Assembly: GCA_016789955.1 (NCBI GenBank)
Contig: JAEUPB010000077.1
Coordinates: 1 to 57,479 of the forward strand
Reading direction: 5' to 3'
Source of the DNA: Rubrivivax sp.
Lineage (GTDB): Bacteria; Pseudomonadota; Gammaproteobacteria; Burkholderiales; Burkholderiaceae_C
Length of the DNA: 57,479 nt
Shown: positions 1 through 57,479 of the stretch, in pieces
How positions within the stretch are numbered: the stretch's first letter is position 1
How the letters are laid out: each line of letters begins with the position of its first letter
Made by a program: the position numbers and the translations under genes
The notes under the pieces: model-generated
The model's input: the letters and a program-made list of their open reading frames with translations, nothing else
Database searches by the model: none
Told to the model about the DNA's origin: nothing

Positions 1-467
1 CGCTCGACGCCGGCGCGGTTGTACCAGCTGCGGTCGAACAGCACGATCTCGCCGCCCGCGGGCAGGTGCGGAACGTAGCGCTGGAAGTACCACTGGGTCT
101 TCTCGCGGTCGTTGGGCGCCGGCAGCGCGACGACGCGGCACACGCGCGGGTTCAGGCGCTGCGTGATGCGCTTGATCGCGCCGCCCTTGCCGGCGGCATC
201 GCGGCCCTCGAACAGGATCACCACCTTCTGCCGCGTGTGGGCGACCCAGTCCTGCAGCTTGACGAGCTCGCGCTGCAGCGTGAAGAGGTTGCGGAAGTAG
301 GAGAGGCGCGCGCCCCGCTCGCCGGCCTCCTCGGTGCCGGAGAGCGCGTCGTCGACCGAGCGGTCCTCGATCTCCATCTCCAGTTCCTCGTCGTAGCCGT
401 CGAGCAGATCGGCGCGGATGCGCGCGACGAGTGCGGCGGAGTCGGCGGGGTCGAATGGTCGGTCCAT
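1..467 (-). CDS. ppk2: PPK2-family polyphosphate kinase (3' end outside window)
   Basis: The visible 155 N-terminal residues carry the PPK2 fold signature: a P-loop GRDAAGKGG near residue 88 and the downstream Walker-B/lid region with [12 protein letters not shown] near residue 144. PPK2 enzymes transfer phosphate between polyphosphate and nucleotides; the subclass (kinase for ADP, GDP or AMP) cannot be told from this half. The start at 467 is the first Met of the conserved N-terminal helix region. The gene lies directly downstream of a glycerophosphodiesterase on the same strand, at the edge of a phosphate-starvation island, which fits a role in phosphate storage or recovery. Truncated only by the window boundary. 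Confidence 0.9.
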
Positions 468-533
468 GGGGGCTCCGGGTGTCGTCAGCGCGCCTTCAAT
501 CGGGCGCGCCTGTCGGACGTGTTCATGGTCCCC

Positions 534-1820
534 TCAGTTCCCGTTCAGCCAGCGCAGGCCGCGGCAGACCACGCCCGAACTGCCGCGACCCTGAACCAGG
601 CAGCGCGCCGCGTCGGGGTCGTTCTTCAGCGCCCACAGCGAGCGCGCCACCACCGCGGTGTCGGCGAAATCGCTGAACAGGCCGTCCACGCCCAGCTCGT
701 AGAACGCGAGGTACTCGTTCACCGGCACGCCCTTGAAGTCGCTGGCCAGGCGGCGCTGCTCGTTGCGGAACGTGTAGGGGTGCACGACGAGCCCGAGCGC
801 GTGCGCGTTCGCCACAACCGCGGTGGGCGGCAGCAGCTTGCGGTCGGCGTCGTTGACCAGCCCGTCGCCGTTGACGTCGGCGCAGCCGGTGCCGGCCATG
901 CGCACGCAGGCCGAGCTGATGAGGTACGGCTTCCACGGGCCGATGCCGTCGGCGTAGGTGCGCACCTCGGCCAGTCCGGCCGGCGTCAGCAGGTCGCCGA
1001 AGGTGCCGGCGCGGCCCGCCACGGCCCAGTCGTACGGACGGTCGAACGGCGGCGCGTAGGTGATGCGGCCGTCCGGCGCCACGTCGTCGGCGTCGACGAG
1101 CTGCACCAGCTTCACCGACGTGCGCGTGCGCAGGTACTTCAGGTTGGCCTGCTCGAAGCTCTGGATGAAGACCGGCGAGCTGCGGTGGTTCCAGCCGTGG
1201 CGCTGCAGCACCGTCAGCAGGCGGTCCTCCAGCGGCAGGCCGAGGTTGCGGTGATAGGTCGGGTGCTTGGTCTCGGGGTAGACGCCGATCACGCGGCCTT
1301 CGTCGGCAGCCTTGCGCTTGGCCAGCTCGATGACTTCGTCGAACGTGGGGATGCGATAGGCCCCGTTGAAGCCCTGGTCGCGCTCGCCGAAGGCCTGCAC
1401 GGCACGCAGCTGCCGGATCTCGGCGTAGGTGAAGTCGCTGGCGAAGAAGCCTTCCTCCGCCACGCCGTCGACGATGGCGGTGCGTCGGCGCGATGCGAAG
1501 GCCGGCAGGTCCTTGACGTTGGTGGTGGCGATCAGGTTGGGCTCGTGGCGGGCGATCAGCACGCCGTCCTTGGTGGCGACGAGGTCGGGTTCGATGTAGT
1601 CGGCACCGAGCTCGATCGCCAGCGCGTAGCTCTCCAGGGTGTGCTCGGGCAGGTAGCCGCTGGTGCCGCGATGGCCGATGACCAGCGGCCGCTGGGGGCC
1701 AGCCGGGCGTGCGCTCGACTCCGCCGCCGCGGCGGTCGTGATGGCGGCGGATGCGGCGATCAGTGTGAAGGCGGCCAGCGCCGCCAGTCCACGCGCCCTT
1801 GTTGCGTGCGTGTGCTTCAT
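534..1820 (-). CDS. glpQ: secreted glycerophosphodiester phosphodiesterase
   Basis: GDPD-family TIM-barrel enzyme that hydrolyses deacylated phospholipid head groups to glycerol-3-phosphate plus an alcohol. Residues 1-33 form a signal peptide ending in an Ala-rich cleavage region. The catalytic HR pair is at 50-51, the metal ligands ExD at 77-79 and the second catalytic His at 92. About 428 residues, long for the family. A DVNGDG...D loop in the middle looks like an EF-hand-type calcium loop, seen in periplasmic GlpQ relatives. The start at 1820 was chosen because AAGGAGAA lies at the correct distance upstream; an earlier in-frame Met would add an unconserved, charged leader. It is divergent from phoX and shares the 1821-1981 promoter region with it. 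Confidence 0.93.
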
Positions 1821-1917
1821 GGTCCCGGTTCTCCTTGAGTGGCGCGGCCTGTGCCGCGGATCCGGGGAGGTTGTCGGCATTGCGCGTCAGCCGTGTGACG
1901 GCGCCGGGGGATTCGGG

Positions 1918-1935
1918 GCGTCACGGTGCTGTCAC
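1918..1935 (+). promoter_or_regulatory. Pho box upstream of phoX
   Basis: GCGTCAC-GGTG-CTGTCAC: two 7-base direct repeats with a 4-base spacer, the geometry of PhoB sites (consensus CTGTCAT-N4-CTGTCAT). A -10-like hexamer CAGCAT occupies offsets 11-16 after the box, which is the spacing of PhoB-activated promoters. Transcription would begin near 1959, some 22 bases before the first phoX start. Only a single half-site faces glpQ. Confidence 0.75.
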
Positions 1936-1981
1936 GGCATCGCACCAGCATCCTGCGGTATCACGACCGCACCCCGCACCG

Positions 1982-3892
1982 ATGGCCAAGGACTACTCCC
2001 GCATGGAGGACAGCAACCGCTCCTCCAACCCGAGCATTCATGACGTGTCGGCCCACCGGCGCACGGTGCTGCGCGGCGGCCTAGGGCTGGCCGTCGGCGG
2101 CCTGCTGGCCCCGTTGGCGGGCTGCGCCGGGCCGGGCAACGCCGCGACCGGGCCGCTGCTCGGCTTCAGGAGCGTGCCGGTCGGCACCGCCGACACCGTG
2201 GTGGTCCCCGAGGGCTACAGCGTGCAGGCCATCGCCCCGTGGGGAGACCCGGTCGGCCTCTCGGGAGAGGACCACGCCTTCCGCTTCGATGCCTCCAATA
2301 CGGCCGCCCATCAGGAAACCCAGATGGGCATGCACCACGACGGCATCCACTACTTCCGCCAGCCCGACATGCCTGCCGGCTCGGGCCTGCTGGTGATGAA
2401 CCACGAGTACGCCGACGACGGCCTGCTGCACCCCGACGGCATGGCCACCTGGAACGCGCAGAAGGTGCGCAAGGCGCAGGCGGCGCACGGCGTCTCGGTG
2501 ATCGAGGTCGAGGAGAAGAACGGGCGGTGGTCGGTCGTCAAGCCGAGCCCGTGGGCGCGGCGCATCACGGCCTACACGCCCATCGCCGTCAGCGGCCCGG
2601 CTGCGGGGCACGCCCTGCTGCGGACCGCGGCCGACCCGGGCGGCCGGCGCGTGCTCGGCACGCTGAACAACTGCGCCAGCGGCATCACGCCGTGGGGCAC
2701 CTACCTGACCTGCGAAGAGAACTTCATCTTCTATTTCAAGGGCCCCGACCAGCCCGACGCGCACCAGGCCCGCTGGGGTCTGCGCAAGGGCGACCCGGTG
2801 GGCTACCGCTGGCACGAGCACGACGAGCGCTTCGACGCAACCAAGCACCCGAACGAGATCAACCGTTTCGGGTGGGTGGTGGAGATCGATCCGTACGACG
2901 CGAGCAGCACGCCCGTCAAGCGCACCGCGCTCGGCCGCGCGGCCCACGAGGGGGCGACGATCGCCGTCACGCGCGACCAGCGCGCGGTCGTCTACATGGG
3001 CGAGGATGCGCGCTTCGAGTACATCTACAAGTTCGTCAGCCGCGACCGCATCCGGCCGGGCGGCGCGAAGGCCAATGCCGAACTGCTGGATCACGGCACG
3101 CTGTACGTGGCCCGCTTCGACGCCGACGGCAAGGGCCGCTGGCTGCCGCTGATCCATGGGGAGGGCCTGCTGACCACGGCACGCGGGTTCGCCGATCAGG
3201 GCGAGGTGCTCGTCAAGACCCGCCAGGCCAGCGACCTGCTCGGCGGCACGAAGATGGACCGTCCGGAATGGATCGCCATCGACAAGCAGGGCTGGGTCTA
3301 CTGCACGCTGACCAACAACAGCAACCGCGGCGGCACCAACCAGCCGGGTACGGACGCGGCCAATCCGCGCTCGAACAACACGATGGGGCACATCATCCGC
3401 TGGAAGGAGGCCGGTGACCACGACGGCCTCGCGTTCGAGTGGAACCACTTCGTGCTGGCCGGGGACGCGTCGCTCGCCCGGCCGGACGCCCGGGGCAACG
3501 TGAGAGGCGATGCCTTCGGGTGCCCTGACGGGCTCTGGACCGATGCCCGCGGTGTGCTGTGGATCCAGACCGACATGTCGACCAGCGCGATGGGCAAGGA
3601 CGACCTGCGCAACCTGGGCAACAACGCGATGCTCGCGGCCGACCCGCGCACCGGGGATATCCGGCGTTTCCTGGTCGGCCCCGTGGGGTGCGAGATCACC
3701 GGCGCCACCTCCACGCCGGATGGCCGCACGATGTTCATCAACATCCAGCATCCCGGCGAGAGCCCCAGCGAGCGCAGTGATCCGGCGCAGCCGCGGCGCA
3801 TCAGCAACTGGCCCGACTTCCGGCCCGACGGAAGACCGCGCAGCGCGACGGTCGCCATCCGCAAGAACGACGGTGGCGTGGTCGGTACCTGA
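1982..3892 (+). CDS. phoX: PhoX-type alkaline phosphatase (DUF839), Tat-exported
   Basis: About 636 residues with a twin-arginine signal: HRRTVLRGG at residues 25-33, followed by a hydrophobic stretch. The body matches PhoX/DUF839 beta-propeller phosphatases, including the conserved N-terminal GEDHAFRF, the TCEENF stretch, the metal-site region LNNCASGITPWGTYLTCEEN and the C-terminal GCEITGA...NIQHPGE. PhoX is a periplasmic Ca/Fe-dependent phosphomonoesterase that releases phosphate from organic esters. Start is ambiguous between 1982 and 2003; the latter has AAGGA ten bases upstream, and both keep the Tat motif. A Pho box lies at 1918-1935. The next gene begins 2 bases after its stop. Confidence 0.92.
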   Translation: MAKDYSRMEDSNRSSNPSIHDVSAHRRTVLRGGLGLAVGGLLAPLAGCAGPGNAATGPLLGFRSVPVGTADTVVVPEGYSVQAIAPWGDPVGLSGEDHAFRFDASNTAAHQETQMGMHHDGIHYFRQPDMPAGSGLLVMNHEYADDGLLHPDGMATWNAQKVRKAQAAHGVSVIEVEEKNGRWSVVKPSPWARRITAYTPIAVSGPAAGHALLRTAADPGGRRVLGTLNNCASGITPWGTYLTCEENFIFYFKGPDQPDAHQARWGLRKGDPVGYRWHEHDERFDATKHPNEINRFGWVVEIDPYDASSTPVKRTALGRAAHEGATIAVTRDQRAVVYMGEDARFEYIYKFVSRDRIRPGGAKANAELLDHGTLYVARFDADGKGRWLPLIHGEGLLTTARGFADQGEVLVKTRQASDLLGGTKMDRPEWIAIDKQGWVYCTLTNNSNRGGTNQPGTDAANPRSNNTMGHIIRWKEAGDHDGLAFEWNHFVLAGDASLARPDARGNVRGDAFGCPDGLWTDARGVLWIQTDMSTSAMGKDDLRNLGNNAMLAADPRTGDIRRFLVGPVGCEITGATSTPDGRTMFINIQHPGESPSERSDPAQPRRISNWPDFRPDGRPRSATVAIRKNDGGVVGT

Positions 3893-3894
3893 GG

Positions 3895-4929
3895 TTGACG
3901 GCGCGCACCCCGCTCCCGAACGCCCCCACCTACGGGTCCGACGAGCACGGCCTGATCTGCGGGTTCCGGTTCGTGCCCGGCCTCGGCGCGGAGCCGATTG
4001 AGCGACTGGGCACTGACGCTCGGCCCGGCGGCAGCGAGGCCACGCCGGGCTTCATGTGGCTGCACCTGAACCTCAGCCACGCCGGTGCGGAGAACTGGCT
4101 GCGCGCGCACGGCGGCCTGCCCGACGAGTTCTTCGAGGCGCTGCAGGACGTCTCGCGTTCCACCCGCATCGAGCGGCTCGACGACGCGCTGTTCGCGGTC
4201 ATCAACGACGTGACCTTCGACTTCACGTTCGACGCCAGCGACGTGGCCACGCTGTGGCTCTACGTGCAGGCCGATCGCGTGGTGAGCGCCCGCGCGCGGC
4301 CGCTGCGCGCGGTGGACCGCCTGCGCACGGCGATCCGGCGCGGCGACACGCTGGGCTCGAGCATCGAACTGCTCGACCACCTGCTGCGCGACCAGGCCGA
4401 CGAGCTGCAGCGCATCGTGCGGCGCGCGGCCGACCGCCTCGACGACATCGAGGACGAGGTGCTCGCAGGTCACCACGTGCGCCACACCATCGAGCTCGCG
4501 CGGCTGCGCCGACTGATGGTGCGACTGCGGCGGCTGCTCGCACCCGAGCCGAGCGCGCTGCAGCGCACGCTGGCCAAGCCGCCGAAGTGGGTGCCCGACG
4601 ACGGGCTGCAGGACCTGATGCGCGCCAGCGAGGAGTTCGCCCTCGTGCTGCGCGACGTCGGCGCGCTGCAGGAACGCATCAAGCTCATGCAGGACGAGGC
4701 GGCCACGCGCGTGCAGGAGGAGAACAGCCGCAGCCTGTACATGCTGACGATGGTCACGGTGCTGGCGCTGCCGATCAACCTCGTCGCGGGGCTGATGGGC
4801 ATGAACGTCGGTGGCGTCCCGTTCGGCGAGCAGCCGCACGGCTTCTGGTGGATGGTCGCGCTGATCGGCGCGCTCACCGGGCTGGTGGCGTGGCGCGTGG
4901 TGAAGCGCCTGCGGCCGCGAAGGCTCTGA
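3895..4929 (+). CDS. CorA/ZntB-family divalent cation transporter
   Basis: 344 residues: a long N-terminal cytoplasmic alpha/beta domain with extended helices (about 150-280), then two C-terminal membrane helices. The family signature GMN is at 302-304 at the end of the first helix. CorA relatives move Mg, Co or Ni, and ZntB moves Zn; GMN followed by a glycine-rich loop and the overall layout look ZntB-like, but substrate cannot be assigned. It starts with TTG only 2 bases after the phoX stop, so it should be cotranscribed and translationally coupled with phoX under the Pho box. That coupling suggests cation supply or balance during phosphate starvation, an inference from position only. Confidence 0.88.
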   Translation: MTARTPLPNAPTYGSDEHGLICGFRFVPGLGAEPIERLGTDARPGGSEATPGFMWLHLNLSHAGAENWLRAHGGLPDEFFEALQDVSRSTRIERLDDALFAVINDVTFDFTFDASDVATLWLYVQADRVVSARARPLRAVDRLRTAIRRGDTLGSSIELLDHLLRDQADELQRIVRRAADRLDDIEDEVLAGHHVRHTIELARLRRLMVRLRRLLAPEPSALQRTLAKPPKWVPDDGLQDLMRASEEFALVLRDVGALQERIKLMQDEAATRVQEENSRSLYMLTMVTVLALPINLVAGLMGMNVGGVPFGEQPHGFWWMVALIGALTGLVAWRVVKRLRPRRL

Positions 4930-4930
4930 G

Positions 4931-5740
4931 TCAGATGTAGCGCTTGCGCAGCCAGGCCGATGCCAGGTCGATCAGCGTCACCGTGACCGCAAGGATCACC
5001 AGCACCGCGCAGGTCTGCGCGTACTGGAAGCCGCGGATCACCTCGTAGAGCACGACGCCGATGCCGCCGGCGCCGACCATGCCCACCACCGAGGCCGAGC
5101 GCACGTTGGACTCGAAGCGGTACAGCGTGAAGCTCAGCCACAGCGGCAGCACCTGCGGCACGATGCCGTACAGCACCTCGACGAGCGACGGCGCGCCGGC
5201 GGCGCGGATACCTTCCACCGGGCGCGGGTCGATCGCCTCCACGGCTTCCGAGAACAGCTTGGCCAGCGTGCCGGTGGTGTGCACCGCCAGCGCCAGCACG
5301 CCGGCGAACGGGCCGAGGCCGACGGCCACGATGAACAGCATCGCGAACACCATCTCGTTGATGGCGCGGCAGGCGTCCATCAGCCGCCGCACCGGCTGGT
5401 GCAGCCACGGCGGCGCCACGTTGGACGCGCACAGCAGCCCCGCCGGCACCGCGGCGACCACGGCGAGCAGCGTGCCCCAGATCGCGATGTGCACCGTGAC
5501 CAGCATCTCGCGCGCGTAGATCCGCCAATCGCGGAAGTCCGGCGGGAAGAACTCGCGCGCATAGGTGCCGATGTTGACGGCGTCCTTCCACAGCGCCAGC
5601 GGCCGGATCTCGGCGCCCTGCCAGGCCCAGGCGAGCAGCAGCACCGCCGCCGCCCACGCCGCGTAGTGCAGCAGGCCGGGCCGTTCGGCCGCGGCGCGCT
5701 GGCGCAGCTGCGCCAGCGACGCGGCGCTGGCGGTCGTCAC
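4931..5740 (-). CDS. phnE: phosphonate/phosphate-ester ABC transporter permease PhnE
   Basis: 269 residues, integral membrane permease of the PhnE family. Several hydrophobic segments are visible (about 27-45, 75-100, 125-150, 205-260) and the cytoplasmic EAA-type loop reads [14 protein letters not shown] near residue 220. GTG start at 5740 overlaps the phnD stop (GTGA), giving translational coupling. Forms an importer with PhnD and PhnC. The gene ends head-to-head with the CorA-type gene, leaving one base between the stops. No C-P lyase genes are in the window, so the imported substrate could be phosphonate, phosphite or an organophosphate. Confidence 0.92.
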
Positions 5741-6687
5741 AGCTTCAGCGCGGCGAGCCTGGCGTCGATGTCCGCCAGCGCCTTTGCGCGGGCGGCCGCG
5801 TCGAGCGCCGCGTCGTTCTCGACCTTGCTGCGGTCCTTGAACAGCTCGAGCTGGCGGATCGGGATGAGCTGGTCGTTCGACGAGTCGCGGAAGCCGCCGT
5901 AGTTGTAGATGTTCTTCAGGATGGCCTTCTCCTGCGGGTCGGTCTTCGCGTAGCCCAGCACGAAGGCCTTCAGGCGCGACTTCACCGACGGGTCGAGGTC
6001 CTTGCGCCACACGAACGGATCGCTCGGGATCAGCGGGCTCTCCCAGATCACGCGAATCTGGCTCGCCAGCTCCGGCTTGCTGGCCTTGAGCTTCTCGATC
6101 TCTTCCGTGTTGTTGGTGGCCACGTCCACCTGCTTCGCGAGCACGGCCTGGATGTTGGCGCCGTGGCTGGCGCTGCGCACGCTCTTGAACGCGGTGCGGT
6201 GGTCGACCTTGTTCTTCGCGAACACGTAGAACGAGGGCACCAGGAAGCCCGACGTCGAGTTCGGATCGCCGATGCCGAAGGTGATCGCCTTCGAATTGCC
6301 CAGCACGTCGGCGAGCGTCCTGTACGGGCTGTCCTTGTGCGTGATCAGCACGCTCTGGTAGCCGAACGTGCCGTCGGCGAACATGACCTGCGCGAAGACC
6401 TCGCCGTTGGCGCGATCCACGGCTTCCATCGCGGCCTTGTTGCCGTACCACGCGACCTGCACCTTGTTGAAGCGCATCGCCTCGATGACACCCGCGTAGT
6501 CGGGCGCATAGAACGATTTCACCGTGATGCCGGTCTTCTTCTCCATGTCGCGGAAGAACGGCTCCCAGCGCTCGCGCTGGGTGGAGGCGGAGTCGGTGGC
6601 GATGACGCCGAAGTTGATCTCCTGGGCGTTGGCGACGGCGGCCGAGGCGGTCAGGACGAGGGCGGCGAGTCGGATCGTGCGTGTCAT
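5737..6687 (-). CDS. phnD: phosphonate ABC transporter periplasmic binding protein
   Basis: 316 residues with a cleavable signal peptide (1-21, ending ANA-Q). The mature part has PhnD-family hallmarks: [10 protein letters not shown] at the start of the first lobe, [12 protein letters not shown], the AWYGNKA ligand loop and [11 protein letters not shown], which binds the phosphonate oxygens in known structures. PhnD captures phosphonates or related phosphorus compounds and delivers them to PhnE. It lies between phnC (27-base gap) and phnE (4-base overlap), giving the order phnC-phnD-phnE under the Pho box before phnC. Confidence 0.93.
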
Positions 6688-6714
6688 GGCGGGAGTTGGA
6701 GGTGCATCGAGGGT

Positions 6715-7542
6715 TCAGGCGGCCAGCGACAGCGTCGGCAGCGGGATCGTGTCCGGGCCGCGGTCGTCGGCGAGGTCTTCGACGGACGCGCCGTAGAGCT
6801 GGCGCAGGAACTCGGGCGTCAGGCGTGCGCTCGGCCCGTCGTACACCAGCGCCCCGTCGCGCAGCGCGACGACGCGCGGGCAGTACTGGCGCGCCAGGCC
6901 GACGTCGTGCAGGCTGATGACCAGCGTGAGGCCGGCGCTGCGGTTCAGCGCGGCGAGCTGCTCCATCACGCGCCGCGTCGACTCCGGGTCCAGCGAGGCC
7001 ACCGGCTCGTCGGCCAGCAGCAGCCGCGCGCCCTGCACGAGCACACGGGCGATCGCGGCCCGCTGCTGCTGCCCGCCCGACAGCGTGGAAGCACGCTGGA
7101 AGGCCTGCTCCCCCAGACCGATGGACTTCAGCGCGTCCAGCGCGCGGGCACGCTGCTCGAGGGTGAAGCGCCCGGTCAGCGCGCGCCACAGCGGCACGTC
7201 GCTGGCATGGCCCATCAGCACATTGGTCAGCACCGACAGCCGGCCGACGAGGTTGAACTGCTGGAAGATGACCCCGATGCCGCGCCGTTGACGGCGGATG
7301 TCCGGCGCGAGCCGCCCGCCGCCCTGGAGTCGGTGCCCGGAGATCTCGATAACGTCGGTGGAAGCGTCTCCGGTCTCGAGCCCGCACAGGCACCGCAGCA
7401 GCGTCGACTTGCCCGAGCCCGAGGCGCCCAGCAACGCCACGCATTCGCCGCGGGCGATGTCCAGCGACAGGTCCTTCAGCGCGGCACTCGACCCATAGGT
7501 CTTGGTGAGTCCGCGGACGCGCACGACGGTGTCGTCGATCAT
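6715..7542 (-). CDS. phnC: phosphonate ABC transporter ATP-binding protein
   Basis: 275 residues. Walker [10 protein letters not shown] at 39-47, Q-loop IFQQFNL, ABC signature [13 protein letters not shown], Walker B LLLADEP and the H-loop ISLHDVG are all present, so it should be an active ATPase. The PhnC assignment rests on the family signature and on phnD/phnE following. The start at 7542 (MIDDTVV) begins the conserved domain; the upstream in-frame extension is unconserved and covers the promoter. There is no Shine-Dalgarno sequence, and the Pho box ends only 23 bases before the ATG, so the transcript may be leaderless. Confidence 0.93.
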
Positions 7543-7565
7543 GGCAAGGACGGTAGGCAGCGCCC

Positions 7566-7583
7566 GTGACGGCCGCGTGACAG
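7566..7583 (-). promoter_or_regulatory. Pho box upstream of phnCDE
   Basis: On the minus strand it reads CTGTCAC-GCGG-CCGTCAC, an exact 7-4-7 direct repeat. The hexamer TACCGT lies at offsets 11-16 after the box (T1, A2 and T6 of a -10 element), and 7 bases later comes the A of the phnC ATG. The initiation site should therefore fall at or beside the start codon. Confidence 0.78.
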
Positions 7584-7619
7584 CGTTGCGCCGCGCGAGG
7601 GCCGGCACAGGGCACCGGC

Positions 7620-7637
7620 GCTTCACGGCACCGTCAT
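7620..7637 (+). promoter_or_regulatory. Pho box upstream of the plcP-like gene
   Basis: GCTTCAC-GGCA-CCGTCAT, 7-4-7 spacing. The -10-like hexamer GAGCAT is at offsets 11-16 and the ATG at 7662 follows 8 bases later. This makes the alternative upstream ATG at 7644 unlikely, because it would lie inside the promoter. It sits back-to-back with the phnC box, making 7543-7661 a divergent Pho promoter. Confidence 0.7.
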
Positions 7638-7661
7638 GCAGCGATGCGAGCATGTCCGCCG

Positions 7662-8504
7662 ATGTCGAGCGACACCGACCCGCAGGACCCCCGCACGCTG
7701 CGCGTGCGCACCGTGTGGATCTCCGACCTGCACCTGGGCACGCCCGGCTGCCAGGCGATCGCGCTGCTGGAGTTCCTGCGCGACGTGGAGTGCCAGACGC
7801 TCTACCTCGTGGGCGACATCATCGACGGCTGGCAGCTCAGGCGCAGCTGGTACTGGCCGCAGGCGCACAACGACGTGGTGCAGAAGATCCTGCGCAAGGC
7901 GCGCAAGGGCACGCGGGTGGTGTTCGTGCCCGGCAATCACGACGAGTTCGCGCGCCGCTACGTCACGCACAACTTCGGCGGCGTCGACGTCGTCGACGAG
8001 TGCATGCATGTCACCGCCGACGGGCGCCGGCTGTGGATCACGCACGGCGACCTCTTCGACGGCGTCATCCAGTGCGCGCGCTGGCTGGCCTACGCCGGCG
8101 ACGTCGCGTACGAGACCGTGCTGAAGATCAACCGCTGGTTCAACCGTGTGCGGGCGCGCATGGGCCTGCCGTACTGGAGCCTGTCGCGCTATCTGAAGCT
8201 CAAGGTCAAGCGCGCGGTCAGCTACGTCAGCGACTTCGAGCGCGCGGTGGCGCACGAGGCGCGCAGGCGCGGCGCCGACGGCGTGGTGTGCGGACACATC
8301 CACCACGCCGAGCTGCGCACCATCGACGGCGTGCTCTACGCCAACGACGGCGACTGGGTCGAGAGCCTCACGGCCCTCGTCGAGCACCACGACGGACGCC
8401 TGGAGATCATCGACCGCAGCGGCTCCGCCGACATCCCGCAGGCTGCGGCTGCGCGACCCGTCACGGTGGCGCCGCAGCCCGCGGCGCTCGATCTGGTGTC
8501 CTGA
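7662..8504 (+). CDS. PlcP-type metallophosphoesterase (phospholipid phospholipase C of lipid remodelling)
   Basis: 280 residues, calcineurin-like phosphoesterase. Metal motifs are SDLHLG (D22, H24), VGDIIDGW (D52), GNHD (91-94), THGD (H128) and GHIHH (H212, H214). The family is routinely named UDP-2,3-diacylglucosamine hydrolase, but the LGTPGCQA segment, KSWYWPQ-like RSWYWPQAHNDVVQK and DWVES follow the PlcP group. In Sinorhizobium and marine bacteria PlcP cleaves phospholipids to diacylglycerol under phosphate limitation. The Pho box directly upstream and the GT4 glycosyltransferase in the same island support that reading over LpxH. No Shine-Dalgarno is visible at 7662; a leaderless start is likely. 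Confidence 0.8.
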   Translation: MSSDTDPQDPRTLRVRTVWISDLHLGTPGCQAIALLEFLRDVECQTLYLVGDIIDGWQLRRSWYWPQAHNDVVQKILRKARKGTRVVFVPGNHDEFARRYVTHNFGGVDVVDECMHVTADGRRLWITHGDLFDGVIQCARWLAYAGDVAYETVLKINRWFNRVRARMGLPYWSLSRYLKLKVKRAVSYVSDFERAVAHEARRRGADGVVCGHIHHAELRTIDGVLYANDGDWVESLTALVEHHDGRLEIIDRSGSADIPQAAAARPVTVAPQPAALDLVS

Positions 8505-8528
8505 GAACCTGGGCCCCGCCTGCCGCGC

Positions 8529-9404
8529 TCAGGCGCGCCGCAGCAGCGGTTCGCCCATCTTCAGCCGGTGGCCGGGAGCGATGCCCGGGGCCAGATCGAA
8601 GCCCGGCGGCGCGAACACCAGGATCGTCGAGCCGTGCTCGAACCAGCCCATCTCCTGCCCGCGCTGCAGCGCCGCGTCGCACGGCATCTCGTTCGGGCCC
8701 CTCCAGCGCAGGTGCAGCCGCACGTCCAGCGCGTGCAGCCGGATGCTGGCCACCAGCACCGCGGCCACGGGCACCAGCGCCAGCGGCGTGCCGTCGGCCA
8801 GCGCCAGGCGCAGCACGGCGCGCTCATTGCGGCAGAACAACCGCTCCACGCGCGCCAGCGCGATCGGGTTGACGTTCCAGGTGTCGCCGCTGAGGTAGGT
8901 CACGTGGCCCAGCCGGGCGTCAGCTGGCGCGTGGAAGCGGTGGTACATCGTCGACGTGAGCCGCAGCGTCACGTAGGTGCCGCCCTCGAATGGCGCGGGG
9001 TCCTGGCTGGGCCCGAACAACTCGCGCATCGTGTAGGGCATGCCCTTGGCCTGGAACACCCGGTCCTGCTGCACGGTGCCGAAGGCGCCGACGATGGCGT
9101 CGCACGGGCTCACGAGCACGCGCGGGTCGGGGTCCACCGGCCGGGCGCCCTCGACCAGTTCGCGCGTGAACACCTCGTGCAGGCTGCGCCAGCGCCGCGG
9201 CCGCGCGTCGCCAAGGTCGAGGTCGGCGAAGCGCCGCCACACGGCCAGCGAGAGCCGCGTGAGCCACGGGCTCTCGATGCGGCTCCAGTGTCCCATCAAA
9301 CGCGTCAGCGCGATGCGGGGGATGCGGTTGGTGAGCAGGAAGTTCAGGTCCTCCTGCTGGGCGATGCGGCGCAGCGCGCCGGCTTTCACGAGGGTGTCAA
9401 GCAT
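8529..9404 (-). CDS. psd: phosphatidylserine decarboxylase, variant HGST processing site
   Basis: 291 residues of the single-chain PSD proenzyme family. Conserved points are SPCDAIVG (catalytic Asp), YHRFHAPAD (catalytic His) and GWFEHGST with the self-cleaving serine at residue 259, which becomes the pyruvoyl group. Most bacterial enzymes have LGST at this place; here it is HGST. The enzyme makes phosphatidylethanolamine from phosphatidylserine at the inner membrane. The start at 9404 (MLDTLVKAG) avoids an unconserved proline-rich extension. The gene is convergent with plcP and divergent from the aminotransferase, and a Pho-box-like site overlaps its first codons. Whether it is the housekeeping enzyme or a paralogue cannot be told here. 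Confidence 0.85.
   Translation of the reverse strand: MLDTLVKAGALRRIAQQEDLNFLLTNRIPRIALTRLMGHWSRIESPWLTRLSLAVWRRFADLDLGDARPRRWRSLHEVFTRELVEGARPVDPDPRVLVSPCDAIVGAFGTVQQDRVFQAKGMPYTMRELFGPSQDPAPFEGGTYVTLRLTSTMYHRFHAPADARLGHVTYLSGDTWNVNPIALARVERLFCRNERAVLRLALADGTPLALVPVAAVLVASIRLHALDVRLHLRWRGPNEMPCDAALQRGQEMGWFEHGSTILVFAPPGFDLAPGIAPGHRLKMGEPLLRRA
9383..9400 (+). promoter_or_regulatory. possible Pho box before the aminotransferase, overlapping the psd start
   Basis: CTTTCAC-GAGG-GTGTCAA has the 7-4-7 repeat geometry, with weaker matches than the other boxes. Offsets 11-16 read TAGACC, which lacks the final T seen at the other sites. It lies within codons 2-8 of psd. If PhoB binds here it could activate the aminotransferase and hinder psd at the same time. 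Confidence 0.45.
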
Positions 9405-9448
9405 CTGCGGTAGACCGTCGGGGTTGCATGTTTGCGAGAGGTGGACAG

Positions 9449-11101
9449 ATGGATCAGGGTCTGGCGATGTCGGCCGCGGCACTCGGGCTGCTGGCGTGGG
9501 GCTTGCCGAGGGCGCATCGCCGCGTGCAGCTGTCGCGCGCCAAGCACCGCTCGCTGGCCGGCCATGCGCGGCTGGCGCAGCGCGTCGCCCGCATGATCCC
9601 GGGCTACGCCTACGGCGAGGACCGCTTCTTCGGCGTCGACGGTGCGCCCGACGACGTGCAGCAGCGCCGGCGCGAGGCCTTCCACCGGCTCGCCGAGCGG
9701 CTGCAGCAGCGCAGCCCTCGGGCCATCGCGCTGACCGCGGCGGCGCGCGAGGGACTGTCGGACCTGCAGTTCACCGGGCGCTACCGGGTGCCGTTCCAGT
9801 TCAGCCCGCTGGTGCAGGAGCACCTGAAGATCGGCAGCTTCGTCGCCGAGGCCTCCGGCGTGACGATCAAGGACCTCGACGGCAACGTGTTGCACGACCT
9901 GACCGGCAGCTACGGCGTCAACGTGTTCGGCGTGGACTTCTACAAGGAGTGCATCGACGAAGGCTGGGCCGAGGCCCGCCGCGTCGGGCCCATCCTCGGC
10001 AGCTACCTGCCGTGCGTGGCGTCGAACATCGAGCGGCTGAAGGCGATCTCGGGCCTGGACGAGGTGTCGTTCCACATGAGCGGCACCGAGGCCGTCATGC
10101 AGGCGGTGCGGCTGGCGCGCTACCACACGGGCCGCCGGCACGTGGTGCGCTTCGCCGGCGCCTACCACGGCTGGTGGGAGGACGTGCAGCCCGGACCCGG
10201 CAACCCGGTGCCGCCGCGCGAGACCTACACGCTGAAGGACATGGACGACCGCACGCTGGACGTGCTGCGCACGCGCCGCGACATCGCCTGCGTGCTCGTC
10301 AACCCGCTGCAGGCCCTGCACCCGAACATCAGCGCGCCGGGCGACTCCGCGCTCGTGGACAGCAGCCGCCGAGCCGGCATCGACCGCGTCGCCTACGGCC
10401 GCTGGCTGCGCGCGCTGCGCGACGTGTGCGACGAGCGCGGCATCGTGCTGATCCTCGACGAGATCTTCGTCGGCTTCCGCATCGCGCGCGGCGGCGCGCA
10501 GGAGTACTTCGGCGTGAAGGCCGACATGGTGACCTACGGCAAGACGGTGGCCGGCGGGCTGCCGGTGGGCGTGGTGTGCGGCCGGCGCGAGCTGATGAAG
10601 CGCTACCGCGAGCACCGCCCCGCCGACATCTGCTTCGCGCGCGGCACCTTCAACGCGCACCCGGCGGTGATGGCGTCGATGCACGCCTTCCTGCAGCGGC
10701 TGGAGCGCCCGTACGTGCGCGAGCTGTACCAAGGCCTCGACGCGCGCTGGGACGCGCGCGCCGGGCGCTTCAACGCCGCGCTCGCCGAGGCCGGCGTGCC
10801 GCTGCGCGTCGCGCACCTGTCCAGCATCTGGACGGTGCTGTTCGACGTGCCGTCGCGCTACAACTGGATGCTGCAGTTCTACCTCCGTGCGCATGGCCTG
10901 GCGCTGTCGTGGGTGGGCAGCGGCCGCATCGTCTTCAGCCTCAACTACACCGACGACGACATGGACGCGGTGCTGCGCAAGTTCATCGCCGCGGGACAGG
11001 AGATGCAGGCCGACGGCTGGTGGTGGCACGACGCGGCGGCTTCCAACCGATCGATCCGCCGCGGCCTGCTGAAGGAGATGCTGCTGCGCCGCCTGGGCTG
11101 A
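9449..11101 (+). CDS. PLP-dependent class III aminotransferase, glutamate-1-semialdehyde aminotransferase-like, function unknown
   Basis: 550 residues, about 120 longer than HemL. The extra part is an N-terminal region of about 110 residues that begins with a short hydrophobic segment (8-20). The catalytic core is intact: SGTEAVMQA (211-219) for the phosphate, AYHGWWED (238-245), LILDEIF with Asp337 pairing the PLP nitrogen, and Lys365 in VTYGKTVAGGLPVG forming the Schiff base. The start at 9449 has AGAGGTGGAC just upstream; an ATG at 9428 is possible. HemL itself is unlikely given the length and the lipid-gene surroundings. A role in making an amino-containing head group or sugar during phosphate starvation is a guess from context. 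Confidence 0.8.
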   Translation: MDQGLAMSAAALGLLAWGLPRAHRRVQLSRAKHRSLAGHARLAQRVARMIPGYAYGEDRFFGVDGAPDDVQQRRREAFHRLAERLQQRSPRAIALTAAAREGLSDLQFTGRYRVPFQFSPLVQEHLKIGSFVAEASGVTIKDLDGNVLHDLTGSYGVNVFGVDFYKECIDEGWAEARRVGPILGSYLPCVASNIERLKAISGLDEVSFHMSGTEAVMQAVRLARYHTGRRHVVRFAGAYHGWWEDVQPGPGNPVPPRETYTLKDMDDRTLDVLRTRRDIACVLVNPLQALHPNISAPGDSALVDSSRRAGIDRVAYGRWLRALRDVCDERGIVLILDEIFVGFRIARGGAQEYFGVKADMVTYGKTVAGGLPVGVVCGRRELMKRYREHRPADICFARGTFNAHPAVMASMHAFLQRLERPYVRELYQGLDARWDARAGRFNAALAEAGVPLRVAHLSSIWTVLFDVPSRYNWMLQFYLRAHGLALSWVGSGRIVFSLNYTDDDMDAVLRKFIAAGQEMQADGWWWHDAAASNRSIRRGLLKEMLLRRLG

Positions 11102-11114
11102 GCATCGCCCCTGG

Positions 11115-11139
11115 GCGGCGCCGCGTGCTGCGGCGCCGC
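11115..11139. terminator. GC-only hairpin between convergent genes
   Basis: Two copies of GCGGCGCCGC flank the 5-base loop GTGCT, giving a perfect 10-bp stem between the aminotransferase stop and the Mpo1-like stop. There is no T tract on either side, so a bidirectional transcription barrier is only probable. Confidence 0.45.
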
Positions 11140-11149
11140 GGCGTGCCGA

Positions 11150-11758
11150 TCAGCGGCGTTGCACGTGGTGCATCGGGTCCAGCCGTTCGCCGCGCAGCAG
11201 CGCCAGCGGGGCCTTGTGGTACAGGATGATGTCGTGCACGGGGTCGGTGAGGATCTTGCCGAGCCAGGCCAGCGCCGGCACCGCGCCGTCGCGCAGCCAC
11301 AGCTGACCGACGCGGAACGCGAGGCCCGACACGCCCAGTGCCAGCCACGCGATGCCGGTGTCGTGCACGAAGCCGGGCAGGTCCCGCGCGGGCTCGATCA
11401 AGCCGCCCAGCGACGGCGACAGCCACAGGACGAGCGGGATGCCGGCCCACACGGACAGCAGCACGATCTTGCGCTGGATGTTGTAGCCGACCTTCACCTC
11501 CTCCTTGTACTCGTCGCTCACGCCGTTGACGTGGTCGTAGCCGCGCGGCTCGAAGAAGAAGTGGCCGGCCTGCCGCGTCGTCATCGACACGCACCAGCCG
11601 ACGATGGCCGCGATCGCCGGATCGACGAACAGCAGCGCGTAGGCCACGAGGAAGCTGATCGCGCTGATCAGGTGCAGCGTCTGGTTGATGCGGCTCTGGT
11701 GGTAGTAGCGGTGGTCGTCCCAGCGCTGCGTGCTCAGGGTCTCGAGGTATCGGTTCAC
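11150..11758 (-). CDS. Mpo1/DUF962-like multi-pass membrane protein
   Basis: 202 residues with about four hydrophobic segments. The N-terminal YHQSRINQTLH and TRQAGHFFFEPRGYD resemble the conserved His-containing blocks of the Mpo1 (DUF962) family; yeast Mpo1 is an Fe-dependent dioxygenase acting in alpha-oxidation of 2-hydroxy fatty acids. Similarity is judged by motif only. GTG start at 11758 with GAGAGGA upstream at correct spacing. It has its own Pho box at 11813-11830 and is divergent from the glycosyltransferase, so it probably acts on membrane lipids during phosphate limitation. Other readings, such as a fatty-acid-hydroxylase-like protein, are possible. Confidence 0.68.
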   Translation of the reverse strand: MNRYLETLSTQRWDDHRYYHQSRINQTLHLISAISFLVAYALLFVDPAIAAIVGWCVSMTTRQAGHFFFEPRGYDHVNGVSDEYKEEVKVGYNIQRKIVLLSVWAGIPLVLWLSPSLGGLIEPARDLPGFVHDTGIAWLALGVSGLAFRVGQLWLRDGAVPALAWLGKILTDPVHDIILYHKAPLALLRGERLDPMHHVQRR

Positions 11759-11812
11759 GGACGGTCCTCTCTCGGGGTGGGGAAGCGCATGACGCGATCG
11801 TGTCGGTGATGC

Positions 11813-11830
11813 ATGAAAGTGCCGTGACGG
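11813..11830 (-). promoter_or_regulatory. Pho box upstream of the Mpo1-like gene
   Basis: Minus strand: CCGTCAC-GGCA-CTTTCAT, 7-4-7 repeats. The hexamer CACGAT is at offsets 11-16, fitting a -10 element. The GTG start is 54 bases beyond the box and has a Shine-Dalgarno sequence, so this transcript should have a leader of about 30 bases. Confidence 0.68.
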
Positions 11831-11833
11831 CGG

Positions 11834-11851
11834 CTGTCATCGCTTTGTCGA
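11834..11851 (+). promoter_or_regulatory. Pho box upstream of the GT4 glycosyltransferase
   Basis: CTGTCAT-CGCT-TTGTCGA; the first repeat is a perfect consensus match. GACGAT occupies offsets 11-16 and the ATG at 11876 follows 8 bases later, the same layout as for plcP. The box lies only 3 bases from the oppositely oriented box of the Mpo1-like gene. Confidence 0.72.
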
Positions 11852-11875
11852 ACAGCGCGACGACGATGGCGGGCC

Positions 11876-13120
11876 ATGCACACCCTCGACGCCCCTGCCG
11901 ACCTCCAGATCGACGAGATCCCGGCGCGCCGCCGGTCCCTGCGCGTGGCCTACGTGACGGAGACCTACCCGCCGGAAGTGAACGGCGTGGCCACCACGAC
12001 GGCGAAGTTCGTCGAGGGGCTGCACCGGCGGCAGCACGACGTGCAGCTGGTGCGGCCGCGCCAGACGCGCGCCGACGAAGCCGGCGCCGGGCCGCGGCTG
12101 CACGAGGTGCTGATGCGCGGGCTGCCGATCCCGAACTACCCGCACCTGCGCATGGGCGTGCCGTCCAAGCGCGCGCTGGTGAAGCTGTGGTCGCTGCGCC
12201 GACCGGACGTGGTGCACGTCGCCACCGAAGGACCCCTCGGCTGGTCGGCGCTGCAGGCCGCCACGCACCTGCGGGTCCCCGTGACGTCGGACTTCCGCAC
12301 CAACTTCCATGCGTACAGCCGGCACTACGGCATCGGCTGGCTGCACCGGCCCATCATGGCCTACCTGCGCAAGTTCCATAACCGCTGCGCCTGCACGATG
12401 GTCCCCACCGAGACGCTCAAGCGCGAGCTCGAGCGGGCGGGCTTCGAGCGGCTGCAGGTGGTGCAGCGCGGCGTGGACACCGACCGCTACGGTCCCACGC
12501 GACGCAGCGACGAGCTGCGCCGCGGTTGGGGTGCAGGCCCCGACGACGTGGTGGTCGGGATCGTTGGGCGGCTGGCGGCGGAGAAGAACCTCGGTCTGGT
12601 GGTCGACGCGTTCCGCGAGATTCGCCGCACCGTGGCCGCGGCGCGGCTGGTGTTCATCGGCGACGGGCCGCTGCGGGCCGATCTACAGGCCGGCTGCGCC
12701 GACGCCGTGTTCACGGGCAACCGCAGCGGCCTCGACCTGGCTGCGCACTACGCGTCGCTGGACCTGTTCCTGTTCCCGAGCCTCACCGAGACCTTCGGCA
12801 ACGTCACGGTGGAGGCGCTGGCCAGCGGCCTGCCCGTGGTGGCCTACGACCACGCGGCCGCCGGGCAGCTGATCCGCTCGGGCACCAACGGGCTGCTGTG
12901 TACGCCTGGCGACACGGCCGGGTTCATCGAGGCCGCCATCGAGCTCGCGGAGCGGGCCCCGTTGCGGGCCGCGATCGCGGCGCAGGCCCGCGCGACGGCC
13001 CTCGGGCTCGGATGGGACGCCGTGGTCGCGCGCTTCGAGCAGCACCTGGCCGACGCCACGGCCCAGGCCTTGCCGGCGCGCCCCCTCTACGCGCTGCGGC
13101 GCACCCGCCCGGCGGCCTGA
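11876..13120 (+). CDS. GT4-family glycosyltransferase, probable lipid glycosyltransferase of phosphate-starvation remodelling
   Basis: 414 residues with two Rossmann-like domains. The N-terminal acceptor domain starts VAYVTETYPPEVNGVATT, the nucleotide-sugar domain has GIVGRLAAEKN, and PSLTETFGNVTVEALASGLPVV supplies the E-x7-E motif of retaining GT4 enzymes. GT4 relatives near plcP genes (Agt, SqdX-like, MgtA-like) glycosylate diacylglycerol to make phosphorus-free glycolipids. Here the gene is about 3.4 kb from plcP but carries a near-identical Pho promoter. The sugar donor and product are unknown. There is no Shine-Dalgarno sequence, and the Pho box ends 24 bases before the ATG, so leaderless translation is likely. 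Confidence 0.82.
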   Translation: MHTLDAPADLQIDEIPARRRSLRVAYVTETYPPEVNGVATTTAKFVEGLHRRQHDVQLVRPRQTRADEAGAGPRLHEVLMRGLPIPNYPHLRMGVPSKRALVKLWSLRRPDVVHVATEGPLGWSALQAATHLRVPVTSDFRTNFHAYSRHYGIGWLHRPIMAYLRKFHNRCACTMVPTETLKRELERAGFERLQVVQRGVDTDRYGPTRRSDELRRGWGAGPDDVVVGIVGRLAAEKNLGLVVDAFREIRRTVAAARLVFIGDGPLRADLQAGCADAVFTGNRSGLDLAAHYASLDLFLFPSLTETFGNVTVEALASGLPVVAYDHAAAGQLIRSGTNGLLCTPGDTAGFIEAAIELAERAPLRAAIAAQARATALGLGWDAVVARFEQHLADATAQALPARPLYALRRTRPAA

Positions 13121-13187
13121 CGAGCCGTCGATGAAAAGCTGATGCTCACACCGGAGACGCGCTGCTGGCCATGGCTGCCGTCGTCGT

Positions 13188-13994
13188 TCAGCCGCGCTCC
13201 CGGGCCGGTGCGGGCATGATGCTCCACCGCGTGTGCACCAGCGCCAAGCTCAGCCACACGGCGCCGCTGAAGTAGAGCGTCATCCACAGCCATTCGCTCT
13301 GCCAGTCGGCCCATCGGTGCGAGACGACGCGCCGCGAGGCGGCGTCGACGATGCCGGTCAGCACGTCGATCGGCACATGCCCGCGGGCGACCTCCGCCGC
13401 GTGGCGGGCCCAGTACATCGGCACGTCCACGCCGATCATGTAGACCACGTACCCGAGCGCGACCAGGGCGGCGCCGGCGAGCAACGGGCGCCTCGCGGGC
13501 GCCACCTGTTCGCGCGACCGGCCCAGCGCCACGGCGAAGACGAGCGCCGCCACCGCCCACAGCGACTCCTCGAGCGCATGCCCGAGGTTGCCGGTGGTGA
13601 GCACCGCGTGCCACGAGCAGACTTCGGCCACGACGATCAGCGGCAGGATCGCCCTCGCGGACGAGGTCGCGCCGAGCGTGCGCAGCAGCAGCGCCCACTG
13701 CGCCGCGAAGCACAGTTCGGCGATGGTGGCCACGCTGCGCCCGACGAGGATGCTGGACGTCCAGCCGTCCGCCACGACCAACCTCGGCACGTCGTAGACC
13801 GGAAACCACGAGCGCCACGCGCAGCCGAAGACGTAGCCGGCCGAGAGCCACAGGTGCAGGCGACGGAACTCCGTGTCCGCCCGTGTGCCCGGCCCGTTGC
13901 GGAGCAGCCGCAGCGCGGAGGCACCCCACAGCGAGACGTTGAGGATCGCCAGCCCCGCCAGGGCCGACGTCCACCATTGCAGTTCGTCACTCAC
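13188..13994 (-). CDS. hypothetical multi-pass membrane protein
   Basis: 268 residues with roughly seven hydrophobic segments spread over the whole length, short charged loops and no export signal beyond the first membrane segment. I do not recognise the family. GTG start at 13994. It lies 24 bases downstream of the small ribbon-helix-helix-like gene on the same strand, so the two may be cotranscribed, and it ends facing the glycosyltransferase. Nothing visible suggests catalysis. Confidence 0.6.
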   Translation of the reverse strand: MSDELQWWTSALAGLAILNVSLWGASALRLLRNGPGTRADTEFRRLHLWLSAGYVFGCAWRSWFPVYDVPRLVVADGWTSSILVGRSVATIAELCFAAQWALLLRTLGATSSARAILPLIVVAEVCSWHAVLTTGNLGHALEESLWAVAALVFAVALGRSREQVAPARRPLLAGAALVALGYVVYMIGVDVPMYWARHAAEVARGHVPIDVLTGIVDAASRRVVSHRWADWQSEWLWMTLYFSGAVWLSLALVHTRWSIMPAPARERG

Positions 13995-14018
13995 GGCCCT
14001 GCCCTCCGGCGTGCGGCT

Positions 14019-14405
14019 TCAGTGGCCCTTGCGCGGACGGCCGGTCTTGATCGCCTGCAGTCGGCCGAGGGCCTCCATCAAGGCCGCGTCATCCTGTCGG
14101 GCCAGCAGTTGCAGCCCCGCGCGCAGGATCTCGCTCTTCTTGGTCTCGCGTCCCGCCTTCACGGCGCGGGCCTTCAGCGCGGCGATCAGCCCGAAGTCCG
14201 ACTCCGGCATCGTGAAACCGTCGCGGACGAGCTTGGGTTTCTTGACGGCGCGGGGCGCCTCGGCGCCTGTGCCAGCGCCGGCAGCCGGGGCCACCGGGGC
14301 AGCAATCGCCCCCTTTGCGGAAGACGGCGACCTGGTCGGCACCGCTGCTGGAGTGCGGCGACGCGCAGGCGTCGATCGGCTGGGTGTCTGTCGGACGGTG
14401 GCCAT
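14019..14405 (-). CDS. small protein with Ala/Pro-rich N-terminus and ribbon-helix-helix-like C-terminus
   Basis: 128 residues. Residues 1-55 are low-complexity and Ala/Pro/Arg-rich; from about 58 on, the sequence KLVRDGFTMPESDFGLIAALKA then KKSEILRAGLQLL has the beta strand plus two-helix pattern of ribbon-helix-helix DNA-binding proteins. Proteins of this type are common, uncharacterised, in Burkholderiales. The AT-rich palindrome just upstream could be its own operator. Function as an autoregulated DNA-binding protein is inference. Confidence 0.6.
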   Translation of the reverse strand: MATVRQTPSRSTPARRRTPAAVPTRSPSSAKGAIAAPVAPAAGAGTGAEAPRAVKKPKLVRDGFTMPESDFGLIAALKARAVKAGRETKKSEILRAGLQLLARQDDAALMEALGRLQAIKTGRPRKGH

Positions 14406-14414
14406 GGAGTCTTT

Positions 14415-14442
14415 CGTATAAACGGTTAAAACAGTTTATACG
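14415..14442. promoter_or_regulatory. AT-rich perfect palindrome, possible operator/promoter
   Basis: CGTATAAAC and GTTTATACG are perfect 9-bp inverted repeats separated by 10 bases (GGTTAAAACA). The island of A/T is conspicuous in this GC-rich region and contains TATAAA-type -10 candidates on both strands. It starts 10 bases upstream of the ribbon-helix-helix-like gene. Confidence 0.6.
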
Positions 14443-14519
14443 CGATGGAATCCAAAGGTCAAGGAAGGATCCCCCCGGCAAGCGGCCAGGTCTGCCGTCG
14501 CCGGTCCTGGTTGAACGAG

Positions 14520-14978
14520 TCAGGCCGCGCTCGAAGCTTCGCTCAGGCCCTTGAGCAGGTCGAGCGCCTTGGGCCACGCCTGGTTCATGTGCTCTTCCCA
14601 CTCGGCGGCCACGTCCTGATCCACGACCATCCGCGTGCCTTCCGGCACGGCGAGGAGCGTGTAGTTCTCGTAGGCGGGGGCCCAGGCGCGAACCGCGTCA
14701 CTCGTGGTGTCTTCGGTGCCATTGGCGACGAAGCCCAGGTGACGGATCGACATGAATGCCTCCTTCCGGCTCTCGGCGATCTCCGCGACCACGCCGTCGC
14801 CGCTCGGGGAGAGGAAGCGGATCCTGGATCCCTGTTCCCAGGAGCCTTCGAAGCGCGAGCCTTCCGCGAATGCCGAAGTCCAGTGCTCGTAGCTTTCAGG
14901 GGAAGTGATGTGTCGCCAGACGACGGCGGCCGGCGCGTTGATCGTGGTGCTGAACTGGAGGTGCTTGACGGACGACAT
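14520..14978 (-). CDS. SRPBCC (START/AHSA1-like) domain protein
   Basis: 152 residues covering one SRPBCC helix-grip domain: the N-terminal FSTTINAPAAVVWRHITSPESY, a central strand region and the C-terminal long helix ending in LLKGL. Such proteins bind hydrophobic ligands; this subgroup is uncharacterised. The start at 14978 gives a complete domain. A TfoX-like gene lies 62 bases upstream on the same strand. Confidence 0.75.
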   Translation of the reverse strand: MSSVKHLQFSTTINAPAAVVWRHITSPESYEHWTSAFAEGSRFEGSWEQGSRIRFLSPSGDGVVAEIAESRKEAFMSIRHLGFVANGTEDTTSDAVRAWAPAYENYTLLAVPEGTRMVVDQDVAAEWEEHMNQAWPKALDLLKGLSEASSAA

Positions 14979-15040
14979 GCGGGATCCTGCAGAGTCTGTG
15001 GATGTTCGGCCGGCCAGGCCACGCGCTAGGCACCGGCACG

Positions 15041-15397
15041 CTAGCGTAGCGCCTTCGGGGTCTTGGTCTTGGCCTTCGCCGCGGGCTTGGGCTTGGGCAT
15101 GGGAAGGGCCGCCTCGGTCGCTTCCAGTGCAGCGCGAAGCAGCGACGGCGACTCCAGCTCTTCCTGGAGCAGGAAGTAGTTCTTGGAACCCGGATACGCG
15201 GGCGCCTCGGTCGGTGAGCCCAGGAGGGCCCTGCCCTCTTCGGTGGGCTTCAGGAAGAGCTTGTTGTCGCACACGAACGCCACGACCTTGGCATCGAGGT
15301 AGAGCGCGTACTCCCCGAACATGCGCTTGCAGGTCAGGCGGGAGCCCAGCCCGCTCTGGTCGGCGATGAACGTCACAGTCTCGATGTCGGATGCCAT
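15041..15397 (-). CDS. TfoX N-terminal-domain protein
   Basis: 118 residues matching the TfoX/Sxy N-terminal domain: TCKRMFGEYALYLDAKVVAFVCDNKLFLKPT is the characteristic block (residues about 22-53), and YPGSKNYFLL follows. The C-terminal 20 residues are Lys/Ala/Pro-rich. There is no TfoX C-terminal domain, so a role in competence regulation should not be assumed. Often found as a free-standing small protein in proteobacteria. Confidence 0.8.
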   Translation of the reverse strand: MASDIETVTFIADQSGLGSRLTCKRMFGEYALYLDAKVVAFVCDNKLFLKPTEEGRALLGSPTEAPAYPGSKNYFLLQEELESPSLLRAALEATEAALPMPKPKPAAKAKTKTPKALR

Positions 15398-15450
15398 GCG
15401 GGTAATCTATCCTCGTCGACCATGTCGGCCCAGCATCATCAACTCCAGCC

Positions 15451-15815
15451 GCGATCGCGGCCCTGGAGGCGCAACGGCCTTTGCTCGGCGACCAGGTCGT
15501 GGACACCATGCTGGCTGCGCTCGCCGCCGCACCGTCGACGCGTGCTGCAGTACGCCGGCGACAACCTCCTGGCGGACTTCGGAGCCGACGCGGCCCGCGA
15601 GGACGCCGCCGAACGTTCCGTGCATTGCGGCCTCGCGTTGCTCGAACTGGGCAGGGTCTTGGGTGCCGACGTGCAGGCCGCCCACGGCCACGCGGGCTTC
15701 GACGTGCGCGTGGGCATCCACACCGGCGGCGTGCTGCTGGGCGGCGGTGTCGATCGCGAAGGCAGCATCCGCGGCATCGCGGTGCACATCGCCGTGCGCA
15801 TGGAGCAGGAGGTCG
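15451..15815 (+). pseudogene. decayed class III adenylate/guanylate cyclase
   Basis: Two pieces of one cyclase lie in different frames. From 15454 the frame reads AALEAQRPLLGDQVVDT, the linker that often precedes a cyclase domain. From about 15542 another frame reads VLQYAGDNLLADFG, then EDAAERSVHCGLALLE and VRVGIHTGGVLLGGG, which are cyclase-domain motifs. The roughly 60 residues that should lie between them, including the first metal-binding Asp region, are missing, and the protein ends soon after VRMEQE. The tannase gene begins 44 bases beyond the last recognisable residue. This is a deletion plus frameshift remnant. Confidence 0.7.
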
Positions 15816-15858
15816 AGGTGCAGCCGCTCGGAGCCCGAACCACACGAGGGAGTTGCCC

Positions 15859-17442
15859 ATGCGCGCGATCCACGCCCTGCTAGCCGGCTGTGCGGTGATT
15901 TCCGGCACCGCCGCTGCCGCCGACCCCGAGCTCTCGCCAGCCCTGCCGTGCGAAGCGCTCGCCGGATTCAGCGCACCCGGGTCGACGATGCGGGTCGAAC
16001 GTGCGGTGGCCGTGCCGGCGGCCGCACCGGGCACCGTGCGGATCGTTCCCGACGCACCCGACACCGTGAAGGTCGCGCTTCCGCCGAACTGCCGCGCGCA
16101 CGGCACGATCGACAAGCGCGTCGGCGGCGACGGCAAGGACTACGCGATCGGCTTCGAGCTGGCGCTGCCGGACCGCTGGAACGGGCGCTTCCTGTTCCAG
16201 GGCGGCGGCGGGCTCAATGGATCGATCCGGCCGCCGCTCGGCCCGCAGGCCGTTGGCGGCACGCCGGCGCTCGCACGCGGCTACGCCGTGATCGCCACCG
16301 ACAGCGGCCACAAGGGCGCGGTCTTCGATGGCAGCTTCATGCGAGACCAGGAAGCCGCGCTCAACTTCGCCCAGGGTTCGGTGGGCAAGGTCACGGCTGC
16401 GGCCAAGGCCATCCTCGCGCGCTACTACGGCCAGCCGCCCGTGCGGTCGTACTTCGTCGGCTGCTCCACCGGCGGGCGCGAGGGCATGCTGGCCTCGCAG
16501 CGCTATCCCGGCGAGTTCGACGGCATCGTCGCTGGGGCGCCGGCCATGCGCACCAGCCGCTCGAATCTCGGCCTCGCCTGGGCCAACCACCTGTTCACGC
16601 GGATCGCGCCCCGAAATGCCGAGGGCAAGCCGGACCCGACGCGTGTCTTCTCCCCCATCGACCGCAAGCTGGTGACCGACGCGATCGTGAATGCCTGCGA
16701 CGCGCAGGACGGCCTGAAGGACGGGATGATCTTCAACACGCGGCAGTGCCGCTTCGACCCCGCCACGCTGGCGTGCACGGGTGCCAAGACGGAGGCCTGC
16801 CTGTCGCCCGAGCAGGTCAACGCAATCAGCCGCGGATTCGCCGGCCCGAGGAACTCGCGCGGCACGCCGTCCTACGTGCCCTTCCCCTGGGACAGCGGCG
16901 TCGCCACCGAGGGCGTGGCGATCCCGGGCATCCTCGTCACCGGCGCGAAGAGCCCGGTGTCCCCGGCCTTCCACGAGTCGCTGGACGTCGACGCGTTCGA
17001 GGACCGCGTGAACGCCGACGGCATGGACCGGCTCCAGGCCACGGCGTTCTGGACCAACCTCAACAGCTACTTCCAGCGCGGCGGCAAGATCCTCTTCTTC
17101 CATGGCGTCAGCGACCCGTGGTTCTCGGCCAACGACACCATCGCCTACTACGAACGCATGGCGGAGAGCTCCGGCGGCATGGCCCGGGTGCGCGCGAACT
17201 CCAGCCGCGCCTTCCTCGTGCCGGGCATGGGCCACTGCCGCAGCGGTCCCGGCCTCGAGACCTTCGACCTGCTGCAGGCGGTGGTCGACTGGGTCGAGCA
17301 GGGCAAGGCACCCGACCACGTGGTGGCCACCGGGCCGGCCTTCCCGGGCCGCAGCCGCCCGCTGTGCGCCTGGCCGCGCCATGCGGCCTACAAGGGCAGC
17401 GGCGATCCCGAGGACGCCGCGAGCTTCGAGTGCCGGGAGTGA
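15859..17442 (+). CDS. secreted tannase/feruloyl-esterase-family hydrolase
   Basis: 527 residues with a signal peptide (1-21, ending TAAAA). Alpha/beta hydrolase of the tannase/feruloyl esterase family: YFVGCSTGGREG carries the nucleophile Ser, FHGVSDPWFS the catalytic Asp and PGMGHCRSGPG the His. The neighbouring cysteine pair (in GCSTGG and GHCRSG) matches the disulfide that holds the triad together in this family. It hydrolyses aromatic esters, such as gallate or hydroxycinnamate esters, outside the cytoplasm. GAGGGA upstream of 15859 supports the start. No dedicated regulator is adjacent; the following LysR gene is convergent. Confidence 0.87.
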   Translation: MRAIHALLAGCAVISGTAAAADPELSPALPCEALAGFSAPGSTMRVERAVAVPAAAPGTVRIVPDAPDTVKVALPPNCRAHGTIDKRVGGDGKDYAIGFELALPDRWNGRFLFQGGGGLNGSIRPPLGPQAVGGTPALARGYAVIATDSGHKGAVFDGSFMRDQEAALNFAQGSVGKVTAAAKAILARYYGQPPVRSYFVGCSTGGREGMLASQRYPGEFDGIVAGAPAMRTSRSNLGLAWANHLFTRIAPRNAEGKPDPTRVFSPIDRKLVTDAIVNACDAQDGLKDGMIFNTRQCRFDPATLACTGAKTEACLSPEQVNAISRGFAGPRNSRGTPSYVPFPWDSGVATEGVAIPGILVTGAKSPVSPAFHESLDVDAFEDRVNADGMDRLQATAFWTNLNSYFQRGGKILFFHGVSDPWFSANDTIAYYERMAESSGGMARVRANSSRAFLVPGMGHCRSGPGLETFDLLQAVVDWVEQGKAPDHVVATGPAFPGRSRPLCAWPRHAAYKGSGDPEDAASFECRE

Positions 17443-17454
17443 GGCGGCGCGGGG

Positions 17455-18378
17455 TCACGCCTGCGATGCCGCCGCCCGGCCGGCCAGCACCTCGCGGGCC
17501 TCCTGCTCGAAGGCATCGCGCAGGCGCTGCGCGGGCAGCGACAGCGGGCCTTCGGCGCGCGTGGTGAGGTGGATCGGGGTGGGCGGCAGCGGATCCGCGA
17601 TGTCCAGTGCGACGAGCCCCGAACGCGGGCCGTGGGTGTCGTAGAAGTGTCGCGGCACCACGGCCAGCGCGCCGCTGGTCGGCAGCAGCGCCAGCAGGAT
17701 GGAGAACGAGTCGCACTCGAGCACGACCTGCGGTGGCGGCAGCCCCATGGGCTCGAAGCCCAGGTGGGCCGGGTCGCCGGGGCCGAGCCGCGGGCCGGTG
17801 AGGATCCAGGTCGCACCGGCCAGGTCGCGCAGGTGGCGGGCGCGGCGCAGCGGGTGGCTGCGCGGCGCGACGATCGCGCTGGCGCTGTGCAGAAGCTCCT
17901 GGGCCCGCAGGTCGTGCCCGGGGCCGGCCGCGGGCAGCGGGCCGAGCGCCATGTCCAGCTCGCGCGAGCGCAGGCGCTCCTGCGCCTTCGGGTACAGCGC
18001 ATCGGTCAGCCGCACCGTCACGCGCGGCCAGCGCGCATGAAAGCGGGCCAGCGCGCCGGGGACGATCAGCAGCGCCGCGGCCGGCGAGACGCCCACGGTG
18101 ACCGTGGCGCGCTCGTTGCGCGCGTACCAGCCCACTTCCTCGCGCGCGCGGTCCAGTTCGCGCAGCACCGTCGCGGCGCGCGCGGCCAGCAGCTCGCCGG
18201 CCGGGGCCAGCCGCACGCCCTTGGGGGTGCGCACCACCAGCGCGGTGCCGAACTCGGCCTCGAGCTGCTTCAGCGCCTTGGTCAGCGCCGGTTGCGTGAC
18301 GTTCAGCGCCTCGGCCGAGGCGCGCAGGCTGCCGGTGCGTGCCAGCGTCAACAGGAGCTGCAGGTGCTGCAGTCGCAT
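17455..18378 (-). CDS. LysR-family transcriptional regulator
   Basis: 307 residues: winged-helix DNA-binding domain at 1-60 (LQLLLTLARTGSLRASAEAL...TQPALTKALKQLE), then a periplasmic-binding-type effector domain. It is divergent from the Bug binding protein. A 15-bp palindrome with T-N11-A form lies 18 bases in front of its own start, fitting autoregulation, and an equivalent site precedes the sulfatase operon. It probably senses a metabolite of the pathway encoded here; the effector is not identifiable. Confidence 0.9.
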   Translation of the reverse strand: MRLQHLQLLLTLARTGSLRASAEALNVTQPALTKALKQLEAEFGTALVVRTPKGVRLAPAGELLAARAATVLRELDRAREEVGWYARNERATVTVGVSPAAALLIVPGALARFHARWPRVTVRLTDALYPKAQERLRSRELDMALGPLPAAGPGHDLRAQELLHSASAIVAPRSHPLRRARHLRDLAGATWILTGPRLGPGDPAHLGFEPMGLPPPQVVLECDSFSILLALLPTSGALAVVPRHFYDTHGPRSGLVALDIADPLPPTPIHLTTRAEGPLSLPAQRLRDAFEQEAREVLAGRAAASQA

Positions 18379-18393
18379 GGTGGTTCAGTCCCT

Positions 18394-18412
18394 CGATAAC
18401 CGGCGGTAATGG
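18394..18412 (+). promoter_or_regulatory. LysR-type binding site, copy 1
   Basis: CGATAACCGGCGGTAATGG. The core ATAACCGGCGGTAAT is palindromic with T-N11-A. It ends 82 bases before the Bug start and lies just upstream of the LysR start, the usual recognition-site position. The same motif is found before the sulfatase at 21774-21792. Confidence 0.7.
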
Positions 18413-18494
18413 CCTTGCCCGGCAGCGATTGGCCCGCCCAGGGGTGCCTCGATAGCATCGTCTTCACCCCCAACCTCCGGACACGGGCGCAGCG

Positions 18495-19472
18495 ATGATC
18501 ACACGCAGGACACTGGTGCAGGCGCTGGCAGGCGCCCCGTTCGCTGCCGGGGTCGGCCTCGCCGCGGCGCAGGCCTTTCCGGACAAGGCGGTGAAGATCA
18601 TCGTCCCGCTGCCGCCGGGCAGCCCGCCGGACGTGCTGGCGCGCGTCGTCGGCGAGGGCCTGGCCAAGTTGTGGAAGCAAGCCGTCGTGGTCGAGAACCG
18701 CCCCGGTGGAACCGGCAGCGTGGGCATGCAGGCGCTGGCGCGCTCGCCCGCCGACGGGCACACCGCGGGCATCCTGTTCCTCACGCACACGGTGATCGCC
18801 GAACTGATGGCCCCGCTGCCGTACAACACCGCCACCGACCTCGAGCCGGTGGCCAACGCGGTGTGGCTGTACAACGTGCTGGTGGTGCCCGCGGGCTCGC
18901 CGATCCGGTCGCTGCAGGACCTGGTGGAGCGCGCGCGCGCCCGGCCGGGCGCGCTCACCTACGCATCGGGTGGCAACGGATCACCGGCGCACCTGGTGGC
19001 CGAGTCGTTCTGCCAGGCCACGCAGACCCGCATGCTGCACGTGCCCTTCCGCGGCCCGGCCGAGGCGGTGACGGCGCTGATCGGCGACCAGGTGAGCGCC
19101 ATGTTCGCCACCGTCTCCACCGCCACGCCGCTGATCAAGGCCGACAAGCTGCGTGCGCTCGCCGTCACCAGCCCCGAGCGGCTGGCGGCGATGGCCACGG
19201 TGCCCACGGTGCGGGAGTCGGGCCTGCAGGGCCTGGACCTGAAGGAGTGGGAAGGCTTCGTGCTGCCGGCCGGCACGCCCCGGCCGGTGGTGGCGCGCTG
19301 GAACCAGGACGTGTTCCAGGTGCTGGCGCAGCCGGAGGTGCGTGCCCGCCTGGGCGAGCTGGGCATGACGGTGGCCGAGCCCAACCGCCCGGAAGAGTTC
19401 GGCAGCCTGATCCGCCGCGAACTGGACCACTGGGGCGGCTTCGTGCGCACGCGCGGGCTCAAGCCCACGTGA
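18495..19472 (+). CDS. tripartite-tricarboxylate-transporter-type (Bug/TctC) solute-binding protein
   Basis: 325 residues with a signal peptide (about 1-25). Family hallmarks are FPDKAVKIIVPLPPGSPPDVLAR at the start of the mature chain, VVENRPGGTGSVG, and PFRGPAEAVTALIGDQV. These periplasmic proteins capture carboxylates or related organic acids in Burkholderiales, usually without a linked permease, as here. It is divergent from the LysR gene and preceded by its probable binding site, so it likely takes up the compound metabolised by the local enzymes. Confidence 0.9.
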   Translation: MITRRTLVQALAGAPFAAGVGLAAAQAFPDKAVKIIVPLPPGSPPDVLARVVGEGLAKLWKQAVVVENRPGGTGSVGMQALARSPADGHTAGILFLTHTVIAELMAPLPYNTATDLEPVANAVWLYNVLVVPAGSPIRSLQDLVERARARPGALTYASGGNGSPAHLVAESFCQATQTRMLHVPFRGPAEAVTALIGDQVSAMFATVSTATPLIKADKLRALAVTSPERLAAMATVPTVRESGLQGLDLKEWEGFVLPAGTPRPVVARWNQDVFQVLAQPEVRARLGELGMTVAEPNRPEEFGSLIRRELDHWGGFVRTRGLKPT

Positions 19473-19518
19473 ACGAGGGCGCCTGGCGGCGCCCGCGCGG
19501 CGCCCCGCGCCCACAGAG

Positions 19519-19974
19519 TCAGGCCGCCGACGACACCGGCGGCTCGAACACCACGCCGTAGGCCGGCGCGATCTCGGTCACGCGGCGTGGATTGGCCACG
19601 TTGTGGATGCGCCGGTACAGCGCCGGCAACTGCCCCGCGGGCTCGGCCCAGAAGATGGCGTGCACCACCTTGCCGCTGTTGTTGAAGAAGGCATGCGGCC
19701 GGCCCTTGGGCAGGTGCCCGATCTGGCCGGCCGTGACGCGGCCACGCACGCCGTCGATGACGACGTCGATGTCTCCGTCCAGCGGGCACAGGTACTCGTC
19801 CTGGTCCGGGTGGGTGTGCGGCGGCACGAAGGTCTCTTCGGGAAAGGTTGCGTGCCAGACGAACTGGCCGTCGTCGTACCGCTTGGGCGTGTAGACCTGG
19901 CCCATGATGTTCCAGGTCACGCCGTCCAGCCCGGTGGGTGAGTGGTCGCAGTCGGGCAGCTGGAGCGCGCTCAT
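19519..19974 (-). CDS. cupin-domain protein
   Basis: 151 residues. Cupin motif 1 reads PPHTHPDQDEYLCPLDGDIDV and motif 2 GHLPKGRPHAFFNNSG, giving the His/Glu metal ligands of a mononuclear metal site. Function could be a dioxygenase, isomerase or sensor and cannot be fixed. Its ATG overlaps the TGA of the sulfatase (ATGA), so it is the second gene of that operon and probably acts on a related substrate. Confidence 0.85.
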   Translation of the reverse strand: MSALQLPDCDHSPTGLDGVTWNIMGQVYTPKRYDDGQFVWHATFPEETFVPPHTHPDQDEYLCPLDGDIDVVIDGVRGRVTAGQIGHLPKGRPHAFFNNSGKVVHAIFWAEPAGQLPALYRRIHNVANPRRVTEIAPAYGVVFEPPVSSAA

Positions 19975-21692
19975 CGGATCACTCCGTCGGCAACCGGGGC
20001 GCGGTGTTCGGTGGTCAGGCGGTCCAGCGTCTGCTTGACCAGCGGGTTGTGGCTGGCGTAGCGCGGCTTGAACAGCTTGCGCTGGGCGATGAGGTCGTCC
20101 TCGTCGGCATAGCCGATCAGGATGCCGCCCTCGGCGATGCGCGCCTGCACCTCGATGGACTCGATGGCCTCGTCGGACACCGTGACGCGCTGGCGCGGGC
20201 GCCGCGCCCACTCGAAGAGCGCCTCGTGCAGGCGCGCGCGCTGCGCCGCATGCACGGGGTCGGCCGAGGCGCCCAGGTCGGTGAACTCGTGCGGGTCGGC
20301 CTGCAGGTCGAAGAGCATCGGTCGGTAGCCCTCGCACAGCACGTACTTCCAGCGGCCGTCGAACGCCATGCGCATCCACGACTCGATGGGCGGCTGCTGC
20401 AGCTCGATGCGCGCGTCCTGGAAGGCGTAGTCGCATTCGCTGACGACGATGCGCCGCCAGTCGGCCGGCGTCTCGCCGAACAGCCACGGCCGCAGCGAGC
20501 GCCCGTCCATCACGTGCGGCAGCGGGTTGCCGCCGTGGACGTCGAGGAACGTGGGCGCCAGGTCCACCGCCTCGACCAGCGCCTTGCAGCGAGTGCCGCG
20601 CGTCGCGTCGGCCCGCGCATCGGGGTCGTAGACGATCAGCGGCGTGCGGATCACCGGCTGGTGGAAGAGCTCCTTGTCGCCGAGCCAGTGGTCGCCGAGG
20701 AAGTCGCCGTGGTCGGCGCAGAACACGATCATCGTGTTCTCCATCAGCCCGCGCGCTTCCATGAACGCGAAGAGGCGCCCCAGCTCGTCATCGATCTGCT
20801 TGACCAGGCCCATGTAGCCCACCATCACCGCGTCGCGGATGCCGGGCCTGGCGAAGGTGCGCGAGACGCGGTGCCGCGTCATCGCCGCGTAGACCGGGTG
20901 GGGGTCCGCGCGCTCGGCCTCCGAGCGCACGACGGGCAGCGCGTCGTCGGCCGTGTACATGCCGGCGTAGGGCGCGGGCACCACGTAGGGCCAGTGGGGC
21001 TTGATGAACGACAGGTGTGCCAGCCAGGGCTGCTCGCCGGCGTCACGCATGAAGTCCATCGCGCGATTCGTGGTGTAGGCGGTCTCGCTGTGCTCGGCCG
21101 GCACGCGCGCCGGCAGGTGGCTGTACTTCAGGTACCAGCCGGAGTGCAGGCCGCCGTGCTCGTCGACCACGGTGTTGGCCCAGGCCTCCCACGGGTTGTC
21201 GCCGTCGCAGCCGTGCTCGCGCAGGTAGCGGTTGTAGTGGGGATCCGGGTCGTGGCCGGAGTACGGGTGGATGCCGTCGTCGCGCTCGTAGGGGTCGAAA
21301 CCGCACTCGGCGATGCGCACGCCGATGGGTGACGCGGGGTCGATGCCCAGGCGCGAGAGGCCCGAGGTGTCGGCGCGCATGTGGGTCTTGCCGATGAGCA
21401 CGGAGCGCACGCCCAGCGGGCGCAGGTGGTCGCCGATCGTCATCTCGCCCGCCTTCAGCGGCACGAAGTTCCAGCTCACGCCGTGCGCATGCATGTAGCG
21501 GCCGGTGTAGTAGCTCATGCGCGACGGGCCGCAGACGGGAGACTGCACGTAGGCCTGCTCGAACAGCACGCCCCGGGCAGCCAGCGCATCCAGGTGCGGC
21601 GTGTGCAGGCGCGGGTGGCCGTAGCACGACAGGTGGTCGGCGCGCAGCTGGTCGCACATGATGAAGAGCACGTTCTTGGCGCTGCGCGGCAT
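19971..21692 (-). CDS. sulfatase / phosphonate-monoester-hydrolase-type enzyme
   Basis: 573 residues of the alkaline-phosphatase-like sulfatase superfamily. NVLFIMCDQLRADH gives the N-terminal metal Asp (14), and SPVCGPSRMSYYTGRY carries the C-x-P-S-R motif whose Cys54 is normally converted to formylglycine. FCADHGDFLGDHWLGDKE supplies the C-terminal metal residues. The overall layout resembles phosphonate monoester hydrolases and choline-sulfatase-like enzymes, so the substrate could be a sulfate, phosphonate or phosphate monoester. No formylglycine-generating enzyme is in the window. First gene of an operon with the cupin, preceded by a LysR-type site. Confidence 0.85.
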   Translation of the reverse strand: MPRSAKNVLFIMCDQLRADHLSCYGHPRLHTPHLDALAARGVLFEQAYVQSPVCGPSRMSYYTGRYMHAHGVSWNFVPLKAGEMTIGDHLRPLGVRSVLIGKTHMRADTSGLSRLGIDPASPIGVRIAECGFDPYERDDGIHPYSGHDPDPHYNRYLREHGCDGDNPWEAWANTVVDEHGGLHSGWYLKYSHLPARVPAEHSETAYTTNRAMDFMRDAGEQPWLAHLSFIKPHWPYVVPAPYAGMYTADDALPVVRSEAERADPHPVYAAMTRHRVSRTFARPGIRDAVMVGYMGLVKQIDDELGRLFAFMEARGLMENTMIVFCADHGDFLGDHWLGDKELFHQPVIRTPLIVYDPDARADATRGTRCKALVEAVDLAPTFLDVHGGNPLPHVMDGRSLRPWLFGETPADWRRIVVSECDYAFQDARIELQQPPIESWMRMAFDGRWKYVLCEGYRPMLFDLQADPHEFTDLGASADPVHAAQRARLHEALFEWARRPRQRVTVSDEAIESIEVQARIAEGGILIGYADEDDLIAQRKLFKPRYASHNPLVKQTLDRLTTEHRAPVADGVIR

Positions 21693-21773
21693 GCGGCGGT
21701 CTCCGGCCAGGATCAGGGGCTGGAGTCATGCTACGGCGCGCCCGCGGCGCCCGCCATGGCGCCGTGGTGAAGC

Positions 21774-21792
21774 CCATCACCGGCGGTTATCG
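21774..21792 (-). promoter_or_regulatory. LysR-type binding site, copy 2
   Basis: On the minus strand it reads CGATAACCGCCGGTGATGG, 17 of 19 identical to the site before the Bug gene. It points towards the sulfatase and ends 81 bases before its start, against 82 for the first copy. Confidence 0.68.
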
Positions 21793-21866
21793 GGAAGGGG
21801 GTGTCCCGGCGTTGCCGGAAGCACCCGGTGCGCTGCGACGATGCGGTCCGCGGCACCGCCATGTCC

Positions 21867-22229
21867 CTACTCGTCGATGAAGGTCCAGGTGTCGGCCCCA
21901 TCGAATCGCCGCACCCGCACGGACGCGATGAGCGCGCGATCGAAGTTCCCGAGGTGCACCCCGTGCCGGGCACCCGGCTGCGGATCGAGCGGCTCCCAGT
22001 GCGTGACGCATCCGCAGGTCCTGCAGTGGATCGTGCGCAGCGTCCTGTCGCCCCAGACGTACTCGGCCGTCTCCTGCGGGTGCCCCGTGATCCGGACCGT
22101 GCCGAACTCGAAGTAGACCCAAGGTCCGCCGATGCGGCGACACAGGGAACAGTTGCAGCTCGTGGCGACGGTCGGGGTCGACGGCAGCGTCAGGCGGACC
22201 GCGCCACAGTGACAGGAACCTTCATGCAT
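21867..22229 (-). CDS. GFA/CENP-V-family zinc-binding protein
   Basis: 120 residues. Cysteines at GSCHCGAV, SCNCSLCRR and HCRTCGC form the structural and second zinc sites of the GFA family (glutathione-dependent formaldehyde-activating-like fold). Most members have unknown substrates. The start at 22229 was chosen because AGGAAG lies 9 bases upstream; an earlier ATG at 22238 touches that sequence directly. Not obviously in an operon. Confidence 0.83.
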   Translation of the reverse strand: MHEGSCHCGAVRLTLPSTPTVATSCNCSLCRRIGGPWVYFEFGTVRITGHPQETAEYVWGDRTLRTIHCRTCGCVTHWEPLDPQPGARHGVHLGNFDRALIASVRVRRFDGADTWTFIDE

Positions 22230-22475
22230 GTGCGCCATCTTCCTGTGCTGGCCTGGGTGCGCCGCGCGCGACCCGTGCTTCTACTCTGCGTTCGGGGGTG
22301 CCGCCCCAGAAGCGCTCCATCGAGATGTAGGTGAACGACGCCGACGAGCCGATCAGCAGCAGCCGGGCTGCCACGATCACCACGAGGAGCTTCGACCTGC
22401 GCGGGAGCAGCGATCAGGTCCGACAGTGTAGGTGGCGACGCCCGGCGGGGCCGCAGCTTGCACAATGCCGACCCC
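22230..22475. other. intergenic stretch with a possible tiny membrane ORF
   Basis: This 246-base gap separates the divergent GFA and M20 genes. On the minus strand a 53-codon frame (22222-22383) begins with GTG, has a hydrophobic segment VVIVAARLLLIG followed by FTYISMERFWGG, and stops inside the GFA start region. It could be a small real protein or a fragment of a lost gene; no ribosome-binding site is clear. No palindrome or Pho-type site was seen. Confidence 0.3.
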
Positions 22476-23744
22476 ATGAGCCTCAGCTGCTGCCCGACCG
22501 CCCTGTTCCCCCCGCTGCCGGCCGGCGAACTGCCTGCGGCCCATCCCGCGGTGCCTGCGGAGGTGCAGGCGCTGATGCCTGAGATGGTGGCCTTGCGCCA
22601 CCACCTGCATGCCCACCCGGAGCTGGCGTTCCAGGAAGAGTCCACCAGCCAGATCGTGGCCGACTGCCTGGCGCAGTGGGGCTACGAGGTGCACCGCGGG
22701 CTGGGCGGCACCGGCGTGGTCGGCCGCCTCGTGCGGGGCCGCGGCGCACGGCGCCTGGGCCTGCGCGCCGACATGGACGCGCTGCCGATCACCGAGGCCA
22801 CCGGGCTGCCGTACGCCAGCCGTCATGCCGGTCGCATGCACGCCTGCGGCCATGATGGCCACACCGCGATCCTGCTTTCTGCAGCGCGCCACATCGCCGA
22901 GTCGGTGGCGTTCGACGGCACGCTGCAGCTGATCTTCCAGCCCGCGGAGGAAGGCCTGGGCGGTGGCCGCAGGATGGTGGAGGACGGACTGTTCCGCCTC
23001 TTCCCCTGCGACGCGGTGTTCGCGCTGCACAACATGCCGGGGCATCCGGTGGGCACCTTCGGCTTCCGCGAGGGCTCGTTCCTCGCGTCGTCGGACACGG
23101 TGGTGATCGACGTGGTGGGCCGCGGCGGCCACGGCTCCACGCCGCACCTCACCTGCGACCCGGTGGTGGCGGCCGCGCACATCATCGTGGCGCTGCAGAC
23201 CATCGTGAGCCGCCAGACCGACCCGCGCGACATGGCGGTGATCAGCGTCGGCGCCATCCATGCCGGCGAGGCGCCCAACGTCATCCCCGACCGCGTGCAG
23301 ATGAAGCTGACCGTGCGTGCCTACCGGCCGGAGGTGCGCGCCGCGCTGCGCGAACGCATCACGACGCTGGTGCAGGCCCAGGCCCACACGCTGGGCGTGC
23401 GCGCCGACGTCGACTACCACTGGCGCTACCCCGCGCTGGTGAACGACGGCCCGTGGACCGCCTATGCCCGCGACGTGGCGCGCGACTGGCTGGGTGAGGC
23501 CGGCCTGATGCCCGGCCTGCAGCCGCTCACCGGCAGCGAGGACTTCAGCTTCATGCTCGAAGCCTGCCCCGGCAGCTACCTGATCGTGGGCAACGGCACC
23601 GGTGACGGGCAGGGCGAAGGCGGCTGCTCGGTGCACAACCCCGGCTACGACTTCAACGACGCGGCGCTGCCGCTGGCCGCCACCTACTGGGTGAAGCTGG
23701 TGCAGCGCTTCCTGGTCGACGCGCCGCTGCCGGCACGCGCGTGA
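22476..23744 (+). CDS. M20-family amidohydrolase (hippurate hydrolase-like)
   Basis: 422 residues. Metal-binding and catalytic motifs of M20D amidohydrolases are present: RHHLHAHPELAFQE, LRADMDALPI, HACGHDGHT and QPAEEGLGGG, with a dimerisation insertion around GRGGHGSTPH and a C-terminal GSEDFSFM. The family removes acyl groups from N-acyl amino acids or cleaves similar amides in the cytoplasm. ATG at 22476 begins just before the conserved part; a TTG 18 bases earlier is the alternative. It converges with the SDR gene and may belong to the catabolic cluster. Confidence 0.87.
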   Translation: MSLSCCPTALFPPLPAGELPAAHPAVPAEVQALMPEMVALRHHLHAHPELAFQEESTSQIVADCLAQWGYEVHRGLGGTGVVGRLVRGRGARRLGLRADMDALPITEATGLPYASRHAGRMHACGHDGHTAILLSAARHIAESVAFDGTLQLIFQPAEEGLGGGRRMVEDGLFRLFPCDAVFALHNMPGHPVGTFGFREGSFLASSDTVVIDVVGRGGHGSTPHLTCDPVVAAAHIIVALQTIVSRQTDPRDMAVISVGAIHAGEAPNVIPDRVQMKLTVRAYRPEVRAALRERITTLVQAQAHTLGVRADVDYHWRYPALVNDGPWTAYARDVARDWLGEAGLMPGLQPLTGSEDFSFMLEACPGSYLIVGNGTGDGQGEGGCSVHNPGYDFNDAALPLAATYWVKLVQRFLVDAPLPARA

Positions 23745-23760
23745 TCGGCGCCGCGGTTGT

Positions 23761-24543
23761 TCAGCTGGGCCGGCTCACCGTGCTGAGCGACACCCCGCCA
23801 TCGACGACCAGCGTCTCGCCCACCACGTAGTCGCCGGCCCGCGAGGCCAGGTAGATGGCCGCGCCGGCCATGTCTTCCGCCGTGCCGATGCGCTGCGCCG
23901 GGATGCGGCGGGCCACTTCGTCGCCATGGTCGCGCGCGGCGCGGTTCATGTCGGACGCGAAGGCCCCCGGCGCGATGGCGCTGACGACGATGCGATCCTC
24001 GATCAGGCGCAGCGACATGCGCCGCGTCAGGTGGATCAGCCCGGCCTTGCTGGCGGCATAGCTGTAGGTCTCGAGCGGATTCACCGCGATGCCGTCGATC
24101 GAGGCGACGTGGATCACCTTGGCCGGCCGGGCCGCGCTGGCGGCGGCCTTCAGTGCGCCGTGCAGCGCCTGGGTCAGGAAGAACGGGGCCTTCAGGTTGA
24201 GGTCGACCACCTTGTCCCAGCCGTGCTCGGGGAACCCGTCGAACGGCGCACCCCACGCGGCGCCGGCGTTGTTGACGAGGATGTCCAGGCGCGGTTCGCG
24301 CGCCGTGAAGGCGGCTGCCAGCGCCTGCGCGCCGGCGAGCGTGGACACGTCGGCCGGCAGCGACGTGCAGGGCCCGATCGCCGACAGCTCGGCCGCCGCG
24401 CGGTCGCAGGCCTCGGCCTTGCGCGCCGAGATGCAGACCCGCGCGCCTTGGCGCAGGAAGCCCTCGGCGATCATGCGGCCGATGCCGCGCGACCCGCCGG
24501 TGATCAGCGCGACACGGCCTTCGAGGGAGAACAGCGAGCTCAT
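23761..24543 (-). CDS. short-chain dehydrogenase/reductase
   Basis: 260 residues of classical SDR type: TGGSRGIG (NAD(P)-binding glycine motif) near residue 15, NNAG near 93, catalytic Ser in VASIDG and YSYAASK (Tyr-x3-Lys). The C-terminal AIAPGAFASDM is typical of 3-oxoacyl/gluconate-type reductases. Substrate unknown. Start at 24543 is the Met directly before the conserved first strand. Confidence 0.88.
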   Translation of the reverse strand: MSSLFSLEGRVALITGGSRGIGRMIAEGFLRQGARVCISARKAEACDRAAAELSAIGPCTSLPADVSTLAGAQALAAAFTAREPRLDILVNNAGAAWGAPFDGFPEHGWDKVVDLNLKAPFFLTQALHGALKAAASAARPAKVIHVASIDGIAVNPLETYSYAASKAGLIHLTRRMSLRLIEDRIVVSAIAPGAFASDMNRAARDHGDEVARRIPAQRIGTAEDMAGAAIYLASRAGDYVVGETLVVDGGVSLSTVSRPS

Positions 24544-24684
24544 GGGTGCTTCATCATGACATCGCCAGCCATGGGAGTTCCTTCGCCGGTGGATCGCCCG
24601 GGCGCGCGGGCGGGAAGGTGTGCGCCGACGTGGATTCTGGTGCAGCGCACGCCCGGCGAAGGCGGTGCCGGATACGATGACCGG

Positions 24685-25611
24685 ATGTGCTACTCGGCCC
24701 AGATCCAGGCGGCCTACAACCGCTTCGTGCGCCAGTTCGGCGCGGTGCTGAGCGTGCGCGACTTCCATGAGCTGTTCCGCCGCCGCGCCGAGGAAGGGCT
24801 GGCGGCCCGCGTCCCGCGCGCGATCGAGCTGCTGTTCCTGCAGCCCGAGACCGAAGGCCATGCGCAGATCGCGCCGCTGATCGAGGCCTGGTCGGCCTCG
24901 GAGGCGGCGCGGCTCGAGCAGGAGCTGTTCAAGCAGCGTCGCCGCCTGGCCGACGCCGAGCGCGCGCTGCAGGTGAAGACCACCAAGGCCGCCACCGAGA
25001 GCCGCCGCATCGCCACCGACAAGGTCGCGTGGATCCTCGACAAGCTCGCCGCGCTGAAGCGCACCGTGCCGGTGGCCGACGACGAGCGCATCTACCCCGG
25101 CTGGTATGCGCCGGTGATGGTGCGCGAGGGCGGCGCGAGGATCATCAAGCCGATGCGCTACCAGTGCCGCCCGGCGGGCAAGCCGGCCTCGCACGACCGC
25201 CAGTTCCCCGGCACCTACAACGCGCGCCGCGACAACCTCGAGGGGTACTGGCGCGGACAGTTCGGCCGCACGCACGGGCTGATGGTGGCGCATGCGTTCT
25301 TCGAGAACGTGCAGCGCGACGGCGCCAACGTCGTGCTCGAGTTCAGCCCGCGCCCGCAGCAGGACATGCTGGTGGCCTGCCTGTGGTCGCAATGGCGCGC
25401 ACCCGGCGAGGCGGAGCTGCTCTCGTTCGCCGCGATCACCGACGAGCCGCCGCCCGAGGTGGCGGCGGCCGGGCACGACCGCTGCATCGTGCCGATCAAG
25501 CCCGAGCATATCGACGCGTGGCTGGAGCCCGATGCCTCGGCGCTGCCCGCGCAGTACGCGATCCTCGACGACCGCGAGCGGCCGTACTACGAGCACCGGC
25601 TGGCGGCGTAG
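24685..25611 (+). CDS. SRAP-family protein (YedK/HMCES-like), long form
   Basis: 308 residues, against about 220 for YedK. SRAP proteins form a thiazolidine crosslink with abasic sites in single-stranded DNA through Cys2. Here Cys2 (MCYSAQ), the Asn-Ala-Arg motif (TYNARRDNLEG), a Glu in HAFFENV replacing the usual YEW segment, and the His-Arg-Pro-type region GHDRCIVPIKPEHIDAWL are recognisable. Residues about 65-120 are an inserted Arg/Lys/Glu-rich helix that looks like a coiled coil. ATG at 24685 is required because the initiator Met must be removed to expose Cys2. It is divergent from the SDR gene. Confidence 0.85.
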   Translation: MCYSAQIQAAYNRFVRQFGAVLSVRDFHELFRRRAEEGLAARVPRAIELLFLQPETEGHAQIAPLIEAWSASEAARLEQELFKQRRRLADAERALQVKTTKAATESRRIATDKVAWILDKLAALKRTVPVADDERIYPGWYAPVMVREGGARIIKPMRYQCRPAGKPASHDRQFPGTYNARRDNLEGYWRGQFGRTHGLMVAHAFFENVQRDGANVVLEFSPRPQQDMLVACLWSQWRAPGEAELLSFAAITDEPPPEVAAAGHDRCIVPIKPEHIDAWLEPDASALPAQYAILDDRERPYYEHRLAA

Positions 25612-25655
25612 AGCGGCACGTGCCGCCCCGGGCCGCCCCGGGCCGCACGTGCCGT

Positions 25656-27866
25656 TCAGCGCCGCGGCCGGGGCTGCGTCTTGCGCGGTGCCGGCTTGCG
25701 GCTGCGCGACGACTTGGCCGCGCGTGCGGCGACCTTGGCGGCGCGGTCGGTCTCGCGCACGTTGGCCAGCTCCTCGGTGGCGCTGCCCGCCGGCGCGCGC
25801 GTGCCGGCATTGCGGCCTCGTTCGAGCAGCCGCTCGCCCTCGCCTTCGCGCACCATGCGGAAGTCGATGCGGCGGCCGTCGAGATCGACGCGCATCACCT
25901 GCACGCGCACGCGGGTGCCCACGGCATAGCGCACGCCGGTGCGTTCGCCACGCAGCTCCTGGCGTGCCTCGTCGAAGCGGTAGTACTCCCCACCGAGCTC
26001 GGTGATGTGCACGAGGCCCTCGACGTAGAGCGCGTCCAGCGTGACGAAGAGGCCGAAACTGGTGGCCGCGCTGACGGTGCCGCTGTACTCCTCGCCCAGG
26101 TGCTCGCGCATGTAGCGGCACTTGAGCCAGGCCTCGACGTCGCGCGAGGCGTCGTCGGCGCGGCGTTCGTTGACGCTGCAGTGCACGCCGGCGGCTTCCC
26201 ACCACGCGATCTCCTGCGAGGCGGGCTTCATCGTGCGCGCGGCCGGTTTGCCGCCGCGGCGCAGTTCGGGCGTGCGCGTCTTCTCGCTGGGCGTGAGGTG
26301 GTAGCGTCTGCCGCCGATCAGCGCCTTGATCACCCGATGCACCAGCAGGTCGGGGTAGCGGCGGATCGGGCTCGTGAAGTGCGTGTACGCCGGGTAGGCC
26401 AGGCCGAAGTGACCCGAGTTGATCGCGGTGTAGATGGCCTGCTGCATCGAGCGCAGCAGCATCGTGTGGATCTGCGTGGCGTCGACGCGATCCTGCGTGG
26501 CCTGCGCGATGGCCTGGAACTCGCCGGGCGCGGGCTCGTCGCTGATGTGCAGGCCCAGGCCCAACGCCTTCAGGTACGCCTGCAGCGCGATGCGCTTCTC
26601 GGGCGTGGGCCCCTCGTGCACGCGGTACAGCGACGGGTGCTCGGCCTGCGCGATGAACTCGGCGGCGCAGACGTTGGCCGCGAGCATCGCCTCCTCGATG
26701 AGGCGGTGCGCGTCGTTGCGCGTGCGCGGCACGATCTTCTCGATGCGGCCGTTGTCGTCGCAGACGATCTGCGTCTCGGTGGTCTCGAAGTCCACCGCGC
26801 CGCGGCGCGAGCGCTGCTTCAGAAGCGCGCGGTAGACCTCGTGCAGGTGCACGAGGTGCGGCACCAGCTCGGCCCGCCGCACGGCCTCGGGCCCGCGCGT
26901 GTTGGCCAGTATCGCCGCCACCTCGGTGTAGGTGAAGCGCGCGTGCGAGCAGATCACCGCCGGGTAGAACTGGTACGCCGTGAGCTCGCCCTCGGCGTCG
27001 ACGACCATGTCGCAGACCATCGCGAGGCGGTCCACCTCGGGGTTCAGCGAGCACAGGCCGTTGGAGAGCTTCTCCGGCAGCATCGGGATCACGCGGCGCG
27101 GGAAGTACACCGACGTGGCGCGCTCGTAGGCGTCCTCATCGAGCGGCTCGCCGGGCTTCACGTAGTGGCTCACGTCGGCGATGGCAACGATGAGGCGCCA
27201 GCCGTCCGGCGCGGGCGCCTTGCCGCGGCCCTTGCGCGGCGGCACGTGGGGCTCGCAATACACGGCATCGTCGAAGTCGCGCGCGTCCTCGCCGTCGATG
27301 GTGACCAGCGGCACGTCGGTGAGGTCGACGCGGTGGCGGCGGTCGGTCTGGCGCAGCTTCTCGGGCAAGGCCGCGGCCTGCGCCAGCGTCTCGGGCGAGA
27401 AGCGGTGCGGCACCTCGTACTTGCGCACCGCGATCTCGATCTCCATGCCGGGGTCGTCGATCTCGCCGAGCACCTCGGCCACGCGGCCCACCGGCCGCGA
27501 ATGCAGCGACGGCGGCTCGGTGAGTTCCACCGACACCACCTGCCCCACCGCGGCGCTGGCGGTCGCGTTCTTGGGGATCAGGATGTCCTGGCCGAAGCGG
27601 CGGTCTTCCGGCGCCACGATCCACTGCCCGCCTTCGTGCAGCAGCCGGCCGATGATCGGCGTCTTGCGGCGCTCGAGGATGTCGAGCACGCGGCCTTCCG
27701 GGCGGCCCTTGCGGTCGTAGCGCAGGATGCGCACCTGCACGCGGTCGCGGTGCAGCACCGAGCGCATCTCCTGCGGCGCCAGGTAGATCGACGGCTCGCC
27801 TCCTTCACGCAGCACGAAGCCGTGGCCGTCACGGTGCCCCTCGACGATGCCCTCGAACTCGCCCAT
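25656..27866 (-). CDS. rnr: ribonuclease R lacking the N-terminal helix-turn-helix domain
   Basis: 736 residues. Processive 3'-5' exoribonuclease that degrades structured RNA. Order: cold-shock domains (1-150), RNB catalytic domain with IDGEDARDFDD (190-200, the metal-binding Asp cluster) through FTSPIRRYPDLLVHR, S1 domain (about 595-680) and a Lys/Arg-rich tail. The first residues correspond to the first cold-shock domain of E. coli RNase R, so the usual N-terminal winged-helix region of about 80 residues is absent. The upstream frame has no start codon before tRNA-Leu. Encoded divergently from that tRNA. Confidence 0.93.
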   Translation of the reverse strand: MGEFEGIVEGHRDGHGFVLREGGEPSIYLAPQEMRSVLHRDRVQVRILRYDRKGRPEGRVLDILERRKTPIIGRLLHEGGQWIVAPEDRRFGQDILIPKNATASAAVGQVVSVELTEPPSLHSRPVGRVAEVLGEIDDPGMEIEIAVRKYEVPHRFSPETLAQAAALPEKLRQTDRRHRVDLTDVPLVTIDGEDARDFDDAVYCEPHVPPRKGRGKAPAPDGWRLIVAIADVSHYVKPGEPLDEDAYERATSVYFPRRVIPMLPEKLSNGLCSLNPEVDRLAMVCDMVVDAEGELTAYQFYPAVICSHARFTYTEVAAILANTRGPEAVRRAELVPHLVHLHEVYRALLKQRSRRGAVDFETTETQIVCDDNGRIEKIVPRTRNDAHRLIEEAMLAANVCAAEFIAQAEHPSLYRVHEGPTPEKRIALQAYLKALGLGLHISDEPAPGEFQAIAQATQDRVDATQIHTMLLRSMQQAIYTAINSGHFGLAYPAYTHFTSPIRRYPDLLVHRVIKALIGGRRYHLTPSEKTRTPELRRGGKPAARTMKPASQEIAWWEAAGVHCSVNERRADDASRDVEAWLKCRYMREHLGEEYSGTVSAATSFGLFVTLDALYVEGLVHITELGGEYYRFDEARQELRGERTGVRYAVGTRVRVQVMRVDLDGRRIDFRMVREGEGERLLERGRNAGTRAPAGSATEELANVRETDRAAKVAARAAKSSRSRKPAPRKTQPRPRR

Positions 27867-27919
27867 CAGGGCGGTGCCGTGGCCGGCCGGCAGGGCCGGG
27901 ATCGCGTGTTCTTTGATGG

Positions 27920-27925
27920 TATATT
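27920..27925 (+). promoter_or_regulatory. -10 element before tRNA-Leu
   Basis: TATATT lies 16 bases upstream of the tRNA, at the right distance for the tRNA promoter; no clear -35 is visible. The reverse strand of the same stretch (ATATACC) could serve RNase R. Confidence 0.4.
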
Positions 27926-27941
27926 CCTTGGTTCCTGAAGC

Positions 27942-28026
<85 letters not shown>

Positions 28027-28032
28027 CATCCG

Positions 28033-28057
28033 AAAGGGCCGGCACTGCCGGCCCTTT
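28033..28057. terminator. hairpin terminator after tRNA-Leu, copy 1
   Basis: AAAGGGCCGGC and GCCGGCCCTTT form a perfect 11-bp stem around a 3-base loop, followed by TTTCCCATTT. Symmetry allows it to act in both directions. Confidence 0.75.
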
Positions 28058-28183
28058 CCCATTTCGGGGTGCCCGGAAGGCGAGTCCATTGTGGACTCGC
28101 CGCAGAGGACTCGAAAGGCCCGGCCTGCAAGCCGGGCCGGGGTCTCGGAACGTGACCGAGTCCTCCTCTGGGCACCACATCCG

Positions 28184-28208
28184 AAAGGGCCGGCACTGCC
28201 GGCCCTTT
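28184..28208. terminator. hairpin terminator, copy 2
   Basis: Same 11-bp stem as copy 1, followed by TTTCCCCTTTT. It lies 16 bases beyond the stop of the minus-strand phosphoribosyltransferase gene and may end that operon as well. Confidence 0.7.
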
Positions 28209-28224
28209 CCCCTTTTCGGCTCGC

Positions 28225-28746
28225 TCAGACTTCGAACTTCTGCGCCAACCCGTCGGGGCGCAAGGTGTCGTAGTCCTCGAAAGGCTGGTGGATCCACGGG
28301 CTCGTGGGCAGCGTCTCGACGTGGTAGTCGGGCACGTAGGTCGACACACCCTTGACCCAGATCACCGCGGCGCGCAGCTCGCGGATCGACGGCATGCCGC
28401 GCAGGCGGTCGACCACGGCGCGCAGCGTGTGGCCGGTATCGGCGAGATCGTCGACCAGCAGCACGCGGCCGGCCAGTTCGCCCTTGGGCATGGTGATGTA
28501 CTTGGCCAGGTCGAGCCGGCCCTGGATCGTGCCCGCCTCGGCCCGGTACGAGCTGGTGGACATGATCGCCAGCGGCTTGTCGAACACCCGCGAGAGCACG
28601 TCGCCCGGCCGCATGCCGCCGCGCGCCAGGCACAGGATCTGGTCGAACTCCCAGCCCGAGTTGTGCACCTTCAGCGCCAGCCGCTCGATCAGGCGGTGGT
28701 ACTCGTCCCAGGAGACATACAGGTGTTTGCCGTCGTCGGTGAGCAT
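28225..28746 (-). CDS. phosphoribosyltransferase (xanthine-guanine type or related)
   Basis: 173 residues, type I PRTase fold. The PRPP-binding motif VLLVDDLADTGHTL and ILCLARGGMRPGDVLSR with STSSYRAE resemble bacterial Gpt/hypoxanthine phosphoribosyltransferases that salvage purine bases. Position directly after purA (56-base gap, same strand) agrees with purine salvage. It is the last gene of the hfq-to-purA operon direction and is followed by terminator copy 2. Confidence 0.85.
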   Translation of the reverse strand: MLTDDGKHLYVSWDEYHRLIERLALKVHNSGWEFDQILCLARGGMRPGDVLSRVFDKPLAIMSTSSYRAEAGTIQGRLDLAKYITMPKGELAGRVLLVDDLADTGHTLRAVVDRLRGMPSIRELRAAVIWVKGVSTYVPDYHVETLPTSPWIHQPFEDYDTLRPDGLAQKFEV

Positions 28747-28802
28747 CGTCGGGGATCTCCTCGGAAGGGATGTCGCGCGTCGGTCGTGGGCCCGATGCGT
28801 CG

Positions 28803-31348
<2,546 letters not shown>

Positions 31349-31433
31349 CATGCAAAAAGCACCGGGAGTTGAAGGCGGCATTGTAGGCGCCGCCCAGGGG
31401 CGCGACCCCCCTTTGCAGGCCTGCGCGCGGCCC

Positions 31434-31619
31434 TCAGCGCCAGAGCAGGAGGAGCACCCCGCCGAGACCGATCGAGGCCAGCCCGATGAAGCGGATCTGG
31501 CCGTCGCTCAGCTGCATCACGCGGGCGAAAATCCGCCGCCAGCCGCCGGGGTTCAGCAGGGGCAGCAGCCCCTCGAACACCAGCATCAGCGCCAGCGCGC
31601 CCAGCAGCGTGTCCGACAC
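31434..31619 (-). CDS. DUF2065 small membrane protein
   Basis: 61 residues with two membrane segments, [18 protein letters not shown] and the C-terminal [19 protein letters not shown] start at 31619, four bases after the hflC stop, so it is translationally linked to hflKC. This small protein sits between hflC and hisZ in many betaproteobacteria; its function is unknown, though a role with the HflKC membrane complex is plausible from conserved position. Confidence 0.85.
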
Positions 31620-31623
31620 CGGG

Positions 31624-32538
31624 CTACTTGCGCGCACCCGTGGCTGCAGGCGCAGCGCCGGCCGCGGCACCCGGCCCGCCGCTGCGCATCGCGCGGAAGA
31701 ACTCGTTGCCCGGGTCGAGAACCATCACGTCGGTGCGGCTGCGGAAGGTGACGCGATAGGCCTCGAGGCTGCGATAGAACTGCGCGAACTGCGGATCGCG
31801 CCCGAACGCCTCGGCATACATCGCCGATGCCTTCGCGTCGCCCTCGCCCTTGACCTTCTGCGCCTCGCGGTAGGCCTCGGCGATGATCACCTCGCGCTGC
31901 TTGTCGGCATCGGCGCGGATGCGCTCGGCCTCGGCCGCACCCTGCGCACGCAGCTCGTTGGCGACCTGCTTGCGCTCCGACTCCATGCGGCGGTAGACCG
32001 AGTCGGTGATGTCGGCGACGAAGTCGACCTTCTTGATGCGCACGTCGATGATGTCGATGCCGAAGGCCTTGGCCTCGTCGGCCAGCCGCGCGCGCACGTC
32101 GTTCATCACCTTCTCGCGCTCAACCGCCAGCACGCCGCGCACCGTGCGCTTGGTGATCTCCTCGTTGAACGCGGCCTGCACCACGGGGCTCAGGCGGCTC
32201 TCGAGGTTGCGGAAGTCGGCGCCGTTGTTGCGGATGAACTGGCGCGGTTCGGTGATGCGCCACTTCACGAGCCAGTCGATGACCAGGCTCTTCTTCTCCG
32301 CGGTGAAGATGGGGCGGGTCTCGGGGCTGTCGAGCGTCTGCACGCGCTTGTCCAGGAACACGACGTTCTGGAATGGCGGCGGCAGCTTGAACTTCAGGCC
32401 CGGCTCGGTGATGACCTCCTTGATCTCGCCGAGCGCGTAGATCACGGCCACCTGCCGCTGGTCGACCACGAACAGCGTGGAGGCCACGGCCATCAGCGCG
32501 ATCAGCGCGCTGACGAGGATGAGTCCGATGCGATTCAT
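31624..32538 (-). CDS. hflC: HflC, SPFH-domain subunit of the HflKC complex
   Basis: 304 residues. An N-terminal membrane anchor (3-25), then an SPFH/band-7 domain and the coiled-coil with FGIDIIDVRIKKVDF and ERKQVANELRAQGAAEAERIRADAD. HflK and HflC form a cage around FtsH in the inner membrane and modulate its proteolysis. One base separates it from the hflK stop. The C-terminal Ala/Gly-rich extension is lineage-specific. Confidence 0.96.
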   Translation of the reverse strand: MNRIGLILVSALIALMAVASTLFVVDQRQVAVIYALGEIKEVITEPGLKFKLPPPFQNVVFLDKRVQTLDSPETRPIFTAEKKSLVIDWLVKWRITEPRQFIRNNGADFRNLESRLSPVVQAAFNEEITKRTVRGVLAVEREKVMNDVRARLADEAKAFGIDIIDVRIKKVDFVADITDSVYRRMESERKQVANELRAQGAAEAERIRADADKQREVIIAEAYREAQKVKGEGDAKASAMYAEAFGRDPQFAQFYRSLEAYRVTFRSRTDVMVLDPGNEFFRAMRSGGPGAAAGAAPAATGARK

Positions 32539-32539
32539 C

Positions 32540-33745
32540 TCATCGCCCCTCGCGGTCGCGCGAGCGCCCGCCGTCGCGCGAGCGCACGTCGGTCGACGGC
32601 GCCGAGGGCACCACTGGTTCCGGGGCCGCCGGCGCGGCGGCGGGGGTCTGTCCCGTGCCGCCGCCCTGCAGCAGCCGCTCCAGCGGCAGGTACAGCAGGT
32701 TGGAGCCGGCGCGGCTGTCGATCAGCATCTTGGTCACGTTGCCGTACACCTGCTGCATGGTCTCGAGGTACATGCGGTCACGCGTGACCGCCGGGGCCTT
32801 CTGGTATTCGGTCAGCACCGAGCGGAAGCGGGCGGCGTCACCTTCCGCCTGCGCCACCACGCGCGAGCTGTAGCCCTCGGCCTCCTCGCGCAGTCGGGAG
32901 GCCGTGCCGCGAGCCTTGGGGATGATGTCGCTCGCGTAGGCCTGACCCTCGTTCTTGAAACGATCGCGGTCGGCGCTCGCCTTCACCGCGTCGTTGAACG
33001 CGGCCTGCACCGAGTCGGGCACCTGCACGTTCTGCACGTTCACGTTGGCGATCAGGATGCCGGTGCGCAGGCGATCGAGCTGGGTCTGCACGCTCTTGCC
33101 GAGTTCGATGGCGATGGCGTCCCGCTGTTCGTAGAGCACCAGGTCGACGCGGCTGCGGCCGACGATCTCGCGCACCGCCGACTCGGCGGCCTGCACCACG
33201 GCCTCGTCCGGGTTGCGATTCTCGAACAGGTAGGCCCGCGGGTCGTTCAGCCGGTACTGCACCGTGAAGCGGATGTCGACGATGTTCTCGTCCTGCGTGA
33301 GCATCGACGAGTCGCGCAGCCCGGTGGCCTGCACGACCGTGTTGCGGCCTACCTCCACCGAGCGCAGTTGCGTCACCGAGACGGTCTCGTGCGCCTGGAA
33401 CGGGTACGGGAATCGCCACTGGAAGCCGGCATCGACGGTGTGGCTGAACTTGCCGAAGCTCGTCACCACCGCCTGCTGGCCTTCCTGCACGATGAAGAAG
33501 CCGCTGCCCAGCCAGACCAGCACGACCACTCCGCCGATCAGCCCGGCGCCGATGCCGGCACTCTTCATGTCGGGCTGGAACGACGGCCCGCCGCCGCCAT
33601 TGCCCGGCGGGCGGTCCTGTCGCTGGCCCTTGCCGCCGAACAGGCCGCTGAGCTTGCGGTTGAAGTCGCGCCAGAGCTCGTCGAGATCGGGCGGGCCGTC
33701 GTTGCGGCCCTGGAGCATCGGCAGCAGCCGTCGTATCGGGTTCAT
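32540..33745 (-). CDS. hflK: HflK, SPFH-domain subunit of the HflKC complex
   Basis: 401 residues: a Gly/Arg/Gln-rich cytoplasmic N-terminus (about 1-60), a membrane helix (65-84), an SPFH domain beginning FIVQEGQQAVVTSFGKF, a coiled-coil region with AEGDAARFRSVL, and a disordered Pro/Arg-rich C-terminus. Partner of HflC in the FtsH-regulating complex. The ATG overlaps the hflX stop (ATGA). Confidence 0.96.
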   Translation of the reverse strand: MNPIRRLLPMLQGRNDGPPDLDELWRDFNRKLSGLFGGKGQRQDRPPGNGGGGPSFQPDMKSAGIGAGLIGGVVVLVWLGSGFFIVQEGQQAVVTSFGKFSHTVDAGFQWRFPYPFQAHETVSVTQLRSVEVGRNTVVQATGLRDSSMLTQDENIVDIRFTVQYRLNDPRAYLFENRNPDEAVVQAAESAVREIVGRSRVDLVLYEQRDAIAIELGKSVQTQLDRLRTGILIANVNVQNVQVPDSVQAAFNDAVKASADRDRFKNEGQAYASDIIPKARGTASRLREEAEGYSSRVVAQAEGDAARFRSVLTEYQKAPAVTRDRMYLETMQQVYGNVTKMLIDSRAGSNLLYLPLERLLQGGGTGQTPAAAPAAPEPVVPSAPSTDVRSRDGGRSRDREGR

Positions 33746-34992
33746 GCAGTCCCTGTTGTTGGGGTGGTGTAGCGGGCAATCAAGTGGCGCAGCGGATCGA
33801 GGCCCTCGCCTCGGGCTGCGCTGAGGAACACCCGCGGGCGGCGCACGCCGGGGTGCGCCTCGATCCAGTCGACCGCCTCGCGCGGCCGTGCGCTCTCGTC
33901 GAGCAGGTCGACCTTGTTGTGCACGAGGATCTGCGGGATGTCCCCGGCGCCGATCTCCTCCAGCACGCGGTCGACCTCCTGCTGCTGCTCGGCCTGCGCA
34001 GGGCTGGCGGCATCGATGACGTGCAGCAGCAGGTCGGCGTCGGCGGCTTCCTGCAGCGTGGCCTCGAAGGCTTCGACGAGCTTGTGCGGCAGGTCGCGGA
34101 TGAAGCCGACCGTGTCGGACAGCACCACGCTGCGCTCCGCCTGTTCGAGCCACATCGAGCGCGTGGTGGTGTCCAGCGTGGCGAAGAGCTGGTCGGCGGC
34201 ATAGGCCCGCGCCTTCACCAGACCGTTGAACAGCGTCGACTTGCCGGCGTTGGTATAGCCCACCAGCGAGACGCGGAACGAGCCGCTCTTCTGCCGCGCG
34301 CGGCGTTGCGTGCCGCGCTGGCGCTTGACCTTCTCGAGCCGCTGCTTCACCGACTTGATGCGCTCGCCGATCATGCGCCGGTCCAACTCGATCTGCGCCT
34401 CGCCGGGGCCGCCACGCGTGCCGATGCCGCCGCGCTGGCGCTCCAGGTGCGACCAGCGGCGCACCAGCCGCGTGGCGAGGTACTGCAGCTGCGCGAGTTC
34501 GACCTGCAGCTTGCCCTCGTGGCTCTGCGCTCGCTGCGCGAAGATGTCGAGGATCACCGCGGTGCGATCGGCCACCGGCACGCCGAGGTGGCGCTCGAGG
34601 TTGCGCTGCTGCGCCGGCGACAGCGCCTGATCGAAGATGACACCGGCGGCCTCGTGCGCCTGCACCAGCAGCCTGATCTCGTCGGCCTTGCCGCTGCCGA
34701 CGAACAGCGCCGGATCGGGCGCCTTGCGCCGCGCGGTGACGCGCGCGACCGCGACGTCGCCGGCGGTGGAGGCCAGCAACGCCAGTTCATCCAGCGAAGG
34801 ATCGAATGACGCGCCCTGCCCGAGGTCGACGCCCACGAGCACGGCACGGGTCAGGCCACCGTCGGGCGGCGAGACCGAGGTTGCAGCGGAGCTCAAGACG
34901 GTGTTGGGGGGCGGCGTGGGGGCGGGAGTCAGCGGGAGGGTCGACCGCCGATCAGGTCGGCTCGGCCTCGCCGGGATGGAAGTTGACCGCAC
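33742..34992 (-). CDS. hflX: HflX, ribosome-associated GTPase
   Basis: 416 residues with this start. N-terminal HflX domain (LVGVDLGQ...[13 protein letters not shown]), a helical linker with the glycine-rich [19 protein letters not shown], and a GTPase domain with G1 [10 protein letters not shown]3 DTVGF and G4 NKVD. HflX splits stalled or heat-damaged ribosomes. The start is uncertain: GTG 34992 overlaps hfq by 41 bases and gives an unconserved Pro/Ser-rich leader, whereas TTG at 34896 would begin just before the domain; neither has a clear Shine-Dalgarno. Confidence 0.93.
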
Positions 34993-35191
34993 GGCCAGGT
35001 ACGACCGTGGAGATGGCGTGCTTGTAGACCATCTGCGTGACCGTGTTGCGCAGCAGTACGACGTATTGGTCGAACGATTCGATCTGACCCTGCAGCTTGA
35101 TGCCGTTGACGAGATAGATCGAAACCGGGACGTGCTCCTTGCGCAGCAGGTTCAGGAAAGGATCTTGGAGGAGTTGACCTTTGTTGCTCAC
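34952..35191 (-). CDS. hfq: RNA chaperone Hfq
   Basis: 79 residues, standard length. The Sm1 motif [26 protein letters not shown] and Sm2 YKHAIS are complete, with the proximal-face residues intact; the C-terminal tail is short. Forms the hexamer that pairs small RNAs with mRNAs. GTG start at 35191 with CGGAG seven bases upstream. It lies between der and hflX in the usual order. Confidence 0.97.
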
Positions 35192-35244
35192 GATATGCTC
35201 CGTGATGGACGATGTTCCCCACCTTATCACAGGGGCCGGAAACG

Positions 35245-36648
35245 TCAGGACCCTTTGTCGTCGAAAGGGTTCCGTGGTGACCGCAATTCGATCCGCAGCG
35301 GCGTGCCGGCGAGCTTGAAGTGCTCGCGGATGCGGCCTTCGAGGTAGCGCTTGTAGACGTCGGTGACGTGCTCCAGCGAGGTGCCGTGGATCACGACGAT
35401 CGGGGGGTTCATGCCGCCCTGGTGGGCATAGCGCAGCTTCGGCCGGAATCGCCCTTCCCGACGCGGGGCCTGGTGCGTGGCGGCGTCGAGCACCAGCCGC
35501 GTGAGCTTGGGCGTGGGCAGCTTGGCGGTGGCCGAGGCCCACGCATGCCCGATCGCCCGCCACACCGCCGTGAGCCCCTGCCGGTGCTTGGCCGAGATGG
35601 TCAGCACCTCGGCGAAGCGCAGGAAGGCCAGGCGCGTCTCGATCGAGCGCTGCAGCATCTGGCGCTGGTAGGCATCGACCGCGTCCCACTTGTTGACGGC
35701 CACCACCACCGCCCGACCCGACTCGAGGATGTAGCCGGCGATGTGCGCGTCCTGGTCGGTGACGCCCTGGGTCGCATCGAGCAGCAGCAGCACCACGTTG
35801 GCATCGGCGATGGCCTGCAGCGTCTTGACCACCGAGAACTTCTCGATCGCCTCGAACACCTTGCCCTTGCGGCGCAGGCCGGCGGTGTCGATCAGCTCGT
35901 ACTGCTGGCCGTTGCGTTCGAACGGGACGTGGATCGCGTCGCGCGTGGTGCCGGGCTGGTCGTAGGCCACGAGGCGTTCCTCGCCCAGCCAAGCGTTGAT
36001 CAGCGTCGACTTGCCGACGTTCGGGCGGCCAGCCACCGCCAGCCGGATCGGGCCGTCGTGCCGCCAGGCGCCCGGCGTTGCCGCCTCCCCGGCCTCGACC
36101 GCTGCGGCCGGCTCGCCAAGCTCGTCAGGCTCGTCGGAAGCCTCGCCGTCTTCCGGCAGCACGTCCTCGAGCGCCGCCTCGAGCAGGCTGCGGATGCCCT
36201 GCCCGTGCGCCGACGAGATCGGGATCGGCTCGCCGATGCCGAGTTCGTGGAACTCGGCCAGCGCAGGGGATTCGCGCATGCCCTCTGCCTTGTTGACGGC
36301 CAGGATCACCTTCTTGCGTGCGGTGCGCAGGAAGGTCGCGATGTCGTGGTCCTGCGCGGAGAGGCCCGCCCGGATGTCGACGACGAAGACCACGACGTCG
36401 GCCTCCGCCACCGCCTGCTTCGTCTGCCGCGCCATCTCGAGCACGATGCCGGTGGGCTTCTCGGGCTCGAAGCCGCCGGTGTCGATGACGATGAACTCGC
36501 GCTGGCCCAAGCGGGCGTCGCCGTAGTGGCGGTCGCGGGTGAGGCCGGCGAAGTCGGCGACGATCGCGTCGCGCGTCTTCGTGATGCGGTTGAAGAGGGT
36601 CGACTTGCCGACGTTGGCGCGGCCGACGATCGCGATGACGGGTTTCAC
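35245..36648 (-). CDS. der: Der (EngA), double-domain ribosome-assembly GTPase
   Basis: 467 residues. Two tandem GTPase domains, with G1 motifs GRANVGKST (9-17) and GRPNVGKST (about 207-215), joined by an acidic linker, then a C-terminal KH-like domain ending NPFDDKGS. Essential for 50S subunit assembly. Follows bamB by 21 bases and precedes hfq by 53 bases on the same strand. Confidence 0.97.
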
Positions 36649-36669
36649 CGCGTGGGTTCCGTTGTGCGG

Positions 36670-37779
36670 CTAGGGTTTGAAGGCGTAGATGCCGCCGTTG
36701 CGGGTGACCACCACCATCGTGCCGTCGGCCAGCACCGGCGTACCGGTCACCGGCGAGCCGTCGGTGGGCAACCGCTGCAGCGTGTCGCCGCTGGCCGCCG
36801 ACAGGAAGTGCACGTAGCCCTCGCCGTCGCCGAAGACGACGGTACCGCCGTTCATCACCGCGCCGGAAAGCCCCCGGTTCAGCAGCTTCTCGTTGCTCCA
36901 CAGCACGTCGCCGTTGGCGGCCCGCCAGGCGGTGATGCGGTCGCTGGCATCGGCGCCCACCACGCGCTCGGCGTCGGCACCCAGGGCCTGCGCACCACCG
37001 CTGCCGCGCGACCACAGCAGCGTGCCGCGCGACGCATCGGCACAGCCCGCCGACGACTGGAAGGCCCGCGCGCAGATGCGGTCGCCCACACGCACCGCTG
37101 GGCCGATGAGGTCGGCCAGCCGCTCGACCTCGTTGGTGCCGCGCGGCGACGCCAGCGGCACTTCCCACTGCACGGTGCCGCGCAGCGGGTCCACGGCGGT
37201 CAGCCTCGGCCCCTGTCCCACGATCAGCAGGTTGCGGAACGACATCAGCACGCCGGCCTGGGCCAGCGTCAAGGCGTCCCCCGGACGCTGCAGGGTCCAC
37301 AGGCGGCGGCCGTCCTGCGCATCGAAGGCGTGCACGACGCGGTCGACGCTCATCACGAAGACGCGCTCGCCGGCCACGAAGGGCGCCGTCAGCACGCGCG
37401 CCGCGACGCGCTGACGCCAGACCTCGCGCGCGCCGTCGAAGGTCACCACCTCGTTGCCGGTGGTGACCACGCTGGTGTGGCGCCCGTCGCTGCCGACGCC
37501 GGCCGAGAGCGCCGTGCCGGCCGAGGCGCGCCAGACCTCCGCGCCGGTGTCCAGCCGCAGGGCGACCACGGTGCCGTCGGTGGCGGCCACGTGCACGCGG
37601 CCGTCGCGCACCGTCATCGACATCGGGAAGCGCACGCTGTCCACGCGCGCCTGCCAGGCCACGCGCTGCTGCAGCGAGGGCGTGTAGCTCTCGAGCGCCG
37701 CGGGCTTGGGCTTGTCGGAACCACAGGCCACCAGGGCCAGCGCAGCACCGAGCGCCAGCCCGATCCGGAACACGCTCAC
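36670..37779 (-). CDS. bamB: BamB, outer-membrane assembly lipoprotein
   Basis: 369 residues, lipoprotein with lipobox LVAC (Cys19), then an eight-bladed PQQ-type beta-propeller with repeated GxLLW/GxxxW motifs (WRASAGTALSAG, DGRRLWTL, RGTLLWSR, NGDVLWSN). Component of the BAM complex that inserts outer-membrane proteins. GTG start at 37779 overlaps the yfgM stop (GTGA). Confidence 0.94.
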   Translation of the reverse strand: MSVFRIGLALGAALALVACGSDKPKPAALESYTPSLQQRVAWQARVDSVRFPMSMTVRDGRVHVAATDGTVVALRLDTGAEVWRASAGTALSAGVGSDGRHTSVVTTGNEVVTFDGAREVWRQRVAARVLTAPFVAGERVFVMSVDRVVHAFDAQDGRRLWTLQRPGDALTLAQAGVLMSFRNLLIVGQGPRLTAVDPLRGTVQWEVPLASPRGTNEVERLADLIGPAVRVGDRICARAFQSSAGCADASRGTLLWSRGSGGAQALGADAERVVGADASDRITAWRAANGDVLWSNEKLLNRGLSGAVMNGGTVVFGDGEGYVHFLSAASGDTLQRLPTDGSPVTGTPVLADGTMVVVTRNGGIYAFKP

Positions 37780-38447
37780 TTGGCGGCCTCCGACGCGGCG
37801 GCTGCCGCAGGTGCCGCACCGAGCGCGGTGAGCTTGGCCTCGACGATGCGGCGGAAGTCGGTCTTGTCGCCCATCGCCGTGTAGGCCGACTGGTACGCTG
37901 CCTTCGCCTCGGGCAGCTTGCCTTGCGCCGCCAGCACGTCGCCACGACGATCGGCCGCCAGCGCCTGGAAGGCCTCGACCTTGATCGCGTCGAGGTGCGC
38001 CAGCGCCTCGGCGTACTTCCTGGCCTCGAGGTCGAGCGCGGACAGGCGCAAGCGGGCGATGGCCCGCAGTTCGTCCTGTCCGGCCTGCTCGGCCACCCAG
38101 GCCAGCGCGGTGCGCGCCGCGTCGGCCTGGCCCTTCTCGAACTGCAGCTTCGCCGTCGCGAGCCCGCCCTGCGCCGCCCACGCGGTGCCGGCGTAGCGGG
38201 AGCGCAGGTCGCCGAACACACGCGCGGCACGCTCGGCGTCGCCGGTGGAGACGGCGCGATCGAGTTCGTCGAACATCGCCGCCGCCTTCTGGCCCTGGTC
38301 GCGCTGGTACCACTGCCAGCCGTTCCACGCGCCGTAGGCCGCCATCGCCGCGATCAGCACCCACGTGATCAGGTTGCCGTAGGTCTTCCAGAACGCCTTG
38401 ATGTCGTCGAGTTGTTCCTGCTCCTGCAGGTCCAGCGGTGTGGCCAT
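37776..38447 (-). CDS. yfgM: YfgM-like tetratricopeptide membrane protein
   Basis: 223 residues: a short cytoplasmic N-terminus (MATPLDLQEQEQLDDIKAFW), a single membrane helix (about 25-46) and a periplasmic TPR domain with DLRSRYAGTAWAAQGGLATAK. YfgM interacts with the Sec translocon and PpiD and participates in periplasmic chaperoning. Located between hisS and bamB, its conserved place. Start at 38447 avoids an unconserved upstream extension. Confidence 0.9.
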   Translation of the reverse strand: MATPLDLQEQEQLDDIKAFWKTYGNLITWVLIAAMAAYGAWNGWQWYQRDQGQKAAAMFDELDRAVSTGDAERAARVFGDLRSRYAGTAWAAQGGLATAKLQFEKGQADAARTALAWVAEQAGQDELRAIARLRLSALDLEARKYAEALAHLDAIKVEAFQALAADRRGDVLAAQGKLPEAKAAYQSAYTAMGDKTDFRRIVEAKLTALGAAPAAAAASEAAK

Positions 38448-38475
38448 CGGGGGGTGGGTGCGAAAAGGTCGCGGA

Positions 38476-39767
38476 TTATGTGCGGAGCAGTTCGGCGGCC
38501 CACTGCGCCGCGCCGTCGAGGGGGCGCGCGGCCTGGGGTGCGGCGGCATCGCGCAGGGCCTTGACGGCCACCTCGCCGCGGGCCAGCTCGTCGGGGCCGA
38601 AGATCAGTGCGTGGCGCGCGCCGCTGGCATCGGCGCGCTTGAATTGCGACTTCATGCTGCCGCCGCCGGCATGCATCAGCACGTCGACCCCGGCGGCGCG
38701 CAAGGTCTCGATCACCGGCAGCACGCGGGGCAGCGATGCCGCATCGGGCACCACGGCATAGGCGTGCGGGGCATCCTCCGGCGGGCGCAGGCCCAGCTCC
38801 TGCAGCAGCAGCAGCAGCCGCTCGATGCCCAGGCCGAAGCCGACACCCGGCGCCGGCTTGCCGCCGAGCTGTTCGATCAGCCGGTCGTAGCGGCCGCCGC
38901 CGCACACGGTGCCCTGGGCGCCCAGGTGCGGCGTGACCCACTCGAACACCGTCAGCGTGTAGTAGTCCATGCCGCGCACGAGGCGCGGGTTCACGCGGTA
39001 CGGCAGCCCGGCGGCGTCGAGCGCCGCCTTCAGCGCGTCGAAGTGCGCACGCGACGCGTCGCCGAGGTAGTCGGCCAGCCGCGGCGCCGCCTCGATCAGC
39101 GGCTGCATCGCCGGGTTCTTGCTGTCGAGGATGCGCAGCGGGTTGCTGTGCAGCCGCCGGCGCGCATCCGCGTCGAGCACGCCCTCGTGGGCCTGGAAGT
39201 GCGCGATCAGCGCCTCGCGATGGCGCGCGCGCTCGTCGGGCTGGCCGAGGCTGTTGATCTCGAGCGAGACATCGCGCCCTTCGACCAGCCCCAGCTCGCG
39301 CCACAGCGCGCGCAGCAGCAGGATCAGCTCGGCATCGACGTCGGGCCCGGCATGGCCCAGCGCTTCGGCGTCGAGCTGGTGGAACTGCCGGTAGCGCCCC
39401 TTCTGCGGGCGCTCGTGGCGGAACATCGGGCCCAGCGTCCACACGCGCAGCGGGCCGTTGTAGAGCGCGTTGTGCTCGATCACCGCGCGCACGATGCCGG
39501 CGGTGCCCTCGGGCCGCAGCGTCAGCCGATCGCCGTTCATCGAGTCCTCGAAGGAGTACATCTCCTTCTCGACGATGTCGGTGACCTCGCCCAGGCCGCG
39601 CACGAACAGCGCCGTCGGCTCGACGATCGGCGTGCGCACGTTGCGGTAGCCGTAGCGCCGCATCAGCCGGCGCACGACGTCCTCGAACCATTCCCACGCC
39701 GCCGACTCCGGCGGCAGGATGTCGTTCATGCCCTTGACGCCCTGCAGGGGCTGCATCGCCGCGGCCA

Positions 39768-39768
<1 letters not shown>
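38476..39768 (-). CDS. hisS: histidyl-tRNA synthetase
   Basis: 430 residues, class II synthetase. GMNDILPP near the start, motif 2 [16 protein letters not shown], histidine-binding [13 protein letters not shown] and motif 3 [11 protein letters not shown]; the anticodon-binding domain completes the C-terminus. The ATG overlaps the ispG stop by one base. The shared operon with ispG, yfgM, bamB and der is the standard proteobacterial arrangement. Confidence 0.97.
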
Positions 39769-41054
<1,286 letters not shown>

Positions 41055-41059
41055 CGGGA

Positions 41060-41989
41060 TCAGCGCAGTTCGATGCGCGCGACGTTGTCACGCGTGGAGG
41101 CGGCCAGGTCCACCGGCTGCCCGCGCAGCAGCACCTGCGTGGCCGGCGCGTTGCCGATGGTCAGCCGCAGCGGCATCAGGCCGTCGACGCCCACCGCCTC
41201 GCCGCGCTGCACGATGCGCGACAGCAGCAGCCGGCCCTGGCCGTCGCGCACCTCGATCCACGACGAATCGCTGGTGCTCAGCTGCAGCACTCCGGCCGGC
41301 GGCGGCGTCGACGACGGCTGCAGCGGCGGCGCGAGGTGCGTCACCTCGACGGCCGTCGACGCCGACGGAGCAGCCGCGGTGGGCGCGGCACCGGCGGCGG
41401 TGCTCGCGACCGGGGCTGGCACGGCGGCTGCGGTCGCATCCGGCGGCGCAGCCGATGGCGCCGAAGCGCCGGGCGCCGCGGCCAGCACGGCGGAAGCTGG
41501 CATCGAAGCCGGCACCGCTGCGGCCGGTGCCGGTGCGGTCGACTCGGAGACCGGCGTGCCGCCGAGCGGCGCCGTCCACCAGGTGCGCAGGGTCGGCAGG
41601 AACCACGTGAAGGCCGCCGCCGCCAGCAGCACCACGCTGCCGCCGATCAGCCAGCGCTGCGCCACCACCGCCAGGCCGCCGTCGTCGCGGGAGACCCGGT
41701 CGCGGAATGGCGCATTGAGCGATCCGGTGACATTGTCCAGGTCGGTCGCCATGGCCTGCGGCAGCAGCGCGAGCACCGGTGCGGCATCGATGCGCAGCGC
41801 ACGGCACACCGACTGCGCCAGTGCGCGCGTGAAGATCGCGCCCGACAGCTCGTCGTAGCGGCCGGCTTCGAGCGCCTCGAGCTTGCGCGGCGGCACCTTG
41901 ATCGACGCCGCCAGCGCCGCGATGTGCAAGCCCTGCTTCTCCCGCGCCGCGCGCAGCAGCGCGCCGGCCGTCTCCACCCGCTCAGTCAT
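41060..41989 (-). CDS. rodZ: RodZ-like helix-turn-helix membrane protein
   Basis: 309 residues. Cytoplasmic Cro/C1-type HTH (about 10-75) with [21 protein letters not shown], one membrane helix (112-131), a long Ala/Pro/Ser-rich periplasmic linker and a C-terminal DUF4115 beta domain ([19 protein letters not shown]). RodZ links MreB to the cell-wall elongation machinery. It overlaps the pilF stop by 8 bases and ispG follows 5 bases after its stop. Confidence 0.92.
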
Positions 41990-42788
41990 CGAAGCGGCCC
42001 CGGTCGAACTGCAGCGCCTCGGGCGACTGCGGGTAGCGCTCGCGCAGCTGCCGGCCCCACTGCTGGACGCCTTCGGCATTGCCGAGCCGGCGCTCGATGC
42101 GCGCGGCCAGCCACAGCGACTGCGCATTGGACAGCTCGCGGTTGGCGTTGATGCGCCCGACGTAGAAGCGCGCCCGCTCGAACTCGCCGCGGCGCAGCAG
42201 CACCTCGGAGAGGTTGTAGGCGGTGACGGGGTTGGCCGGGTCCAGCTCGTAGCTGCGCGACAGCGTGCGCTCGGCATCGGCCCAGCGGCCGGCGCGCGCC
42301 TGGCACACGCCCTGCGCGAACAACGTACGCACCATGGTCTGCAGCTGGGGTTGCGCCAGCAGCTGCGTGAACGCGCGGTCGGCCTCGTCGTAGCGCCCCT
42401 GCTGGCAATGGAACCAGGCCAGGTTGTGCTGCGTGTCGATGTCGCGCGGGTTGAGCTGCAGGGCGCGCTGGAAGCTCTCCTCGGCCAGCTTGATCTCGCC
42501 CATGCTGGCGTAGATCAGCCCGCGCAGGTTGTAGGCCTCGTGCATCTCGGGCCGCGCGGCCAGCGCCTGCTTGACCTCGTCGAGCGCGGTGGCGCTCTGC
42601 CCGCGGCCGAAGTAGGCCGCGGCCAGCTCCAGTCGCACCTGCGCGCGGCGGTCGCTTTCGGTCTGGTCGGAGGCGGTTCGCAGGTCGCGCGTCGGCTCGG
42701 GCGGGGTGGCCTGCGGCGCGCCGGCACAGCCCGCCAGCACGAGCCACGCGGCCGCGCAGGCCCCTGCCACCCGCAGCCGGGGGGTCAT
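41982..42788 (-). CDS. pilF: PilF/PilW-type type IV pilus lipoprotein
   Basis: 268 residues: signal with lipobox LAGC (Cys21), then about six TPR repeats ([46 protein letters not shown], and so on). PilF/PilW pilots assembly of the PilQ secretin in the outer membrane. Found between rlmN and rodZ, its usual place; the ATG overlaps the rlmN stop (ATGA). Confidence 0.93.
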
Positions 42789-43909
42789 GGGCGGGCTCCC
42801 TCGGTGGCCACGGGATGGATGGGGATCTCGCGCCGCTGTCGCGACAGCCGCTCGCGGGCGTTGGTGCGATCCTGCACCTCACCGGCCAGCTGCCCACACG
42901 CGGCGGCGATGTCGTCGCCGCGCGTCTTGCGCACGGTGGTCACGATGCCTGCATCCTGCAGCACCTGCGCGAACGCCATCACCGCCTCGCGCGGCGAGCG
43001 CTTCAGGCCCGACGCCGGGAACGGATTGAACGGGATCAGGTTCAGCTTGCACGGCACGTCGCGCACCAGCCGCACCAGCTCCGCGGCCTGTGCCGGTGAG
43101 TCGTTGACGCCGTCGAGCATGCAGTACTCGAAGGTGACGAAGTCGCGCGGCGCGCGGTCGAGGTAGCGGCGGCACGCCGCCAGCAGCTCGGCCAGCGGGT
43201 ACTTTCGGTTCAGCGGCACGAGCCGGTCGCGCAGCTCATCGTCGGGCGCATGCAGCGAGACGGCCAGGGCCACCGGCAGGTCGTCCCGCAGGCGGTCGAT
43301 CATCGGCACGACGCCGGAGGTGGACACCGTGACGCGGCGCCGCGACAGCCCATAACCGTGGTCGTCGAGCATCACCGACAGCGCCGGCACCAGCGCGGCA
43401 TAGTTCTGCAGCGGCTCGCCCATGCCCATCATCACCACGTTGTCGATGCAGCGCTCGGCGGACCCGGCGCGCTGGCGCAGCCGGTGCTCCGCGAACCACA
43501 GCTGCGCGACGATCTCGCCCGTCGTGAGGTTGCGGCTGAAGCCCTGGTGCCCGGTGGAGCAGAACCGGCAGCCCACCGCGCAGCCGGCCTGCGACGACAC
43601 GCACAGCGTGCCGCGTTCGGTCTCGGGGATGTAGACCGTCTCCACCGCATTGGCGCCGCCGACATCGAAGAGCCACTTGATGGTGCCGTCGGCCGAGGCC
43701 TGCTCCGACAGCAGCGGCAGCGGCCGCACCGTCGCCGCACCGTGCAGCTTGGCGCGCAGCGACTTCGCCAGATCGGACATGCGCTCGAAATCGCTCTCGC
43801 CGCGCTGGTGGATCCAGCGGAACAGCTGGACGGCGCGGAAGCGCTTCTCGCCCAGCCCCTCGACGTGCGCGACGAGGCCGGGCAGGTCGAAGTCGAGCAG
43901 GTCGGTCAT
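42785..43909 (-). CDS. rlmN: RlmN, dual-specificity 23S rRNA/tRNA methyltransferase
   Basis: 374 residues. Radical-SAM enzyme methylating C2 of A2503 in 23S rRNA and A37 of some tRNAs. The CxxxCxxC cluster motif is at Cys110, Cys114 and Cys117 ([11 protein letters not shown]); the catalytic cysteine lies in [11 protein letters not shown]-type context and the second is in the C-terminal [11 protein letters not shown]. Follows ndk by 31 bases. Confidence 0.97.
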
Positions 43910-43940
43910 GCCCGGGGCCGGGTGGGATGTCGCCGCAGGC

Positions 43941-44366
43941 TCAGCGGCTGTACACCGCCATCGCGGGGAAGAAGAACGCCACTTCGACGGCCGCCGTTTC
44001 CGGCGCGTCGGAACCGTGCACCGCGTTGGCGTCGATGCTGTCGGCGAAGTCGGCGCGGATGGTGCCCGGCGCGGCCTTCTTCGGGTCGGTGGCGCCCATC
44101 AGCTCGCGGTTCTTCGCGATGGCACCCTCGCCCTCGAGCACCTGGATCATCACCGGGCCCGAGATCATGAACTTGACGAGGTCGCCGAAGAACGGACGCG
44201 CCTTGTGCACGGCGTAGAAGGCCTCGGCCTCGGCCTGCGACAGATGCGCCATGCGGGCCGCCGCGATCTTCAGGCCGGCGCCTTCGAAACGGGCGTAGAT
44301 CTGGCCGATGACGTTCTTCGCGACGGCATCGGGCTTGATGATGGACAGGGTGCGTTCGATCGCCAT
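43941..44366 (-). CDS. ndk: nucleoside diphosphate kinase
   Basis: 141 residues, exactly family length. Balances NTP pools by phosphate transfer through the active His in [19 protein letters not shown] starts the protein and the start at 44366 matches this. First gene of the ndk-rlmN-pilF-rodZ-ispG-hisS direction. Confidence 0.97.
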
Positions 44367-44401
44367 GACGGGCGCTCCAGGTACGGACAAAGCCTTTGAG
44401 T

Positions 44402-46543
44402 TTACCGGCGAGGGCCGCCCCGGCCGCCGCGGCCGCCGCGGCCACCACCCCCGGACTTGCGGGTGAACGCGTCGGCACCGATGTAGCCCACCGACGTGCG
44501 CATCGGATCGGGCTCGCGCCCACCACCACCACCACCGCCGCCGCCGCCACCTCCGCCTCCCCCACGGCGCCCGCCGCGGCCTCCCGGCTTGCCCTGCGTG
44601 CCGCTCTTCTGGACGAAGCGCTTGTCGTAGGTCTGCTGCAGCGGGTTGGGGATCGGGCCGTCCTCGCTGACTTCGCGCCGCGGCGCACGGGCCTGCTGCA
44701 TCGCGCGCTTGTCGAAGGTCTGCTGCAGCGGGTTGGGGATCGGGCCGTCCTCGCTGATCTCGCGGCGCTGCGTGCGCGCCTGCTGGATCGCGCGCTTGTC
44801 GAAGGTCTGCTGCAGGGGATTGGGGATGTGGCCGATGTCGTGGTGGTCGTCACGGTCGTGGTCATCGCCGGGGCCGCGGTCGTCGTGCGGCACCCGGGGC
44901 TGGTCGCGCCGGTCCGGCGGTGCCGCCGAGCGATCTCGGTCCCGATCTCCGCCGCGCCCGCGCCTGCCGCGCCGGCCGCGGCGCTGCTCGCCGCCCCCAT
45001 CACGGTCCCGCTCGCGATCGCGTTCGCGGTCACCGTCGCCGATGGTCATGCGCTGCAGCGCCGTCACGTCGTACGGACTCAGGTCGACCCAGATGCCGCG
45101 CTTGAGCCCGCGCGGCAGCACCACGCAGCCGTAGCGCACGCGGATGAGCCGGCTGACGGCGTGGCCCGCGGCCTCGAACAGCTTGCGCACCTCGCGGTTG
45201 CGGCCTTCGGTGATGACGCAGCGGTACCAGTGGTTGGCCCCTTCGCCGCCACCGTCCTCGATGCTCTTGAAGGCGCAGCGCTGGCCGTCGATCTCCACGC
45301 CCTCGAGCAGCTTGGCCTTCGCGTCGTCGTCGAGCATGCCCAGCGACCGCACGGCGTACTCGCGCTCGACACCGAAGCGCGGGTGCATCAGCCGGTTGGC
45401 CAGTTCGCCCGAGTTCGTGAACAGCAGCAGGCCCTCGGTGTTGATGTCCAGCCGACCCACGGACTGCCACTTGCCGTGCTGCAGCCGCGGCAGGCGACGG
45501 AAGACGGTCGGGCGCTGCTGCGGATCGTCGTGCGTGACGACCTCGCCGGCAGGCTTGTGATACGCCACCACGCGCGGCGGCGGCGGCGCGATGCGCACGC
45601 GCACCGGCTTGCCGCCGACGGCGATGCGGTCGCCGAAGGAGATGCGCTGCCCGATGTGCGCCGGCTGGCCGTTCACCGTGATGCGGCCCTCGACGATCAT
45701 CTGTTCCATGTCGCGGCGCGAGCCGATGCCGGCCTGCGCGAGCACCTTGTGCAGCTTGGGGGCGTCGGGTTCGGGGCGAAGGATGCGCTTGGGCGTCCCG
45801 GCGGTGCCGTCGTCGTTGGCGCGCGCCGAGTCGAAGGCGCCGGACACCAGCTCGGCGAACACCTCGCCCACCTGCGCCGGCGGCTCGGCCTCGGCGAGCG
45901 GGGCGTCGGGCTGGCGCTCGCCGCCGTCACCTTCGCCATCGTCGTCCTCGTCGGCATCAGCTGCGCCTTCGACCGCCGCCACGGGCGGGGCGTCGCGGTC
46001 GCCACCACGGCGGCCACGGCGCCGGCGGGCCCGGCGTCGGCCGCCTTCACGCGGTGCGCCCTCGCCCGCCGGCGCGGCGCTTCCGCTGGAGCCTGCATCC
46101 GATGTGCCGTCGCCCGCTTCGGCATCGGCCCCGGCCGTTGCGGCTGGCGCGCTGGCGGCCTCGTCGCGATGCAGCTCCCCAGGAGGCGGCGCATCGTGCG
46201 TCGTGGGCTCCGCGGGTGACGGCGGCGCCGCCTGCACGGCGTCGGTCGCAGGCGCCTCGCCCTCCACAGCAGCAGCACGGCGCCGCCGCGGCTTGCGCGC
46301 CGGCGCCGCCGCGGTGTCCTCGCCGACGCTGGCGGTCGTCTCGGCAGGCGGCAACGGCGCGGGCGCGGCGTCGGCGACGGCCGCCGCGGCAACGTCCGGA
46401 GTGGCGGCAGGCGCATCCGCAGCGACCTTCTTGCGCGGGGCCCGCCGCCGCTTGGGCGCAGCCGCGTCGGCGTCGCCAGCGGCCGCGTCCGCCGCGGGGG
46501 GCGGCAGGTCCTGATCGGCGGGATCCGTGTCGTGGTCGTTCAT
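44402..46543 (-). CDS. rluB: RluB, 23S rRNA pseudouridine synthase with long disordered ends
   Basis: 713 residues, more than twice the E. coli enzyme. Residues 1-260 are low-complexity Ala/Pro/Glu/Arg-rich; an S4 domain spans about 261-320; the catalytic domain has GRLDINTEG with Asp366; the C-terminal 210 residues are basic and disordered. That tail contains three 29-residue repeats beginning [12 protein letters not shown] and a run of 15 glycines. The enzyme isomerises U2605. Its ATG overlaps the scpB stop (ATGA). Confidence 0.93.
44510..44840. repeat. repeats inside rluB: three 87-bp units and a glycine-codon microsatellite
   Basis: Three near-identical units of about 87 bases (roughly 44615-44840) encode the IPNPLQQ(T)(F/Y)DKR repeats, with spacing equal to 29 codons. 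At about 44519-44575 a GGN-codon tract encodes 15 consecutive glycines. Both are in frame and could vary in copy number between strains. Confidence 0.75.
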
Positions 46544-47280
46544 TCGATGGCGGGCTCGATGGCGGTAAGGGCCGGGGAAGGGGGCTCGGTGTCTCTGGGC
46601 TCGGCGGGCAGGCCGGGCGGCTCGGCCGCATCGGATGCGTCAGCGTCCCCGGCATCGAGCGGCAGGTCGGCCTGGGCGCCCGGCGCCCCGCCGCTGTTTT
46701 CGGCTTCGGCCTCGCCCAGCAGCGATGCCTGCGCCAGCAAGGCCGGCGGGACGTCGGCCACCGGTTGCCCAGGTGCCTCCAGCGGGGGCAGCTGGTCGAG
46801 GCTGGCCAGCCCGAGATCGTCGAGGAACTGCCGGGTCGTCGCGTACAGCGCGGGGCGGCCGGGAGCCTCGCGATAGCCGATGGCCTCGATCCAGCCGCGG
46901 TCCTCGAGCTGCTTGATCATCTGGCTGCTGACCGTGACGCCGCGGATGTCCTCGATGTCGCCGCGCGTCACCGGCTGGCGGTAGGCGACGATGGCCAGCA
47001 GCTCCATCGCCGCACGCGAGTAGCGCGGCGGCTTCTCCGGGTGCAGCCGGTCCAGGTAGGCGCGCATCTCGGGCCGGCTCTGCAGCCGCCAGCCGCTGGC
47101 CAGCGCGACCAGTTCGACGCCGCGCTCCTGCCAGTCCTGCGTCAGCGCGTCGAGCAGGCTGCGGATGGTGTCGGGGCCGAGCTGGTCATCGAACAGGGTC
47201 CGCATCTCGCGCAGCGACAGCGGCGCATTCGCGCAGATCAGCGCGGTCTCGAGCACACGTTTGGCCTCGGAAGTGTTCAT
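46540..47280 (-). CDS. scpB: ScpB, segregation and condensation protein B
   Basis: 246 residues. Tandem winged-helix protein that binds ScpA and the SMC complex in chromosome organisation. [17 protein letters not shown] and [16 protein letters not shown]...LEDRGWI are diagnostic. The C-terminal 60 residues are acidic and Pro-rich. The start at 47280 is the first Met of the conserved part; a Met five codons earlier is possible. scpA is not in the window. Confidence 0.94.
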
Positions 47281-47543
47281 CGGCGGTAGACGCATCGCCC
47301 GCGGCGATGCCGGGTGTCCTGCCGCATCGGGCGGCGGCTGATCGTCGTGGTGGCCGCGCGGGCGGCCTGCGGACCTCGGGTCGTGGGAGTCGGGGCCACT
47401 GCCGGCTGGGACTGCAACCCGCAACGGGTGTCGTGCGATGCCCGGGCATCTCGGCCTGATGCTGCCAACGGTGGTTTCCACCGTGGCGCTGCGCGGCATT
47501 GTATCCCGCCCCGCGAACGGCCGATGTCCGACAGGCCGGCGCG
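47281..47543. other. 263-base gap between rluD and scpB
   Basis: Both flanking genes are on the minus strand, so this should hold the scpB-rluB promoter region. No tRNA, strong palindrome or Pho-like site is evident, and the short open frames have no recognisable product. Confidence 0.4.
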
Positions 47544-48581
47544 TCACGCCGACCACGCCACGGACCGACCGCAAACCCGTCGCCAGGCCGCAGCGAAGTC
47601 CGCCGGCGCAGGGGCCTCCACCTGCAGCCAGACCCCGGTGATCGGGTGCGCCAGCCCCAGCCGCAACGCATGCAGCGCCTGCCGCTGCAGCCCCAGCGCC
47701 GGGCGGCCGCCGTAGGTGGCATCGGCCAACAAGGGGTGCCCGAGCGAGGCGAGGTGCACGCGGATCTGGTGCGTGCGGCCGCTGTGCAGCGTGCACTGCA
47801 GCGCACAGGCATCGAGCCCTGTCGCCACCTGCCTCACGTCGGTCCGTGACGGGCGGCCGCCGCGCGCCTCGGCCACCACGGCCATTCGCACGCGGGACTG
47901 CGGATCGCGGCCGATCGGCTTGTCGACCGTCACCTCGTCGGTGGCCAGCGCGCCGTGCGCCAGCGCGAGGTACTCGCGGTGCACCTCTCGCGCGGCGATC
48001 GCTCGCACCAGGGCCACCACGGCCGGTAGCGTCTTGCCGACGACCATCGCGCCCGAGGTGTCCTTGTCCAGCCGGTGGACGATGCCGGCACGCGGCAACA
48101 TGGCGGCCCCGGAGTGGCGCGCGAGCAGACCGTTGAGCAGCGTTCCCGACCAGTTGCCGGGAGCGGGATGGACCACGAGCCCGGCCGGCTTGTCGACCAC
48201 CAGCACATGCTCGTCCTCGTGCAGCACCGCCAGCGCCATCGGCTGCGGCGTGTAGGCACGGCTTTCGTCGGTGGGGACGAGTTCGACCGCCACAGCCTGG
48301 CCGGCCCGCACCCGCAGCGCCGGCTTCGAGGCCACGACACCGTCCACGCGCACATGCCCGCGCTCGACCAACGACTGCAGGTGGCTGCGCGAGAACTCGG
48401 GCGCCATCGCCACCAGGCGCAGATCGAGGCGGCGCGTGTGCCCGGCCGCATCGACCACCGCCGTGCGCCATTCGCTCGCGCCATCGAACTCGGCAACAGC
48501 CGGATCGACGGGTTCCGGCTCGGCGACGACGGCCGGTCGGGCGCCTTCGGCCTCGGCCGAGGGCTTGCGCTGGCGGTTCAT
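47544..48581 (-). CDS. rluD: RluD-type 23S rRNA pseudouridine synthase
   Basis: 345 residues: S4 domain (about 48-110) and RluA-family catalytic domain with [12 protein letters not shown] (Asp172), then [12 protein letters not shown]. Modifies U1911, U1915 and U1917 in helix 69. The pairing with bamD, divergently transcribed across a 53-base gap, is conserved in proteobacteria. About 45 N-terminal residues are an unconserved extension. Confidence 0.93.
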
Positions 48582-48634
48582 AATCGCCCGTCTCCCTCAA
48601 GCACGGGTGCCCTGGAGCGCCCCAGCCCTTCCCG

Positions 48635-49453
48635 ATGAGTTCGAAAGACCCGCAGCGCGGTGTGGCGAACTGGTTCGCGGTGCCGTTGCTGGTGGCCGCG
48701 CTGGTGACGGCCGGATGCTCGAGCACGCCCGATGCCCCCACCGGCCAGAACGCCGAAAAATTGTATCGGGAGGCCAAGGACGACCTCCAGTCGGGCAGCT
48801 ACGAGCGCGCGATCAAGGGCCTCGAGCGCGTCGAAGGCCTGGGTGCCGGCTCGCTGCTGGCGCAACAGGCGCAACTCGACCTCGCCTACGCTTACTGGCG
48901 CACCAACGAGCGGGCGCAGGCGCTGACGACGATCGAGCGCTTCATCAAGCTGAACCCGTCGAGCCCGGCGCTCGACTATGCGATGTACCTGCGCGGCATC
49001 GTCAACTTCAACGACGACCTGGGCCTGTTGGGCAGCCTGTTCGGACAGGACCTGAGCGAGCGCGACCAGCGCGCCGCGCGCGATTCGTTCGCCGCGTTCA
49101 AGCTGCTGGTCGACCAGTTCCCCGACTCGAAGTACACGCCCGACGCGCAGGCGCGCATGCGCTACATCGTCGACGCGCTGGCCAGCTACGAGGTGCACGT
49201 GGCGCGCTACTACTTCCGGCGCGGCGCCTACGTGGCGGCCGCCAACCGGGCGCAGCAGGCCGTCACCGAGTTCCAGCAGTCGCCGGCTGCCGAGGAAGCG
49301 CTCGCGATCATGGTGCGCAGCTACGACCGCCTGCAGCTCGCGCAGCTGCGCGACGACGCCGAGCGCGTGCTGCGGGCCAGCTACCCTTCGAGCCGCTACC
49401 TCGCCGGCGCCGACATCGGCGCCATCAATCGGCCCTGGTGGAAGCTCTGGTAG
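48635..49453 (+). CDS. bamD: BamD, essential outer-membrane assembly lipoprotein
   Basis: 272 residues. Signal with lipobox TAGC (Cys28), then five TPR motifs ([26 protein letters not shown] onward) and the C-terminal [21 protein letters not shown] block typical of BamD. Couples BamA to the other subunits of the BAM complex. It is the only plus-strand gene in this part of the window apart from the PP2C phosphatase. Confidence 0.95.
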
Positions 49454-49463
49454 CCGCGGCAAC

Positions 49464-51455
49464 TCAGTCGCGGTGATCGGCCGCGAGCACGGCCAGCCAC
49501 TCGAACAGCTCGGCCTCGTCGCCGCAACGGGCCATCGGCGGCAGTGCGCGCAGCAGCCGCGCACCGTAGCCCATCTGCGCCAGCCGCGGGTCGCACACCA
49601 CGAGGACACCCCGGTCGGTTTCGCTGCGGATCAGCCGCCCGCCGCCCTGCTTCAACGAAACCGCCGCCTCGGCGAGGAAGTACTCGTCGAAGGCGCTGCC
49701 GCCGCGTGACTCGATGACCCGCGAGCGTGCCTGCACCAGCGGGTCGTTCGGCGGCGGGAAGGGCAGCTTGTCGATGACCACGGCCTGCAGCGCGTCACCG
49801 GGCATGTCGATGCCTTCCCAGAAGCTCTGCGACCCGAGCAGCACGGCGCCGCGCCCGTTGCCGTAGCGCTCCAGCATCTCGCGCCGCGACCGCTCGCCCT
49901 GCACCAGCACCGACAGGCCGGCGCCTTCGGCCGAGCGACGCACCGCCTCGGCGATGGCCGGCAGCACCCGCAGCGTGGTCGTCAGCACGAAGGTGCGTCC
50001 GTTCAGCGCCTGCGCCACGCGGGCCGCCAGCGCGCCCACCGCGGCCGGGTGCCCCGCATCGGCGGGCTTGGCGAAGCGCGGCGGCACCCACAGCCGCGCA
50101 TGGCGCGGATAGTCGAACGGGCTGCCGAGTTTGAGCACGCGAGCATCCTCGAGGCCGCAGGCGCGAGTGAACCAGCTCAGCGCCGCGTCGTCGCCGAGCG
50201 TGGCCGACGTGAACACCCAGGCTTTCGGGGCGCGCTGCCGCTGTTCGCCCAGCATCTCGCGGATGTCCAGCGGCGAGTCGACCAGCCGCGCCTGCTGCGG
50301 CGACAGGTCGATCCACCGCACGCGGCCTTCTTCCGCGTCCTCGGTGAAGCCTTGCGCCAGCGCCCGCAGCGCCTGCGCGCGCACGGCCGCCTGCGCGAGG
50401 TCGGGCGACGACTCGCCGATGAAGGCCGCGGCCTCCGCCGCGGCCTGCAGCGCCTCGGCGAGCGCCTCGAGCGGCGCCTGCAACGCCCCGCCCGCGGCGC
50501 GCTCGCGCCAATGCAGCTTGATGACGCCGCGCACGTCGGTGAGCCGGCCGGCGCAGGCCAGGCGCAGCTCGCGTGCGGCGCGCTCCACGGCCGCCGCCAG
50601 GTCGTGCCAGGGCTGCAGGCCGCGGGCGTGCTGCAGCCCGAGCGCGAGCAGGTCGCGCGCGAGGTCCAGGCACTGCCCGGTGGAGATCTGACGCCCGAGG
50701 AACTGCACACCGGTCTCGACGAGCTGGTGCGCCTCGTCGAACACCGCCGCGTCGACCGTGGGCAGCAGTTCGGCCACGCCGCTGTCTCGCAGCGCGATGT
50801 CGGCGAAGAACAGGTGATGGTTCACCACCACGAGGTCGGCCTGCATCGCCTCGCGCCGCGCGGCCACCACGTGGCAGGCGGCGAACTTCGGGCACTCGCT
50901 GCCCAGGCAGTTGTCGCGCGTCGACGTGACCAGCGGGATCAGCGGCGAGCGCTCGTCCAGGCCGTCGATCTCGGCCAGGTCGCCGGTGCGCGTGGCCGAG
51001 GCCCAGGCCTCGACGCGCGCAAGCTGCCGCACGGCAAAGCGATCGGGCAACGTGCCCTGCTCGCGCACGAGCCCGAGGCGATGCCGGCAGAGGTAGCTGG
51101 CCCGGCCCTTCAGCAGCGCCAGCCGCATCGGCACGCCCAGCGCCTGCGCCAGGCCGGGCAGGTCGCGCAGGTAGAGCTGGTCCTGCAGCGCCTTGGTGGC
51201 TGTGCTGACGAGCGCACGCCGCCCGGCCAGCAGCAGCGGCACCAGGTACGCATAGGTCTTGCCGACACCGGTGCCGGCCTCGACGACCAGCGCCTCGCGC
51301 TCGTCGAGCGCCTGGGCCACGGCGGCGGCAAAGGCCTGTTGCTCCTGTCGCTCCTGGAAACGCGCGTCGCGCAGCGCGAGCGGCCCGCCCGCGGACAGCG
51401 CCTCGCGGGTGCGCCCGGGCAGCGACGTGTCGACTGGAGCGAGCGCGGGGGCCAA
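49464..51455 (-). CDS. yoaA: YoaA/DinG-type iron-sulfur ATP-dependent DNA helicase
   Basis: 663 residues, superfamily 2, XPD-like. Walker A GTGVGKT (61-67), DEAH box at 240-243, motif VI region QGGGRLIRSETDRG. Four cysteines (123, 183, 188, 194) between motifs I and II form the Fe-S cluster site. YoaA relatives associate with the chi subunit of DNA polymerase III and help repair blocked forks; E. coli DinG is similar, so the paralogue choice is not certain. A DUF465 gene ends 3 bases upstream. Confidence 0.9.
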   Translation of the reverse strand: MAPALAPVDTSLPGRTREALSAGGPLALRDARFQERQEQQAFAAAVAQALDEREALVVEAGTGVGKTYAYLVPLLLAGRRALVSTATKALQDQLYLRDLPGLAQALGVPMRLALLKGRASYLCRHRLGLVREQGTLPDRFAVRQLARVEAWASATRTGDLAEIDGLDERSPLIPLVTSTRDNCLGSECPKFAACHVVAARREAMQADLVVVNHHLFFADIALRDSGVAELLPTVDAAVFDEAHQLVETGVQFLGRQISTGQCLDLARDLLALGLQHARGLQPWHDLAAAVERAARELRLACAGRLTDVRGVIKLHWRERAAGGALQAPLEALAEALQAAAEAAAFIGESSPDLAQAAVRAQALRALAQGFTEDAEEGRVRWIDLSPQQARLVDSPLDIREMLGEQRQRAPKAWVFTSATLGDDAALSWFTRACGLEDARVLKLGSPFDYPRHARLWVPPRFAKPADAGHPAAVGALAARVAQALNGRTFVLTTTLRVLPAIAEAVRRSAEGAGLSVLVQGERSRREMLERYGNGRGAVLLGSQSFWEGIDMPGDALQAVVIDKLPFPPPNDPLVQARSRVIESRGGSAFDEYFLAEAAVSLKQGGGRLIRSETDRGVLVVCDPRLAQMGYGARLLRALPPMARCGDEAELFEWLAVLAADHRD

Positions 51456-51458
51456 CAG

Positions 51459-51662
51459 CTACGCGGGCTCCGGAGGCTCGATCGCGCCCTCGAGGCGCGA
51501 GATCTCGTCGCGCAGCGCAAGGCGCCGCTTCTTGAGTCGTCTCAGGGTGAGTTCATCGACGGGCCTGTCGAGCACGCCGCGGTCGATGAGATCGTCGAGG
51601 TCCGCATGCTCCATGCGGAGCTCGATCAGCCGCCGTTGCGGGGAGTGCAGGTTGTTGTCCAT
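51459..51662 (-). CDS. DUF465 (YdcH-like) small helical protein
   Basis: 67 residues forming two helices: SPQRRLIELRMEHADLDDLIDR and LRRLKKRRLALRDEISRLE, the DUF465 pattern. Function is unknown. Cotranscribed with the helicase. Divergent from the PP2C phosphatase with 44 bases between the starts. Confidence 0.87.
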   Translation of the reverse strand: MDNNLHSPQRRLIELRMEHADLDDLIDRGVLDRPVDELTLRRLKKRRLALRDEISRLEGAIEPPEPA

Positions 51663-51706
51663 TGCTGCACGCGTCAGGCGTGAGCGACCAGTTTATATTC
51701 GTCCGG

Positions 51707-52474
51707 ATGCCTTCCGCCACAGCGGCTTTCCGGCTCAGTGCCGCCACGGGATTGCACCGTGGCGACCGGGCCTACCAGCAAGACCAGGTCGAGCTCATCG
51801 CGCATGAACGCGTGAAGGGCTGCCTGCTCGCGGTGGTGGCCGACGGCATGGGCGGCAAGAGCGGCGGGCGCAAGGCCGCCGACCAGGTGCTGCTCACGTC
51901 GCGCCAGATCTACGACCGCTACGTGCCGGCCGAGGAGGACGCGGGCGAACTGCTGCGGCAGATCGTCAACGAGTCGCACCTCATGATCAAGCTCACCGCG
52001 ATCACCGCGGAGGAGGAGCCGCACAGCACGCTGGCGGCGTTCCTGCTGCAGCCCGACCTGCGCTGCGACGTCGTGCACGCGGGCGACTCGCGCGTCTACC
52101 ACTACCGCGGTGGCGAGATGCTGTGGCGCACGATCGACCACAGCTTCGTGCAGCGCCTGGTGGAGGAAGGCAAGATCACCGAGGAGCAGGCCAACACGCA
52201 CCCGCAGTCGAACCTGCTCACCGGGTGCCTGGGCACGCAGACCGATCCCCCGGTGGCCCTGCACCACATCGACCGGCTCGAGTTCGGCGACACGATGATC
52301 GCGTGCAGCGACGGGTTGTGGCACTACTTCACCCCGAAGGAAATCGGCGCGATCCTGCATGCCCTGCCGCCGCGCGAAGCGGCGGAGATGCTGGTCAGCA
52401 AGGCCCGTCAGCGGGCGCGCGGCGGCGGCGACAACCTGTCGCTGGCGATGGTGCGCGTCGACCCACTGGGCTGA
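51707..52474 (+). CDS. PP2C-family protein phosphatase
   Basis: 255 residues. Metal-dependent Ser/Thr phosphatase: RGDRAYQQDQ near 18, VADGMGG (44-50), HAGDSRVYHYR (GDSR at 126-129), CSDGLWHY and GGDNLSLAM carry the metal Asp residues. In bacteria such enzymes usually oppose a Hanks-type kinase; none is within the window. The start at 51707 begins before the first conserved strand. TTTATATT ends 8 bases upstream, so the promoter is very close. Confidence 0.9.
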   Translation: MPSATAAFRLSAATGLHRGDRAYQQDQVELIAHERVKGCLLAVVADGMGGKSGGRKAADQVLLTSRQIYDRYVPAEEDAGELLRQIVNESHLMIKLTAITAEEEPHSTLAAFLLQPDLRCDVVHAGDSRVYHYRGGEMLWRTIDHSFVQRLVEEGKITEEQANTHPQSNLLTGCLGTQTDPPVALHHIDRLEFGDTMIACSDGLWHYFTPKEIGAILHALPPREAAEMLVSKARQRARGGGDNLSLAMVRVDPLG

Positions 52475-52527
52475 TTCCCCGAGCGGCCCCGTGCGGCCGC
52501 CGCAAGCGATGGAACGGAGCCGCTGAC

Positions 52528-53139
52528 TCAGCGGCTCGCAGCGCTGGCGGCAGGCAGCGGAGCGCCCTTCACACCCCCCTGCGTACGCGCCTCGCGCTCG
52601 CGCTGCCGCTGCTCGATGCGCGCCTTGCGCTCGGCCGCCTGCCGGCGCCGTTCGGCCGATCGAGCGACACGCGCGGCGGCGGTGGCCCCGTCGGCGTCCA
52701 GCGGCACACGTGAGGCTGCCGGGGCCCAGTGGCCGGCGGATGAGGCGGCCAGCGCCGGCTTCGGCGCACGGCCTTCGCCGGAGACCGGCGCGGCGGATGC
52801 CGCCGACGCCGCCTGCGCAGCGGCCTGAGCCCGCTTGTCGGCGATCGCCTCGCGACGCACCCGGGCGCGTTCGCGCCGCTCCACGTCGTCGAGCTTCAGT
52901 TCCTGCTCGCGCACCACGGCCAGGGCCCGGCGGCGCTCGGCACGGGCCGCTTCGACGCACGGCGTGACGACGAAGTGCTCGCGGCAGGCGGATTCCTCGA
53001 CGCGGTAGCGGCTCTCGATCGCGGCGCGTTGGGAGGCCAGGCGCTGGCGCTCGGTGGCGGCCTCGTCGGCCTGCACAGGCGCGGCCTGCAGCGCGGCCAT
53101 CGCGGCGGCGAACAGTGCGCGCGCGCAGGCTGCCGTCAT
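52528..53139 (-). CDS. exported Arg/Ala-rich hypothetical protein
   Basis: 203 residues with a signal peptide (about 1-24, ending VQA-D). The mature part is highly charged and helical: SRYRVEESACREHFVVTPCVEAARAERRR carries two cysteines about 9 apart, followed by long Arg/Glu/Ala-rich coiled-coil-like stretches. No known domain. The ATG overlaps the zapE stop (ATGA), so it belongs to that operon. Confidence 0.72.
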   Translation of the reverse strand: MTAACARALFAAAMAALQAAPVQADEAATERQRLASQRAAIESRYRVEESACREHFVVTPCVEAARAERRRALAVVREQELKLDDVERRERARVRREAIADKRAQAAAQAASAASAAPVSGEGRAPKPALAASSAGHWAPAASRVPLDADGATAAARVARSAERRRQAAERKARIEQRQREREARTQGGVKGAPLPAASAASR

Positions 53140-54233
53140 GTCAGCGACGTGTCGACCACGCGCCGCTGCAGCGCGAGGAACTCCACGGTCCGCATCTCCG
53201 CCAGCCGCGACACGGTGCGCGGGAACTCGTGCGCCAGCGGCCCCTCGGTGTACAGCTGCTCGGCCGGCACCGCGGCGGAGACGACGAGCTTCACGCGGCG
53301 GTCGTACAGCACGTCGACCAGCCACGTGAAGCGGCGCGCCTCGCTGGCGAGCTTGGGCGGCATCGCCGGCACGCCCGACAGCAGCACGGTGTGGAACTGC
53401 GTGGCGATCTCGAGGTAGTCGTTCTGCGAGCGCGGCCCGCCGCACAGCGTGCGGAAGTCGAACCACACCACCCCGCCGGCGCGGCGGATCGCGCGGATCG
53501 TGCGCTGCTCGATCTGCAGCACCGGGTCCTCGTCCTGCGCCTCGGCCAGTCGCTCGAAGGTCTCGGTCATCGCACGATCAGCGGCCTCGTCCACCGGCGT
53601 CAGGTACATCGCCAACTGCTCGAGCGTGCGCTGGCGGTAGTCGACGCCCGCATCCACCGAGATCACCTCCAGCTTCGCCTTCAGCAGTTCGATGGCAGGC
53701 AGGATGCGATCGCGGTGCAGCCCGTTTGGGTACAGCGCATCGGGGTGGAAGTTCGACGTGGTCACGATGCTCACGCGATTGTCGAACATCGCCTGCAGCA
53801 GGCGGTGCAGGATCATCGCGTCGGTCACGTCGGCGACGTGGAACTCGTCGAAGCAGATCAGCCGGAAGCGGCGGGAGATGCGTTGCCCGAGCTCGTCGAG
53901 CGGGTTGACCGTGCCCTTGAGCTCCTGCAGTTCGCGGTGCACCTCGCGCATGAACTCGTGGAAGTGCAGCCGCGTCTTGCGCGTCAGCGGCACCGACTGG
54001 AAGAAGCAGTCCATCAGGAAGCTCTTCCCGCGGCCCACGCCGCCGTGCATGTAGACGCCGCGCGGGATCGGGGGCCGGACCAGCAGCTTGGTCACGGCAT
54101 TGCTGCGCCGCGACTTGTAGGCGATCCACTCGTCCTCGCAGCGCTCGAGCGAGTCGATCGCCCGGCGCTGCGCCGCGTCGGCGGTGTAGCCGCGCTCGGC
54201 CAGCGTGGCGTCGAAGAGCGCCCGGACGCCCAC
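53136..54233 (-). CDS. zapE: ZapE, AFG1-like division ATPase
   Basis: 365 residues. AFG1/ZapE ATPase: GVYMHGGVGRGKS (Walker A 64-71), LICFDEFHVADVTDAM (Walker B and sensor) and TTSNFHPDALYPNGLHRDRILP. Implicated in Z-ring stability and membrane-protein turnover. GTG start at 54233, eight bases after the lpdA stop. Location after lpdA is common in betaproteobacteria. Confidence 0.94.
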   Translation of the reverse strand: MGVRALFDATLAERGYTADAAQRRAIDSLERCEDEWIAYKSRRSNAVTKLLVRPPIPRGVYMHGGVGRGKSFLMDCFFQSVPLTRKTRLHFHEFMREVHRELQELKGTVNPLDELGQRISRRFRLICFDEFHVADVTDAMILHRLLQAMFDNRVSIVTTSNFHPDALYPNGLHRDRILPAIELLKAKLEVISVDAGVDYRQRTLEQLAMYLTPVDEAADRAMTETFERLAEAQDEDPVLQIEQRTIRAIRRAGGVVWFDFRTLCGGPRSQNDYLEIATQFHTVLLSGVPAMPPKLASEARRFTWLVDVLYDRRVKLVVSAAVPAEQLYTEGPLAHEFPRTVSRLAEMRTVEFLALQRRVVDTSLT

Positions 54234-54241
54234 CGGTTGAA

Positions 54242-55669
54242 TCAGAAGTTCAACGTGCGCCTGTCGACCGCCAGCGCCGCTTCCTTCGTCGCCTCCGACA
54301 GCGACGGGTGGGCGTGGCAGATGCGCGCGATGTCCTCGCTGCTGGCCCGGAACGACATCGCCACCACGGCCTCGGCGATCAGCTCACTGGCCATCGGCCC
54401 GACGATGTGCACGCCGAGGATCTCGTCGGTTGCGGCGTCTGCCAGGAACTTCACCATGCCGGTGGTGTCGCCCAGTGCCCGTGCACGGCCGTTGGCCAGG
54501 AACGGGAACGTGCCGGCCTTGTAGGCGCGCCCCGAGGCCTTGAGCTGCTGCTCGGTCTGGCCGACCCACGCGATCTCGGGGCTGGTGTAGATCACCCACG
54601 GGATCGTGTTGAAGTCGACGTGGCCATGCTGGCCGGCGATGCGCTCGGCCACCGCCACGCCTTCCTCCTCGGCCTTGTGCGCGAGCATCGGCCCGCGCAC
54701 CACGTCGCCCACCGCCCAGACGCCGGGCAGGTTGGTGCGGCAGTCTCCGTCGACGACGATGGCACCGCGCTCGTCGAGCTTCAGTCCGACGCCATCGGCG
54801 TTCAGGCCCGTCGTGTTCGGCACGCGGCCGATGCTGACGATGAGCTTGTCGACGGCCAGCGTCTGCGCCGCGCCCTTGGCGTCGGCGTAGGCCACGGTGA
54901 CGCCCTTCTTGTCGGTCTTGATCTCGCCGACCTTCACGCCGAGTTCGATCTTCAGGCCCTGCTTCGTGAACGCCTTGTGCGCTTCCTTGGCGATCTGCTC
55001 GTCCACGGCACCGAGGAAGGTCGGCAGCGCCTCCAGCACCGTGACCTCGGCCCCCAGGCGCCGCCACACCGAACCCATCTCCAGGCCGATGACGCCGCTG
55101 CCGATCAGGCCGAGCCGCCTGGGCACGGCGCCGATGCGCAGGGCGCCGTCGTTGCTGAGGATGCTGTCCTCGTCGAACGGCACGCCGGGCAGCGCACGGG
55201 CGTTCGAACCGGTGGCCACGATCACCTGCTTCGCGAGCAGCGTCTCGTTCGCGGCGCCCGCCACGGCGATCTCGTAGCCCGCCTCGGCGGCCTTCACGAA
55301 CGAACCCCTGCCGTGGAAGAACGTCACCTTGTTCTTCTTGAAGAGGTACAGGATGCCGTCGTTGTTCTGCTTCACGACGGCGTCCTTGCGGCCGAGCATC
55401 TTCTTCACGTCGATGCTCAGGTCCTTCAGCCCGATGCCGTGCTCGGCGAAGTGGTGCGCCGCGTGCGCGTAGTGCTCGCTGGACTGCAGCAGCGCCTTGC
55501 TCGGGATGCAGCCCACGTTCGTGCACGTGCCGCCGGGTGCCGGACCGCCCTTGTCGTTCTTCCACTCGTCGATGCAGGCCGTGTTCAGGCCCAGCTGCGC
55601 GGCGCGGATGGCGGCGATGTAGCCGCCGGGGCCGCCGCCGATGACGACCACGTCGAATTGTTTGCTCAT
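54242..55669 (-). CDS. lpdA: dihydrolipoyl dehydrogenase (E3)
   Basis: 475 residues. FAD site [20 protein letters not shown], redox-active disulfide Cys49-Cys54 ([12 protein letters not shown]), NAD-binding [13 protein letters not shown] and the C-terminal HAHPSLSE active-site His. Reoxidises dihydrolipoamide on the E2 of 2-oxoglutarate dehydrogenase encoded just upstream. Ten bases separate it from odhB. Confidence 0.97.
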
Positions 55670-55679
55670 GGCCGCGACC

Positions 55680-56930
55680 TCAGATGTCGAACAGGAGGCG
55701 GGCGGGATCTTCCAGCGCCTCCTTCATCGCCACGAGACCTAGCACGGCCTCGCGTCCGTCGATGATGCGGTGGTCGTAGCTCATCGCCAGGTAGTTGATC
55801 GGCCGCACGACGACCTGGCCGTTCTCCACCACCGCACGGTCCTTCGTGGCGTGCACGCCGAGGATCGCGCTCTGCGGCGGATTGATGATGGGCGTGGAAA
55901 GCATCGAGCCGAACACGCCGCCGTTGCTGATCGAGAACGTGCCGCCCGAGAGCTCCTCGATCGACAGCTTGCCGTCGGCGGCCTTCTTGCCGTACTCGGC
56001 GATCTTCTTCTCGACGTCGGCGAACGACATCTGGTCGGCATTGCGCAGGATCGGCACCACCAGGCCGCGCGGCGAGCCCACCGCGATGCCGATGTCGAAG
56101 TAGCCGTGGTAGACGATGTCGTTGCCATCGACACTGGCATTGAGCAGCGGGAACTTCTTCAGCGCGGCCACCGCCGCCTTGACGAAGAAGCTCATGAAGC
56201 CGATCTTGACGCCGTGCTCCTTCTCGAAGCGCTCCTGGAAGCGCTTGCGCATCTCCATTACCGGCGCCATGTTGACCTCGTTGAAGGTGGTCAGGATGGC
56301 GTTGGTGGACTGCGACTGCAGCAGCCGCTCGGCCACGCGGGCCCGCAGCCGCGACATCGGCACGCGCTGCTCGGGCCGGTCGCCCAGCAGCGGCGCAGCC
56401 GGCGCCGCCACCGGCGGCAGCGGCGCGGCCAGAGCAGGTGCTGGAGCAGCGGCGGCCTTGGGCGCAGGCTTGGGTGCCGCCAGCGCGCCGAGCACGTCGC
56501 CCTTGGTGACGCGGCCGTCGCGGCCGCTGCCGGCGACGTCGGCCGCCGACATCTTGTTTTCGGCCAGCAACTTGGCGGCGGCCGGCATGGCCACGTCGCC
56601 CTTGCCCTGCGCCGGCGCGGCAGCCGGGGCCGCAGCTGCTGCAGCGGCAGCGGCGGGAGCCGCAGCCGGAGCGGCGGCACCGGCCTTGGCCTCGGTGTCG
56701 ATGCGCGCGATCACCTGCTCGGCGGTGACGGTGGCGCCATCAGCCACCACGTGCTCGGCCAGCACGCCGCCGGCCGGGGCCGGCACTTCGAGAACGACCT
56801 TGTCGGTCTCGATCTCGATCAGGATCTCGTCCATGGCCACGGCTTCACCGGGCTTCTTCTTCCACTGCAGCAAGGTGGCCTCGGCCACGGATTCGGACAG
56901 CTGCGGCACCTTGACTTCGACAATTGACAT
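55680..56930 (-). CDS. sucB: dihydrolipoamide succinyltransferase (E2 of 2-oxoglutarate dehydrogenase)
   Basis: 416 residues: one lipoyl domain with lipoyl-Lys44 (ETDKVVLEV), an Ala/Pro linker, the E1/E3-binding domain ([31 protein letters not shown]), a second linker and the acyltransferase core with His387 and Asp391 in DHRIIDGRE. Transfers succinyl groups to CoA. Follows sucA by 99 bases. Called odhB in some betaproteobacteria. Confidence 0.97.
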
Positions 56931-57029
56931 GGTCTGACTCGGAATGTTTGTTGGGGTCGCACGCGGGCAGCCTAAGGGCGTTGGGCTCCCGCGAGCAGGG
57001 CTGCGGCGGCGCGCTGCGCCACCGCCGCC

Positions 57030-57479
57030 TCACTTGGACAGGACGAAGCCCTTCAGCTTGCCGAAGGCCTGGTCGAGCAGCGCCTTCTGCTGCTCCTGGT
57101 GCAGGTGGGCATAGCCCACCGCCGGAGAGGCCGAGGCCGGGCGGCCGGCATAGCCCAGCTTCTGCCCGTCGAGCATGTTCTCGTGCACGTAGTGCTGCAC
57201 GTAGAACCAGGCGCCCTGGTTCTGCGGCTCGTCCTGGCACCACACCACCTCGGTCGCGTTCGGGAAGCGCTTCAGCTCCGCGGCGAAGGCCTTGTGCGGG
57301 AACGGATAGAGCTGCTCGACGCGCAGGATCGCCACGTCCCAGGCCTTCTTCTCGTCGCGACGGCGGATCAGGTCGTAAGCCACCTTGCCCGAGCAGGCGA
57401 TCACGCGCTTGACCTTGTCGGGCTCCACCTCGGCGCGGCTGGCGCCGATCACCGTGCGGAACTCGCCCTTGGTGAACTC
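57030..57479 (-). CDS. sucA: 2-oxoglutarate dehydrogenase E1, C-terminal part (5' end outside window)
   Basis: The visible 149 C-terminal residues match E1: VIACSGKVAYDLIRRR, ILRVEQLYPFPHKAF, VWCQDEPQNQGAW and the ending YAGRPASASPAVGYAHLHQEQQKALL. Decarboxylates 2-oxoglutarate with thiamine diphosphate and passes the succinyl group to E2. Truncated by the window boundary only. Confidence 0.96.
   Translation of the reverse strand, partial: EFTKGEFRTVIGASRAEVEPDKVKRVIACSGKVAYDLIRRRDEKKAWDVAILRVEQLYPFPHKAFAAELKRFPNATEVVWCQDEPQNQGAWFYVQHYVHENMLDGQKLGYAGRPASASPAVGYAHLHQEQQKALLDQAFGKLKGFVLSK

Follow-up and report, generated by a model that had tools for sequence, protein, structure and literature searches.

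The Pho genes of this DNA very probably have classical sigma-70 promoters activated by PhoB, and the mRNAs of the plcP-like gene, GT4, phnC and ppk1 are predicted to be leaderless. By analogy with E. coli, phosphorylated PhoB would occupy both 7-base repeats during phosphate starvation, substituting for a -35 element, and would hold RNA polymerase on a -10 located exactly 10 bases downstream. In this lineage the start codon of these four genes usually lies 6-10 bases past the -10, so that the predicted +1 would coincide with the A of the ATG or precede it by a few bases, and translation would follow a Shine-Dalgarno-independent route. The same promoter would serve phoX, the Mpo1-like gene (mpo1) and pstS with an ordinary leader. 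The architecture of the Pho box is in itself textbook knowledge.

Promoters of the window

The features of the window, i.e., the whole stretch of 57,479 nt analyzed, are collected in Table 1. An earlier note on this DNA had described five boxes with a 7-4-7 direct repeat, each followed at offsets 11-16 by a hexamer of the type NANNRT, and we read all five boxes and hexamers again at exactly the coordinates and on the strands that it gave. To these we add a sixth candidate upstream of the aminotransferase gene and a possible weak promoter of a GDPD gene. The start of the latter was found in 1 of the 30 phoX loci, its own, so that it had no orthologue for comparison.

Table 1. Pho boxes, -10 hexamers and genes of the window.
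Feature	Position	Strand	Sequence or remark
GDPD gene divergent from phoX, possible weak Pho promoter	1868..1901	-	CCGTCAC ACGG CTGACGC, -10 CAACCT
phoX Pho box	1918..1935	+	GCGTCAC GGTG CTGTCAC
phoX -10	1946..1951	+	CAGCAT; ATG at 1982, 30 nt on: leader
phoX, alkaline phosphatase PhoX	1982..3892	+	PF05787, 7.1e-165
phnC-phnD-phnE, phosphonate/phosphate ABC transporter	4931..7542	-	TIGR02315, TIGR03431, TIGR01097 above cut-offs
phnC -10	7550..7555	-	TACCGT; ATG at 7542 after 7 nt: predicted leaderless
phnC Pho box	7566..7583	-	CTGTCAC GCGG CCGTCAC
plcP-like gene Pho box	7620..7637	+	GCTTCAC GGCA CCGTCAT
plcP-like gene -10	7648..7653	+	GAGCAT; ATG at 7662 after 8 nt: predicted leaderless
Metallophosphoesterase, putatively PlcP-like (named from context)	7662..8504	+	PF00149, 2.7e-13
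Sixth candidate Pho box, upstream of aminotransferase	9383..9400	+	CTTTCAC GAGG GTGTCAA
Aminotransferase, -10 position	9411..9416	+	TAGACC (T and A, without final T)
Class III aminotransferase, glutamate-semialdehyde-mutase-like	9428..11101	+	PF00202, 9.3e-31
Mpo1-like membrane protein	11150..11758	-	PF06127, 22.6 bits, under cut-off of 24
Mpo1-like gene -10	11797..11802	-	CACGAT; GTG start at 11758 after 38 nt: leader
Mpo1-like gene Pho box	11813..11830	-	CCGTCAC GGCA CTTTCAT
GT4 gene Pho box	11834..11851	+	CTGTCAT CGCT TTGTCGA; back to back with Mpo1-like box
GT4 -10	11862..11867	+	GACGAT; ATG at 11876 after 8 nt: predicted leaderless
GT4 glycosyltransferase, putatively Agt-like (named from context)	11876..13120	+	PF13692/PF13439

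Both strands of the window were scanned with the consensus CTGTCAY-N4-CTGTCAY, from which the box of phnC departs by 1 mismatch, those of phoX and mpo1 by 2, that of GT4 by 3 and that of plcP by 4; the last two are therefore weak when taken alone. All three matches with ≤2 mismatches were among the five sites of the earlier note. With ≤3 mismatches there were nine, four of them noted sites, all with NANNRT, which none of the five others had. Allowing ≤4 gave 48 matches, and the hexamer followed all five noted sites and none of the 43 others. At exactly 5 mismatches it was present at offsets 11-16 in 2 of 303. The orthologous promoters described below lend support to the weak sites of plcP and GT4.

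The PlcP-like and Agt-like names come from context together with matches at superfamily level, and the lipase and lipid glycosyltransferase activities are putative. The NCBIfam profile comparison gave no model above its cut-off for the metallophosphoesterase, and the best models for GT4 were glycolipid synthases, both under cut-off. In the source assembly itself, which is 79.6% complete, neither a pstS match nor a PhoB above the family cut-off was found, so that PhoB as the regulator is deduced from relatives. Such a protein was detected in 22 of the 26 genomes searched (the source assembly not among the 22), and that of one relative (L372) matches 1gxp, the structure of the PhoB DNA-binding domain (3.1e-33).

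Conservation in relatives and use of the motif

For each gene the best 30 loci were taken for comparison. From the phnC set we left out L109-L120 (other ABC transporters, 39-48% identity), keeping 18 loci, and from the pstS counts of offsets, near ATGs, Shine-Dalgarno strength and mismatch-only boxes L239 and L240 (37-39% identity). In the plcP set four loci (L038, L058, L059, and L060) belong to other families, and 29 of the 30 mpo1 loci were used, L166 having too little upstream DNA. A box followed at precisely the expected distance by A12/T16 (A at offset 12, T at offset 16) was found in 26/30 plcP, 28/30 GT4, 16/18 phnC, 21/29 mpo1, 27/30 ppk1, and 26/28 pstS loci, counts that are not independent events because orthologues share ancestry. 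At any of 14 other shifts ≤6 loci had it in these six gene families, as did ≤1.1% of shuffled sequences. The bases of the spacer were mostly not conserved. In other words, the recurrence of box, 10-nt spacing, and -10 that the earlier note had reported extends to a fixed distance kept in the orthologous promoters of six gene families, among them pstS of relatives; pst was one of the places where it had proposed to look. Its statement that phosphate genes lie downstream also holds (phoX, phnCDE, ppk1, and, in relatives, pstS). For phoX the site was present in 7/30 loci, precisely the 7 with ≥77% identity. The aminotransferase had a box with ≤4 mismatches in 27/30 orthologues vs. 12.5% of shuffles, and A12/T16 in 0/30, the T at offset 16 being missing.

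In a stricter choice the boxes were picked by mismatches alone (≤3; n = 128, six genes). A stood at offset 12 in 80% of them and T at offset 16 in 79%, and elsewhere over offsets 1-22 A never exceeded 35% nor T 48%; the two bases occurred together in 10/16 plcP and in just 7/21 mpo1 boxes. These conserved bases of the -10 correspond to A at -11 and T at -7. Thus of the NANNRT rule the A and the T generalize, but the A/G of the fifth position does not (ppk1 has C in 25/27). Base -12 is gene-specific and probably sets promoter strength: plcP, GT4, mpo1, and phoX have C/G there, whereas phnC, ppk1, and pstS have T. Extending this rule to the aminotransferase was dropped, since its 20/20 T at -12 is circular, T having been selected for there. 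A reading of CACCAT as RpoH-like was also rejected, as the second-base A is kept in 28/28 GT4 sites (A was also selected for).

As for the suggestion that the motif could find the whole regulon, the box alone had to be discarded as a genome-wide finder, showing no excess at ≤3 mismatches (352 matches, the reversed control giving 368). The suggestion holds in part when A12/T16 is required as well: with ≤3 mismatches overall there were 21 matches vs. 8, plcP and the aminotransferase being missed. It is through the comparison of orthologues that the matrix becomes usable. Two further candidates were set aside. A 1-mismatch box at the start codon of a Na/Pi cotransporter of the same genome (L362) was considered for PhoB repression, which was not upheld: among the 17 loci listed (own included) it was present at that place in the own locus alone, so that we treat it as a chance or private feature. 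The other, a 1-mismatch box with AACAGT at an ArsR-like gene (L351), has no open frame spanning the site. At the loci L366 and L367 the site read was an adjacent one, not theirs.

Start codons next to the -10

An in-frame ATG lies 4-11 nt past the -10 in 28/28 GT4, 25/27 ppk1, 15/16 phnC (always at 6-8 nt), and 21/26 plcP promoters. Altogether these are 89 of the 97 promoters with a site, loci without one being excluded from the denominators, or 89 of all 108 loci; a site was absent from 11 of the 108, and 8 of the 97 had one but no near ATG. The near start was never GTG or TTG alone in these four genes. By contrast, pstS had a near ATG in 1/26, mpo1 in 0/21, and phoX in 0/7, mostly with leaders, and a near GTG or TTG without ATG appeared by chance in 4, 2, and 1 of them, respectively. 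Near ATGs of the four genes showed no Shine-Dalgarno excess (means between -0.5 and -2.5 kcal/mol, in each gene weaker than in shuffled sequences), whereas pstS, the leadered control, did (-4.5 vs. -2.0). We infer from these sequence features that the four mRNAs are PhoB-activated and leaderless. The near-ATG layout was not part of the earlier note.

Ordinary leadered PhoB promoters, with transcription starting further upstream or with a later start codon preceded by a ribosome site, are an unlikely alternative. In its favor, plcP lacks the near ATG in 5/26 promoters and has N-terminal extensions of differing length. However, the alignments to family models begin at residue 6-9 in ppk1 and, for the best two models, at residue 4-7 in phnC, leaving hardly any room for a later start. 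The exclusive use of ATG also speaks against it, as the leaderless mRNAs of Sinorhizobium meliloti all start with AUG (PMC3616915), and so does distance: in 79 of the 89 the near ATG was the first near start and lay 6-8 nt past the -10, placing the end of the box 22-24 nt ahead of it, in agreement with Sinorhizobium, where 16/33 PhoB boxes precede the mapped start site by 22 to 25 nt (PMC3616915).

That another OmpR-type regulator binds the boxes, or another sigma factor reads the CANCAT-type -10, seems to us distinctly improbable. Two PhoB-family proteins above cut-off do occur in six genomes, and C/G-A-N-N-A-T is unlike TATAAT, but box and spacing match those of E. coli phoA, phoB, and pstS, phosphate genes lie downstream, and the A and T at -11 and -7 are kept. 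Least credible by far is a set of chance matches to a degenerate motif in intergenic DNA, chosen by eye. The genome-wide result for the box alone and the four mismatches of plcP would suit it, yet it is already largely contradicted by the exact-offset conservation in six families, seen in ≤1.1% of shuffles, next to mostly diverged spacers.

The preferred reading, PhoB-activated promoters with four leaderless mRNAs, may have a wider meaning, which we put forward tentatively and with some doubt. A large part of the Sphaerotilaceae (Rubrivivax and neighbors, not Aquabacterium) might possess a leaderless Pho branch in which PhoB sets the +1 on the start codon of phnC, plcP, GT4, and ppk1, while base -12 would separate a strong class (uptake, polyphosphate) from a weak one (lipid replacement, phosphatase). 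The genes would then respond in a fixed order, with a translation mode suited to starved cells. If true, free-living betaproteobacteria would have a conserved group of leaderless mRNAs under activator control, the leadered Pho genes of the same cells serving as built-in controls, and the reasons and occasions for leaderless translation in bacteria would become directly testable through phosphate changes. The footprint-checked rule offers a means of finding Pho genes in GC-rich genomes, the box by itself having had no power here, and the near-ATG layout is of help in assigning the start codons of the genes concerned.

Comparison with known systems

The promoter had been called lineage-specific, a reading that fails because E. 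coli K-12 phoA, phoB, and pstS (MG1655 sequence) share the 7-4-7 direct repeat, the distance of exactly 10 nt and an A12/T16 -10, in pstS through the gene-proximal box (2 mismatches). They differ in having the start 46-50 nt past the -10, against mostly 6-10 nt in our four genes, and E. coli ppk and phnC have no such site within 250 nt. In the PlcP-Agt lipid remodeling system of Phaeobacter, SAR11, and Pseudomonas aeruginosa, genes for a phosphoesterase and a glycosyltransferase are near neighbors and have predicted Pho boxes (PMC4796936, PMC8528852). The same is seen here for the plcP-like and GT4 genes, but each has its own promoter, and the aminotransferase and the divergent Mpo1-like gene stand between them.

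Among the Burkholderiales, leaderless transcripts make up 4.67% of the primary start sites of Cupriavidus metallidurans (PMC7563307), and in Burkholderia cenocepacia transcription begins on the start codon itself in 72 genes and within 10 nt of it in 42, 24 of these being tRNAs (PMC4603805). At a background of 4.67% the chance of at least four leaderless in eight Pho promoters is roughly 3e-4, but the eight were not randomly drawn. Transcription beginning at or near the start codon, as predicted here, is common to both, but the available parts of those reports stress transcriptional regulators and do not name Pho genes (PMC7563307, PMC4603805). Streptomyces phoR, although part of the actinobacterial PhoR-PhoP system, offers a phosphate gene that is leaderless, its transcript starting with the A of the ATG (PMC6283541), as we predict for the four genes described here.

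Box and -10 element in the window and in related genomes

Reading of the window sequence confirmed the five Pho boxes where the earlier note had placed them, before phoX, phnC, plcP, the Mpo1-like gene (mpo1) and GT4. Their mismatches to the direct repeat CTGTCAY-N4-CTGTCAY number 1 (phnC), 2 (phoX and mpo1), 3 (GT4) and 4 (plcP), and the plcP and GT4 boxes are weak taken singly. The two strands of the window together contain 48 box matches with up to four mismatches, and a -10 hexamer of the NANNRT type at offsets 11-16 from the box end accompanies these five and none of the other 43, so that the combination of box and -10 is far from chance; for boxes with exactly five mismatches the figure is 2 of 303. 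PhoX, PhnC, PhnD and PhnE score above their family cut-offs, the products of the plcP-like and GT4 genes, both named from context, are a metallophosphoesterase and a glycosyltransferase, respectively, and the Mpo1-like protein scores slightly under its Pfam cut-off.

Orthologues were taken from genomes of the same genus, which we would place in the Rubrivivax group of the family Sphaerotilaceae (NCBI taxonomy), with at most the 30 best loci per gene; the plcP set includes four loci of other families in the order. The 240 nt around each start, 200 nt before it and 40 nt within the gene, were searched for a box of four mismatches or fewer followed by A at offset 12 with T at 16 (A12/T16). The combination was found for plcP in 26/30, GT4 28/30, phnC 16/18, mpo1 21/29 and phoX 7/30, and for two Pho loci outside the window, ppk1 and pstS, in 27/30 and 26/28. 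Sliding the -10 by -6 to +8 from the exact offset gave counts of six or fewer, and dinucleotide shuffles of the same regions carried the combination in at most 1.1%. When boxes were chosen by mismatches alone (128 with up to three, six genes), A12 was present in 80% and T16 in 79%, and both together in GT4 23/27, pstS 24/25, ppk1 21/24, phnC 14/15, plcP 10/16 and mpo1 only 7/21. Box and -10 are informative in the orthologues (the -10 values of this per-base table come partly from selection, as A12 and T16 were required), and the spacer bases carry little information except for short stretches directly before the -10 in ppk1 and pstS. Window counts and conservation bear out the shared architecture described before, and, judged by its sequence, this appears to be a real, canonical PhoB-type promoter set, conserved at six genes in the genus. 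The promoter is present in the seven phoX loci with identities of 77% or more; none of the remaining 23 (62-69%) has it, and these may represent a different phoX copy.

The class III aminotransferase gene, absent from the earlier list, has a box that may mark a sixth promoter in the island. Its orthologues carry a box with up to four mismatches in 27/30 cases vs. 12.5% of shuffles; A12/T16 was found in 0/30, and 20 loci have a TACAAG- or TAGACC-type hexamer, without the final T, at the place of the -10. The box upstream of the GDPD gene may be a further Pho promoter. The aminotransferase, Mpo1-like and GT4 genes stay together in the compared relatives (loci L122, L156 and L071 on contig C9 of genome G019).

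Features of the window and of the rest of its genome (G000)
Feature	Coordinates	Strand	Basis
PPK2-type polyphosphate kinase gene, cut at the window edge, beside GDPD and phoX	3-467	-	
Weak box and CAACCT upstream of GDPD, which diverges from phoX	1868-1901	-	motif scan
Aminotransferase box	9383-9400		
Aminotransferase gene	9428-11101	+	
Aminotransferase, divergent Mpo1-like and GT4 genes	9428-13120		
Second PhoX, 65% identical	G000:C35:104260-106179		
L362, box (one mismatch) that reaches the start codon of a Na/Pi cotransporter gene	G000:C42:18500-18517		
L351, 1-mismatch box and AACAGT before an ArsR-like (HTH_20) gene	G000:C47:41973-42006		

Start-codon distance and -10 classes

The distance to the start codon is a new point that goes beyond the earlier observation. 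Counting promoters with a site, an in-frame ATG lies 4-11 nt past the -10 end in GT4 28/28 (6-8 nt), ppk1 25/27 (17 at 6 nt), phnC 15/16 (6-8 nt) and plcP 21/26 (6-10 nt), i.e., in 89 of 97 promoters or 89 of 108 loci, and in none of these genes is the near start a GTG or TTG alone. Elsewhere such an ATG is found in 8/20 (aminotransferase), 1/26 (pstS), 0/21 (mpo1) and 0/7 (phoX); pstS starts 30-41 nt past the -10 in 21/26, with a ribosome site present on average. In 79 of the 89, an ATG at 6-8 nt is the first near start codon, which puts the box end 22-24 nt before it; in S. meliloti, 16 of 33 PhoB boxes are reported to precede the mapped transcription start by 22 to 25 nt (PMC3616915). The simplest reading is that +1 would fall on the first base of the ATG or a few nucleotides ahead of it, and we infer that the GT4, ppk1, phnC and plcP mRNAs are leaderless under PhoB control. 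At the near-ATG starts of all four genes, hybridisation to the 16S tail is weaker than in same-base shuffles. A start further downstream is hardly tenable for ppk1 and phnC, since the family models align from residues 6-9 and 4-7, respectively. The PhoB-type set includes, on sequence grounds, a leaderless-looking subset.

The near-ATG layout is present in 34 of 80 named ppk1 loci, which by record title include Rubrivivax, Leptothrix, Caldimonas, Mitsuaria, Pelomonas, Roseateles, Piscinibacter, Rhizobacter, Methylibium and Ideonella; a box (up to three mismatches) without this layout is present in 32, and both are lacking in 14. In a further four loci TAnnnT stands 6-8 nt ahead of an ATG, with no box that passes. 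Two of the 34, one of them titled Limnohabitans, carry a GA-type -10. No record titled Aquabacterium, Variovorax or Polaromonas is among the 34; since NCBI also places Aquabacterium in this family, the layout at ppk1 is not family-wide.

The -10 is gene-specific among these promoters. Base -12, its first base, is C or G in 80/82 promoters of plcP, GT4, mpo1 and phoX, and T in 66/69 of phnC, ppk1 and pstS (the aminotransferase was excluded, as T was required in its selection). This conserved split suggests that there might be two PhoB promoter strengths, the weaker perhaps serving lipid replacement and the phosphatase, and the stronger uptake and polyphosphate.

Finding the regulon in the genome

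The proposal that this promoter could be used to find the whole regulon holds in part. The box alone (up to three mismatches) gives 352 matches vs. 368 for the pattern read backwards, and is of no use; with A12/T16 there are 21 vs. 8, at a cut that leaves out plcP and the aminotransferase. Five of the 21 are in the window, one is ppk1 and 15 lie elsewhere; at ten of these 15 a reading frame runs through the site, which only weakly indicates a gene in GC-rich DNA, and at five none does. One of these five is the box at the Na/Pi cotransporter, a protein with a PhoU domain; this box was not conserved in the compared loci. The site before the ArsR-like gene could possibly point to an arsenic-phosphate link. 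Six of the 26 genomes searched encode two proteins of the PhoB family that score over the cut-off and are located on different contigs (loci L397, L398, L399, L400 and L401, and contig G002:C338).

Comparison with known systems

The titles and abstract openings of a partial set of papers gave no report of leaderless Pho mRNAs in proteobacteria. Leaderless mRNAs as such are already described for the order in PMC7563307 and PMC4603805, the former giving 4.67% of primary start sites in Cupriavidus metallidurans. Predicted Pho boxes at PlcP/Agt genes are likewise known (PMC4796936 and PMC8528852). The motif search used above, applied to E. coli MG1655, did not find a box with a spaced -10 within 250 nt of ppk and phnC. 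At phoA, phoB and pstS it did find the box and, after a 10-nt gap, a -10 carrying A12 and T16, so that the promoter is not lineage-specific, contrary to the earlier proposal; an mBio study of PhoB (PMC10294691) also describes the distance from box to core promoter as strict.
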